A stretch of DNA of 64,000 nt from Asterochloris sp. CNOR1 (lineage: Eukaryota > Chlorophyta > Trebouxiophyceae > Trebouxiales > Trebouxiaceae). Shown here piece after piece: positions 1-64,000 of the stretch. How positions within the stretch are numbered: the stretch's first letter is position 1; each line of letters starts with the position of its first letter. The notes under the pieces were generated by a model. It did not search any database. It saw only the letters and a list, made by a program, of their open reading frames with translations, and was not told the origin of the DNA. Position numbers and translations under genes: made by a program. The DNA is taken from assembly GCA_963969365.1 (NCBI GenBank), contig OZ017754.1, forward strand, positions 2,728,001 through 2,792,000, given 5' to 3'.

Positions 1-3000
1 GAGAAGCACCCCCACACCCTGCTGATCAAGTTCTATGGCCTGCACCGGGTGGTGCCATTAAACGGGTCCAAGGTGAGCACTGGCTACCTACACTGTGCAG
101 AATGGGGCTGCACTGCAGCTTGAAAACAGGGGGCAGCCACCCTGAGGCTGTCATGATCATGATTTTGTTCTGTTTTGGGCTGATTACAGACACATATGAG
201 ACTTCAATTCCTGCACACAGCTGCCCAATTGAATGGCAGAAATAAAGATTGGAGATCATCCTTCCTGCCTGGCACAAGGCACATGACCAAGCCATATCAG
301 GTCTCCAGCAGAGGGCAGGCAACGGACGTGTGCTGCTTGGCATGCCGATCTCTGCAGCCTGCTCCTGTTGCTTCGTCTGCAGAGACAACCAGACATCATC
401 TTTGGTAATGGCGCGATGGTCTCTGCAGGCTCAGCAGCCTGCCATGATTGTTCCTCATGAAGTGGCAACCAGATCGCATCAGCCCCTGTTCTGGTTGTCG
501 CACCTGCTTGGGGAGCTTGGTGGCTGGTCTCCCATTGCTGCACCTGCATGGCGCAGCAGAACCAGTGCTGGGTGGTGCAGCCAAAAGGGCTGCCTGCTGG
601 GTCGCAGAGGGCCTTGTGGCTGGCCAGAGCCTGGGAAGAAAAGCCGCTTGCGCACTGCCACGATAGTTCCCAACCTCTGCCGCGTCAGTCCCTAAGCTCT
701 GCTAAGTGCCAATGGCCCATCCCACTGTCTGCTTTCGTCCAGGTGCCACCTGGATTCCTTGCAGGTGCGCTTCATAGTCATGAACAACCTGTTCCAGACC
801 GACCTCCAGATACAGCGGTGCTATGACCTGAAGGGCTCCACCCAGGGACGCTTCTCAGGCAAAGCCCCCAGCCCCGGGGTTGTGCTTAAGGACCTAGACC
901 TGGACATCTGCCTCAAACTGGAGGAAGGGTGGCACGACAAGTGAGCTGCATGGTGTGGTAGTGTTAAACAGCCCTCTGCACATGGCTGCAGACACTTGCT
1001 GGAGCAACTTTTTGCCAAAGGCCTGCGTGTGGGGGTTCCAGTTTAGTACTTCTGTTGGCGCCTAAAGCATAACAGGTCTTGTTGATGCAATTGTAAGGCT
1101 GCAGAACATGAGAGCTCTCCCACACTAGTCTTTGGTGCTCTGGTGGAGGATGTGGACATGGACCTGTGCTAAGGGTGAGCACGACATGTGAGCACGGTGT
1201 CTGTGCTATGCAGTGAGGCTGATTGAGGCCAAGGGTGTCATCTAGACATGGTGACCGCCAGGCGCTGAGTTCCCTGCTGCTCAGCCTGCTGCCTCTCAGC
1301 AGCGTGCTGTCTGAGACCGCACTATTTGGCAAGACGAAGTGGGTGCCTATCTGCTGTGCAGGCTGCTGAGGCAGCTACAGGCGGATTGTGCCCTGCTGAC
1401 TGAGCTGCGAGTCATGGACTACAGCCTGCTGCTGGGGGTGCACTACCGATCCCCAGGCTACCAGACCAGCCCCCAGGTCACAGACAGGGTGAGGTGGCCC
1501 TCCAGCTGGTATCTGCTGACTGAGTGGGCAAAATGCAGCTGCCTGCTGGGCAGCCCTTATTACAGCAGTACAGTGCATCAAGCTGAGTGACAGTGGCTAC
1601 AGGCACTCCATGGCATTTTGCAGCCGGTTCTGCTGACTGAGTGGGCAACCTGCAGCTGCCTGCTGGAGCAGCCCCATTTATTGCAATACAGAGCACCAAG
1701 CTGAATAAAGAAGATGGCTACCCGCACTCCATTGCAGCATGCAGAAAGCTTGCCTGCAAGTGTGACCACCAGAGCGTAGTTTTCTCCTCTGCAGGCGCAG
1801 TAGCAGTTGAGCATGTTGCTGCTGCCCATGTGCAGGCAAGCATGCAGCACGTGTTCAAACCTTTGACCGGCGTGCTTAAGGCAGGCTGATGCACCTGACA
1901 GCAAAGCCACTGCTGTGAACTTTCTGTCTTGATGCCAATTTGTCAGCGTAAAGCCAGGAGACGCTACGAGGCTGGCCCATTGGGCAGCTACCTGCACAAC
2001 CAGACACATAATTGTGTTGCAATTCTGACCCAGGAAGCCATTGCCATGAGCTGCCCTAGCAAAGCGCAACATCCATGCTGGCAGCTGTCCAGCTGCCTGA
2101 TCTGTGCTCATTGTTCTTGATGCCACCGCTGCAGGAGGATGACAGTGAAGAACACATCTTGTTTCCAAGGGTGGGCATGAAAGGGCAGTTTGACTCAGCC
2201 ATTGATACCTTTGGCACTAGTCAGTGTCTCATCATTGCTGTGCAGGAAGATGAGGGCGATGGCAATGCAGACCTGACTCCCAACTGGCAGCGGACCTGGC
2301 AGCGCAGGCAGCCTTGGCTGACCTTTTCACGATGTGCAGCAAACCAGCCAGTGCTCATCACTGCTCTGCAGGAGACGAGGGCGATGACGATGCAGAGCTG
2401 CCTGCCACCTCGCAGGGCCGCATCTGTGCAGGCAGCCACGGCTCAGCCTCTCAAAATGTGCAGCAAACCAGCCAGCATCTCATCACTGCTGTGCAGGAGG
2501 ACGAGGGCGATGACGATGCAGACCTGACTCCCACCTCTCAGGGGCGTGGCCGCGCGGGCAGCCTTGACTCAGCCGCTGCAGCCAGCCGCCGCGGAAGCCT
2601 CACAGCGGAGAGCCGCCCAGCGGAAGCCCTTGGCAGCAACGTGGGGGTTGGCCCTGAGCAGCAGCAGCCTGCAGGAGAACCGCAGGGGCAGCAGCCTCAG
2701 CAGCAGAGGAGGCCTGAGGCCATGCAGCCTGAACAGATGCTGCTGGGCCGTCTCAGGCGGGGTTCAGCCTCTGAAGGGGAACCAGGGGGAGGCAGCAGGC
2801 CAGGTGATTATAAGTACTATGACTATTGGCTGATGCCCACCAAGTCAAAGAGAGAAGTACTGCGGCTTGTAAAGGCCAGCAGCAGAGCCCAGGTGGCCAA
2901 GCTCAGATGCCTGTGTGATGGCATGCACTCGTTGAGTGGGTGCCATCAGGATGCCTCAGCGAGGGGGCTTGCAGCTTGGCTGCTTCTCTGCAATACTGTG

Positions 3001-6000
3001 GGGCCAACGCATGCCTGGCTTGCCAAGCGTGTAAGCCTGTGATCTCAGGCTGGTCAGGCCGGGAGGGTTCAGGCACGCTATTGCTGTGACTGACCAGAGC
3101 ACAGTGATGTGCTGCTGCACCGCTGGTGCTACCCAGCTGCTGCCTGCCACCACGGCAACAGGCAGCCTCAGGCACGACGTCCATCACTGTTTGTGGTGCC
3201 AGCCAACTGCCACCTGTTGCCAAAGCAACAGGTAGTCACACGACACTGCCACGCCCTGCAGGCACGCCTCGGACGCGGCACACGCTGCGTTTTGCGCCCA
3301 GCACGGCAGCTGCGGGCGCAGGAGCAGAGGCCCCGCCGACGCCGTCAGCGCTGCTGCCGCGTCCGGAGCTGCAGCGTGGCAGCTCCGGCCGGGGACCCAG
3401 CGTCGGGCTGGGCCCGCCCCAGCAGGAGGGTGGCTTTGACAGGTGAGTGAGCTGCTGGTGCCGCATGGTAGGCTGGAATCCTGGAAGCTGGACATGATGG
3501 TGACAGGCAGACAACTGGCCCAACTGGCTTTGTTGTGTCTCAGCAGGAGGGTGGCTTCAGCAGGTAAGCTGCTGGTGCCACATGCTGGGCTGGGATCTTG
3601 AAAGCTGGACAGCTTGTAACAGGCAGAGAGTTGGTTCAAGTTGTTGCTCTGTTTCCCAGCAAGGAGGGCAACTTTCCCAAGTCAGCGCTTGCTGGCTGGC
3701 TGCAGCTGCTGAGCGCAATGGAAGTGGTTGGGCATGTATGTGCCAGGCAGGGGCGGGGATGTTTAGCTGATTTGAGGAGCATCAGCTCAGCGACGCTGCT
3801 TGATGACCGATGGGACGCAGCGCTGCCGATGGCCTGAGTAATGCCCTTGCCACTCTCAACATGTTGTAAACTGTACTGGTTGCCTGCTGGTGCTGCCTGC
3901 CATCCTGGCCTGCAGGCTGGCCACTTGCATACCCCATCACCCATACCTGAGCATGCGGAAGCCTCATAGCTTACATGCCCCAAACGGTTTCTGTTGTCCC
4001 TTGTTGCAGGTCAGCCAGCCCGGCAGCCGCCCCAAGCATGCCTAAACATGTGGGCAGCCCCCAGGTGATCACCCATGACAGGATGATCTGCACCATTGCC
4101 TGCAGGTCAGCCAGTCTGGCAGCACCCCACTCCTCCTCAGCCCTGGAGCCGTCCTTCAGTAGAGCCGTCAGCCTCGGCGCCACAGCAGGACCCGTGCAGC
4201 AGCTGCAGAACGGGCAGTCGGCATTCGAGGCGTACACCCACACCCAGCAGCTGAATGGCGCGGCTGAGGTGAGCAGGAATGCCAATGGAGCCGTTGGCAG
4301 TGCAGTGGCAGGGGCGCAGTGCACTGCTTGTACCTACCCCACCTGCTGTACAGCTCGACTAGGGTCAAGCAAGTAGGCCTGGCGCAGCGACTGGTGCAGC
4401 AGCCTTGTCTAAGACAGTGCGCTAGGGGAGCGCAATCAGTGTGTACCTGCCCAGCAACTGAAAACGAGCTAAGGCTGAGGTGAGGACAGAGTGGAACACT
4501 GCCCCATATGGTGCAGGGAGTCAATGTCACCTTGATGCTGACAGATGTGCGATGCTCAGAAGTTGGGTAGCCGCACAGGGGTGAGTGTGATGCCAGGAAG
4601 CACTTCTGCCTGGAAGCAGTGGTGTGGCCATGCGTTTGTCAGATGTGTTGGTCAGATCGGCCCCAAAGTTGCATCCGTCTGCAGGTGACGGTGACCACCG
4701 AGGGGCCCACTGCCGGGCTCAAGGGGGCCAGACAGCAGGACCTCTTCAGACTACGGGAGCGGGTGGAGGCCAAGCTAGGCCGGCCGGTGAGGTTCAGCTT
4801 TGACCGGGATATGAGGGGCTGAGCTGAACCCCCTCCAGCTACAAAGACGGCTGCAAACTGAGATGTGGGCTGGGATATTGCACAGGTCACTTAGTTGCTT
4901 GTGCTGGACCTCATGAGGTTTTAGCACAGCGTCTGCAACTATCCTGCAACTCAAGGTCATCTGGAGGATCTCTTTGTCCTGCCTTGCAGGTGACCGAGCA
5001 GCGCCTGCTGGACCTCATACAGCTAGCCCAGTACAAGATGCTGAGCCGAGACACCCAGAACTGGCGCAGCCCCACCATGGTGCTCTCCACGCGCCCCAAG
5101 CGCACCGAGACCCTCAGGTCAGGTCCAGTCCAGCAGCACACTGCTGGCTACAGAGTCCAGAGTGAAAGAAAGACCGGCCAGCTGCACTACGACTCAGGGC
5201 CAACTTGGCTCCAGACACAACCACTTTTATAGAGATGCAGCCGTACTTGACTGCTGGAAGCTTGTTTGCAGGAGATGGCATCACCTTGTTGCCTCAGTGT
5301 TAGCTTCTGTGAAGGTTTACATGCGGAGCCAGAGCTTATGCCTGTTATCGATCCCCTTCCATCCCTGGCAGGTGGTCATCACTTATCTTTCATTGCTTGC
5401 AGCTGCTGCCAATGATAGGTTTAATGCTTCTGTCCCATGTCGCCCATGCACTCAGCTGCATGCGCTCCGCAAGCCTCTCTGCCAGCGGTACCTGCAGGCC
5501 TCTGGTGTTCCAGCCACAACCCACACAGCAGCATTTACTGCCAGTGCTTGTCACCCTGTGGGGTCAGCTGAAACCCTGTGCGAGCCGCATGTCCTCACCT
5601 GCAGGCGTCTAGCAGATAGCCACAGGGCCGCAGTCAAGCTGGCCCACTCAGCGAGACGCAATCAGGTTGTTGCAATGTGGTCAGTATGCACCACAGTTAC
5701 CTGAGTTTGACCAACAGCCAGCCGTTGCTGGTCCCCTGCAGGCCGCTGGCATTTAGTCACGGCGCCACAGACGAGCTGACCCACTCGCTTGGGCAGACAC
5801 GAGTGCACCTGGGCATGAACATGGCGGCCACAGCTGTGCCTCTGGACCCTCAGGATCCCCGCGGCCCAGAGGACGCGGTGCTCTACTTTGGCATCATTGA
5901 CATTCTGCAGGTCAGGACAGTCTCTGTGCTGCAAGAGGTTGACAACCCACCTGCTGCTGGCACCTGCTTCCTGATACTTGGAGGAGCCCAGACTTGGTGG

Positions 6001-6574
6001 GTGGTGCAGCAGCATGCAGGTCAACAGAGCTTTGCTTGCTAGCCTGTCAGGCTGTGGCATCACTTTGAGCCTGCAGGCTGCAGAGCTGCATGGACAATAA
6101 GCAGGTGGAGATCAGTGACTGCGTCAAAGCACGCAGACAGGTCTTGATGGTCAGCAGCAATCTACAAATCATGGAGAATTGCAGCCCACCTGCTGCTGCT
6201 GGCTTCTGTTGGCAAAGCATCCAGCAGCCCCATTCTCCCTCGGCCGCAGCAACAACATCCTACACTGCCATGTCTTGTTGGGGGAGAGGAAGATGTCAAC
6301 TGTTTTGTGGCATGTCCATCAACCTTGCCACATGACTCCTGCTGCTGATGATGATGTGTGAAGCTACACTGCACGGCAACCACATGGGCATGCTCAAGCA
6401 TGCATGCCTGATGGCTTGAGCAGGTGCTGTCCGTTGCTGCAGGAGTACAACTTTTCGAAGAGGTTTGAGCATAACTTCAAGTCCATACGCCATGATGGCG
6501 CCACCATCTCTGCCGTGTCACCAAGCATGTACGCCCAGCGCTTTATTGGCTTTCTCAAGAAAGTGTTCCAGTAG
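1..6574 (+). CDS. Phosphatidylinositol-phosphate kinase (PIPK1), 5'-truncated by the window
   Basis: This is a lipid kinase of the PIP4K/PIP5K family, which phosphorylates phosphatidylinositol phosphates at membranes. Exons I can place are 1-72 (TLLIKFYGLHRV), 765-940 (RCYDLKGST, the family's DLKGST motif), 1362-1488 (VMDYSLLLGVHY, the MDYSLL motif), 4685-4786, 4990-5117, 5742-5910 (LYFGIIDILQ) and 6443-6574 (ends FLKKVFQ, stop at 6572-6574). Phases agree across these junctions where I tested them. Between MDYSLL and GIIDILQ, about 1.5-5.1 kb carries low-complexity Ser/Pro/Gln-rich exons (roughly 2100-2880, 3257-3445, 4106-4269), a disordered insert in the C-lobe; their exact joins are uncertain. 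The N-terminus, and whether it has MORN repeats, lies off the left edge. Family assignment is secure; substrate specificity is not determined. Confidence 0.88.
1489..1740 (+). repeat. Two-copy tandem duplication in a PIPK1 intron
   Basis: A block beginning 'tgctgactgagtgggcaa' and containing 'tgcagctgcctgctgg' occurs at about 1514 and again at about 1630 (period about 117 bp), with diverged tails both containing 'aagctgaat/gtga' and 'ggctac..gcactccat'. It lies just after the MDYSLL exon. Confidence 0.75.
2118..2545 (+). repeat. Tandem repeats carrying a 3' splice site and exon start (PIPK1)
   Basis: The block 'catca(c/t)tgctgtgcagga' followed by 'gatgagggcgatg' and 'gcagacctgactcc' occurs at about 2229, 2357 and 2481, with a diverged first version at about 2118. 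The period is 120-130 bp. Each copy includes the acceptor-like tgcag and the start of an acidic coding stretch (EDEGD). At least one copy begins the low-complexity exon that ends near 2880. Confidence 0.8.
3425..3700 (+). repeat. Tandem repeats carrying an exon end and 5' splice site (PIPK1)
   Basis: The block 'cagcaggagggtggctt' followed by a gtgag/gtaag donor occurs at 3420 and 3541, with a diverged copy at about 3657 ('cagcaaggagggcaact'). The period is about 116-120 bp. The copies also share 'gctgctggtgcc(g/a)cat' and 'gctggac..g.aacaggcag'. The first copy is the probable real exon end. Confidence 0.8.
4010..4130 (+). repeat. Duplicated exon start with acceptor (PIPK1)
   Basis: 'tgcag|gtcagccag' is present at 4005 and again at 4101, so the acceptor and the first codons of the Ser-rich exon (4106-4269) are duplicated with a 96-bp period. 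Confidence 0.7.
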
Positions 6575-6803
6575 GTTGGTTGCAGCCTGATGCCACTCAT
6601 GCCCAGCCCTCTCCCTCTCTGAATGTCCAATATCTGATCAGTACTGTGATCAAGGATGATAGAAGCATTTCAATGAATCGACTTTGTCAGGCAGCAACAA
6701 TAGGACAGTAAGCAACAGGCATGCAGCATCTCTCTAAAACTGCCTGCGACTTCACATACATTGTCTATATTCAGTGCTGAGGCAGTCACAAGGGGAGCAA
6801 GTG
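6575..6803. other. Short intergenic gap between two convergent PIPK genes
   Basis: These 229 bp separate the stop codons of the two tail-to-tail kinase genes. The stretch is more AT-rich than its surroundings and must hold both 3' UTRs/poly(A) signals. I see no ORF of note. Overlap of the two 3' UTRs, giving antisense transcripts, is likely by geometry but not shown. Confidence 0.7.
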
Positions 6804-9800
6804 TCAATTCTTGCGTACAAACAGAGAATTCATGGCATGTAGGAAGCGAACACGGTAGCTGTGGGGATCTACAACTGATATAGCCTTGCCATTGAAGACT
6901 GTTGCCTTCATTGCATGTTCCATGCGTTTCCTCATGCTGTACTCCTGCAGCAGAGGGCAGCCAATGTCATGCATGCCGGCAGAAGATCTGCAAAGTGGAC
7001 CAAAAATTCAAATTGACTCTTCGAATTTGAAGATGTGCAACACCTGATCTTGCAGCAAGGCATACCCATGCATGCAGGTGCCCGACGGCTGCCCCCAGCA
7101 GCCCAGGATGAGAGTAAAGTGGCCCAGGTATGGGGAGTGGGACACATGCGCAGTCATGCCATGAGACAAGACACCAACACAATAAAAGACACAACAAGAC
7201 CACCAAAAACCTGCTTACCTGCAGGAAGTCTATGATGCCATAGTACACCAGAACTGGTTCTGGAGGGCCCCCTCCCTTAGTGGGTATTGCAGTGGCAGGA
7301 ATGCCCCCCATCTGGAGGACGTGGCTGTTGCGGCTTCGTCGGAGGTTGAGCTTCTGTGGATGCAGAGCGGTCTGGCTGCGTCTGAGCTCCAGGCGCCGCT
7401 GACGTCGGCTGGTCAGGCTGCAGCATCCACCATGGATATGAGCTGAGCTCCAAGAAGAGAATTATGAATAGTATAATAGTGCCCTGAAGATGTGCAGGCA
7501 GCCCTGCAAACCCCTCAAAAGGTCAGTTGTGTCTGATGAGTCCTGGACCCTGCAGAAAGCAACCTGCAGTGCGCTGTATCCACGCAGCACGTGGGCCTGA
7601 CCCTGTAATCTCAGCTCTTGACTCTGCCACACTTGTTGAAGCTCTGATGCTTAGCTGTCAGGTGTTTGCTCAGTCATGCAGTTTACCTGTCTTCCTCCGA
7701 CTCGCTGGTACCAGTCAACCCCTCAGGCATGTCCATGCCAGACTCCTGGAGCAGGTTGGTGAAGGTGTCCCTCAGGCTCTTGGTGCTGCCCTCTGCAGCA
7801 TGGCAAACATGAACGTGAGAGATGTCTGAGGGTGGCGCAGGTGAGCTGGCTAGCTCAAAGCTAGCTGGAACGTCTTTAAAGGCTCTTGCTGCTCCTTTCT
7901 GCAGCAATCCACCAACTTGCCTGTCAAAGCTGACAAGTGTGCAGGTGGGATGCAAGAGATCATAAGCCAATCAGGTCTAGCAGCCCTTGTGTGACCCCTC
8001 TGCAGCAGGTCAATGTTGGGAGGCCTCCTGTGACCTCTCTGCAGCATAACACTGCGGGCCAGTCGACCTGGGAGCTCAAGCACACCCTCTCTGCAGCAAG
8101 CCACCACAGGCCATGGAGATCTGGTGAGACTGCTGCTTTACATAGCAGGGCATTATGAGTGGAATGGCACTGGCGAGAGTGAGCTGCAACGCAGCATGCA
8201 AAGCCGCCTGTGCATAGAGGTTGGGGAAGAGTAGTCGGGCATTGCAGGCATATGAATCAATGGTGGCAGCCTCAAAGCAAGCTGCAAGGTTCTGGGGGCC
8301 TGCCACAAGGCCTCTGCACATGTAAACTGCAAAGAGTTGGTGCTGTGAAGCGCACGCTGCACACATAGAGCAACGGAGGTGTTTGCTGACCCTGCAGTAA
8401 GTGAAGCTTGGTGCAGTGCAGGCATGATGAGCACCCAAAACCGAAACAGAAACAGAAACAGTGCACAGACAGCCCCTGCGCGCCTTCTGTGAGACGCTCT
8501 TTACACGATGGCGGATACATTGGACTGACATGCCAGCCAAAGCAAGGTCTGACTTGTTTCACAGTCTCTGAAACAGTTGTGCTGAGCACATGCCAGCCAT
8601 ACTGACAGCTTGAATCGCCTAGCAGAACCCCTCTGGAAGGTCGCCTCGTCTTGTTGCAATGTTTGCTTGGTCCACTGACCATGGGGACGCAAGTTGCTTT
8701 GCAACTATGCTGGGACATCCAGGAAGCCAGCCCACCTCACAGCATGCACTGCCCACTGACCATGCGGACACAAGCTGCATTGTGCCTTCATTGGGTCATG
8801 CAAAAACCTAGCTCACCTCGCTTCATGCGCTGCTTGGTGCGGTGGAGCTGCAGGTGGGCAGGGCCTGAGGTGGTGCGGGCCAGCTGCTCCCGCCGCCGCG
8901 CAGCGTCCCCAGCGTGCTGCGTCGGCCTCAGTGCTCTAGGCTGTGCCTGCTGCCCCTCTTCGGCTGGCACCTCATCCTGCAGGCAGGGCAAAACTCACTG
9001 AGCCCCAGCGTGCTGCATTGGCCTCAGAGATCTGCGCTGTGCCTGCCGCGCCTACACAACTGGCGTCTCCTCCTGCAGGCAGCACAAGTTGCTGTGCTCC
9101 ATGCCTCGAAGGGTGGCATCGCACCGGCTCCCTCCACAGCTGTAGCCTCACTCTGCAGGCATGCGCAGTCAAGTATCTGTGAACCTGGTCTTGCACAGAG
9201 GCACAACATGCAGACAAACCAGACGCCCTTGCCCTGCAGACATGCCCATCCATCTCCTGCCTGTCTGGCGTGAAAATTCTGTCTCTGCAGGGTCAAGATG
9301 TTGGGTGACATGTTGCTGTGTGTGTCATGCTGCTGCCTGCCACAGCTGTGTCCTACATTGTGCAGGCAGGCTTGCTCAGCTGCTGCCTCCAACAGCCAGA
9401 AAAGCTGGCACAACCTGACCGGGGTAGTGCTGTCAGCTTCCACTACACCCACACCAGGCCATTCTTAGGGGCGCCGCCCTCATCCCACAGGCAGAACTTC
9501 TGCACAGACAGCAACGGTCTGGACACCTCACTTGCCCGCAGCGGTCTGCGAGCAAGGAAGCTAACCCTGCTGGCAAGAACGCATGCCTTGCGTGCAAAAC
9601 CATGTGGCCCCAAGTGTGCAGGCAGCCCCGGGCCATCATCACAGCATTGCCCTGCAGCGATGGCATCCCTTAGGAGTCGGTTAAAGGCATCCGCGAGTGC
9701 AAATGCGTCAGTCAGCATGCCGTTTTTGCCAGTGACAAGATCCCAACGCAAGCAGACCTGTGCAGCCACTCCCGGCAGCTGTGCAGAGTCCTCGTCCTGC

Positions 9801-12800
9801 ACTCCCTCGGCCGCACTGCTGGCCCCCAGCAGCACGTTCTGGGCGCTGGCGGAGGCAAAGGGGCTCGGGTTCCATGCCACGCGGCGGCGCATGCTGTCTG
9901 TCATGCGTCGCCCGTCGCTGTCACGGTCTGACGGCCTGTCCAGGTCTACGCTGGCCGCCTCCAGAGGGGAGTGGGCTGGGTCCCACCCTGCCTGCCCCTT
10001 CTGCAGCATGACACTGCCTGAGAAGCTGGGTCCCACCCTGCCTGCCCGGTCTGCAGCATGACACTGCCTGAGAAGCTGGGTCCCACCCTGCCTGCCCGGT
10101 CTGCAGCATGACACTGCCTGAGAAGCTGGGTCCCACCCTGCCTGCCCCTTCTGCAGCATGACACTGCCTGAGAAGCTGAAAGCTGATAAACTGCTTCGAC
10201 CAGAATGAGATGGTGGCCAGGTGACATTTCTTGCCAAGTTTGCACAAAGGGGGTTGTGCTGGGACCCCAGCACGGCCCTCAGCAAGCGTACAGGCTTTTG
10301 TGACCCCTTGTCAGCTTTGGTCCTGGCCAATCCAGGTATTTATTCAGAGCCTGCCCCATGGTCTTCTGGCAGGCCCCCAGCAAGCAAAATGCCTCTTAAG
10401 GACCCTTCTACAGCTCTGGTCACGGCCGGGTCAAGCAGTGTTTGAAAAAGCCCCACGTGCCCCAGTCAACCCCAGTCAACCCCAATAAGCTTGGTCAAGC
10501 GCTGTTTATGAAGGCAGGCGCAGGCAATGACCCAGGCAGCAACCACCTTGGTGCCGGCCACCTGCAGGCTCAGCAAGGCTTCCCTGCGCACGCACTGGTG
10601 GCACGATAGACCCTAGACAAGCCCCACCTCTGCAGCCATCCCTCGCGCCAACGGGCCCCTGTCCTCCTCAGGAGAGCCCTGCGGCTCTCTTCCCTGCACC
10701 AGCAGAGCTGGTTCGGCAAACCTGGCGCGCGCAGGGGTGGTGGCTGCAGGGCTGCCAGGGTTTGACGCAGGGCCAGGGTCTGGCTCCCCGCCGGGGCGCC
10801 CCTCCCGCGTGGGGCTGGTCGGCGGGCTGGCAGAGCTCAGGATGGAGCCCTCCTCGTCGATGGGAGCAGGGGCCCTGCTGCAGAGAGGCAGCAGGGTATG
10901 TCAGCGCATGCCAAGTTCCCATACTGGGGGCCACCGCTCCTCAGGCTGGCCCACAGCTCACACCCCTGTATGTACAACAGCCTGGAAGGGCTGTAATGCT
11001 GTCTCCAACCCCCTGCAGCATGTCAACACAAGCATACCCGCCAGCTGCACCATAGCCTCACACATGCAGCCACTTACTGCAGGCCTAGTACACCTATGTC
11101 CCTGACAGTTCACCTTGACCTCTCGTGCTGGAAGTGCTTGCGCGTGCACATCAGGCCTATCAAGCAGCTTTTGGGCTTACAGGCAGCTCCATTGCCAGGC
11201 AACCACTGCTCCAAAGGAAGAGGCATCGCCAGGTCCAGTGCACAACACAGCACCATGTACATGACAGCATCCAAGCATCTGGCTGCATGCAGGTGCCTGT
11301 CAACATGAATGTCAACAGATGCTTTGGGCGACCATGTGGAGCTCACACAACTGTTTACATCAGGCTATTCTAGCTCACCTGCGCCTCTCCCCCAGACCCA
11401 GCTCCGTGGCACAGCGCAGCAGGTCAATGGATGGGCGTCCATCAGCGTGGGGCTGTGTGGCTCCTGCAGCCGATGTGATCATCCAGTGAGTCATCCAGCA
11501 GTGAGTCATCTGGCTACCATGGCCAGCACGCTGTCTTTGTACCACTTGCTGCTGACATGGCCTCAGGCATAAAGCTCCTGAAAACAATCTGCACCCACGC
11601 ACCACCACTGCCCGACAGCAGAGCACATGATCGTCTCAGCAGAACCTATACAGAAGCAAGCATAGCAAGGCAGAGGGGCTTGCCTTTCAGGCCACCGACT
11701 TTCCCGCTCCGGGAGCCAAAGGCACTGTCCAGGATGGGTCCCCCACCTGCAGAGGCGCCGCGCTCGTGCTTGCTGCCTCTCGCAGCAGGGCCTGTGGAGC
11801 CATAGGGGTTGAGGGCGGCATGGCTGCTGGAGCTGCGGTGGTGGTTGCCCCGTGGGGCAGCGTCCTGACCCTGCAGAAGGGGACAAAGTTGTGAGAAACC
11901 ACCTGCGCACTGAGACACACCTTGCCAGAACGATTCCGTTTTCTGTATACAACTCTTGGTACTGCCGGCCATGTATATGACGCTCCCTACACTATGTGCT
12001 GATGCTGCCAGTGCAGCCACCCAGAACAGGAAAGTGATCCCTGCACCCAGCCCACATGTAGGCATCTCTTGCTGCTTCCACAATGCAGACGCTTGATGCC
12101 TGCAGGCCTGAAGTGTAGCCTGCGCCTCTGTCAGGCTGGGTTCAGGGAGGCCAGGCTGACCTTGTTACCTCCAGCCAGCCATGCATTGCAAGCTTGGGGC
12201 ATCTTTCTGCTCAACACGTGCCGCCATGTAGCCAGCCCTCTTACCTTTTAAGCTGGGGAGGTCAGGTTGACATATTTGCCTCGATCGAGAGGTGCAAAGC
12301 AAGCGTTTTGCTCAAGCATAGAACACCACCCCCGCAAGCCCTCTTGCCTGCCAACTTGAATGCATGAGGTCCACATTGGGCCGTTCTACAGACGCGCGAA
12401 GCCCGCGGCCTGGTGCACTCCTGACATGTTCCTAATCAGCAACTTCAAAAGCTGCCCACCTGCCAGGCTGAGCGCATGGAGGCAAAGTTGGACTCAATCT
12501 CCAGCTGTAGAGGAGCTGTCGCCGGCTGCACCCACAAGCAATCGTGTCCAGCAACTTCACAGGCTGTTCACCTGCCAAGCTGAGCGCATGGAATCGGTGT
12601 TGGACTCAGTCTCCAGCTGTGGGGGAGCGGCCGCCTGCGCCATGCGCACCACCGCAGCTGCCTGGCTTTGAAGCTCTGCCTCGCTGCGCTGCCCACCGCC
12701 AGCGCCACTGCCCAGGGATGGTGTTTCCGCCTCCGCCTGCTGCAAAATGCAGTGCAGAATTGAGCCTGACCAGTCTACTGCTCTACATTTAAGCACAGCA

Positions 12801-15800
12801 GAGGCTGTGTCTGCCTCTGCTTGCCACAGATGCAGTGCAGAAATGGACCCAATCAGCTCCTGATTTCTGCAGAAGCGCGTGCGACCTGCCTGACACTGGC
12901 TTAAGGCCCACCATGCAGGACAGAAGGCAAGCATCTGCTCTACTCCAGATTCAGACAGCTAACTGCACCACTGATGTGAGAAACCTTTTGGCCCAAAGCA
13001 TCGCACAAGTTGGTCTCTTGCAAGGACAACATGCAGGGCAGAGCTCTGCACAGGGACACCTGATGGCCTTCATTCAATGGGGCCACAACCAGCCTTCCAG
13101 GCTCCCACCTGAGTGACGCTGGGAGTGGGGCTGTCGGCAACTCCCCCGTAGTCCTCGTCTCCTGAGTTGTTGCCTGGATGGGGAAAGGTGTGGGTGTTGC
13201 CCACGAGGCAGTGTAGAGGGTTGTGGCGGTTCTGGGCCGCGCGCACCACCCGCGAGTGGGGCTTCTGCAGCGAGGCAGCAGGTGAGGGGCACAAGAGATG
13301 CTGTAGCTGTGAGCTTCAGGCTGGGGCCAGCTGGCCACCAGCACCCAAGCATGGCCCAAAATCTGCGGCGGCCGCACAGTGCCAGCGCCGTGGGGTCATG
13401 CAGCAGCTGGCTGGCAATCAGCATGCCCAAGCACTGCAAAGAGGCAGGAGCCCATGGCCACAGCTGTGTGCCTGCGCTGGGTTCAGTCAGCAGTGGGACC
13501 CAGGCTGGCGCTGGCTGTCAACCCTGGCACTACAAGGGGCCGCCAGACACCTCAGCTGCCAGGGCAATTGGAAGAATGGGTGAGTGGCACTTTGGAGACA
13601 AAGGATAGTGGGATGAGGGGCTGCAGCCGGCCAACCCAGTACTGTTATGGGGCGCACATGACCGCAACGGCCTATGTGTACGCCTTCAACGACCAACAAT
13701 GCGCCAGAAGAACAGCAAACACCCAGCTGTCCTCTCCCGCACCCTGCCTCAAAGCAAAGAGTGACACGGCCTGCACTTTGGCGCCCCCATGTAGCAGCGC
13801 AACCACAAGCGCTCAGCATGAAACTGGCTACGAGCTCACTCTTGTAGACCTTGCTCACCACACATTCGCATCAGACAGCCCACAGCTGCCAAGTCCAAAC
13901 CAGGGAGAGCATCTTCACAAACCACCAGGACTAAGGACGCTCCCATTAGCCAAGATAGCACCAGGAAACGGAGCACCCTCAGACAACTCCAACCCTGCTG
14001 CTGTACACTACAGGCTACAGGCTATGCACCTTCAAGAAGCAGCTATGCCTGAGTGGGTAGTCCAGCTTGACCCAAGGTTGCACAGAACAGCCCCAAGACG
14101 CCGCTCACCGCGACAGAGGGCGGGTGCCACGTGCCATCCCCCCAGTTGAGGTAGTGCACCCCCAGGAGCAGGCTGTAGTCCATGACTTTCAGCCTCTCTA
14201 GCAGCTCGCAGTCGCTTTCCAGCTGTGCCATCAGGCCATCATAGCTGGCAGGGTCCAGCTGCAGCTGCAGGTCCACATCCAGGTCCTGCAGCATAGCAAG
14301 GGTACAAAAGCACATTAGGTTACCTAACATGCTTTAGTCTGTGACCGGGCGTGATCAGCAGGGGTCAGACAGACGCAAGGGGACAACTATGAGCCGTGTC
14401 CACTCAAATCATGCCCATCTGGGCCAGCCACAACCTTGGTGGAGGCTCACAGGAGCGCGTCGATGCAGAGCAAGACATGAATTTCACAGCAGCCATGCTG
14501 CCCTGACACAGCAGAGGTCCATTCGAACAGGCTCCCTGAATGGCCTACCCCCTTCGCCCCTGGACTCACCTTCAGAACAGTGTTGGGGTTGCCAGCCTTC
14601 TTTGCCGCAGTCCTGCCAAAGGTGGAGCCCTTGAGGTCATACCGCCTGTGCAGCTTGACATCTGAGGGGAACACGTTGCCCATCACCACAAAGCGCACCT
14701 GCAGCCACAGCAGCGCATGCTCAAGGGCTGACATTGCCTCATCTGCAGGCAGAGTCATGCTGCTGCTTTCTCAGACCCTTGCGGGCAGGCAAGAATTTGT
14801 GGCTTGCTGCCACAAGTTCTCACTTGTCGCTTGCTGCCAGTTGCCACATTACTCAGTGTAAAACAATGGGCTTGCCCTGGCGTTCTGCAGTTGCCATGAC
14901 CCTGATGGCTGCTCTTCTGCACACACTGGCTGTGCTTCCCTGGCACCCTGCAGAGCCCTCTGGACGCGCAGAAAGCACCACCACCATGTAAGCGGGCTGC
15001 CCTGTACCTTCTCCCTGTTCCACGGGGTTCAGCAGGAACACAATGTGGGATAGGGTTAGCAGGCAGATGCTCTGCCCATGCCTAATGCACTCAACTTTTT
15101 AAGCTGTTGTTCCCCCTAATACTGAGTGCAGGATGCTAGACATTCATCTATAAGTAGGTGCCAATTGGCCCTGCCCTTGCATTTAGCCACCCCCAGGGCT
15201 CACTTTCTGGCCGCCCAGGGGCTTCACACGGTGCACCGCATGGAACCGAGTCAGCAGCGTGTTGTGGTTGCTCTCCACATGGCTATAGTACTGCGGCATC
15301 AGCTCCAGAAGCAGCCGCATCTCCTCGTGCTTCATGGTCTTAATCATGAAGCGGTCATCGTCCGACAGGAAGAAGACGCTGCCAGACTTGCCAGGGGAGG
15401 CCAGCAGCCGCAGGGCCCTGCAGGTGCAGGCAGTCAATGCTTGAGGCAAACCCCGCGGCACATGAGTAAAAGCGTGGCCGGACTTGCCGCTGGAGGTCAG
15501 CAGCTGCTCTGCAAACTCTGGTGCGCAGCTCATCTGGCTGCAATCAACAAGGGAATCATCAGCCTCCCATCAAGCCTTGCAGCAGGACCTGGGCTGCAGA
15601 TCACAGGTCCTGATCAACAGACCCTTTCCAGCGACAGTTTACATCAGCCCCACAGCTGCCCATCCAGCCTCTGCCCCTGCAGCTCACCTGACCCCATTCA
15701 GCACACATCTATTCCGCAGCTTCCCACCAAGACAAAGACCTCAGTTTGCACCTCCTGCTCACCTGTCGCCATCTGACAGTTGCACATGCCAAAACCCCAG

Positions 15801-18800
15801 CAAGGCTTGCATCAGGACTTGCCCACACAGATCACCAGTCCCAGTCAGTGACAGCACATGTCAGCCTCACAACAGCCTAAGTCCTCTTGCCTGGCCCTCA
15901 CCTATCCCCAGTCAGCGACAGAAGGTAGTCCTTGTTGTCAATGCCGTACATCTGGCGCAGGCGCTGGAACACTGTGGGGCAGTAGTCCTTCCACTTGAAG
16001 CTGGAGGACTCTGGGCCCCGGGGGAAGTACTGAGTCACCTGCAGGGTCATGCTGGGGACTGTGACGCGGCGACAGTGAGTCGTGGTGCCGAGCGCATAGC
16101 GTGCTGCGCAGCCAATGCCCACTGTTGCAGGGAGCTGCCCCCTTTCATACCGCTGTCTGCCCCCTTTCATACCGCTGAGGCAAGTGCTGGCTTGTGCTTG
16201 AGGGTATGCAAGAGGTGTGCACACTGCGCTTACACGTAGCAATATTGCGCCTGGGTTGCAGCCGGCTTGATCTGGCCAGTTCAGTGCCGCTCCCTCTAGC
16301 ACTGCAAGCCCTCCATCACATGCAGCCCTGCCAGCAGCCCCCGCCCGCATCTGGCAACCTTGCTGTCCAGTGCAGTCCATTGTGAGACAAAGGTTTCCCG
16401 GCTGTGCTCATGTAACTACAAAGGATTGACCTCATGGTCTCAACAGCATGTCCAATGATGCTGCAACAAGCCGCACATCACTGTGTCCATGCAGCGGCGA
16501 TCAACTGATTTTTGAAGTCACTGCAGCTCCATTGCCGTGGAAATTGGAACAAGTCAAAAGGAACCCCTGGCTTGCATACTGCACACACTGCAGGCCAACG
16601 TCACTGCAGCTCCTCTGCCATGAAACTCTGGCACCACCAGAGAACAGCCCTGCCTGACATGCTCCACAAGCCGCAGGTCACCACCAGCCCCCCACCTGCA
16701 TGCTGAAGTCGCTGGGGTCCAGGCTCCGCTTTGCTCCAAGGGGGCTGAGGCGCCCTGACTTGGCGATGCTGAACAGGATGCCCAGCTGCAGGTTGCGCAT
16801 CAGGTCGTAGCTGTGGTGCCCCTTGTACACCTGCTCCCCCAGGCGCGCGGCGCTGAGCAGCTGCAAGCAGGGGGATGTGCCTTTCAGGGGTGGAACTGGA
16901 ATGGGTGGAACAAGCAAGACAGGCGCAGGCACATTGGCCATTAACGCTCCTCGTTCACAGCATACATGCCTGCACACATGCCCTCTCAAGCAGTAATACA
17001 GGAAGCATCAGCCTGCCATGAGCTGTGAAGGGCAGCATCTCAGTACCAAAATTTATGGAGCCACGAGGGTGCAGGCAGCTCTGATGGGCAGTCATCCTGT
17101 GGTTCAGCAGCTGCAAACCTGTACAGCAGCCCCGTGACAGCACAGAACCAGCAGCTGCAAACCTGTACAGCAGCCCCGTGACAGCGCAGAACCAGACATC
17201 CCTGAAGGAAGCAGGCAAGCAGAGCTGAGACGCGTGACCAGCTCCCAGATGTAGCCTGCTGTCTTGTTGGAGCAAAGATCGGAAGTGATGGGATAGACTG
17301 CACGCACACACATCACAACTGGACGTTCCTGATGTTCTCCAGTGCCACAACCACCGTTAGCGCTGGTGGTGTAGCAGCTTCCTGTCTCTCCAGACACCTG
17401 CAAGGCCTTGCAAAGGGCGCCAGGACCTCTCCAAAAGGACTGCACTTTGCGCCCGTGGCACCTGCCACCAGCTGACCTTCTGAGAGGCTTTCCTGTCGGT
17501 CCGCTTCTGCTCCTTGGCAACCGCCTTCAGGGCCTTGCGCTGGGCATCCTTGTCGGCCACCCGCAGAACCGTCTCCCTCTGCATGACTCCCTCGCTATAG
17601 TCGCGCAGGAAGATGACATCCGCCCTGTGGTTCTCTGGGGTGGCCGGCTTGTACACCTGCACTGGAAGGAGCCGAGGATGTTGGAAACAGACAAGGGCTG
17701 CAGAGCTGGGCACACCGTGGGTAGTCTTTATAATGGCTTGCTGTCCAGCTGCGGCCAGCATGGGAGCAGCGTGTGGTTCACAGGCTTTGTGACATTGTGG
17801 AGGCCGGCACGTGTTTTATAGGGTTGGCTGCTTGATGTACATGCGCCAGGCACACGCTCAGACAGAAGCTAAGGGGCAGATGAGGCCAGCAAGTGGCCGT
17901 GCGGGGGGTTTGTGGGGTCGGCCGCCCTGCACAGCATCCTTCTGTATGTGGATGAGGAGGCAGGCCATCGTAGGCCGCCTATCAAGCAGTGGGCACGCAG
18001 ACCAGCTGGGGCCTCACTGCGTGGAACCCAAGGCTCAGCTCAGGCACAGCTACCTGGCCTCTGGCTCTAAAAGTACAAAGGCATGGCCTGCTGTGCACAA
18101 TGCTCAGGACCTCAGAGTGGGCCTTGATGGCTGCAATGCAAGGCCACCTAACAAAGCGGCACTGTATGGCTAGCTTGCAGACATCTAGCCGGCAGGAGTA
18201 TGGCATCCACACTCTCTGTGACCTGGTGGCCACTGTTCCATAGTTCACCTCAGAGCCCAGGAAGGCCTGGGCTGCCAGATGGCAGGCAGCCAAGTCTGCC
18301 ATGCCTCTGGGGAGGCTGTTCCAGGCAGGGGATGGATAGGTCAGGCTCCCAGGCAGGCGGAGCGCCAACATGCATGGATTGGGACAACGGCCCCCCAAAG
18401 TGCACTTGCTGGACAGCAGGGTCTGACAGGCTCGGTAAGCCTGGGCCTGTCTGCAGTTTTGTGGGATTCTGCTTGACAAGAACGCAGCACCTGAGGGTGA
18501 AGCTGGACTGTGCCAGGGGCCAGCTGACATAAGACACCCTCAAGCAAGAGCTCTGCTTGCAGAAGTGAGCACTCATTCTGCTTTAGGCCCGTGCCAGGTC
18601 ACCAGAGCAAGCATTGACAAGTGATGGCATAAGGGCTCCGGGCGGGGCGCTGTGACTCAAGACCGCCAGTGTGGCAGTGTTGACTGGCCCTTTACAGGCG
18701 GCAAAGTCGCCTGCTGAGACCACAAGCATGCCCACCAAGCACAATCAGCTCAGGCCTGACCCTTGGCCACCCTTTGATGGGAGACAGGCTTTGGGTGAGC

Positions 18801-21071
18801 TGCATGCATGCCTTCTCACTGAATTTGGTGGCCCCTTTTGCCGCGGCGCCAGCCACTCACTCATTGGCTGCAAGTTCAAAACCTCAGCCATCTCACTCAA
18901 GCTGCTCACCCCTTCGCCATGGCGCTTGCCATCCACCCAGTAGCCATAGAAGGTGCTGCCATCTGGGGCCTGCGCAGTGCCTGTGCCGCTCTCCTTGCCG
19001 TGCTGCCACTCCCCCTCATACCGGTCACCTGTGAATTTGGGGCAAAGTCAGTGCTTGGAATCTGATTGAGAGGCTTGCTCCCAGCCTGCTGGGCCTCACA
19101 GGCAGGCTTGCACGCTGTTTGTTTTCAATTTATAACCTCAAGTTTACCGTCGAGGATTACGTCTTCACCGTTGCCCGCCTGAACGCCACCGCTGTGCGTA
19201 TTGCCTTCAGAGCTGTACATCCTGCTCTGCTGGGTGCGAGCTAGTCACAGGTGGGCTTGGCATGACTGCACCACTGGTGCAGAAAGGTCAGGCCTGCCAC
19301 CCTCCAGTGCTGGAGGCAGGTAGCTGCCAGCACACACCTGTTGGCCACACAAAGATTCCACGTCCATGGGGGCGCCCCGCACTCCACTCCCCGTAGTACA
19401 CACCGCCGTCCTCCCAGGACACCTGATGCTCCCCCTCGACAATGCCCTGAGCAAAGAGGAAGTCTTCCCGCCATGGGACTCGGCCTCCCTCGCTCAGCTG
19501 GCTGGCGCCCACGCCCTGCAGCAGGCAGACATGTATGCTGACAGTCTGGGCTGCAGCAGTGATGAGTGAATGGGCTGTGATGCGCCACCACAGATGGAGC
19601 ACAGTGCAGCTCCCGTATGTGGCATTCTGTCGCTGCCAGCAGCTGCTGCTCTGCCTGACTCACACCATGCTCTGCAGCGAGCAGCGTTTGGCTCTGGTGA
19701 GTGCCTAATAGCCTGGGCTGAAGCAAGGCTGGGATTGCAGGAGGCGCCTCTGACCACAGCCCTCCAGCTGATGGCACAACAGGGGCTTGACCTTCAGCAC
19801 TCTGCCTTGGCCAGTGCTTAGCAGCAGTGCTGGCTCAGGTTGTTACTGAGAAAATCCAGAGCTTGCTGCCTGCGATCAACTGCAAGCTGCACCAGCAGCA
19901 ACCCTTCCAGTTCAGCCCTTCAACTCCTGCGCTGTTGGCCGTTAGAGCCACGCTGTGTGCAGCCAAGCTGTGCACAGGGGTTGCTAGCACCTGCCAGTGC
20001 CTACCTGCAGGCTGATGTGCCCTCTTTCGCAACCCGTGCCGATATGCAGAGGTCCATGACGAATACTCAGGCCTCCTGGGTGCCAGTATCCTGCCCCACT
20101 GAACAAGAGGCCAGCAGCCCTGCAGGGTGGCCTTGCCCCTGCCTCCTTTCTGTTCAAGAAGCTGGTGGCAGACCCCAAACTGATCTGCACCTGTTGCAGC
20201 TATGGGACGCATTATACATCAAATCCCTGCCCATGCCGCTAAGCAGCTAGCTTCCAACACCAGGGCACCTAACGGGCTGGTTTGGGCCCCCTTACTCCCC
20301 TTCCCTCCCCCAAGGCTGCATGTCCCTCTGCAGATTAGACTTCAAGCCACAACAGCTATTTCTTGCACAGCATACCTGCATGGTGGCGTGTCCTCCAAAT
20401 CCCTGCCCATCCACGCTGCTCCCCGGCGGCAGTGAGTCCAGGCTTCGCAGCTCCTCGTCCTTCACCCCAGGCTCACTGGAGGCCCAGCGGTACACGCTGG
20501 GACCCTGAAGTATGGGGGTGGGCGACAGCCCCGACTCCAGCATCGGCACAGCCAGTCCAGAGTGGCCCAAGTCGGACTGCTGAGTGGAGCCCCTGGGTGA
20601 GTCCAGCTCTGCGGCTGCCCCAGCAGCTGGCCTGGGCACAGAGGCTGCTCGACTTGCGCTTGCCTGGGGCAGGGCTGCACTGGGCCGCTGCTGGAGGGCA
20701 TTGCCCTGCTGGTGCTGCCGGGTCTGCCAGGTCTCCTGGTTCTTGTGCGCCAGCAACTGCAGGGAGCGATCGTGGGGATTAGGAGTGCAGGGTGAGCCAC
20801 TTCTCTGCTGTCCATCAGCTGTCAGACAACCTGACATCAGCAAGTGCTGCTGCGGAGATCACATGTTCAATATGATGATGCAGGCCGTGGGGCAGTCAAT
20901 TGGTGTGCTGCAACTGTGCACAGGAGGGCTGTGGGCTGTCACCTGGGAGGCAACAAAGCCACAGAGGCAGCACAGAGCCACCAGGCCGCAGCACAGTAGG
21001 ATGATCTGCTGCGGCAAGCTCCCGGCTTCGCTCAGCTGCACCACCGCTTTGAGCTCAGAGTCTACCAGCAT
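6804..21071 (-). CDS. MORN-repeat phosphatidylinositol-phosphate kinase (PIPK2)
   Basis: A plant/algal-type PIP kinase read right to left. Exons identified: 19338-19515 (MORN, YYGEWSAGRPHGRG), 18910-19028 (two MORN units, YEGEWQHGKESGTG and FYGYWVDGKRHGEG), 17477-17656, 16696-16860 (SYDLMRNLQLGI), 15902-16038 (FKWKDYCPTVF), 15204-15417 (GKSGSVFFLSDDDRFMIKT, the glycine-rich loop and catalytic Lys region), 14570-14698 (RYDLKGSTFGRT), 14109-14285 (VMDYSLLLGVHY), 7219-7417 (LVYYGIIDFLQ) and 6804-6944 (ends LFVRKN). Low-complexity insert exons lie at roughly 13080-13270, 12560-12730, 11660-11870, 10673-10880, 9757-10005, 8820-8990 and 7690-7800. Upstream, 20390-20840 (Ser/Pro-rich) and 20943-21071 (hydrophobic stretch QQIILLCCGLVALCCLCGF, a likely membrane anchor) probably form the N-terminus; the start is tentative. 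A TGA lies just upstream of the ATG at 21071. Kinase and MORN assignment is firm; the membrane-segment link is inference. Confidence 0.85.
8645..9085 (-). repeat. Two pairs of ~115-bp duplications in PIPK2
   Basis: Pair 1: 'ccactgaccatg(g/c)ggac(g/a)caag' at about 8671 and 8754. Pair 2: 'cccagcgtgctgc(g/a)t(c/t)ggcctcag' at about 8909 and 9003, each followed by 'gctgtgcctgc' and a 'cctgcaggca' block. Pair 2 overlaps the acceptor end of the insert exon at 8820-8990. Confidence 0.65.
9966..10180 (-). repeat. 50-bp perfect-period minisatellite at a splice acceptor (PIPK2)
   Basis: 'ctgcagcatgacactgcctg' recurs at 10001, 10051, 10101 and 10151, an exact 50-bp period, with 'gggtcccaccctgcctgccc' between copies. 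On the minus strand every unit carries ctgcag followed by a near copy of the start of the exon at 9757-10005. Copies differ only by cctt/cggt and the last edge, so the expansion is recent. Confidence 0.9.
12437..12640 (-). repeat. Two-copy tandem duplication spanning a donor (PIPK2)
   Basis: 'cacctgcca(g/a)gctgagcgcatgga' occurs at about 12459 and 12570, followed in both by 'gttggactca(a/g)tctccagctgt'. The period is about 111 bp. The right copy is the probable coding exon end plus donor on the minus strand. Confidence 0.75.
15376..15540 (-). repeat. Degenerate copy of the glycine-loop exon start (PIPK2)
   Basis: The minus-strand exon start encoding LRLLASPGKSGSVFF (about 15375-15417) has a diverged copy about 100 bp upstream (15465-15533) reading EQLLTSSGKSGHAF in the same style. 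This is an exon-edge duplication inside the preceding intron. The downstream copy has the canonical kinase residues. Confidence 0.7.
17095..17195 (-). repeat. 49-bp direct repeat in a PIPK2 intron
   Basis: 'cagctgcaaacctgtacagc' followed by 'agccccgtgacagc(a/g)cagaacca' occurs twice in a row (about 17108 and 17153) with one or two mismatches. Confidence 0.8.
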
Positions 21072-22868
21072 TGCTCACTTCCAGGTCCTCGCTGCTGCTC
21101 AGTTTGGCCGCCTCCTGCACTTCATGAAATGCAACTGTGGAGTGCACTGTGGATGTGCCGATCAATTTGGCTGGGCATCCAGGGGTAGAACCAGGCTCTG
21201 GACCAGCTGGTCCATCCAGTTGTTGTCAACCCCAGATGCATCTTCGTGCAGCTCACCCTGTATGCCTCAACGCGCTCCAGTCACGCAGCAGGCCCTTTGT
21301 GTCATTAGATCCGGAGGGCTGCAGCACTGGTTAAGGTCCATCATTTGTCTTCTTTGAACGATTTCAGTCCGCATTCATGCAAAGAAGCTTGACAGAGCAG
21401 CCTGTTTGTCCCCACCACTGTCATGGCCGTGCGGGTGGTGAATGCGCATGGCTCCAGCTAGAATCTGCAACAAGGTGCCAGGGCCCTGCCTTCCTAAGCG
21501 GCTGAATGATGTCAAGCAGCAGCTGTCTGACTGTTGAACATCAGCCAACATCTATCCAGCCTCTCTGTCCCCTGAAGTCCCTCTCCCTGTAATGAAAGCA
21601 GCAGGAGACAGACAGAGTGATTGCCAGGGATGGGCGCATCCACAAGTGCTTTGAAGCAATTCGGATTGAGACAAGCACCTTCAAGATCGCTGTGTCAGGC
21701 AGAAAAGCCCCATGACCCGTCTTCTGCTACCCAGCCATGATTGCAGCATCGTTTGGGCAGCAAGTATGCACTAAACGTGGGCTGCTGTCATTGAGGCCAC
21801 CTCGCAAGACGAGGTCAGGCTGCACAGGCAGCAGGCTGCCAGAGTCATCACATGGCCATGCTTATGTGCAGCCCTTGACAGGCTGAGAGCTCCACTTCAG
21901 CCACCTGCTTGCTGCCTGCAGCGGGCTAACTCAGACAGGATACATGACAGCAATGCGAGTCAAACGCCTCGTCATCAGGTGAGTTCATCAAGCACTGCTC
22001 CCAGCTGGCGTACATCTCCCAGCGCACACTTCCTTGGCCTCTGAGGTGGCTGTCTTTGCAGCAGCAGCCTGCCCGCGCGGTGGCTCAACCTGTACTGCTG
22101 AGCAAAACTTTGCTGGCTGACTGCAGCTCAAGTTGCCCGGCCTGGCAGTGCACTCTCCAAACAGTCAGAGGATGCCAGAGATGCAGCAACAGCACACCTG
22201 GAGGCTTCAACAGCAAGGGTTGTCCAGCTAGAGCAGCAGCTGCAAGCCGCAGTTCCTGCAGCTGCAGGCTGCACAGGTCATCCAAGCTGACCGTCATGCC
22301 GCCCTGCACATCCCCCAGGCCAGCCTGTGCAGCCTGAGCAGCCTGCAACTGGTGCTGCTCCCCCAGGCCAGCCTGTGCAGCCTGAGCAGATTGCAAGTGG
22401 TGCTGCTGCTCCAGCTGGGCGATCCTGCCAGCCAATGTTCACAGCCGCTTTGGGATGTTCTTCACCATGATGGTGTACATGAACAGGGAAGACAACAAAT
22501 GTCAAATGTACTGGCTGTCCCTCTATGTCTCACCAGATTTTCCAGGAGCTGTGTCTGGCGCCGGGTGGTGGGTGCTCGGCCAGACTGTCCATGTGCCCCT
22601 CACATTACTAAGATCACAGTTTTAGTAATAGGAAATAGTGGCAAGTGCTGTCTTGTCGGATCACTGCATTCGTAGATCCGCAGCTGGCAGGACAGCAAAC
22701 TGTGGCGTTCGACAGCTCCTTTGCTAGTGTTGCTGTTGCAGGTCATGGGGGTCCCCGGCATCATTGTGGCGATGCATGCTGTTGTCGCTGTCCAAAGTAT
22801 TTCATCAGTTGGTGAGGCACGTGGCATCTTTACAACTTCATACCCCCCAGCATGCTCATGGTGACTTG
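21072..22868. other. Stretch between PIPK2 and the glycosyltransferase, coding status unclear
   Basis: No confident gene. Minus-strand frames near 22280-22435 encode an Ala/Gln-rich, coiled-coil-like stretch with a repeated AQAAQAGLG. A plus frame over 22150-22270 reads as an equally coiled-coil-like stretch (STARVVQLEQQLQAA). A minus frame at 21080-21150 (FHEVQEAAKLSSSEDLE) abuts the putative membrane exon of PIPK2 but ends in a stop. Either could be 5' exons of a neighbouring gene. 21350-22050 shows nothing recognisable. Confidence 0.4.
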
Positions 22869-25777
22869 ATGCTGCTTTCCTCAACTGTCTTTGTCAGTGC
22901 ACTGTACTGGTCGCAGGTGTGCTGGGCTGTGGCTTTAAGCGTAATCTGCTGGACATGTGCAACGGACAAACCTACAGCCCCAGCCAGTACATATGCCTTG
23001 TGCTTCCAGGTGAGTTCTCTGCCATCCTTTTGGCTCAGCATCAAATTCCCTCACTTTGTTGCTACTGTGCAGCCAGGCAGTGAAGGTCTGGCTGTCCAAT
23101 GGCAGCCTTACTGTGTGCATCGATTGCATCACATCAGCTCCCTCTGCAACATGGATCTGCCACCCGCAGATGAGTCCATGGCCTTGTGTCCTTCTGCGGC
23201 ACCTTGTGCATGCCCCACGCCAGATGCTCTGGCTGCGGGCGGTGCTCCATATGGCTGCTACAACCCCCACCAGTACCATTGCACCACTGACAACCCTCAG
23301 AATGGGCTAGTGTATGGTCCTGGGATCAGTGATGCAGGAGCTTGCCCACCTGAATCTCCCACTGCCATGACAGGTGAGTGTGTGTTTCAGTCGTTACTGC
23401 ATCACTCTGCTGGCCACTGTCTGGCTCAACATCTTGACCTGCGAGTATGATTGCTGGGCTGTCCAATGTTTCCTGTCACGCTTGCAGCTCCTGTGACGAC
23501 CATGCAAGCACCCACGACGTTCGCAGTGACACCATCCACATTAATTGCCCCAGCAGCTGTGTCTGAGGCGCCCTTAACCACTGCAATGCCATCAACTACT
23601 GGTGAGGTGTGGTGTGAAGTCATTCACACGGCAATAAAGTGGTTGACACATCTCTCAGTCAGCTCACCAAGCTGCTTGGCTCTGCTGCATCAAATGCTGC
23701 CAACCTGCTTACTGCCCACCCAAGAATGCCTGTGACCCCTACCACATCTAGTGTCCCTGCCATGACTGCGAATGTGCTGACGGCCACCACACCTCGGAGG
23801 ACAGTCGGCGCACCAGCAAGCCATCCATCTCTTACAGGGCGAACTTGAGTGTAGTACAAGCTCACACACACTCCATGCTTAGTTGGTGTCAACCTGCTCG
23901 CAGCACCAATGACCCCAGCAGAGGCGCTCCCTACAAACATCTGGGCCCCTCAGAGACGCGTCTGGCAGGTGACCCTTCACAGTGCACAGAACAACGTCGC
24001 TCTGAATGCTGTCATGGGCGCGCTTGTGTCTGGGTGAGATGCGCACAGTCACTCTGCCTTATAAATGCCATGCAGGCTGACGAGGTGCAAGTTGAAAAAG
24101 AGCAACCTGGTCTGGAATGTCTTTTGCGTGGAGGGGACATTGCCAATAAGACCACTTTCCAGGATTACATCCAGTATAAACCGCCAAGGTGTGCACTGCT
24201 GCCTGGTCTGGTCTCTGCAAGCTCTGCCTGGCAGTAAGGCCTTGTCCACGACCTGTGCTGCAGATTGAGCATGCCCTTCGCCTATCGCAGCGCGAACGAG
24301 CACCGCTTTCAAGCAACCATGGTGCTGGCCTTCTCCCAAGATAGGCTGGACAACATGATAGGGAGCATCTGCCAAAGCTGGCAAGGGCCGATCACTGCTG
24401 CCGTGCACCTGCCTTTGCTGGCAGCTAACAGCACAGCGGCAGACATCACAGCTGAAGCCTCACAGCTGCTTGCTCAGCTGGGACAGTGGTAAGGCTGCAC
24501 CCACTCACTTTTACATGCGGCTGCTGACACCACAAACATACTTAATGTGTGCCCAAGACGTTCTGTGGCTGTGCAGGTTAGATGCAATGGGCTCGTGCCA
24601 GGTTGATCTGCTTTTGGTAACAGAGCATGTGGAGGAAGGCTGTCTGAAAGAGCTTTTACCCTTGAACAGCCTGCGCAACATAGCCATACTTGCCACCAGA
24701 ACACCCCTTGTCTTCATCGCAGACGGTAACAGATCGGGGCTTGTGCCCTTTCGTTTGCTGATTCTCGCCGTACAACTGTTGACAGTGTTGCTGCAGGTGA
24801 TTTTCTTGTGTCAAAATCCCTTTCCGTGCAGCTGAGCTCGCCACAAGCTTTTCATCAGGTGCTGTCATTGGCTGCTTCGCGGTCTTTCATCGTCATCCCG
24901 GCCTTTGAGATCAACACCACAGCTTTCAGACAAGGTGTTGAATGGAGGAGGTCCACCCTAGCTTCAGCACTCCAAGCGGGCGCGCAAGCTGCTCAAGATG
25001 TGGCTGCTGGTTGTAAGATGCAGCTGCGATTTGCTGAGCTGGGTGGCTGGGTGGGGCCGTTTGGCTATACACGTTCCACAGCGGCTCGATGCAGAGTGGG
25101 GCACTGCAACACCAACTACTCAAGGTGAGAAGTGTGGAGTCCCCCAATGGCAGTATGATTGCCATCAAGATGCGGGCGCTGCCCACTAGGGTTTGCCTGA
25201 CTCTAAAGCAATGCTTGTATGTTTGCAGGTGGGCTTCCGCACAGAAGCCCTACCATGTCCCTCATGTGTGGGGCTACGAGCCTTGGGGCATCATGGAACG
25301 AGCTCAAATACCCCTCTTCGATGAGTCCTTTAGGGGATATGGCATGAATAAGATCACTTGGTCGAGACACATCGCATCGCTGGGCTACAGCTTTGTGGTG
25401 CATCCGACAGCTTTCATGGTGCACCAGCCGCATCACATATCATGCGCCAAGCAGGCCTGGTGGACTGGGAAGCCTACAAACAGTAAAGCCGATCGCTTTC
25501 TGGGTGCAGGTGGGCCTGCATTGCAGTTGCTGCTTACCAAGACTGCCTATGACTGTACACATGTTCATACGCACCTTGCATCACTGAGAGCTAGAAAGCT
25601 GACCCACGGTCTGTCGTGCAAGATCGCCACTGCACCGCATGTCATAATGACTCCATACTGTTTGCGCATTCAAAGCAACGAGGGGAGCAGAGGCGTGAGC
25701 AGTTTGACAAAGGCATCTTCGAGCCTACATTGTCTTTGGGGACACGCCAATGTATGGAACAGGATCCACAGTCATGA
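22869..25777 (+). CDS. LARGE-type glycosyltransferase (family 49-like), multi-exon
   Basis: A Golgi/ER-type glycosyltransferase of the LARGE/B4GAT1 family. Catalytic exons: 24264-24488 (FQATMVLAFSQDRLDNMIGS), 24577-24725, 24797-25124 and 25229-~25510. The DxD metal site (FIADGD) is created across the junction 24725/24797. GHCNTNYSRW spans 25124/25229, and YEPWGIMERAQIPLFDESF with GYGMNKI and VVHPTAFMVHQPH in the last large exon are family hallmarks. Upstream, an exon at about 23090-23370 is Cys-rich (YGCYNPHQYHC), resembling small algal carbohydrate-binding modules. 23490-23830 encode a Thr/Pro/Ala linker. A hydrophobic segment from an ATG at 22869 (VCWAVALSVICW) may be the signal anchor; that start is tentative. 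The last exon probably ends at the TGA 25775-25777. Sugar and acceptor are unknown. Confidence 0.8.
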
Positions 25778-26696
25778 TGCGGTCGTGAATAAGGTGGGCA
25801 CCTTCAAGACCGCTGCTTAAGCATGCAAGTCCCTGACCCTGTGCCCTGCCACCCCACTATGAGTGCGTCAACTTTATATGGGCAGCAAGCAGTTGTGAGC
25901 AACACCTGGGCTGGCCCCCTGTCCATTCTGCTGAGGACCTGGCATCTCTGCCTCGTTAGCTCAGCCACTGGGGTTTTTACAGACTGCGGCAAGCTGCTGG
26001 GTTCTGGGGCCAAAGGGTTGATGGCTTCATTCTGCTGATGGGCGCTAAGTCAAACTGGGCGGCTGTGAGATGTGCTGCTGCATTACCATGCAGGTCTGCA
26101 CTGAATATTAAATGGGCAAGCGTTTCCTGAACAGCAATGTGCGGTTGTGTGGGGCCCCACTTCGTATTGCACATGTCAATGCAGCATTGCTGCTGCAAGG
26201 CTGTCTTGGTTCAGATGAGCAATTGCATGCAGTGCCTGAGGCGAAGTGCACATGATGTTGCAGGATGGCCGCTGCAAGCCCTTTCTGGTCCCAAATTGTT
26301 TGGTCCTGAGGCATCACATTGCACAAGTTTCGTCACCCCCTCGCTCCTTCTCCTGTCTGAGCTCATGAAGTACCACACCACCCATGCTATCAGACCCTGA
26401 AGTATGACACCCACACTATCAGACTCCCTTGCTGGCTTGCATGCTGTCAAGCCTTGAATTTGATTCGATTGTGTTGCTGGTGACCACCTCTGCTGCTAGT
26501 CGATGTGTGACCTTTCCCACTGCTGAGTGACCACTGTGCTTCTGGGTTCTGCCCTGAATTTCGTTGACCACAACTATTGCTTTTTGCAAGCTGGATATGG
26601 CAGGCTGCCGTTGTCACAGCCACCCTGCTACACTTCTCTGTAAGCTTACATCTGTGCCTTGCAACAGTTAGGCAAGCCTGGCAAGCTGCAGCACCT
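25778..26696. other. Intergenic region
   Basis: No coding signal I can support. The stretch is comparatively AT-rich and holds the 3' end of the glycosyltransferase unit and the 3' end of the minus-strand gene to the right. Two short related blocks, 'accca(c/t)(a/g)ctatcagac', lie near 26380 and 26410. Confidence 0.5.
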
Positions 26697-28090
26697 GACA
26701 TGATGCCTCAGCAATGCTTCTGGTTTTGCTGATGCAGCCCTCTTCAATCTCACGACAATCAACTGCAGAGATTGTGCGCCTGGACTTGATGCTCATGAGA
26801 TGGGCTGCCTTTTCCATTTTGATGGTCAAGTCCGGCACACTGGCCTCCTGGGCACCAGTGAAAGTCAGGTCCAGCTTCTGCAGGCAAACTTGAACACAGT
26901 TATACGTGCCTGTGTGGCCGTGATGGATCTGCTTGTACTCCGCGTGGCCACTGTAAGGTCTCAATCTCTGCCGCAAACGCCTGCTCATGGCGCTCTGCAC
27001 CGTGGAGCCTGCTGCCACTGGCCTGCAAGGCAGCACATACAAAAGGTGTACACAGAACCTCCAGGTTTCTTACCTTGGCGGCGCCCGGATCATGATCTGC
27101 TGCCTGAATTTGTCAGCCTGCTTTTGCCAGTGCACAGCAAGGGTGCCTTCCGAACTCAGCCAGGACAACCAAATGGTGCGTGGTGCATTTTCATGCCCAG
27201 CAGGCCCTGCAGATGCATGCAGACAGCACTTGCATAGCAAGGCCAGCTCACCATGCGAGACTAGACAGTGGCCTCTGGCTGTGGACTGCAGCCTGCAGTC
27301 TGGGCGCACGGGTGGTGGAGCCAAGGTTGTGGGTCCAGAGGATGGTTCCCCCCATCCTGCTGACAAGGCACATACATTTCTAGCCTGGCTGCACTGAGAG
27401 AACTGATGAGTTGAGACACTGGCCATGTAGACAGAGAGCCTTGGCTCCACCAGGTCCCTAATGTCCAAGGCTTCCTGGCAGTGCATGCTGCTTGCTTGGC
27501 TGCCGTGAGGGCTGGTGCACCGGGTCTAGGAGCCAGGTTTGCAATTCCAGACCTTCAAACTCCTCCCTTGCCCTGTGCAGTGAGGACATTGACAAGTGGG
27601 GGGCATGCCCGCCAAGCAGGCACAGCAATGAGCAGGCAGGTTGCGATGCTGTTCCTTGAGCTGCCGTGCAAACAGTCTCAGGCAGGATGACAGGGCCACC
27701 CTTCTGCTGCCTGGTCCTGCGCTGCTGATGGCTGAAGCAAGCACTGAGATAGACAGCTCTGACATGTCTCCCATCAGTGCTGCAGCATGAGCCAGTCATC
27801 ATAGTTTATGACCAGCACCTACAAATGAGGGAGCACGCTGTACACCTCCCTAGGGGCATTCTGAGGATTCCAGGCACATGCTCAGAAGCCTGGCAAGCAT
27901 CTGCCCAGATGAGCCTCGACACCACAATGCTCACAGCGTCTCCTGGAGCATAAGGCTCCCCCAGGTTGGAATCCCTGCTGCGCACATGGTGGACTGGCAC
28001 GTTGATGTGCAGGGCACAAGCCTTTCCTGTGGTGCGGCCAATGAGGTCACAGTAGATGTTCTACAAAATCTGCATCACTTGACTGCTGAG
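26697..28090 (-). CDS. Unrecognised minus-strand spliced gene (partial model)
   Basis: Several minus-strand exons with good splice signals: about 27920-28075 (TGKACALHINVPVHHVRS), about 27440-27490 (EALDIRDLVEPRLSVYMA), 27074-~27214 (WLSSEGTLAVHWQKQADKF, donor at gtaagaaacc), about 26935-27027 (an Arg/Glu-rich reading) and about 26698-26882 (LDLTFTGAQEASVPDLTIKM, donor gtgctgcag). I do not recognise the family. It would be transcribed divergently from the cullin, with under 200 bp between the starts. The final stop and the complete exon order are not resolved. Confidence 0.45.
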
Positions 28091-28269
28091 CAGCCACGCT
28101 GAAGGAAAGTGAGGTGACGAGAAAGCAAGTGACCTCGGGCAAAGAAGTGTGTTCATTGCGCTAATCACCTGACAGACTCCCCGAAGCAGCCGCTACCGCG
28201 GCCTACTCAGGGATCAGGGGCCCTGCTGGTGTGGTCTGGTCTCAGGGCGAACGAGCCTGGGTGCCCAGG

Positions 28270-31200
28270 ATGGCAAACAAGGCTGTCATTAATCTGGAGG
28301 ATGGATGGAGTGACATGGAGGTGGGCGTTGTGATGCTTGCTGTGCAGCTCCTGGCCCTGGCAGGGCCAGCCTGAGCATATGGTCTGTGAGTTGGAGTTGC
28401 TGGCAGGTATCAACCTTGCGCCGGAGGGTACCTTGTTGCTGCTGATTGTGCCTGCAGCCCTTGCTGTCGTCTACACAGTAGCATCTACACTGCTACATGC
28501 GATTGTTCCTGCTACAGCATGGCATAGCAAAGCTGAAGCGCATTTTGGAAGGGGAGGGCGAAAGCAACTTCGATGCAGAGATGTACATGCGGCTCTACAC
28601 GTAAGTTGCTTGTTCGTGCATGCTGATGAGCAGGTCACCTTGGACACTTCCAGGCCTGGCTGTAAGTCAAGTCCAGGCCTAGATGAAGGCCATTCCCGGT
28701 GCTGAAGTTCGCATGAGGCACCTTGGCCTGTGAACCCCTTGCCCTTGTCAAATTTTCCTCGGCGTCTGGCCCTACAGCCCTGCCTGGCTGGCGCTCTGCT
28801 GAGGACGCGGTGTCTGTCTGCTGCTGCAGCACCATCTATAACATGTGCACCCAGAAGCCGCCCCACGATTACTCAGAACCCTTGTACAAGAGATATGGGA
28901 ACGCCTTCAGCACGTACATCACTGACAAGGTGCGCTCCCCGCAGCGCCTGCTCTCAGCCTGCCTCATAGGGGTTGAGGATGTGCACACCTTTGGCAAGCA
29001 GGCAGTCGCCTGCCCAGACAGCAGTCCACCTTGGCAGCAGTTTCACGACGCATGGCTGCTTAAGGTCTCCTGCTGAGCAATACAGCGTCTTGGCATTTGC
29101 TAGAGGCAGCATGTTTCCATGGCACCTGCTGAGCAGGCACCCCCTAGCCCGGCGGTCCAGAGTCTGCTGGAGGCAGCTTGTCTCCATTGCTCCTGCTGAG
29201 CAGGCACCCCCCAGCCCAGCCCCTCGGGGTCTGCTGGAGGCAGCTTGTCCCTATGGCTCCTGCTTATCAGGCAACCCCCAGCCCAGCGCTTTGGGGTCTG
29301 CTGAAGGCAGCTTGTCTCCATGGCTCCTGCTTATCAGGCACTCCCCAGCCCGGCGCTCCGGAGTCTGCTGGAGGCAGCATGTCTCCTTTGCTCCTGCTGA
29401 GCAGGCACCCTCCAGCCTCTGGCGCTTGAGGCAGCTCAGCGCGAAGGCTTGAACAGACCCGGCCTGCATCCCTGCAGGTCATGCCAGCCCTGAAGGACAA
29501 GCAGGGCGAGTACTTGCTCAAAGAGCTGCTCAAGCGGTGGGCCAACCACAAGGTCATGGTGCGGTGGCTGTCGCGCTTCTTCAACTACCTTGATAGGTGG
29601 GTTTGGCTGCAGTCTGCGTGTGTGAGAAAGTCAGTTTGAGGGCCAGCACAATGCGTGTGCAACAGTCTCCCATCAGCCTGCAGCCACAGGGTCGTGCAGT
29701 ATGTTGGGGATGCATCATAAGGGCACTACGTCTTACACTATGTCAAAGCGCAGTGTCTGCATATAGAGAGGCAGCAGGGGCCAATCCTATCTGCTGCCAC
29801 CTGCAGGTACTACATCAGTCGGCATTCCCTCCACTCACTAAAGGATGTGGGCCTGCTCCGATTTAGAGGTGGGCCCTACTTGCAGGCTTGAGGTCTTTGG
29901 CAGTGTAGCTGCGCTGCCTCCTGGTGTGACTCAAGGAGAGCTGCCTCTGTTGGTGCCGTTGCTGCCAGCGTCAGATGTTGTGGGACAGGGAGCTGCTGGG
30001 GGCTGGGCTGTCTGTGCAGTCGACACCTGTCAGTCCCTCCACCATGTCAGCCATCTGAGCATCTCACCAGGCAGCTGTGAAGCCTTGTCTCCTGCCAATC
30101 AGCCTCACAACCACTGCTGCTGCTGCAGACGAGGTGTATGTGGAGATGAAACGGAAAGCCAAGGATGCTATACTGGAGTTGATCGAGAAAGAGCGCGAGG
30201 GGGAGCAGATTGAGAGACTCCTGCTGAAAAATGTGCTGGACATTTTCATGGTGGTGGGCCTGCCTGCCCTGTCTGACCCACATCAGCAGGCTGCTGTCCT
30301 TCGAATTCTGTGACAGCCAACCTGTGCTTTTGATGCAACATCAAGCTGCCCATGGGGCTGGGCTGGTGCTTATGGACCTTTGGCAGGGGCTGTTAACCTG
30401 TGCAGGCTTGGCTTCATGAAATGGCAGAGAGCACTGCTGGCTGCCAACACACCACCCGGACTGCCTTGTCTGCAGCATGGCAGCTGTAATGCCGGTGACT
30501 GGCACCAAGGCAGCACCCAACCTCTCATGCCTTGTGCAGGTGGGCATGAACACAATGGACTGCTATGAGGCAGACTTTGAGGCCCCCATGCTGGTGGACA
30601 CAGCGCAGTACTACAAGCGCAAGGCGGCTGTCTGGATTGAGGAGGATTCCTGCCCTGACTACATGGTCAAGGCGGAGGAGAACCTAAAAATGGAGGAAGA
30701 AAGGGTGAGGGACCACCCGTGAGCTGTGCCTGGCTGCTTGTCAGGTCAGGAGGCTGGAGGCAGACCGGGTCTTGGGTTGCCAGTGTGCTGTCCCTTGCTG
30801 AGCAAGGGCTGGTGGGAGCTGGCAGCTAAACTGTGCCTATACGAGTCTGGACACAGCTGTCCAACCTGTCACGGGGGCCTCTGCCTCAGGGTCTCGTGTT
30901 GCCAGCTAGCAGCAGCTCTCGTCTCATCCACAGCGTGTCTGACATTGCTCCCTCCGTGCCTCTGCTTCATGTCTTTCTTGCAGCTCACAGGTGCTGCAGG
31001 CATTGCAAAGTGTATTCTCTACTAAGTCTCACAATGCCTGTTGACCGTCTTTCCTCTGCTGGGCCCCCTGCAGGTGACTAATTACCTGCACGCCAGCAGC
31101 AAAAGCAAGCTGTTGCACCAGGTGGAGACTGAGGTGCTCATAGTGCACCAGAGCTCCCTGCTGGAGAAGGAAAACAGCGGCTGCTCAGCCCTGCTGCAGG

Positions 31201-34200
31201 ATGATAAGGTGCGCTCCTGGCCACTTGTGGCAAGCTCCACGCTCTGCTGCTGCTTTGACAGCCGCCAGACCTGCCCCCACTTCTCTTGGAGCCAATCATA
31301 ATGCTCCTTTGTGACTGGGCACAGCACGCCCTTCATTTGGGCAGCTCAATAAGCACAGCTGTAGGGCAGAAAAGGCTGGGCAGCCCGTCAACAAGCACCT
31401 TGTCCCTCTCCACTGTGGTTTGAGAGCTGTGTCCACCCGCTGTTGCAGATGTTCTCTCTGTTCACTGAAACTCCCTGGTGCGTGTGTTCCAAGTATGCAA
31501 GTGGACCTGGCACAGACCTTCTGGCCGTTCAGCCGCACCCAAAGGGGCTACCGGCTGTGCCTCTCTCACTGCCTACCCCTGAAAACTGCACGTGCACATG
31601 TCTGCAGAAATTGGATCTGGCACGAATGTTCCGCCTGTTCAGCCGGACCCCAAAAGGGCTGGAGCCCGTGGCAGACGCCTTCAGGCGCCACGTGGAGGGG
31701 GAGGGCATGAAGCTGCTCAAGGAGGCTGCGGCGGCCGCCACAGCCAAGAAGGAGAAGGATGCTGGCAAGCCCAGCAGGGATTCAGGTGGGCGCCTTTACC
31801 CTGCTCCCTTTGTGTTGATATTCTCAGACTGCTGCTCAGGGGTGCTGCAGCAGTTGCCACAGCCAAGATGGACAGAGCCAGGACAGCCAAGGTGAGTAAA
31901 GCAATCAAGCCCCTGCAGGGAGTCAGGTGGGCTTAAGGGGTCACTTGCAGGATCTCACAAGCGACTCTCATCAGAGCAACCCCCAAGACCATCTGCTGGT
32001 CCGTGCAGTCAAACCTTGCACAAGCTGGTTCTGGTCCGTGCAGTCAAACCTTGCACAAGCTGGTTGATGGCCAGCCCACTGCAGGCCACTCCTGATGGCA
32101 GCATCCTGTCCCACTTCATGCCGCCAAGGTTGCCCATGCTGCCGCCTGCAGGAAGCACTTGGGAGCAGGACTTTGTGCGCCAGGTCATTGAGCTCCACGA
32201 CAAGTACATGCAGTACGTGATTGAGTGCTTTGCCAACAGCAGCCTCTTCCACAAGGCGCTGAAGGAGGCCTTCGAGTCCTTCTGCAACAAACAGGTCGTC
32301 AACAACACCTCCGCCGAGCTCATGGCCAACTTCTGTGACAACCTGCTGAAGAAGGTGGGCGTCCTTGCTCGATCGCCCACTTCTGTTGCTCGACTTGACG
32401 TGGGCCATGAGGATCATGGAGCAGGGCGGCAGCTCAGTCCAGGCCCCAATGGCCAGTGAGGGTGGCAGCTGCACTCCTGGTCTGCACTGCTGGTCAGCTG
32501 CTCTGGGCCAAGCTTGCACCAACAGCTCTGTGTCTTTAGGGAAGTGATGAAAAGCCTCCTCCTGCCAGCACAGCTCATGTGCTCTGTACAAGCGCTTTAC
32601 TCAGCAAAGCATGCAATGGCCGTGTCTGAACTGTGTGCAGGGAGCAAGCCAATCAGCTGTTGCTGTCCTGTTTAGCATATCAGAGTTGCTCTGACTTCGC
32701 TGGGCATGCGTGCAGGGTGGTTCTCAGCATACAGTGATGCATCTGTGTCAGAAGCAGCTTGCACTGACCAGCTTTGCATGCCTGCAGCCTGCTGGTGAAC
32801 AGCCCACCGCCGTCAGCATGAGACAAGCTTGTGACTCAGCCAAATTTCTGCTGACTCCATCTCTGCATGCATGCAGGGCGGTGGTGAGAAATTGAGCGAT
32901 GATGCCATTGAGTCAACTCTGGACAAAGTGGTCAAGCTTCTGGCCTACATTAGCGACAAGGACCTGTTCTCAGGTCAGTGGCCACGTGCTGGTGGCTGTT
33001 TGCTGCTTCGAAGGGCTGTTGCTGGCCAACATCAGCAAGATGGAAGCTGCCCTCAGATCAGGCTGAGCACATGCTGTGGCTGGCCTGTGCATGTTTTGTG
33101 GCCACCATGCGTGCAGCATGGCTGCCTAGTCTGCTGGCTGAGCGAGCTGGGGGGGCAGATGCAGCGTTCAGGCGACAGGGGTGTACCTCCTGCTTGCCCA
33201 GCAGCAAGAATCAATCTTTCAGGCGCCTACGCAGCATGCTGTCGATGCATGTTGCCAGGATGCTGCTGACCGCTGGCTGAGGACATTTGCTGCCAGCTCC
33301 TGCCTGTGCCAGCACTCCTCCGCTTCATGTCATGCCTAAGCCGGTCTTCATCCCTCCACCTGCTGACTGCCAGTGCCCTGCTGCTGCAGAGTTCTACAGG
33401 AAGAAGCTTGCGCGGCGGCTGCTCTTTGACAAGAGCGCCAGCGATGACCATGAGCGGTCCATCCTGGGCAAGCTGAAGCAGCAGTGCGGGGCCCAGTTCA
33501 CCTCAAAGGTGAGGTTCATGCCCCGGCTCCTGGCAGACTGCTGGCCCTGCTGTGCCAGGCCCTTCATTGCACACCAGCTGGCCGTTGACATGCTGCAGCT
33601 TTGCCTGGTGCATCACTAGTGTCTGCATGCCCCAAGCTTTGTGCTGCTTGTCGTGCATCAGTCTGCTTCACCCTGCACAGCGACCGTCGCTTCGGCCAGT
33701 GTGTCTCCCATCTGCATCTGCATCTGTCATCGTGCACTCTGCGCGTCACACTGCTGAGCAGTCAGATCCCTGTGCGCCTGCAGATGGAGGGCATGGTCAA
33801 CGACCTGCATGTGGGCCGCGAGAAGCAGCAGCAGTTTGACGAGTGGAAGCAGGGGCAGCCAGACCAGCTGAGCATCGACCTCAGCGTCACAGTGCTGACC
33901 ACCGGCTTCTGGCCCTCATACAAGGTGTGCTGCTGACAAGAACACCTGCACATGAATCCTGGCCTGCATTGGGGATGCCGCAGAGGGAATCACGCCTGCT
34001 GCCTGGGAGAGCAGCGGCTGCCCTGCCCAGGCCTGCGCCCCTTGCTGTTGCAGAGGCCATGAGCTTGCAGTCAATCTGGCCTACACTGCTACACACACTC
34101 CTGCCTGATCCACCACCTGACAACCATCCCTGTCTGACTGCAGGCGGTGGACCTGGCTCTGCCCGAGGAGATGGTGCAAGGGGTGGAGTGCTTCAAGAGG

Positions 34201-36244
34201 TTCTTCGAGATCTCCAACAAGCACCGCAAGCTGACGTGGATGTACGCGCTGGGCACCGCGCACCTGCGGGGGTCCTTTGATGCAAAGCCCATTGAGCTCG
34301 TCCTTACCACCTTCCAGGCAGCCATCCTGCTGCTCTTCAACACAGGTGGGGCCGTGCTGGGTTGTCACCATCATGCATTGCAGGCTGAGTGGCCATCCTG
34401 CCGCTGTTGAGCCTTAAACTAGGTGGCTGAGCATGTCGCTGACACAGTGCCCCCATCGATGCCCTGCAGATGACATGCTGAGCTCAGAGAGGTGCAGGAG
34501 TAATTCGTTGGCCCTTTGGGCTGTTCCCTGGGCAGAGACACTGTAGTTGACACTCCCCTGTTGCCGCCCTGCAGACGATGCGCTGAGCCAAAAGCAAATG
34601 TGGCAGTTGCGCACTGGCCCTCCCCTAAGCTGAGGCACAGCAGCTGCCTGTACCTGACACACTGCTACCTTTGCGCCCTGCAGACGACATGCTGAGCTAC
34701 AATGAGGTGCGGGAGCGGGTGAACCTCCCTGACGATGACATCATGCGCCTCCTTCACTCCCTGAGCTGCGCCAAGTACAGGATCCTGAACAAGGCTCCCG
34801 TCAGCAAGACCATCAGCAAGACTGACACCTTCAGCTTCAACAATCGCTTCACAGACAAGATGCGGCGCATCAAGGTGGGGCTATGGAAGCCCGCGGTTGA
34901 CATCGTGCGCGAGCCTCAACGTCAGGCTCAAAGCTCAGAGCTGTATGCCTGGTGTGGCATCCATATGAGCAGCTGTGAGCTCATTTGGTTGCAGTCACAG
35001 CTGTGCCTGACGCTGTGCTTGTCATTCAGTCTGAGAACTCATGCTTAACAGCAGGTTGGCCTGCTGCAACTTATCGAAGGTCGATAAAGGAGTGTTGTGT
35101 GCTGCCCACCATTTTGAGCTTCATTATCAAACTTTGACACTATCAGGCTTCACACGAAGCTGGAGTGCTGCGCACAATAGAGCATGATTTGCCCGAGCTG
35201 CACCCCTTGAGTGCTGCTGCAAATTATTATGGCCTTGATGGGTAGCACTCGCTGCATCCTGGTGCTCCTTACAGCTGCCTGCAGGCATATGCCATGGCTG
35301 CCTGCAGATCCCCCTGCCCCCTGTGGACGAGAAGAAGAAGGTGATTGAGGACGTCACCAAGGACCGGCGCTACTCCATCGACGCGGCCATTGTGCGCACA
35401 ATGAAGTCCCGCAAGATGATGCAGCACCAGCAGCTCACCATGGAGGTGGTGCAGCAGCTAAGCAGGATGTTCCAGGTGGGAGCCTAGAACATTGTGGTTG
35501 GGCCTGATTGTGCAAAAAGGGAAGACACACAGCTGAGGGTGGAGGAGGAGGAGCAGCTGTCTAAAGGGTTCCACACATGAGAGCTCGGTGGTTGATTGTG
35601 GTGGGGCGTCCTTGAATGCTGGTGCAGCACCCCAGACATGGTGCAGCAGTATGCCAAAGATGTTCCAGGTGAGGGCAATGAGTACCTGATGGGGCAGCAA
35701 GGCTGTGCAGCCGGTGCAACGCCTGGATGGGCGTTGTTGCAGCATCTGAGCAGGCCATTCTGATGGAACAGGAGCAAACAGGGGGGCCAGCAAGGCTGTG
35801 ATAACTTGTGAACTGCCTGGGTGGGTGCCTGTGCAGCAGCTGGCCATTCAACGAGCAGTGAGCGCTTGATGGCACAGCCAGGCAGTGCAGTGAGAGCAGT
35901 GCCTGGTTGGGTGTCATTGCAGTAGGTCGGCAGGATGGTCCAAGTTGACAGGCCGTGCATTGTTTAGTGCATGAGCTTGAGTGGTGAGTTCCCAGCTGTG
36001 AAGCAGATGGACTCACCTCCTGCAGCTGTCAGACCAGGTCTTGCTGTGCTGTGAGCTGTAGAAGAGGCTGCATAACGCTTCCTCCTCTAAGCCTTTGTTT
36101 GCCCTCACCTTGCTAATCACCACAGTCTGCCCCGCTATGCAGGCTGACTTCAAGCTGATCAAGAAGAGGATAGAGGACCTCATGCAACGGGAGTACCTGG
36201 ACCGGGATAGAGACAACCCGAACATGATCCGCTACCTTGCTTGA
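28270..36244 (+). CDS. CUL1: Cullin-1-type scaffold of an SCF ubiquitin ligase
   Basis: Scaffold joining SKP1/F-box substrate receptors to the RBX1 RING. Seventeen exons join without a frame break into 746 codons plus stop: 28270-28320, 28518-28600, 28830-28929, 29478-29596, 29807-29868, 30129-30253, 30540-30704, 31074-31208, 31608-31785, 32152-32354, 32877-32973, 33390-33508, 33784-33924, 34144-34345, 34684-34874, 35308-35475, 36143-36244. The length matches plant CUL1 (about 740 aa). Landmarks: [16 protein letters not shown] near the N-terminus, [12 protein letters not shown] and the cullin homology region, and the C-terminal winged helix with the neddylation site [10 protein letters not shown] in exon 16. 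The end NMIRYLA matches the usual YLA terminus. The exon 6 end is chosen at 30253 (gtg|gtgggc); 30250 is possible. Introns hold many exon-edge duplicates, listed separately. Confidence 0.95.
29067..29435 (+). repeat. 67-bp minisatellite in cullin intron 3
   Basis: 'ctgct(g/t)a(g/t)caggca' recurs at 29126, 29193, 29260, 29327 and 29394, an exact 67-bp period, with 'gtctgctg(g/a)aggcagc(t/a)tgtc' in each unit and a degraded unit at about 29067. Units are 85-95% alike by eye. Confidence 0.9.
31445..31610 (+). repeat. Degenerate extra copies of cullin exon 9 start
   Basis: Exon 9 (31608) begins [18 protein letters not shown] diverged copy at about 31499 reads [16 protein letters not shown], 109 bp upstream, and a shorter one at about 31446 reads MFSLFTETP after a tgcag. 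Neither is needed for the 746-codon frame, so I read them as decayed tandem copies, possibly cryptic exons. Confidence 0.75.
31990..32070 (+). repeat. 35-bp direct repeat in cullin intron 9
   Basis: 'ggtccgtgcagtcaaacctt' plus 'gcacaagctggtt' occurs at about 31999 and again at about 32034, identical over some 33 bp. Confidence 0.85.
34461..34715 (+). repeat. Triplicated acceptor plus exon start (cullin exon 15)
   Basis: 'ccctgcag' followed by a near copy of the exon 15 start occurs at 34470 (atgacatgctgagct), 34575 (acgatgcgctgagc) and 34684 (acgacatgctgagct, the used copy). Periods are 105 and 109 bp. The first copy also keeps the 'gaggtgc(a/g)ggag' that follows. Confidence 0.88.
35440..35960 (+). 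repeat. Copies of the cullin exon 16 end and donor
   Basis: The exon end 'ggatgttccag|gtggga' (35475) recurs as 'agatgttccag|gtgagg' at about 35670 (about 194 bp on). More degraded blocks containing 'tgcagca(t/g)ctg' and 'gccattc' lie near 35740, 35835 and 35925. Confidence 0.7.
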
Positions 36245-37598
36245 TCAGTGGCCAGCGGGACTGCAAGCCAGCCAGCCTTGTAGTGAATGGTGGCAGTGCA
36301 TACAGTTGGCAAATCTTTGTGCTGCTGTCGCTCTTATGGCCATGAGCCCGAGTGCCCCGCAGCATTCCTGTATTTGCCTGCTCTCCAGAACCCAGCATGA
36401 ACAGCACTTTGAACAACACTGTAGTGGTGCACACTTAGTAAATCAGCCCTGCTCAAACCGTGATACAGGATAGGCGTGAGAAGGCGCAGCAGAACAGGAG
36501 TGGCCACATTGTTGAGGTGTTTCTGACCCCAGGCTTGCAGGGCATACTGCGGCTTGCATGCTCCCTTAGTGTATAGGTGGTCACAGTAATTGTGGGTAAG
36601 CACCACCTCATGCTGCCCATTGAGCCGCATGCAGATCCAGAGCGGTTCGTTGTCCAACTCTTGGGACAGTATGCAAGGGCTGAGCTGTGGTGCAGAGGCA
36701 CGTCTGGAGACTGGCTTGAACTGCGTCAATCATGCAGCATACACAAGCCACTCCCGCTGCCCAGCTGCACAAGCCACAAACAAAGATGCTTCTGATTTGT
36801 CGTCATGACACAGCAAGCAGCAGTCTGCTGCCAATGTGTATTGACGTCACAGATGCTTCTCCAGTGTTGCTTGTTGTTGCGCGAAGGTGTCAATGTCCTC
36901 AAAAATGGATTTCCAGATGATCTGCAAGGTACAGTCACACACAGAGAAGCTGCACTAAGCCTGGCCATGGCATCTGTGCTCTTGTCTAACATGAGAGTAC
37001 TGCATCCCACAAAACCCTGCTGAAGGCATCTTTGGCTGCTGGCAGGCGTCCAAGCATAGAGCTGTGCGGAAAGGACAATGGTCCGGTGTACATGGCAACA
37101 GCTCTGGAATTGATTGACACGGTCAGCAGCACAGCGCTGCAGCCCCACAAGTGCAGAGCCATGACAAGACTGCCAAAAGCTGAAGACATCAGAGGAGGTA
37201 GGAGGGCACCAAGATACCTGTTGAGCAGGCGCCTACTTCTGGCCTCTGGTGCTTGCACAGCAGCCCGCCCATCATGCTGTGGTTCTCACAGCAACGCATG
37301 CAGGGGCTAATTCATGAGAGCTTGGAGATCGAGGGCAGAAGAGCAGCCCTCTCCACTTCTCTGTTGGAGCCAGCTGTGGAACATGTCCCGTTTCCTTCTA
37401 TCTGCAGCTTTTTGCTGTGTGATGCCGTGTTTCAGCGTGCTGCAATGAGGCATAGGCACCTGACTTGAAGGCTTGGGGACCACCATCCATGCCTTCCGAA
37501 GAGGTGACCAGCCTGCCCGGCGTGCAGCTGATACACGTGCATGCCAACCTGTTTGCAAGCAAACAACAAGCAACAGTGGTGCAGTAATCTGCTCTTTG
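36245..37598. other. Unresolved stretch between cullin and acyltransferase
   Basis: Plausible but unrecognised coding fragments exist on both strands. Plus: VNVLKNGFPDDLQ with donor at about 36929, and 37046-37198 (GRRPSIELCGKDNG... ending before gtaggag). Minus: a 100-residue open stretch at 36334-36680 (QHEVVLTHNYCDHLYTKG). I could not join them into a gene. They may be a decayed gene or a mobile-element remnant. Confidence 0.35.
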
Positions 37599-39868
37599 AT
37601 GAAGGAGTCCACCCCAAGCATGCTGGTGCTTCAGAGCCCCACATTTTCACAAACAGAGGGCGTCCTGCTCCTGCAGGATACCCTGTATGACCCCTTTCGC
37701 CGCCATGATGCGTATGGCTGCATGGGCCAGGGCCCACTGCCTCTACGGGAAAGCATGCGCCTTGCGCTGGCAGCGGTCTTCGTGCTTCCTGTAAAGGTGC
37801 GCCCACCTGACGCAGCCTGCAAAGCACTTGGGTGGCCCCAGCATGGCTGTCTCCACTCTCTGCCACTGCTGTCCAAGCGACAAGTTGCAAGCCCTGCCTG
37901 CGCAGGTTGTGCTTTTTTCAGAGCGTGTCTGGATTTTTGGCTGTCCGGATACTGGAGGAGCCAGTGCTACCTCTCATGCCCACACAACATGTCTGCATAT
38001 CCAAGAGTGTAGCATTGGTTTGCCTCCCATGCATCTAGAAACACTCCAGAGCGACAGTCGCTTGATGCCTGCAGATAGTGGGCAGCCTTGGCTGCCTGGT
38101 GGCGTGCTACCTCTCATGCCGAGCCTCCTTTCTGGTGCCCAGACGGAGGCGCCCAGCCTTCGTGGCGGCCGCCTGCAAGGGCTGCATGCGCTGCTGCCTG
38201 TTTTGCCTGGGCTTCTGGCGGGTGGAGTGGCGCCGGCTGCCCCCCAAGGCCCAGCATGCAGAGCATGCTGCCCACGCTGGGGCACGGCCAGGTGGCATCG
38301 TGTCTAACCACTGCAGCTGGATAGACATTCTGGTGAACACGACTCGCTACTTCCCAAGCTTTGTGGCGCGGGATAGCACTGCCGACCAGCTCCTGGTTGG
38401 CCTCATCAGGTGAGCAGTGGAGAATGAAATGACAGGTCAGAGCTGCACCTGCAGGCAGCTGTAGCTGGCATGTGTCTGACAGCATAGCCACTTTACATTG
38501 TTCCCATGGTTCTCTGGCTGGCTCTGGAGTTGATCTGCTGACTGACTGGTGCCTCCTGCCTGCAGCAAGCACATGGGCTGCATCTATGTCAACCGGGACA
38601 ACAAGACGGCTGGCCAGCAGGTGAGCCACAATTTGGCCCTGTCAGAACCACCTTTAAGGGACACTAAGATGGTAGGCCAGCAGGTGAAACACTTCCTGAA
38701 CCTGTCAGATATACTGCCCTGTCAAGCCATGCAAGGTTTCCATTGTAGTCTGTAGCTTTGTTCGGAGTGTGTGTCGGGCAAGCAGCCAGGGCTGCCCTGC
38801 TCGTCCAGGCCACCAGGCGAGGTGACCTCCACGCTGTGCAGGGCATCTCGGGAGCAGTCAAAGCTCGCATGCTGGCTGTGGCTGCTGGGCACACAGACCT
38901 CAGGCCCATGCTGCTGTTTCCAGAGGTGGGCCCGTCCTATGCGCATGTGCTTGCCTGCACATGAGACGCTGGCGCAGCCAGCGCTGTCAGCATGCATCAG
39001 GGCTGCATCTGCTGGCAGCGACAGCGCCGTATGTGCCTTCCGTAGCCCAGTTGTGGCAGCAGCATCCATGGGACAGAATTGTACCTGGGATGTCCGCTGT
39101 GGCAGTGCTCTGTCCACGCTCTCGACAATGCAGGCTTTTTTGGTTGCAGCATGCACCTGTTGCATGTCCTCCATGCCCTCGTTGCTCCGCAGCCAGCACC
39201 TGTTTCTCCACCTGCGTTGCCTGCTGTAGCAGCGCTGCCTGTGCCTCCTGTAGAGCTCGCCACACAGCAGCAACAGGCAGCTGCTCTGATCCTGCTAAGT
39301 CCATAGAGAAAGAACCTCTGCCCTGCCTGCAGGGCACAACTACCAATGGCAGCTATCTGCTGCCCTTCAAAACTGGGGGCTTCCTGGCTGGAGTGCCGGT
39401 ACAGCCTATCATCCTCAGATATGGACATGTGAGGCATCCTGGCTCTTGTATGGGTGTGCTGCTGGGCCATACAGAATGTGCTCACTGAGACCTCATGTAA
39501 TGACCTGCAGGGGCGCCTGTCGCCTTCCTGGGAGTCAATCAGTGCTCCCCGCCACATCTTCCTGACACTCTGCAATTTCCACAGTGTCACTGCTTTTGAA
39601 CTGCCCCTCTATCAGCCCTCCCCTGCTGAACAGTCTGATCCCGTCCTGTATGCTAAGAACGTGCGCGAATACATGGTGAGCGTAGCTTGCCAGGCTGCAT
39701 TGTGCACCGCAAGGACACAAGGCCTTACTGCTGCTGTCTTCTGTGCTGCAGCTCAGCTACCAAGAGGCAGCACCACTGAAGCCCGCGAGTGCCACTTATG
39801 AGGACAAGCGGGCTTACCACCAGCTGCTGAGAGATGAGACGGTCCCAGTAACCAAGAAGACCGACTGA
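37599..39868 (+). CDS. Lysophospholipid acyltransferase (LPEAT/LPCAT-like, PlsC family)
   Basis: Transfers acyl groups from acyl-CoA to lysophospholipids in the ER, remodelling membrane lipids. Exons joining in frame to about 380 aa: 37599-37796, 38075-38409, 38566-38620, ~38749-38925, 39333-39428, 39511-39675, 39752-39868. Motifs: an N-terminal DPFRRHDAY box typical of LPEAT proteins; the catalytic HX4D as NHCSWID in exon 2; FPEGTTTNG split across 38925/39333; VPVQPIIL after it. Hydrophobic segments occur in exon 1 (RLALAAVFVLPV) and early exon 2 (GCLVACYLS). No EF-hands are seen, unlike LPEAT2. The start is the first ATG in the open frame before DPFRRH and could lie further upstream. The exon 4 acceptor is my least certain junction. 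Confidence 0.85.
38600..38705 (+). repeat. Duplicated donor of acyltransferase exon 3
   Basis: 'ggccagcag|gtga(g/a)' with flanking 'cctgtcag' occurs at the exon 3 end (38620) and 64 bp later (about 38684). This is a copied 5' splice site inside the intron. Confidence 0.7.
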
Positions 39869-40019
39869 CAAGCAGCTTGTTTTGACATACTCATACTATG
39901 AGGTGATCATCAAATAATGAAATACAGGCATGAATGTGATTCACAGCAAAGGCTGACAAGCAAATCAGCAGGGTGACCATCAAAACACTACCGACAGGCA
40001 TGAAGGTCAGGGCAGGGAT

Positions 40020-40999
40020 CTATTCTCGGAACATTTTGACCATCAGGTGTCTAGGGCGTAGACTGTGCCTTATGATGGTCCACCATGGATCTGAATCCAC
40101 CACGTCAAAGCCTGACTTGAGATACAGGGCCTGGGCAGCAGGGTCTGCCTGCTGGACGTGCAGGCTGATGCCCGGCAGCCCTGCCTCTTGGCAGACCAGC
40201 TCACAGGCACGGATGAGGAGCATGGCTATTCCAATCCTGTAGGGCACAGGCTTCTCCACTTTTGAGTCCTGATCCTGCCTGAGACTTGTGTCAATTGCAG
40301 TGTCGCCCATGCAGGCGCAGAGGTGCACCTTTGGTGTGCTAGACTTGTGGTCATGTTGCTGAGGTATGCCAGGTTACCAGGGGGCTCCAGCGTTGCAAAG
40401 CTCTCTCTTCCCGTCTCGTTGAAGGCTAAACTGACCAGGCCAACCAACTGGTGGTGGCCTGGCCCAGGCACACTGGCCTCTTCAGAGTCCAGCTGTGCAT
40501 GTTCTGTACGATGGCAGGCTGCCACCAGCATGACAGCGTCTGGTGGGGCCTCTAGCTGGTCTCTCACAAACTCCCTGGAGTGGGCAGCCAAGGCATCAGA
40601 TGGTTTTCAGCCATGCGTGGCATGGCCAGACTGGTGCTCACTGCACGTCTAAAAACGTTGGGGACTCAGGCCGGCCAGCAAACCCTTGGGTCAGCATGAG
40701 AGTCGCTGCGGCCTGCTGGCGCTCTTCCAGCGGAGCTGCCGATGTGAGGCCGCATGCCAGCTCTGCCTGCAGCAGGTGTATCCATTGCACATGCCGGAGA
40801 CTTGGTGAAAGCTTGTGCTCAAAATTACTTGCAAAACTGTCCCGTCCACATGGTGGTGGACTGCATTTGAAGCAAACCACTGCCTGGGGATCCTCTTCCT
40901 CCTCAGAGCCTGAGCAACTGGCACGTAGAATGGTGGAGATGTGCGAACCACCATGAAGATGTTGCTCAGATCACTAAGTGGTGAGGATGAGGTCTGCAT
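40020..40999 (-). CDS. GNAT-family N-acetyltransferase
   Basis: An acetyl-CoA-dependent N-acetyltransferase, possibly plastid-type by its shape. The last exon (40020-~40252) carries the acetyl-CoA-binding helix start IGIAMLLIRACE and the ADPAAQALYLKSGFDVV motif B region, ending MVKMFRE with the stop at 40020-40022. The preceding exon (down to about 40331) gives VGLVSLAF and GNLAYLSNM, the beta4/motif A strand. Joining at AG|G gives an RxGIxM core. Further upstream, QAELACGLTSAAPLEERQQA (about 40680-40800) and a Pro-rich FYVPVAQALR segment (about 40900-40940) look like N-terminal exons. The start is uncertain. It converges with the acyltransferase, 151 bp away. Confidence 0.75.
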
Positions 41000-41419
41000 G
41001 TCGCGGTCAATGCAGGGCCCTGACCTAGCCAGCGAAACATTGATGTGCTTGACTGCATTCCATCTGGCGCACCCTTTGGCACATATTCAGGACGCACTCA
41101 CATGCACCACCAGTTCAGACACCATCTTGCCAGGACGGACAGTCAAGTTTTTGATTGAGACCCAGCTTAGCCACAGCATGCACACTCGATTAACAAGAGT
41201 GTTCCATCCCTGTCCTGGAGCATGTGGACGTCAGGTGTTGCAGCATCTTTGCAATGGTGAGTGCCTCTGAGTCCTGGAGATATTGGCTGTCAAAAGGCCT
41301 AGTCCCGCCTGCCAGGGCTAAGATCATAGATCCGCCCTGTGTGTGCCTGCGCACACTGCAGATGCTACTGCTACACTCATGCAAAAAGGGCGTGCACACT
41401 TTTGATCACCACTCTGCTG

Positions 41420-43240
41420 CAGGCGCTACATCTGTGGCACAGGCATGACATCAATGGCAGGCCTCTGCCCATGGAGCTGATTGATAGGCGGGCTGGAGAT
41501 AAACCTGCGTGCTACAACAACAAGCTGTTCTCAGCTAATAAGCCCAAGCCAGGGGGAGACCATGCTTTCCCACGCATGACAGCCTCGAGGCACAGTATGA
41601 GTCCTCCTACAAAACGTAAGCCAACCCTTGCATTGGTCTGACATGGTGAAGCTGTCCTTGCATCAGCTTTGTCAATGTAGCTGGAGAGCTCAATGTACAA
41701 TTTCAGTGCCAATGTGGGCTCCCTGTTGTCAGCAGCTCAGGATTTGCTTCCCAACTTCGCGACCCATAAGAACACACACATGGCCAGGGTCTCCAGCAGG
41801 GAGCTCGCATGGGTGAGCTGGCAACATTCTCTTGTTGCTGTTTGAGCTGGCAACACATCTTTTGTTGCTGTCACCTTGTTGCTTAAACCCTTTCATGCTG
41901 ACTTCCTGATATATGCAGGGGCCAGTGAGATGGAGTCTCGCCTCAATGCCATCTGGAAGATGGATCACCCCATGCATAAGGGCATATGGGAACACCATGA
42001 AGACTTACGACTTGGCAGCAAAGATGGCACGCTGCCGTGGACAGAGCTCCTATTCTGTGCTGAGAGGCCTGCTGTCTGTGCCAGCAGAGCTGATGGCACG
42101 TGGACCCTTCAGCAGCACTGATGACCTCCTCAAAGAGGTAACAGACCCATCTTGCCTGGCACGGGCTGTAGCATTTGGCATTGCATGAATTCATGCCCTT
42201 CTATCGTGATGCAGGTGCAAGCTTGCATGGATGATAAACATACTAGGGACGTGACATCAGAAATGCAGCCGCTTTGCTTGATTGGCAAGGAGATGCGGGC
42301 AGCCTTCTGGAGAGGTCAGTACTTTTACCCGCATAGTGATCATCGCCATTGCGATAGCGGCGGAGGCCGCATCAGAAGCTTGCTAGTTGCCTAGTGAGCA
42401 AAGCTCACAGCGTGCGCCAGTACGCACTACGCTAACGCCAGCGTTGCCAAAGTGATCAATTTGACCCTTGTATGTGTCAAGGATGCAGGTTGGGCAGAGA
42501 TTGCGTGGCGTTTGGAGAATGACATTGATCCAAATGACCGAGACTCCTTCTTTGATCACTGCGAGGAGTGCATGCCTGACTTCATCAAGCTTGTCAACCA
42601 AAATGCCCCAGAGCATGATAGGCTTTTTAGGGGCATGGTGGAGGCGTTTGGGAGGCTTGTCAGGTGAGCATTGCTTTTGTCGTCTGAGGTGGTACCGTTG
42701 GGTACTCTTCTTCTACCTCTGACTTTGATCCAACTGAATTTATTTGATGAAGATTCAGACCCAGCTCACCTTGCCATGTATGCAGGAGTGACAACTATGG
42801 ACGGTTTGAAACTCTCAAGCCAAGCACTACTGCTGTGGACCCTAATCAGGCCAGAGAGATGTTGGACTTCAGGATGCAGATAGAGGAGGCACAGTCTGTT
42901 CATGAGAGTCTTACTGTGATGAGCGGTAAGCTTACGGTGCTCATTGACCAGGACAGATGCCCCTGGGGTGTGACGCTGAGCAAACCACAACATAGTGTCC
43001 TTTTGGCACTGTTTAGAGCACCACTGCAATTATCGCCATGCGGCGATGCGGCAAAGGCCACAACAGAACTCATGCCATGCCATGACTGCAGGAGACAGAG
43101 GACAGGAGGCGTCCTTGCTTGGTCTTCATGCCAAGCAGCAGCATTTCTGAGGGGGATATCGAAGCAGCTGTGGGAGATGTGGATCTGGTTCCTCAACAAG
43201 AAACGTTGAGCATGATTTTGCAAAGTAAATGGTCTTGGTC
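41420..43240 (+). CDS. Unrecognised spliced gene, plus strand
   Basis: Exons with good splice sites but no family I know: about 41420-41600 (ALHLWHRHDINGRPLPMELI), about 41920-42138 (DLAAKMARCRGQSSYSVLRG, FSSTDDLLKE before gtaaca), 42215-42316 (MDDKHTRDVTSEM), 42488-42664 (WAEIAWRLENDIDPNDRDSF), 42787-42926 (NYGRFETLKPSTTAVDPNQA) and a last exon from 43092. The exons are acidic and helical, with no visible signal peptide. The first exon and the terminal frame are unresolved: one reading stops near 43151, another runs to about 43240. It sits beside the accessory island, so a mobile-element origin is possible but unsupported. Confidence 0.45.
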
Positions 43241-43739
43241 TGCTTTACATATGCCCCACATACAAGATGCCAGCTGCACCTTGCAGAACATGGCTGACAG
43301 GCTTGGACAACACAAAACACCTGCAGCTGCCTCAGGTCCAGTGATGCAAGATGTGAGTGGGCATGATGAGGTGAGACTGCTTGATGCTTGTGTTCCTGTC
43401 CTATTCCCCATTCTCAGCATGTGCATTGATTTTGCTGCGGGTTGGAGCTGTTGACACCGTTGTTGATTAACACTCTCGGTGCTGGCCGCCACGCCTGCTT
43501 CCATGCGTCTTAGCCAGTGCAACTATGTTCAGATCATCTTACATGGGAAGCATGCCAACCCAAACAACATCGGCAAGCCTTCACAGCAAACCTCGGCCTG
43601 GTCGTTCCGCCAAACAATTCATGAGGCAAAGAAACACAATCATAGCAATGCTGGTCAGAAATTCACGGTGTACGGCACAAAGCCCATGCCTAGTGCTCCA
43701 GGAGATGCATGTGCTCATACGAAGCCTAAACATTGAGAG

Positions 43740-44688
43740 TCACTCTGTAATGAAAATTCCACGCAGGGCCTCGCATGGGGCCTGGCAGCTCGTCGTGTGA
43801 ATGTCAGCAAAGATGTCTGATAAGGACCCTAGCACGTACTCTGTGAGCGACATGTTTATATCAGGGATATCAAATTCATCTACAGACAGTTCTCCTGAAG
43901 CAAGCAGATAGTCCCCTGAACGGGGCAGCTCTATACTATCGCCTTCAGGGGCATCCACAAAGTAAGCGAGGTGAGTGCTGCTGTTGCCGCCTTGCACGTG
44001 CATGTGTGACATAGTGACGTCGCCAAAATCAGGCACCGCTGTAAAGAGAACGTCAAGATTGGTAAGCGTAACGTTGAACACTACATAGTCCAAGTAGAAT
44101 GCAAGCGATACGTCTCCGAACTTCGGCAAGGACTGCAACAGTTTGCGCGAGGCTGGAGCTGCTGCATCAGAAGTGTTGGTAGGCGTGGAGGAAGGTAACA
44201 ACAAGGCTGCTGCCGCTGCAACTGTTGGAGTCCGTGCCGCATCTGCTGCATATTGTTGTCCATAATTGTAGGAGGGATTGCAAAAGGCCTCAATGGCTGT
44301 GTTTACGACGGTGTAGATCTGTTGGTCATAGATGTATTGGGTGGGAGGGTCCCCGGAATACCGGAAAGTCGTCGCAACACGGGCCTTCTGGTGGACAGCA
44401 GGTGCTGCCGTTGACGCCGTTGCAGCCAGACAATGACCCTTGCGCTGATGTGCATGGCAGCAGATCCTGGCCGACAAAGGTCGAGCAGAAACAATGGGGA
44501 CCTCCAGATGCGCACCTGCCCGGTATATTCTGGTCCTTTACTGCTTGTGCGAAACAAGCCTGTCCGCATGCTGCCCGCGAGGGGTCCATTGGCAATGTCA
44601 GTGTTTGTATGAAGACATGGGCGTGTGAGGTGAGCGCTTGAAGCCACAGGATGGATGCCGCCAGTAGTACGGCGCATCTGCAACACAT
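43740..44688 (-). CDS. Secreted CHRD-domain protein with an apparent frameshift
   Basis: Starts at 44688 with a signal peptide (MCCRCAVLLAASILWLQA). A Cys-rich segment follows (CCPPEGPCC). Then a low-complexity linker with SRKLLQ and a CHRD-like module: DVTMSHMHVQGG and the terminal FADIHTTSC...EALRGIF match the family's HIHxG and VHT...GEIRGQ signatures. The stop is at 43740. The first ~95 codons and the rest are in different frames. The shift lies around 44365-44395 (ttccggtattcc) with no visible intron; a one-base indel would restore continuity. It could be an assembly error, a real pseudogene or an unusual intron. The role is presumably extracellular/cell wall; CHRD proteins are often of unknown function. 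Confidence 0.65.
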
Positions 44689-45283
44689 CGAGGCAACAAG
44701 GTGATAGGGGTAAGATGATAGGGGCAAGATGGACTTCACGGCTAGGTTTACAGCTGCATTGCCCCGAAGTAGAAAGCTGTGGAGTCTTGAACGTTGCGTT
44801 GGGCAGGGTGTGTACAACTCACTTGAAGTCTGGCATGATCGGTCGTGGTGCCACTGCAAAGCCTCGCAACGTTGCGCGTTAATGATCTGATTTGAGCTCC
44901 TGCATGGCAGCCACGTCAGATTCAGAACATTCTCAAAGGATGCAAAGCCCTGACTCACAAGACAATCCACTGCTAATCAGTGTTACCAGATCTCTCTCAC
45001 CTGGTGCGGTACAAAGTCTGCTGTGTTGATGTCTTGCTTTGGTCTGCTGGCTTCGGCCCTGCTTGTGCCGGGGAGACTGATGTGTTATTCTGATAACCTA
45101 TAATAAGCCATGTAACACCCTGCGACAAGGCGTGAAACTTAAAGGCCTGCTTCGCGGCAGAACGCAGTCATGGTGCTCATGCCCATCGTAAGACTTCTTG
45201 AAAGTGTTTGAAGTTCTATCAATGAGCTTAGGCCTGTGTGCCTACTTAGAGCTTTTCAATCTCAGTCCATAGGAAAGCAGGCT
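44689..45283. other. Intergenic region with a small inverted repeat
   Basis: AT-richer spacer between the divergent CHRD and HUH-like genes. It includes gttat-tctg-ataac near 45084, a 5-bp inverted repeat, and 'cctataataagcc' just after. This is a plausible promoter region for both genes. No ORF seen. Confidence 0.4.
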
Positions 45284-46372
45284 ATGACGAAGTCCAAGCC
45301 AGGCAGCGGCAAGAGGCAAGACCGCAACTTCGAGATTGTTGTCAACCACATCACCACCTCTGAAGACCAGCTGCCTCAGGTCTCGCGGCAGAGCATGGCA
45401 GCTCTGAAGGATGTCTTTGGACACAACATCAAGAAGTACTCAGGCACTCTTCACCACAAGCCAGGCAACGAGCATGTACATTTCCTTGTGATGTCTGAGG
45501 CTCCTAAGACCAGGAGCGCTGTCAAAGCCAGTATTGCTGCCTCTATGGCACTCGTCTTTGGCACACAGACTGACTCTGTGGAGGTCAAGTTGTTCAATGA
45601 GTTGAAAGCAGATGCTGGACCAGCTAATGGCCTGAGGGGGCTTGGCAACTACAGGTCGCTGTACGTGAACAACAACGAACATGAGAATCACCGCCCGAAG
45701 GATCCTGAGCACAGGACAGTGGAGTTCATGTGCGGAGGAGAGTGGGGAATCTCACATGGAGGCGCCAGAATTGGTCCTGGGCGGCAAGGCCCAGTGCAGG
45801 TGGCCACAGCAGCTATCAAGGCAGGAACTCCGGAGTTGCAATGCAAGTCGTATGACGAGTTCCAGCGTCTGCTGGAAGCCGCCGCAGAAAGTGTGGGTTG
45901 CACAACGAGCGCCTTGCCAAGGGTGTTGGCCAAGAGCTCTTTTGGCACAGTGCCAAAGCTTAAGGAAGGCAACCTGATTCACAACCCTGCCTATGATGAG
46001 GAGGAGTTCAAGGCCCTCCCAAAGGAGCAGCAGACTGTCCAGCAGAAGCGCTCCATGAAGTACCTGCAAGGCCCTAACGGAAGCCTGCGAGAGGAGTCAC
46101 TGGTGGTCGCTCATAAATTTCTAGAGGCGCACCCTCCTGACTTTTATCGATTCAGGCTTCTTGAGCCTGTCAGGAAGTTACAATCTGGACGTGGCAACCT
46201 GTCAATCGCCAAGCTGAGGCAGCATTATGAGGATGCATTCATCAATCCGTTCGAGGACTACGTAGTCCTATACCCACCTCCTGGATGGACGGCTGGTCGT
46301 GCGCCAGCAAGGTCATGTATCAGTTACAATCTGCCGGCAGCTGTTATTGCTGATGTGATGAAGGCCAGATGA
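45284..46372 (+). CDS. Intronless ORF with a possible HUH endonuclease (Rep-like) domain
   Basis: A single uninterrupted ORF in a region where every other gene is split. It is open from 45236 (378 aa); I prefer the ATG at 45284 (362 aa), which precedes the basic MTKSKPGSGKRQDR. From that start: a beta-strand-like FEIVVNHIT (16-24); NEHVHFLVMSE (62-72) with His64-x-His66, the HxH arrangement of HUH nucleases; and NYRSLYVNN with Tyr123 and Tyr127 as candidate nucleophiles. There is no Walker A motif, so no fused helicase. HUH proteins cleave one strand at a hairpin origin and initiate rolling-circle-like transposition; Replitrons are such elements described in green algae. Direct repeats and a palindrome follow the ORF. 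The HUH call rests on short motifs only; an unrelated unknown protein is possible. Confidence 0.45.
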   Translation: MTKSKPGSGKRQDRNFEIVVNHITTSEDQLPQVSRQSMAALKDVFGHNIKKYSGTLHHKPGNEHVHFLVMSEAPKTRSAVKASIAASMALVFGTQTDSVEVKLFNELKADAGPANGLRGLGNYRSLYVNNNEHENHRPKDPEHRTVEFMCGGEWGISHGGARIGPGRQGPVQVATAAIKAGTPELQCKSYDEFQRLLEAAAESVGCTTSALPRVLAKSSFGTVPKLKEGNLIHNPAYDEEEFKALPKEQQTVQQKRSMKYLQGPNGSLREESLVVAHKFLEAHPPDFYRFRLLEPVRKLQSGRGNLSIAKLRQHYEDAFINPFEDYVVLYPPPGWTAGRAPARSCISYNLPAAVIADVMKAR

Positions 46373-46557
46373 TGCAAGCATGTTTACAAGATCATGAAAT
46401 TGTTTGAATCACGTGATTCAGATGGTGCACCATGCCACAGCACAGGTGTGGACAGCGCACCCACGTACCCACACCGTATGACTTTGTAACAGATGCACAT
46501 ATTGCGCGAGTGCAGCCCATTTGAAGCCCCCAGGAGGTCCTCTTTCGCCACCAGGGG

Positions 46558-46766
46558 TTCAAGTGTAGCCGATGCCAGGTCCAAAAAGCCACTGCATGTG
46601 TTGGTCAGGCCAGCTCCCTCAGGTTGATACTTTCAAGTGAAGTTCAAGTGTAGTGGAACCTTTGTTGTGCAGTGGCAAGCCAGAAGTGGTTGATTGGCCC
46701 AGAGAAAAGGGTTACGCGGACATGCAGATCTTCGATACATGTAGACCAAGAGTGTTTCAAGTGTAG
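46558..46766 (+). repeat. Iteron-like 11-mer TTCAAGTGTAG, three copies
   Basis: Exact TTCAAGTGTAG at 46558-46568, 46643-46653 and 46756-46766, all in the same orientation, plus a TTCAAGTGAAG at 46632. Spacing is 85 and 113 bp. The last copy is 8 bp before the palindrome. Its binding partner is unknown; the HUH-like protein is the obvious candidate. Confidence 0.7.
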
Positions 46767-46773
46767 TCTGTCA

Positions 46774-46800
46774 GGGGGCAAGCCTTCAAGGCTTGCCCCC
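46774..46800. repeat. 13-bp perfect stem, 1-nt loop palindrome
   Basis: GGGGGCAAGCCTT, one C, then its exact reverse complement. As DNA it can form a cruciform, and as RNA a stable hairpin. Near-palindromes this long are rare by chance. Its position after the HUH-like ORF and iterons suggests an origin or 3'-terminal hairpin of a rolling-circle-type element. Confidence 0.85.
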
Positions 46801-46817
46801 CTGCTTGAGATCTGATT

Positions 46818-46880
46818 TTGTGGAGTGAAATGTCACTTTCTGAGTGAAATGTTACACCGCTCAGTAAAATATGACTTTCA
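46818..46880 (+). repeat. ~20-bp direct repeats after the palindrome
   Basis: 'ggagtgaaatgtcac', 'tgagtgaaatgttac' and 'tcagtaaaatatgac' start at about 46820, 46840 and 46861, three degenerate copies with a 20-21 bp period. Confidence 0.65.
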
Positions 46881-46956
46881 GCAGAGACATGTGACCTGTG
46901 CAGGTAAATGGCGGTAGGAATTGTCAAAGCAGATCAGCAAACAATCAAAGGCTTGC

Positions 46957-49944
46957 TCAGCCGCTCTGCTTACGCTTGCCAAGCAGCTTGGAATCACTGC
47001 TGTACCTGCTGCATAGCTGCTGGAGTGAGCTGACTGTCCTGGTTGCGGGGATGCGCTCACGTTCCATTTCTAAAGCCCCGACAACAGCAGCCATGGTGCT
47101 TCCCAAGGCACCCATGCGGGTTTCAACCTCAGCAGCAAGGCCATTCTTGAATCTTGAGAAGGCCATGCTGCTGGCTCTTGCTTCCTTCTTGCTGCCATGC
47201 CACCTGCGGAAGTCTGAAGGCACCGCTGAGACCTTGGAAAACGCCTCAAATGCTCCTGGGACTGTTTGAAATTCGGAGAGCTTCCAGACCTGCAGCTCAC
47301 ACGGGTAGGTACAGTCTGACCAGTACACAGGCGCTCAAGCTGAAAGGCGATTGACTGCACACCTGCTTCTCGAACAAAAAGGAGTCCCTCTCAATCGAGG
47401 CACTTAGCGCACTGAGGGACTGAGGCGGCAGAGTAACACCATAGCTGGCCTGTGAAGCCAGAGGCACCAATGGGATGGGTTTGGCTGATGCTGGAGGCTG
47501 AACACCGGAAAGTGGCACCTGAGGCAGCATCACCACCGGGGCAAAAGGCATAGGCGTGGCCCCGTTTCCACCCAGCGTCTTGAAGAAGAAAGCCTGCAAC
47601 ATTAAAGGGCAAAGGTTCAGAAGAGCAATGCATGTCTGACTACAACACCTAGGGGCCGCAGCGCTCACCGTTGGGTCGGTGTGAAACAAAGCTCTGTCGC
47701 TGAGGACCGCCTCAGCAGCAACGTGTTTGTCCTTTGACTCCTGCCGCAGCTGCTTGCCTACAGCACTCTGCAGAAGGCGACTGGCAGCTGGCGGGATGGT
47801 GCGGAGCCACTGGTTCCCATATGAATCAATTCTCAAGCTGGCATTCTGCACAAACACTTGCCGCAGGTGGTCGATGGCCCTCAAGGGCGCCAGCAAAGGA
47901 TGTGCAGGGTGACATCGCATGTTAGCTTGGCGCAGGAGCACTGTCAAGCCTGGGATGATGCGGTCCAGCACATCCTCCTCAGCCTGCAGAACACAACCAG
48001 ATCAGTCCCCCCCTCCCCTGGTTTTGGTGGTTTGCGTGAGAAGCGCTGGCACTGCAGTGACCCCACCTTGAACTCAGCTTGGCCCAAACGATGATTCTCG
48101 TGCCAGTCCCGTCCCCAACCAGCCAGCCTGTGGGCTGTGTCCGGGTCAAAGATGCAATACAGGTCTGTGGTGTCAGACTCATGCCTGCAAGGCAAACACT
48201 GGTCAGCTGGGGACAATCCTGTTCAGAATGCGCAGCATGGCCTGAGTTGCATACCTTGCCGCCATCTTGATCTCCGCTTTGTTAATGCCCACGCTCTTAG
48301 CAGCCTCCACACCATGCTTCTTAAATTTGTGGCTGACCTCCCCTTTAGCTGAGTACCCATCAAGCCTGCCACAGGGCACGCCTGCGGTGTAACAAGCCAC
48401 AGATGTCACCAACAGCGGTGTCCAAATGCTGCAGCATCAACGCACTGGCTCACCAGCAAGTTGAAAAGCCTGCCGAAGGTGAACATTGAGAGTCTCCCCA
48501 CTCATCGGCTGATTCCCCTGCATGCTAGGGGCGGCAACAATGAAGTTTGATGCCTCAAGTTTGATGCCTCTGTGGAAGGTGGCGACAGCCAGGTCGGCAA
48601 GCGCTGCCTGAGGACAGATGCGATGGTCTCGGTACCTGTGGCAGAGGATGCATATTGACTGAGAACACAATGCAGCACACTGCCCAACTGCGTCTGACAG
48701 CATGAATGCGCATACCTGACAACACCAGGAATATCCACCTGCCCAGGCTTCACAGTCTTCCCCTGCATGCTACCAAAGAGGATTGCCACGGAGGGCACTG
48801 GGCCCACATTATCTGCGTCCTCAGTGCCAGGCAACTCCAGGGAAGCTTGCGCAGGTCATCAGAGCGGCCCAAGGTGGCTGGCATGAACGTCATCGCCATC
48901 CTCAGCAAATAGGCCCACTGCCACTGCTTCTGCTGGAAAGCTGTTTGCAGGGACTGGCGAAGCTGCCTTGCGCTCAGTGCGGCATCCACCTGCAGATGCA
49001 AGCAACAAGCTGGGGTCAGACACGCCATCATTCAATCTGCACAAGACGCTCTGACCAGGCTGATACCCACCTGAGCTGCCACTTGCGCATTGAGGTTCTC
49101 AGCCTGCATCTCCTTGCCACGTGCACGGAGCAAGTCCCTAACTGCCTGGATCTCCAGGGGTGCAGGTACATCTGAGGTGATGCGGCCCTGGGTGTACTGC
49201 TCTCTGCGGACTTCCTTGAGGTGGCACAGATAATCACTGCATGCACCAGGCCAAAAGTCGGGGAGGGCGGGACATGAGCGCAGCTCAGACACAGCAGGGG
49301 AAAGGCCTCTCACCCCACGCTGCTGAACGAGTAGCGAGCACCATTCCGCTGCACTGCCTCGTCCACAAGCCACATCGAGAACTCAAGAATCTTGGCCTGA
49401 GACATGATGTCGCCATCAGGGGACACCATTTGCTCACAGTATCTCTGCAGGATCGGGTTGGTGTGAGTGACATGTGCCTTGCAAGCATCAAGGGCGCCAT
49501 GAAGAACGGGATCAGAGGCCATGCGGAGCTTACCCTCCAGAGCTTGGCAGCAGACCTTTCAGCCTGGGCTGTGTTCTGTGGCTTAGCCGCAGCATGACGG
49601 ACATTGATGAGCTGGTTGAGCCGTAGGATACGAGTGTCCTCCTGAGGAGTGTTAGGCATGGCTGCTGCCAAGCCAACTGCTGCCTCTGGGACTGGTGCTC
49701 CATTCTGCTGGCCCCAGGTCACTAAACTGTGCACACAAGGGGAAGAGGCCGGCACTGGCTGGAGATCATCCACCAGTCCAGAAAGGTGTCTGCAGGCTTG
49801 ATCAATGGCCGCTCTGAGGGGAGGGGGGCTGTTTGGGGAGCAGCTGGCATGCAGTTGTGCAATGTAGTCATCAGCCAGCCCCAGGCTGATGACATGGTTG
49901 ATGTAGGTGCTGTACTCAGCAGAAGATACCTGGTAGTGCTGCAT
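46957..49944 (-). CDS. Crypton-like tyrosine recombinase, two apparent frameshifts
   Basis: A YR-type transposase read right to left. Exons: 49313-49944, 49071-49236, 48716-48989, 48454-48635, 48255-48381, 48067-48184, 47669-47983, 47363-47593, 46957-47289, with matching phases at most joins. Catalytic pattern: Arg in TLGRSDDLR (exon 3), HxxK in VSHKFKKHG (exon 5), His and Tyr in ARHESDTTDLYCIF (join of exons 5/6), i.e. R-HxxK-H-Y. ILFGSMQGKT and RDHRICPQAALADLA resemble the Crypton/Ndc10-type core. The first exon changes frame near 49530-49560 (after ERSAAKLW) and exon 3 near 48845 (after DDLRKL), neither with a visible intron. This suggests a decayed copy or assembly indels. The start is the ATG at 49944; an in-frame stop lies just upstream. 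The C-terminal 200 residues are unassigned. Confidence 0.65.
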
Positions 49945-50176
49945 GAAGGTGGATCTGGAAACTTTGGCGCGCTAGGGTTTCTTGACCTAGTGCTTAGGGA
50001 GGCAAAACTGAGACGAACCTAGCTGCTGGTGACTGTAAGGCTCAGCAGACAACTTCTTCGTCACTTGTACTTTCAGTAAGCCGGTAATCATCTCTGACAG
50101 CAAGTAAATTTTCGTGTGCCTTTTCGCTGACCTCTGAGCGCACAGCTGCACCTGTGTACCGGAAACTGTTTTGGAG
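49945..50176. promoter_or_regulatory. Divergent intergenic region (recombinase / nuclease-like gene)
   Basis: 232 bp between two divergently oriented start codons, so it must contain both promoters. It is AT-richer than its flanks. I see no repeat or canonical TATA box that I would name. Confidence 0.4.
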
Positions 50177-52182
50177 ATGGTGGACAACAGACAGCTGGCC
50201 ATAGATGCTCTTCTTCAGCTGGAAGGAGAAGAATGGAGGGATGCTGCATTGGCTATGCTGTACAGCACAAGCCATGGTGCTGATCTGCAGCAGCTGGTCC
50301 TGGACCTACGCAACACTGCTGCACTGGCTGGAGCAGTCAGGGCCTTTGTGTCTCAGCATCAAGCAGGTGTGTCGCTGTTTCCCTGGGTGCTGCCTTCATG
50401 CTGAGATGCGCTGTGCGCTGGAGCAGTCTGGTGGGTGGCTTGCCAATGCCACCCAATTGCCGTGGCAACACGGGTTTAGAGCGCATGCCTACAGGGCTGC
50501 TTGCGATGGCAGGCAGCGTGCTGAGTGTGAGGCGCTTCACGTACCCATGAATCTTGAACCCAAAATTGTTGTCGTGAACTGGTCATGCATCAGCGGGCAA
50601 CGTGCACTCTCTGGAGCCTTTGATACGTGCAAACAGTGGGTGCAGGACCTCCTCATCTTCAACTTCCGCCAGACCTTGAGGCCTTTCTGAGGGCTGCCAA
50701 GATCAAAGCCGAGACCGTCTTAATCTCTGACGTCTCCACTGGTGTCTTGGATGTGGTGACGACTAAAGGAGGTGAGAGCCTCCTCGTGCTGCCTGTCTGA
50801 GACCAGCCATATGACCCTGGTGGCAAGCTCAGGTACATGCTGCCATCCTTCTGCAGAGCTGACAGTGGTGTTCAGGGAGGAACCTATTACAGTTGTACCA
50901 AGGCAGAGGGTGGAGAGCTTTGATTGGGATGATAGGTTGGAGAAGGCCCAAGCTGACCGTTACATGCCAGTCTTAAACAGGCTGATGGGTTCAGGCGACA
51001 GGTGAGGGGCTCCAGGGGCACGTTGGGAAGCAACAGTATGTATAGCTTTGCAGACCCAGCCAAATGTAAGTAAGCTGCAACACAGAGATGCAGGTCCACT
51101 GTTCTGATAGATGCTGCCAACCATTACTCAATCCTGTTGAGCCATGAGGGGCTCCAGGAGCAGCTTGGCTACAAATTTAGGGGCACCACTGGTGTGGCTG
51201 CTGTTACCCGGTTGTCACTCAACAACAACTTGCCTCAGGTAAGAAGCCTAACTCCTGCATACGCGCATACCCCACATATGAGCCCATGATGACCAACTTG
51301 GTGCATGCTGCAGTTTGGACTTCGACTGCTGTTCGAGCTCAAAAAGACCCGCAAGCCACATCATGCACGACAGGCCATGTTGACATTGCTGCTGGCAAAC
51401 ATCCACTCTCCGGGGTGAGCTTGATGCAGCAAGCCTTGGGCATGTCTGCTTTGACATGCCTTCATGCATTCGCACTCCTGTCTCAGCCACGTGCTTTCTT
51501 TGCAGGTTTAAGCCTGTAGTGGTGTTGACAGACTTGCGCAGCGAGTACACCTTCTACTGGCTTGACGGGCACACCATTCATGTATACAATGCTCCAGATT
51601 CCAGTGCAGCTTGGGGACTGATCGATGCACTGCTCGGCAGCGAAAAGGTGGTCACGGGAGGCGTGGAGCTCATAAAAGAGGAAGAAGCCCTGATTCCTGT
51701 TGCCAAAAGGCAGAAGCTTGTCCTGGGGCAAAGCGCCTCTCAGCAGGAAGTAGGCAACCTCTCTGATCTGGAAGGCCTCATAAGTCCCGAAGAGCTGCAT
51801 GCAGCTCATGTAAGCCAACTTCTTCAGCAATTCCATAGGTTACCTGCTTTGGAGGCTGCCAGATCAGACATCATCAACACCTTGTATGTGTAAGACAATA
51901 CCTGTATGCCCTTGTTTCCTTCAATGCTGTAATAGCAGGGTGCCTGCTCCCAAGGGACGCCTCATGCTAGACCTGCACACTCCAGCAGACCAGCGGCAGG
52001 CTTACTCTGTACAGTGGCACATCGTTGCCATTGCAAAAGCCATCCTTGGTCTGCAGGTGCTGTGCTTTGCAAGCCTTGCTGATGCAGTACAGTTGTCAAC
52101 CTTAGGCTTCACAGAGCTGATCTGCGCTGTTGGCCGCCAGCGGGGCTGCCAGATGTTCCTGTATGGGTCTGGGTTCTTTTGA
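50177..52182 (+). CDS. Crinkler/PD-(D/E)XK nuclease-like protein
   Basis: Seven exons join in frame to about 433 aa: 50177-50366, 50673-50771, 50857-51001, 51094-51238, 51314-51414, 51506-51883, 51939-52182. The middle is the informative part: STVLIDAANHYSILLSHEG, then GLRLLFELKKTRKPHHA (the ExK half of a PD-(D/E)XK site), a helix, and KPVVVLTDLRSEYTFYWLDG. This succession resembles the C-terminal nuclease-like domain of Crinkler/RHS-type proteins found in algae, oomycetes and other eukaryotes. I do not see a convincing upstream catalytic Asp, so activity is uncertain. No signal peptide and no recognisable ubiquitin-like header. It is divergent from the tyrosine recombinase, 232 bp away. The last exon could instead be spliced at 52056 (ctgcag|gtgctg), which would change the C-terminus. 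Confidence 0.5.
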
Positions 52183-52768
52183 CAGGCTCGACGTCTGGTC
52201 CGCAGCCAATCTGAAGCAGCACTTCAATGCACTCGCTGCCTGGCCTCAACAACAAAGGCTTGCTACTTGCTCTTTAGCTTGCAGATAATCACATGGCCTG
52301 CGACATGTTGCGGGGTGTCTGTGAGTATATGACATGTTGCGGGTGCGTCACACAGCCTGTGATATCGTGACATGTTGCGGGGTGTCACATAGCCTTTGAT
52401 GCTAGGACAGGTCGCAGAGTGTTACATGGCCTGTGATAATATGACATGTTTCATTCTTGGCCCATATGGCATGCCATGTATACGTTCGCTCAATCGCATC
52501 ATTGGCTGCCCATGTGCCTGCTTCCGTGCCCACCCTGCTCTCCCCACAGCATGGAGAATAAAACCAGAGCTGTGGGCTGTCATGGACCTGTCATTTGTTG
52601 GCTTGAGCTGCATGCAATTGATGAAAGTCCTGTGTTCATTGTGGAAGCACGACTCAGCAGGCATGGATGCCTCGTCAGGAATCTGCTCACTTCTTGTGTC
52701 CAGCTGTGAAAGGAGGGCCTGAGGAGGGAAGGAGGGGCCAACAGACAAGGTTAAAAACTGGGGCAAGC
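52183..52768. other. Intergenic region with a repeat array
   Basis: Separates the nuclease-like gene from the 3' end of CPSF160. The left half is the 29-38 bp repeat array listed next; the right half shows no feature I can support. Confidence 0.5.
52290..52455 (+). repeat. ~37-bp tandem array (GACATGTTGCGGG)
   Basis: GACATGTTGCGGG at 52302, 52331 and 52369, degraded copies at 52406 (gacaggtcgcaga) and 52443 (gacatgttt). Units also carry 'cacatggcctg(t)gat'. Periods are 29, 38, 37 and 37 bp. It marks the right boundary of the accessory island. Confidence 0.8.
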
Positions 52769-55700
52769 TCAAACAGGGGGCCTAGCATGACAGTATTGCA
52801 GAGCAGCAGCAATCTCTGCTAGCAGGGGCAGCACTGCTTCCCTACTGCTCCCAACTTGAGCAGCCAGCGCAGCCTGCTGGACGCGGGGCAGGTGCTGGAA
52901 CCGCTGCAGCAGGGGCAGGTCAAGGGCGTGATTAGCAGGCGGGGCCTGGCCATAGGGCTGCCCGCCAGCCAACCTCCTGCTGCCTTTCCTGAAGCGCCGC
53001 CTTCAGCAAGAACAGCAAAGTCCAGGGCTGCAGGCTTCCATGACCAACACAGCGGGCAGGGATGCACTGCATGACCAGGGGATGGCTAGCAACTGCAGCG
53101 TTGGTCAGTGCGCAGGCTGCATTCACAGTGTGCAATGTACATGTGTTCAATTTTGTGAGAAAGCGCTGGTCAGTGTCTGATTGCCATCCAGAGAGCGCAG
53201 TGCACGAGCAGCTCGCATCATCTGCTGGCTGCTGATCTTGTGTAATCAGCTGCATCAGCCCACGAGCTGGATTCACCACCCAAGCCTGAAGCAAAAGAAT
53301 CTCAGTCCTGCGGCATGTGCCACATGAGGGTGCACGATTTCTTTGCATGCCATGATCCAACCACATGCCCCAGCCTCCTGATCAGCATGCTCACCTGAAG
53401 GCTGCAGGGTTCAAGCCAGCAGGGTGCGCCACATGCAGCGCGATGGCGTGCTGCAGGCTGCGCAGCGTGGTTGCGGCGCCCTCGTCCCAGGCCAGAGCCA
53501 CGCACAGCAGGCTGCCCACGGCTGTGCCCAGCAGGGCGCCCTGCCGCCGCTCCTCCGGGGCGCTGCCGCCCAGGGGCTGCGCCAGGGAGCAGGTCGCGCG
53601 CTGCCCTGTGTGAATGCCGCCCCTGCACACAGGAGCATACTTATGTGCGTTGCCCTAGGGTAACAATTTTCCGGGGCTGCCCTGATCCGACCTCCCCCTC
53701 TGCAGGCAGCTTAATTATGGAGCTAGGCCTGCATGCGTTGATGTTGGATGCAGTCAGCATCATCGCAAGGGCTGCTGTGGCCCACGAGCTGCGTCAGGGA
53801 GCAGGTGGCGCCCTGACCTGTGTGGATGTTGCCCCTGCTGGCAGACAGTGTCAAACAGGTGCTGCCGGCGCGAGGGAGCAGGTGGGGCGCGTCCCCTGCA
53901 GACTGACACTGCAATCGAGGGTTTGGCGGGTGCATGTGGCAGCAGGGCGGTGTTGGTTGCCGACAGGAGTGGCTGCCAGCTGCAGCCAGGCCAGACAGTA
54001 CAGGCTGCCGTTGTGTACCAGCCAGTGCACAGCCAGGGGCTGCTGCCGCTTGCGCAGGGGCTGCGCCAGAAGGCAGGTGCGTGCTGCCAACCCCATTGCC
54101 ACCCTTGCAAGCAGCAGTGACTGGGACGCTAGCAGTGCGCTTTCTGGTTGCCGACATGAGTGGCTGCCAGCTGCAGCCAGGCCAGACAGTACAGGCTGCC
54201 GTTGTTTACAAGCCAGGCATCGCATGTGTGCTGCCATATGTGGAAATCGAGCAATGCAGCATGTGCTGCCCTATGTGAACATCCTTCCAGCAGAAAGCAG
54301 GGTAGAAGGGTCAGGCAGCTGGCAGCTGCTCAGAACAGGCGGCAGCATCCTCAGCAAGATTAAGATCATGATGGCAGAGGAGCAAAGCACAAGTCTGTCC
54401 CCATGCCCTGACTCACAGTGGCATGAGGCATGTCCACTGTGCGGGTGCATGCTGAGGGGCTCATCCCATTAGGTACTGTGGCAGCAGCTCTGCTGCGTAC
54501 ATTGTTAGCAGAGCGCTGCCAGAAACCCTGGACGCTGCCCTTGACTCACAGCGGCATGAGGCGGGTCCCACTCCAGGAGGCGGGGTCGCTGCGTGTGTAC
54601 TGGTGCAGGCGCACGTTCAGGGCCTCGTCCGTGCTCACGAAGCTGAGGCTCTTTCCCGAGACGACGAACTGGGTGGCGCAGACGGCGACGTCGTCAAAGT
54701 CCTTGGACAGCAGGCTCAACAGCTTGCCCCCATTGCTGCACCTGCAGGGACCAGCAGCAATGTGTGCCACCAGTTAGCATTGCAAAGCTTCCACCTGGAG
54801 AACTGGTGCTTGCGGGGTGGCCTGCTAGTTTCTGCAGGCTCAGCAGCCCGTCATGTGCCTGCACATGCACACCAGAGTTGTGTGTAGCCCTCTTCTGGTG
54901 TTGCGCCTGTATGGGAAGCTCAGCAGCATTCCCCGCTGCTGCACCTGCACGTCACAGTAGGGGCAGTGCTGGGTGCGGCTTGCTCCCACTGAGACTCTGG
55001 TCTGGAAACCCAACAGGGCGTACCGAGAAGGGCAGCCATCAAATTGAACATCAGGCTCTGCAGTCTTCCCTTGATGTTGACCCTGCGTGGAGGGCGCCTC
55101 ACATGGAAGCCGTCTTGAGCCCAAGAGGGTAGAAGACGTGCAAGTCCCTCCCCACTCACTGACATGTTGTGCATCCCACAGAGGAGAGGCCAGGTGCATG
55201 CACACGACAGGGGTGTTTGGAGCGCAGCCATGCAGCACAACCCCACCTGACAAAGAAGCTTCCCTTCTGCACGTCCCCAAACAGCAGGTAGGATTTGACG
55301 ACGTTGAGGGAGGTGATGAGCACGGGAGCGTCGTAAAATGCAGCTGTCTGCACCAGGGACATATTGCGATCAACGTTTGCCCAGCCAATTCAACCAACCA
55401 GTTCAGTTTGGCACACCAAGTGGGTTTTGCTGGCAATGCAGACCAGTGTTGCCACTCGGAGACTCAGGGTCGTTATTACCACACATCAAATTGGGTTGAG
55501 CCATGAGCTACCTGAAAGGGTGATGGTTCTAAGGTCAATGCTGAACAAAATAGGGACCTACACCGTGTTTGCGCAGGCCTGACATTCAAGTGTTTGACGG
55601 CAAAGCTTCTGTGTAGGGAGGCCTGCCATGCTGTATGAGGTGAACCAGTATTGCAGCGCTAAGGCCTTACCTGACAGCAAAGCGCCCCTTCGCGCGTGCC

Positions 55701-58700
55701 AGCTCAGAAGTGAGCCATGGTCTCAACTGGCAAGGTGAGGGGTACAGCACTTGGTATCCCACTTGGCATAAGGGCCTGATCCTCAGGTGTGTGGACGGCA
55801 AAGCTTCTGTGTAGGCAGGACTGCCGTTTCTGAATGTGAGCTACCCCTGCCACCCTGAGCCGACACTTAGCTGCAAAGTACCCCTCCAGGCCTGCCAGCT
55901 GCTTGATGACCCTCACTCTCATCAGACAAGACAGCACTTGGTGCTCTCAACCACAATGTAGTGCACCAGTGTGCTTGCTTTCTACCTGCAGGCTGGAGCC
56001 CGTCCAAGAGTGGGTCTCCAGGCGGTTGCCAGCTGCAACCACCAGGTGGCCCTCAATGGTTGACAGCTGGGTGACTGGACCCCTGAAAATTCTGCAGCAG
56101 AGGTGGACATACATCTCGGTTGGCCCCAGTGGTGGACAGCTTGGGTGACCTAGTCCCTACAGCAGTGGTGGACATACATCAGATGGGCCCCAGTGGTGGA
56201 CGAGCCCCTTTACAACCTGCAGCAGCAGTAGACATGCAGCCGCTTGTCGCCGGTGAAGCATGACGATGTTGCGGCAGACGCCACTGCAGACAAGCACCAA
56301 AAGTGGCGAGCCAGCAGCCGTGGGGAGTGCATGTGTTAACCTGGAGTAGCGCCGCGTGGCCTGCCACTCGTCGCTGTCGGCCCCAGCGCCCTCAGGGCGC
56401 CGCACCTCAAACAGCAGCACCCGCCCCGTGCAGGGACTGTCCTCGCCGAGCACCTCAGAGGTGCCCACAGCCAGCAGGGGCTCCATCTGGCCTGCAGGTT
56501 GGAGGCAGGCGCACTTTGGTAACAAGTAGACACGTTGTTGCACAGGCGGTCAGGCGCCCACAGCCAGCAAAGGCACTGTCTGGCCATGCAAGCAGAAGCA
56601 GAGGCAGGCACAGCGTTAGTGAGAGATTGATATGCTGTTGGGTGGAAGGCTGTACCCACAGCCATAAGGGGCCTGCAGCAGGGGGGTTCAGGTAAGTCAT
56701 GAGTACCCTAGCACTGTTGGAAGGACCGGAGTAGCATTGCTTGCTAGCAGCGATACGCCTGTGCTGGCTTATACAGATGGGCACAAGGTGAGAGATTACT
56801 GGTTCAAGCAGCAAGTGTGGCAGATGGGCAAGTGCCTTGTTGAGATCAAGCACCGAAGTCAGCAGCAGGGAGATGCAGCACGCCAGTGTGATTCTTCTCC
56901 ATCACTAGCCCAAGCAGTGACCTGAGTGCTGCAGGTCTAGACAGATAGCCCTCTACCACAGCCAAATATTTCCAGCATCGATCAGCGGGGGCAAATTTTC
57001 ATTCAGTGCTGCAGAAGCACCATCCAAGGTAGAAGGTGGTGCTCTGATGGTGCCAGGAGATGCTAGTGCAAGGCTGCTGTACCATCTCAGGGGATGTGAT
57101 CCTGACTATTGCTGCATCGTCTGGGACCAAGACGCTGCACAGGTTGGAGAGAGCCCAGGTTGGAACTGCCAGAGCTCAAGGGCTGCTTGCTCACCCGTGT
57201 GGATGTTGCGCAGCACAGTGGCTGCCAGTGATGTCACCTCCTCAGCCGGTTCCAGTTCGCAGGTCCAGGCCGCCTTCCACTGCCCCGGCACAATCAGGCG
57301 TAGCTGCAGACCACACCAAGACTTGCCAAACACAGTCGATGGTGCCACTGCGACACAATAAGCTGCAGCTGCATTTGAGTAGCACCCCAAGCAGGGGCGT
57401 CACACAGCTGAGGCATGGAACAAGATGATGTAAACCGGCCATGACCAACAACAACTAGGCCCACAAGAGAGCTTTGCTGGCGACAAAACCCAGCAGCAGC
57501 GTTGCCAGTGATGGCCCCGCCTGTCTCCTAGCAGGGGCTAGCAGTCCAGGGCTGTGCAGTCGGCCACAAGGGTGCAGTGTGCCGACGGCAGTGACAGCTG
57601 CCCAGCTGGTGACACCCATGTCAGTTGATTCACCTCAGAGATGGTCTCATGGCCCTGGGCTGCTGCGTGTGCCTTGGCAGCAGCGTAAGCATAGGCCGCT
57701 GCAGGGTCTCCACCCTCCTCTGCCTCCAGCCACGGCTTGCTGAGTACCTGCATACACAGAGCAAGGGGCCTCAAGTGGGCTGGCCACAGCTGGACGCCAC
57801 CAGCACTCCATGTGGCTGCTTCAGGGGCAATTGCACTCCTCTGCCTCCTGCCCAAGCGTGCTGGGTGACTGCATACACAGAGCCTGGGACCTCAAGTGGG
57901 CTGGCTATAGCTGGACGACACCAGCACTCCATGTGGCTACTGCAGAGTGGTCGCAGTTGCAACTGGCACCTGCTACAGTCGGTGGTAGGCCCAAAGACAC
58001 ATGCAGACCCAGCTGACCATTACACAGCACAACTGCTTGCGTTATCTGGAATTGCCAGGCATAGTGTGGCCTGTGAAATGTCAGGCCCAGCAGACCGGTG
58101 TCGACTACAGTCTTCATAGCCGAGCAGAGCCCAGCACCACTGCTCACTTCCTTGGCAACTGCCACCAGGTACAGGCGAGCCCCACGGCTGTCAGGCCCAG
58201 CAGACTGCAGCTTCCTCCGTTGACTGCAGCCCAGCACCACTGCCCACCTCTTTGGCAACTGCCACCAGGTACAGGCGAGCCTGCGGGTAGTAAGCGATGC
58301 AGAGGGGCGTGGCTCTGAGGGGCACCATCTGGACCGGCCAGGGGCTGCCCAGGGTGCTGTGCCACGGCAGCTGCGCAATGTTGAGCGCGGTGTCACCGGC
58401 GGTGATGAAGCCCTGCAGATGCAGAGCAGGGTTGGCATGGAGAGGGCCGGGAGAGAAGGATTTTTGGCAGTGTTCAGATTGCGTTGCTGGCTGTGCGGCA
58501 GCCAGGCAATGGCATGAAGAGTGATTGCAGACGTCCTTATGCAACTGCGACAGCTAGCCAAACGAAGTGCAGAGTAGCCATTGGCGGTCTAGCCCTGCAG
58601 GACAGAGGCAAGTCCAGAAAGTGCTGCTGAGATTCAACATGATAAGGTGAAGCCTTGCAAAGACAGAGGCTGCAAGTAAGACTGCAGTGACAGGAGCTTG

Positions 58701-61700
58701 CCCAAACAGCATTGTCCTCCCCACAAGTGGTGCTTCAGTGGTGGTGAGGCAGGCACATGTGAGGAGCAGGCGGGCGCTGGCATGCATGCAAAGCGCCCCT
58801 GAGCCCTGGCTATCTGCATCACTACTGCTGACAACTCCAACTTCACCACTTTTAATTTGAGAGCCATCCCTTCACCTCCACCACAGCTCACTACCATCTC
58901 TGCGGCTTGTTTCTTATTTGAACAGTAAAGTTGAGCTATACCATCACCATCAGTCCCATCAAAGTTGACGGTTGTGATGCCGGCACCGGAGTTCTCATTG
59001 TTGTCCAAGCTCTGGGGCATATGACAGCAAGGCAGACGGCACACTGCTGCCCTGCGCCAGACTTCTCCAGCAACTGTCAAGTGGTGACAAAGCAGACAAA
59101 GCAGTGCGGCCTGCCCCAGACTTGCTCCGCCGTCAAAACGTAAAAAGGCTTCCAAGGCCACTAGCTGGCTTTCTGATCGTCAATCTGTTCATCAACAGTG
59201 AGGCGCTCACCTGAGGGCAGTTGACATTGTGGAAAGCAGTGAAGCCTTTGACGTGGCCATCGACACTCATCAGGTGGGGAACAAGGCTTCCCCTGCACAT
59301 CAGTAAGCATGGATGACAGACTTGAACAAAGGAGTGAGCCAGGCTAGCCGTGACAACCTGTAGTATTCTGCCGCAGCAACGGCATCAACCCCACCTGAGA
59401 GCAAGGGGAGGGTGGGGCCCCTCATTGCACCGTCCAGTGGCAGTGCAGTCGGCGCCAGCTGGAGTCTGGCAAACAGGTCATCACACATTCCTGCAGCAAC
59501 CTGGCCCCAGGCAGAGCCGCTGCACCCCCCACCTTGATGCAATGAGCCAGGCTGGGTGTGGGCCCCCAATGAAGACTCCCGCGCTGAAGGTGAGCTCCCC
59601 AAGCTGCTCAAATCTGGCAATGCGGCTGCTGGGTGTTACAGCGTTCGCGTGCCGCAGCACGCTGGCAGAGTCTGAGGCTTCCTCAGTGGGCTGCTGGACC
59701 AGGCAGGGCAGCCAGTCAATGGGCAGGCGCCGAAAGCTCAGGGCGCGCGACGCTGCCAGGTAGGCCTGGTAGACCAGGAGGGTGCCGTCAGACAGAAGCA
59801 GCAGCAGAGAGGGGCGCTCACACAGCGGCACACCTGCAGCATGCAACAGGGAGTGTTGGCAGGCAAGCCCACCAGATCTTGTGCATGCTTGCTGTTCATG
59901 AAGTCCTCGTGGATCATCCCTGAAGCTCTACGTCCTGCTGAATGAGAAGACCGCAAGACTTCTGAAGGGGCAGCATGGACCCTCTCCTGGTTGCCAGGGG
60001 CAGTTGCTGCTCTCATCATCCGCAGCGGTTAGTCGCAAGAGCCAACGATTGACGCATCACTCCTGGCGGGACTCATCTGAGAATTCAGCCTGAGAAATTA
60101 GAATAGCCACAGCTCAGCCCACCTGACTTGACTGAGGTCCCAAGGGAGACTAACAAAAGATCCACAGTGCCGCCCACCTGACCTGTCTGAGGTCCTAAAG
60201 GAGATCAGCAAAAGATCCACAGCTCAGCCCACCTGACTTGACTGAGGTCCCAAAGGAGTGCAGAGCAACTTCCTTGACGTGCAGGGCATCCGCTGCACTG
60301 CCTCTGCTGCTGCTGTGGCAGCTGCCCCCCTCGCGCATCGTGCTGGGCCCCTCTGCCGCGTGAGTGAAGCTGAACACCAAGCGCATGGCTGGCAGGGTGT
60401 AAATCTGCAGGCAGGGGTTGCTTGGTTTGGTGCTAGGTTTTTGAAAATCAGGCGCACGGCTGCCAGCCCTTATATCTGGACTGCCTCAAACCTGCAGGCT
60501 GGGGAGTTGAAGCCTGTAAGGGGTCCTGTTCGCTGCCAAGATGCCAAAACCATCAATGTAGCTTACCTGCAGCAGCCCGTTCTCCCTGCACAGCACAAGG
60601 TAGTGCTGGCCCCTGCTGCCTGCATTGGGGCCTGCTGCTGTGTCCTGCCCATGCTGCTGCTGATGCTCTACAGCTTCTGCCATCTCTGTGTCCTCTGCCT
60701 GCATTTGAGGGGCCTCGTTGCTGCCCCCAGCACCCACAGCTGTGGCCTCATCTGCAGACTTTGCAGCATCAACCGCCTCCATGGCCGCGTCAACTGCATC
60801 TGAGGGGCCATCGCCTACAGCCACGACACAGCCAGGTAGTTGCAGCAGAAGCTTCATCAGAGTCTGTAGCCAGCCTGTGCCCCATCAGGACTCTCTAGCG
60901 ACTTCAGTTAATTTCATGTGCTGCACAAGCACTCTCTGAGCTGGGACGGATGCAGCTATTGACCTGCAAGCTTGGTTCGACATGCTTCAGCCAGCACCAC
61001 AAAGATGCTGATGTAGCAGCCCCTGGAACGCGGCAAGCGTCAATCTGCAAGCTTGAAGAGCTTCAGGGTTCCCACCCTTGAAAGGAAGCAACCAGCAGCT
61101 CACCTACTGAGAGCTCCTTATCTGGGCCCCCTCCCGCCGGCACATCCTGCTGCGCAGCCGCCGTCCCTGGCTGCAGTGCAGCTGCTGCCGCAGCCTCCCC
61201 AGCAGCAGCAAATGCAGCTTGCAGCCACCCTGAGACGTCGGTGTGGATGGTTGCTGCTGACAGTCGCTGGGCAGCCTCTGCATTCACTTCAGCCTGCAGC
61301 AGCTCATTGGCTGCATCCTCTCCCGTCAGGCACCCTGCACGGTGGCACAGGGCATGAGGGTGAGGCCTGGTTAAGGTACTCCCGACCATAAAACTAAGAG
61401 GTCACTGGCAGTGGGTAGCATGGGTGCATCTCCTAGTCAGAGACCCTGCGTTGTGGTACAGGGCATGAGGGTGAGTCCTGGTTCAGGTACTTTTCATCAT
61501 GTTACTGGTTTACAGCAAGTGGGCGGCAGCGGGCAGCATGAGTGCATTGCCCAGTCAGGGACGCTGCATTGCGGCACAGGGCATGTGGGTGAGTCCTGGA
61601 TCAGGTGCGTCTGAAACCCTGGAAAGCTACTCTTCAGAAGTTGGTGACTGTTGACCTTGCGACTGTTGACCTAGCAGCGGGAGGTGCTGCTGTTGCTCAC

Positions 61701-63725
61701 AGTCTGCGCCCGATGCATCACTGTCTGCCTGGGACCGTTCAGAACTGTGAACGCTGCTGGACAGGAGCAACCTTGCAGGCAACTTTCTGGGCGACCTCCA
61801 TCTCCATTGTCAGACAATAGCATTGCACACCATCAGGGAGGCGCAGCTGCTGAACCCTTAGTGTTGGCCATGTGGATCAGTGAGCTCTCCTACCTTCACC
61901 CTCACGGCGGGACAGGAGCGTCCACGCTGCTGTCTGTACAACACAGCAGCAAACTGCAGGCTGTCATGATGGCCTCCCACACGAGCACTGCATCGCCATC
62001 AGGGACACGCAGCAGCTTCAAGGAGTAGGGCATGTGGGATGGCTAAGCTTTCCAACCTTCGTCCTCACTGCCGGTTGGGGGCACCAACACTGCTGTCTGA
62101 GCAATGCAGCTGCCAACGCAGGCTGTAGCAAAGGCCTCACACAGGAGCACTGCATCACCATCAGAGACACGCAGCAGCTTCCAGAAGGAGGGCATGTGGA
62201 TGACTCACCTCGCTCACCTTCATCCTCACTGCCAGACAGAAGTACCGCGCTGCCATCTGAGAAATGCAGCAGCACGTAGGGATCCACGATGCAGGCTGCT
62301 GCAATGGCCACCTGTGGCCGCCACTCCATGGAGGGCAGGATGTCCTCGATGGGGAAGTGCTGCACCTCTGCAGGCCCATCCAGCAGCTTGATGCCCAGGG
62401 CATACACCTGCAGCCCATGCAGGGGGGAAAGGGGCTGAGCAGTGGGTGCGGATAGCATTCATCTGCGCGAGTCCCCTGGATGAAATTGTTGCGCCTAGGT
62501 AAGGGGCTGCAAGAGGGGCTCAGGGCGTACACCTGCACCCCATGCAGGAAGGGCTGAGAGATTGGCTCAACAAGCTTTCAGCTACATCAGCTCCATGGTT
62601 CTGCGAGATGCCCAGGGCTACACCTGCAGCAAATGGTGGTGTCCAGGGGTTTGTCAGGCTGCATCCTAACCAGGCATGCACCAGACGCTCTGTAGCTGTG
62701 CTGTATCAACATGGAAATTATGACATGCCCAGCAGCGTCGTGAACTCAAACGTGACACAGCACCGCTACAGCAGGGTGATGCCCGGGGGATGCACTTGCT
62801 GCACGAGGCCTCGTGAGCTTGCCGACTGGCGTCAGTGCATGTCACATGGTGCAAGGCCCAGCAGGCAGCTGGATCTGCACCTGCTGGTTGGGCAGCAGCC
62901 TGTTGCTGCCATGCCCTTTGCAAACGGTCCCAGTAAGCTTCCTGGGTCCCCTTGACGCCCTGACCTTGCTTGCCATCTTTGACTCAGGATGCAGGTCATG
63001 CAACACCTGCTCACCTGGACAACGCGGGTGTTCCTGAGGATGTTGGCAGCTGCCAGGGTGGGCGCCGCCGTGACAAAGTCTGAGTCATCCACCTGCTGCA
63101 GCTCGCCCCCAGCAGCCAGGACCTTGGTCTCCCCCGTGCGGGGGCTGCTCAGCAGGAGGTGGCTGTGGTAGGGCCCGCCGGGGCTGGCCAGCTGCATGCC
63201 CGTTTCAGGGCCTGAGAATTGGTGCACCGCCCACACCCCCTCCACACCTGCAGTGCACAGGCAGCAGGTGCTGGCCAGCTGCTTGGTTTTGCTGCGGGGT
63301 GGGTGCCCCCTCCACATTGGCAGGGCAGCACGGCAGCCCTTCCAGGCCAGCTGCATGCCTGTACCAGGGGCATAGGAGTTGAAGTACTGCCCACAGTCCA
63401 AGCACACCTGCAGTGCAGAGAGGCAGCAATCCAGGGGTTCACCTACACGTCTGTGCCGGGCACAGGGACTGGTGTCCCATGCAGGTATGGAGAAATTTTA
63501 TGCACAACCTGCAGTGAACAGGGGCAGAACACCTGAGGCTGGCCGGCTGCATGCCTACAGCTGCATGCTTGTGGGGCAGGTTGATGGGTACCTCGCGTCT
63601 GCTCACGTGTGCAAGCTCAGAGCATGTTGGTCCCGTTCAATGCTCACCTGGAAGGGGCACGGCAACTGCAAGGTCTGGCACCAGCTGCTGCCGCAGCACT
63701 GCAAGGGCTCCCTGCCGCCCATGAC
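52769..63725 (-). CDS. CPSF1: CPSF160, cleavage and polyadenylation specificity factor large subunit (5'-truncated)
   Basis: A WD40/beta-propeller scaffold of the nuclear mRNA 3'-end processing complex. The first visible exon (63648-63725, HGRQGALAVLRQQL) corresponds to roughly residue 500 of the human protein, so the N-terminal third is off the right edge. Other firm exons: 63015-63247 (VEGVWAVHQF, ILRNTRVVQ), 62218-62407 (YALGIKLLDG, DPYVLLHFSDG), 61104-61334, 60567-~60862, ~60257-60408 (IYTLPAMRLVFSF), ~59540-59835, 59215-~59290 (HVKGFTAFHNVNCP, a CPSF160 signature), ~58275-58410, ~56340-56490 (LLAVGTSEVLGE, GRVLLFEV), ~55995-56085, ~55250-55370 (VLITSLNVVKSYLLFGD), ~54550-54740 (LSFVSTDEALNVRLHQY), ~53400-53620 (HVAHPAGLNPAAFR) and the last, 52769-~52920 (ends QYCHARPPV). 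Intron repeats are listed separately. Exon edges given with ~ are approximate. Confidence 0.88.
53955..54225 (-). repeat. ~80-bp duplication, 191-bp spacing (CPSF160 intron)
   Basis: 'ggttgccgaca(g/t)gagtggctg' plus 'ccagctgcagccaggccaga' and 'cagtacaggctgccgttgt' occur at 53955 and 54146, nearly identical over about 75 bp. Confidence 0.85.
57755..57950 (-). repeat. 120-bp tandem duplication at a CPSF160 exon end
   Basis: 'gg(g)cctcaagtgggctggc' with 'agctggacg(c/a)caccagcact' and 'ccatgtggct' occurs at about 57766 and 57886. Both copies are preceded by 'tgcatacacagagc'. Confidence 0.8.
58090..58290 (-). repeat. Duplicated exon end and donor (CPSF160)
   Basis: 'ttggcaactgccaccaggta' followed by 'caggcgagcc' occurs at about 58153 and 58251. 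The right copy is the real exon coding ARLYLVAVAKEV with its donor; the left is an intronic copy about 100 bp away. Confidence 0.8.
60113..60262 (-). repeat. Three copies of a 55-bp unit at a donor (CPSF160)
   Basis: 'cccacctgac(t/c)tg' followed by 'tgaggtcc(c/t)aa(a/g)ggag' starts at 60118, 60173 and 60228, an exact 55-bp period. The right-most copy adjoins the exon coding VALHSFG. Confidence 0.88.
61325..61615 (-). repeat. Three copies of an exon start with acceptor (CPSF160)
   Basis: 'gtcag' + 'gcaccctgcacggtggcaca' at the real exon start (61334) recurs as 'gtcagagaccctgcgttgtg' at about 61436 and 'gtcagggacgctgcattgcg' at about 61555. All continue 'acagggcatg(a/t)gggtgag' and 'cctgg'. 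Periods are about 110-120 bp. Confidence 0.82.
61880..62240 (-). repeat. Three copies of an exon end with donor (CPSF160)
   Basis: The exon end/donor at 62213 ('ctcaccttcatcctcactgc') has copies at about 62048 ('aaccttcgtcctcactgc') and 61892 ('taccttcaccctcacgg'). Each is linked to 'agcagctt(c/a)a' and 'cactgcatc(a/g)ccatcag' blocks. Periods are about 158-165 bp. Confidence 0.8.
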
Positions 63726-64000
63726 CTGCAGGTAGGGGAGCCAGCCTCTGTAGCTGGCAATTTGTGTAGCTGGTCCATGATTTACAGAGCATTCTTGTCA
63801 CAAATCTGTACTCCTAGTTATATACGCTCTAAGATAACCAGAGCAGGGCATCAGCAGATACCCCTGGTTGTTGGCTCAGACAAGTGACAGAGCAGATTAC
63901 AGATTACAGACAGGCAGGTGCTTATGCCAGCTTATTGAAAGCCGCCCCTTGCTGCTCAGGGCTGCAGGCACACACACTAAGACGCGGGACAGACATGATG
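63726..64000. other. Non-coding right edge, probably a CPSF160 intron
   Basis: No exon recognised between the last CPSF160 exon and the window end. The sequence is AT-richer with 'agattacagattacagacag' near 63892. It is most simply part of the next intron upstream. Confidence 0.5.

Follow-up and report, generated by a model that had tools for sequence, protein, structure and literature searches.

The 64-kb window, by which we mean the whole stretch of DNA that was analysed, harbors a copy of a mobile element whose conserved core consists of a HUH gene and a tyrosine recombinase (YR) gene with 10 exons. Comparison of the copies by sequence gives this element defined ends, two linked genes that are both under purifying selection, fused junctions between right and left ends, and one permuted monomer. 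On balance we lean toward reading it as a Crypton-like element that would excise as a circle by means of its YR and that would carry its own HUH initiator and origin. A preliminary description of this DNA had proposed a HUH-type mobile element of 1.6 kb (45236..46900) with its terminus or origin at 46.55-46.90 kb. The fold, the mobility and the origin-like block of that proposal hold up, but its extent and its terminus do not. The features of the window copy are collected in Table 1.

Table 1. Features of the element copy in the window, with positions counted from the first base of the 64-kb stretch.
Feature	Position	Strand	Basis
Window copy of the mobile element, ~7.36 kb	45095..52450	+	left boundary common to 21/21 copies; 7 other complete copies compared; right core and last right-end repeat degraded
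Left core, AACCTA in the window	45095..45100	+	exact GACCTA at 16/21 left ends, one base different at the other 5
Left arm GCCATGTAACACCCTGCGACA	45107..45127	+	imperfect inverted repeat of the right-end repeats
Intronless HUH/Rep-like gene, 362 aa, HVH 64-66, Y123 and Y127	45284..46372	+	ORF, alignments, fold model, median dN/dS 0.29
Iteron block: TTCAAGTGTAG at 46558, 46643, 46756 and TTCAAGTGAAG at 46632	46558..46766	+	sequence, copy alignment
Origin-like palindrome	46774..46800	+	sequence, simulation, copy alignment; some other copies break at the apex
Crypton-type tyrosine recombinase gene, 10 exons	46957..49944	-	copy comparison; window copy broken by exon 4 frameshift; NDC10_II
Internal GACCTA palindrome, second half degraded in the window	49984..50000	.	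common homology stops 15-44 bp past its first base in 112/120 copy pairs
Variable cargo region	50001..52300	+	most of the window cargo has strong matches (88-89%) at two other places; matches elsewhere are partial
Right-end tandem repeats, unit mostly 37 bp, GACATGTTGCGGGGTGTCACATAGC...	52302..52450	+	copy comparison

Copy comparison gives a length of 7.3-13.8 kb, with the window copy running from 45095 to about 52450. The hairpin that had been taken for a possible terminus lies inside the element: 20 of 21 copies stay homologous past it, and six of the eight complete copies end at a GACCTA 7-14 kb downstream. Homology between copies persists far past 46900 in the alignments, and a HUH-only element of 1.6 kb ending at the hairpin is ruled out by inter-copy homology that reaches the YR gene and beyond.

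The direct repeat at the ends of the element is the 6-bp GACCTA, and it is framed by imperfect inverted repeats of ~22 bp. When the window copy was aligned to 20 others, which are among the best-scoring matches and no random sample, the left boundary fell near window position 45095 in all 21. Exact GACCTA closes 10 of the 12 right ends examined, and the right-end repeats of the window are found again 7-15 kb downstream of several other copies. The eight complete elements (the window's and seven assembled from overlapping pieces) measure 7345 to 13842 bp; their right ends are built of two to five tandem repeats at a spacing of mostly 37 bp, each an imperfect inverted copy of the left end. Two of the eight have a degraded right end, namely E021 and the window's, in which the repeats stop near 52450 without GACCTA. 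In copy L022, whose fused junction is the sole one scored, the two arms pair at 19 of 22 bases. As far as can be judged from sequence, the element ends show the anatomy of a tyrosine-recombinase element. The search for genome copies and empty sites that the preliminary description proposed yielded many copies but an empty site at none of three loci tried: for two canonical copies and for the permuted copy described below, the sequence obtained by joining the flanks matched only the locus it came from.

The copies also differ by insertions. In L011, L012, L013, L015 and L016, about 1.06 kb of extra DNA, absent from the window copy, separates the left end from the HUH ORF; no ORF longer than 102 aa was seen in this DNA in L015. 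Additional DNA is found between the hairpin and the YR gene in L009, L010, L014 and L025-L027 (about 0.8 kb in L009, 3.8 kb in E027), and in E009 and E027 the origin region appears a second time after it, in decayed form.

The HUH gene is a single uninterrupted ORF, as had been described, of 362 aa from an ATG or 378 aa from a GTG at 45236, and the HxH and YxxxY motifs noticed earlier are indeed there, as HVH at residues 64-66 and as Y123/Y127. At least 126 matches of the protein were found in the same genome (56.4 Mb in 21 contigs; 113 of 156 candidates scored), in agreement with the proposed mobility and high copy number; 28 of these are free of stops over 342 or more of the 362 residues, and the others are shorter or broken. 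Among 25 aligned HUH proteins H66 and Y127 are kept in every one and H64 and Y123 in 24; both conserved tyrosines follow the HUH strand, with the place of Y127 in the structural model being of low confidence. The maximum dN/dS is 0.68 over the 262 of 300 pairs with dS >0.05 (the median is given in Table 1), and between the window and L009 the ratio is about 0.37 in frame versus about 0.57 and about 1.35 in the two wrong frames. By these ratios the HUH gene is under purifying selection.

The lack of a fused helicase was likewise described correctly, the single 362-aa ORF having no Pfam match. No sequence library recognised the protein: Pfam gave nothing, a PDB sequence search gave one match at E 0.72, and five PHROGs families were matched by one to three of 20 members (best E 0.093). 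The phages returned one match at E 0.1 that covers 19% of the query, and no relative was found among them; none was found either in viral contigs, prokaryote genomes or plasmids by pattern-based scans, which work best for close relatives. Within the genome, locus L049 (C16:1797000-1801000) contains a more distant relative, 61% identical, as an open 371-aa ORF, possibly representing a second family.

The full-length structure model of the HUH protein is poor (mean pLDDT 46.7); its residues 11-110 (block means 62-88) have the order E-H-E-E-H-E, with HVH on the third strand. For a 155-residue domain (window 45314-45778) one of five models reached a pLDDT of 73.6 and a pTM of 0.72, the other four scoring 39-50. 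In this one good model both histidines sit on the strand formed by residues 54-61 of the modelled piece, and the beta-alpha-beta-beta-alpha-beta palm with HUH on its third strand is present, with low TM-scores to known structures. Foldseek against the PDB places papillomavirus E1 DNA-binding domains, Vientovirus Rep and circovirus Rep at ranks 1-6, two of them at E <=0.001 (best 4.4e-4, to an E1 DNA-binding domain) and with TM-scores of 0.30-0.41 by query length. Further down, Rep proteins of AAV and geminiviruses, a REP-hairpin transposase and an SIRV1 protein are interspersed with unrelated proteins, AcrB and eIF4E among them. Against viral models 22 matches reach E 0.001, three of which are named replication-associated proteins, the others being unnamed or uncharacterised. 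The domain model and the structure matches agree with the earlier suggestion of a Rep/HUH fold with both histidines on one strand: the N-terminal domain of the ORF is predicted to have the HUH/Rep fold, and the protein would presumably nick DNA.

The YR gene lies between the hairpin and the cargo on the strand opposite to the HUH gene, and its exons were taken from aligned copies. It is open throughout in four of 18 spliced copies (E011, E027, L012 and L017); the other 14, including the window's, have frameshifts, stops or missing exons, and two of them, L010 and L014, in addition run off the end of the DNA retrieved for them. In the 10 pairs that can be formed from five copies, one of them with a stop, dN/dS is 0.15-0.36, a range indicating that this gene, too, is under purifying selection. 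The protein has a tyrosine recombinase domain: Pfam NDC10_II was matched by three of three open spliced proteins with a best E of 0.0013, all with scores that fall short of the curated cut-off, and the catalytic piece of the L017 protein matches it at E 1e-4 over profile positions 21-295 of 317 with 22.0 bits versus a cut-off of 26.3. MTES_1575 appeared weakly in one of the three proteins (E 0.079; E 0.033 for the piece). GCR1_C had no Pfam match up to E 10 in two C-terminal pieces, the likeness being one by eye only. The NDC10_II profile found no match in the raw genome; this result is uninformative, because the control genomes gave none either. No chain was found with the YR profile in the PDB, no match in NCBIfam, and no relative in viral contigs by a pattern-based scan that works best for close relatives. 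By eye, we take the catalytic set to be R (GRSDDLR), K (QGKTVK), H (SHKFK), H (ARHES) and Y (DLYC), with the second catalytic arginine presumably replaced by lysine. We infer that the recombinase would be catalytically active.

The two genes are linked. We assessed their linkage for the 53 best-scoring of the at least 126 HUH matches, the 73 lower ones being left out, against the YR matches, of which the genome has at least 283, without the last four of those listed. At least 39 of the 53 HUH matches are accompanied on their 3' side by a YR on the opposite strand no more than 4 kb away, and at least 45 when the distance is extended to 10 kb; these counts are lower bounds, as they cover the YR matches listed. 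Among the YR matches listed, none lies within 4 kb on the 5' side of the 53 HUH matches, and one same-strand YR lies on the 3' side.

Downstream of the HUH gene, the three exact repeats that had been described recur near the hairpin as TTCAAGTGTAG, with TTCAAGTGAAG just ahead of the second, and the perfect 13-bp hairpin with its 1-nt loop is present as well. Direct repeats exist, but they are not 20 bp long: they are 14-nt copies, 93% alike and spaced 19 nt (46823-46855). The hairpin is the sole perfect inverted repeat with arms >=13 and a loop <=5 in the 64-kb window, and 10 simulated first-order Markov windows had no arms >=13 and, in one case, arms of 11. Triple 11-mers within 230 bp are common in the window, with 53 such 11-mers; the 40 of them that were listed all lie away from the iterons, most in a 50-bp tandem array near 10 kb (9975-10170, about four units) that is unrelated to the element. 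Iterons and hairpin are conserved between the 21 aligned copies. Of these, 19 have an undamaged inner stem (CAAGCCT/AGGCTTG) and 16 have four TTCAAGTG, the number being one to three in the others; the hairpin is lost in L018, and the homology of L022 stops at the hairpin apex. The copy alignment supports the proposed origin-like block, and, since hairpin and iterons are internal to the element, they look like an origin and not like a terminus. The HUH protein would be expected to bind the iterons.

Past an internal GACCTA site, which is usually part of GACCTA-N5-TAGGTC, most copies carry differing cargo. This palindrome occurs at 60 places in the genome versus five for the reversed pattern. 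The cargo boundary was compared in 16 copies, giving 120 pairs, after two of 18 copies in which the site was not found had been dropped. Eight exceptional pairs have homology that stops at 49-590 bp; these include the close relatives E011/E013 (368 bp) and two pairs (L024/window and L012/L019) for which the fetched stretch itself stops there. Ten cargo or insert ORFs were scanned, of which one matched ATPase_2 (E 1.8e-11), one was kinase-like (E 1.5e-5), and eight matched nothing up to E 0.1. The AAA-type ATPase (ATPase_2) and the kinase-like protein are cargo ORFs of two elements (L044:321-1409 and L041:1321-1764), and other cargo ORFs, as we presume from inspection by eye, resemble NTPase/nuclease modules of Crinkler-type proteins. 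In L022/L056 and in L023, inverted right-end repeats directly follow the internal GACCTA palindrome. The inverted repeats after the palindrome in L022 and L023 hint at recombination between cores, and in L022/L056 and L023 the cargo has the look of a unit flanked on its two sides by opposed recombination sites.

At L012, L022 and L037, a right end is fused to a left end through a single GACCTA. L022 (C4:2901842-2909514, 7673 bp) is a permuted copy that contains one HUH and one YR gene: it begins and stops at the hairpin apex, and its interior holds the element's right and left ends joined at one GACCTA. For a circle opened at the hairpin, the upstream YR part of L022 is predicted to start near C4:2901860, and it was observed to start at C4:2901842. 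The two parts match L017 at 96.7% and 97.6%. The ends have up to CCTGCA in common; alternatively, both flanks hold CACCT, which would be a 5-bp target duplication. The permuted structure is what one would see had a joined-end circle been opened at the hairpin. Searching the genome for half-origins gave 51 left and 62 right halves in 45 pairings, with seven left and 17 right halves partnerless, two of which are the permuted copy. In the 18 stretches examined for the other partnerless halves, most turned out to be pairs with more mismatches than the search patterns allowed; L060 is without a hairpin. Two further partnerless halves, in L019 and L024, lie where alignments run through the hairpin. 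The 21 copies compared and the half-origin search together contain one fully permuted copy only.

Junctions within 1-3 bp of the apex were found at three further loci, L065, L075 and L037; two of these are local duplications, the third is a deletion. In L065 the sequence restarts at the apex, and the paired locus L075 has a 218-bp duplication starting at the apex. In L037 (C9:1464800-1466000), the second of a tandem pair, the left end is followed by a jump to 3 bp past the apex, with the HUH gene deleted. The partial copies L063, L064 and L069 begin 20-38 bp before the apex. One explanation for breaks at this place is that the HUH-fold protein has lost nicking and is an origin- or end-binding protein like papillomavirus E1, which binds origins and does not nick, so that the apex breaks would reflect palindrome breakage and end joining. 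This is unlikely: the E1 DNA-binding domain is the best fold match, and the palindrome looks fragile, being lost in L018 and L060 and forming the end point of the L037 deletion; however, H64 is kept in 24/25 and H66 and Y127 in 25/25 aligned proteins, and to produce a whole monomer bounded by the apex, either two breaks would have to coincide or a circle would have to be linearised.

If, on the other hand, the HUH protein were the real transposase, Replitron- or Helitron-like and acting from the hairpin, while the YR only resolved or integrated occasional products, then one would understand why the permuted copy ends at the apex, why its flanks both hold a CACCT readable as a 5-bp target duplication, and why the junctions of L065, L075 and L037 are at the apex or within 3 bp of it. 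We nevertheless consider this scenario quite improbable, given that 20/21 copies are homologous past the hairpin and share the left end common to 21/21, that 6/8 complete copies end at GACCTA, and that a YR lies within 10 kb of at least 45 of the 53 best HUH matches. Still less credible is that L022 consists of two tandem copies, each truncated independently at the hairpin, as single-GACCTA tandem junctions do exist elsewhere (L012, L037) and apex-ending deletions do occur (L037), but this would require two breaks, each no more than a few bases from one and the same apex, that leave exactly one monomer.

In the Crypton-like element with its own HUH initiator, the reading that we prefer, the YR would recombine the GACCTA cores at the two ends, and the element would be excised as a circle that the YR could reinsert at a GACCTA-like site. 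The single-domain HUH initiator would bind the iterons and nick the hairpin, and the nicked circle would be copied by rolling circle before reinsertion. Occasionally, insertion of the circle, or of a linear replication product, opened at the hairpin would produce a permuted copy. Crypton-style circle formation fits because ends, fused junctions and a recombinase are present, and a rolling-circle origin on the circle fits because a HUH gene, iterons and a hairpin are present; the permuted copy ties the two together, as it would be a joined-end circle opened at the hairpin. The rolling-circle copying, and likewise which enzyme would have made the permuted copy, are matters that we infer, and the element is presumably active. 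If the model holds, circles should contain fused GACCTA junctions, and a covalent nick should be found at the hairpin. A more far-reaching version, plausible but one that we adopt only tentatively, is that the element is a nuclear counterpart of bacterial integrative elements, with excision by the YR, multiplication of the circle by the HUH protein at the hairpin origin, re-entry by either enzyme, and cassette swap at the internal core.

In bacteria the pairing of a tyrosine integrase with a HUH relaxase or Rep is usual, ICEBs1 being an example. The window element would work like such integrative elements in having an integrase, a HUH protein with an origin, a circle and cargo. Unlike ICEBs1 (PMC4595007), it resides in a nuclear genome with introns, and no transfer genes were recognised in the few cargo ORFs scanned; and unlike elements of this type it has no HUH relative that we found in phages, plasmids or prokaryote genomes.

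Among eukaryotic elements, the relevant part of Kojima and Jurka (2011, PMC3212892) derives Cbf2/Ndc10 from CryptonF, gives CryptonF 6-bp terminal direct repeats, and for Cryptons in general mentions a proposed circular intermediate and a composite Crypton, MarCry-1_FO. The window element resembles CryptonF in its NDC10/CryptonF-related tyrosine recombinase and its 6-bp terminal direct repeats; it differs in carrying a second, unrelated enzyme (HUH) and an origin-like block, in the ~22-bp imperfect inverted repeats that enclose its core, in its long variable cargo, and in that GCR1_C was not detected by Pfam. With Replitrons it shares a HUH protein without a helicase and, going by what PMC10741241 says of the work of Craig (2023), short direct terminal repeats, which in Replitrons are 5-11 bp long. 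The direct terminal repeats of the window element are explained by the linked YR. Compared by description, its size (7-14 kb versus the 0.9-4 kb reported for Replitrons) and the inverted repeats at its ends argue against a simple Replitron assignment, and in the copies compared the HUH gene was not seen as a separate unit with its own ends.

Helitrons end in 5'-TC and CTRR-3' and lie between A and T. The part of PMC4778049 consulted for Helraiser describes TC/CTAG ends, a HUH enzyme, a hairpin with a defined role, and circular intermediates. The HUH enzyme and the hairpin of the window element, and the circle that we propose for it, recall these features; unlike Helitrons, it has no helicase fused to the HUH ORF, it has GACCTA and not TC/CTAG at its ends, and it carries a YR. 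In the titles and abstract openings of the open-licence literature we found no eukaryotic element described with both a YR and a HUH protein, and none is named in the parts of PMC5718144 and PMC8226300 used here; to this limited extent, the pairing of the two in a nuclear element appears to be new. If our reading is correct, an onboard rolling-circle initiator would, for this family, be a direct answer to the question of how Cryptons, which seem to move by excision and integration, gain copies, and the element would provide a eukaryotic system for site-specific integration with replaceable cargo. It would also join two classes of eukaryotic DNA elements, Crypton and Helitron (Rep/HUH), that the standard classification, as given in the portion of PMC5718144 referred to, keeps apart.
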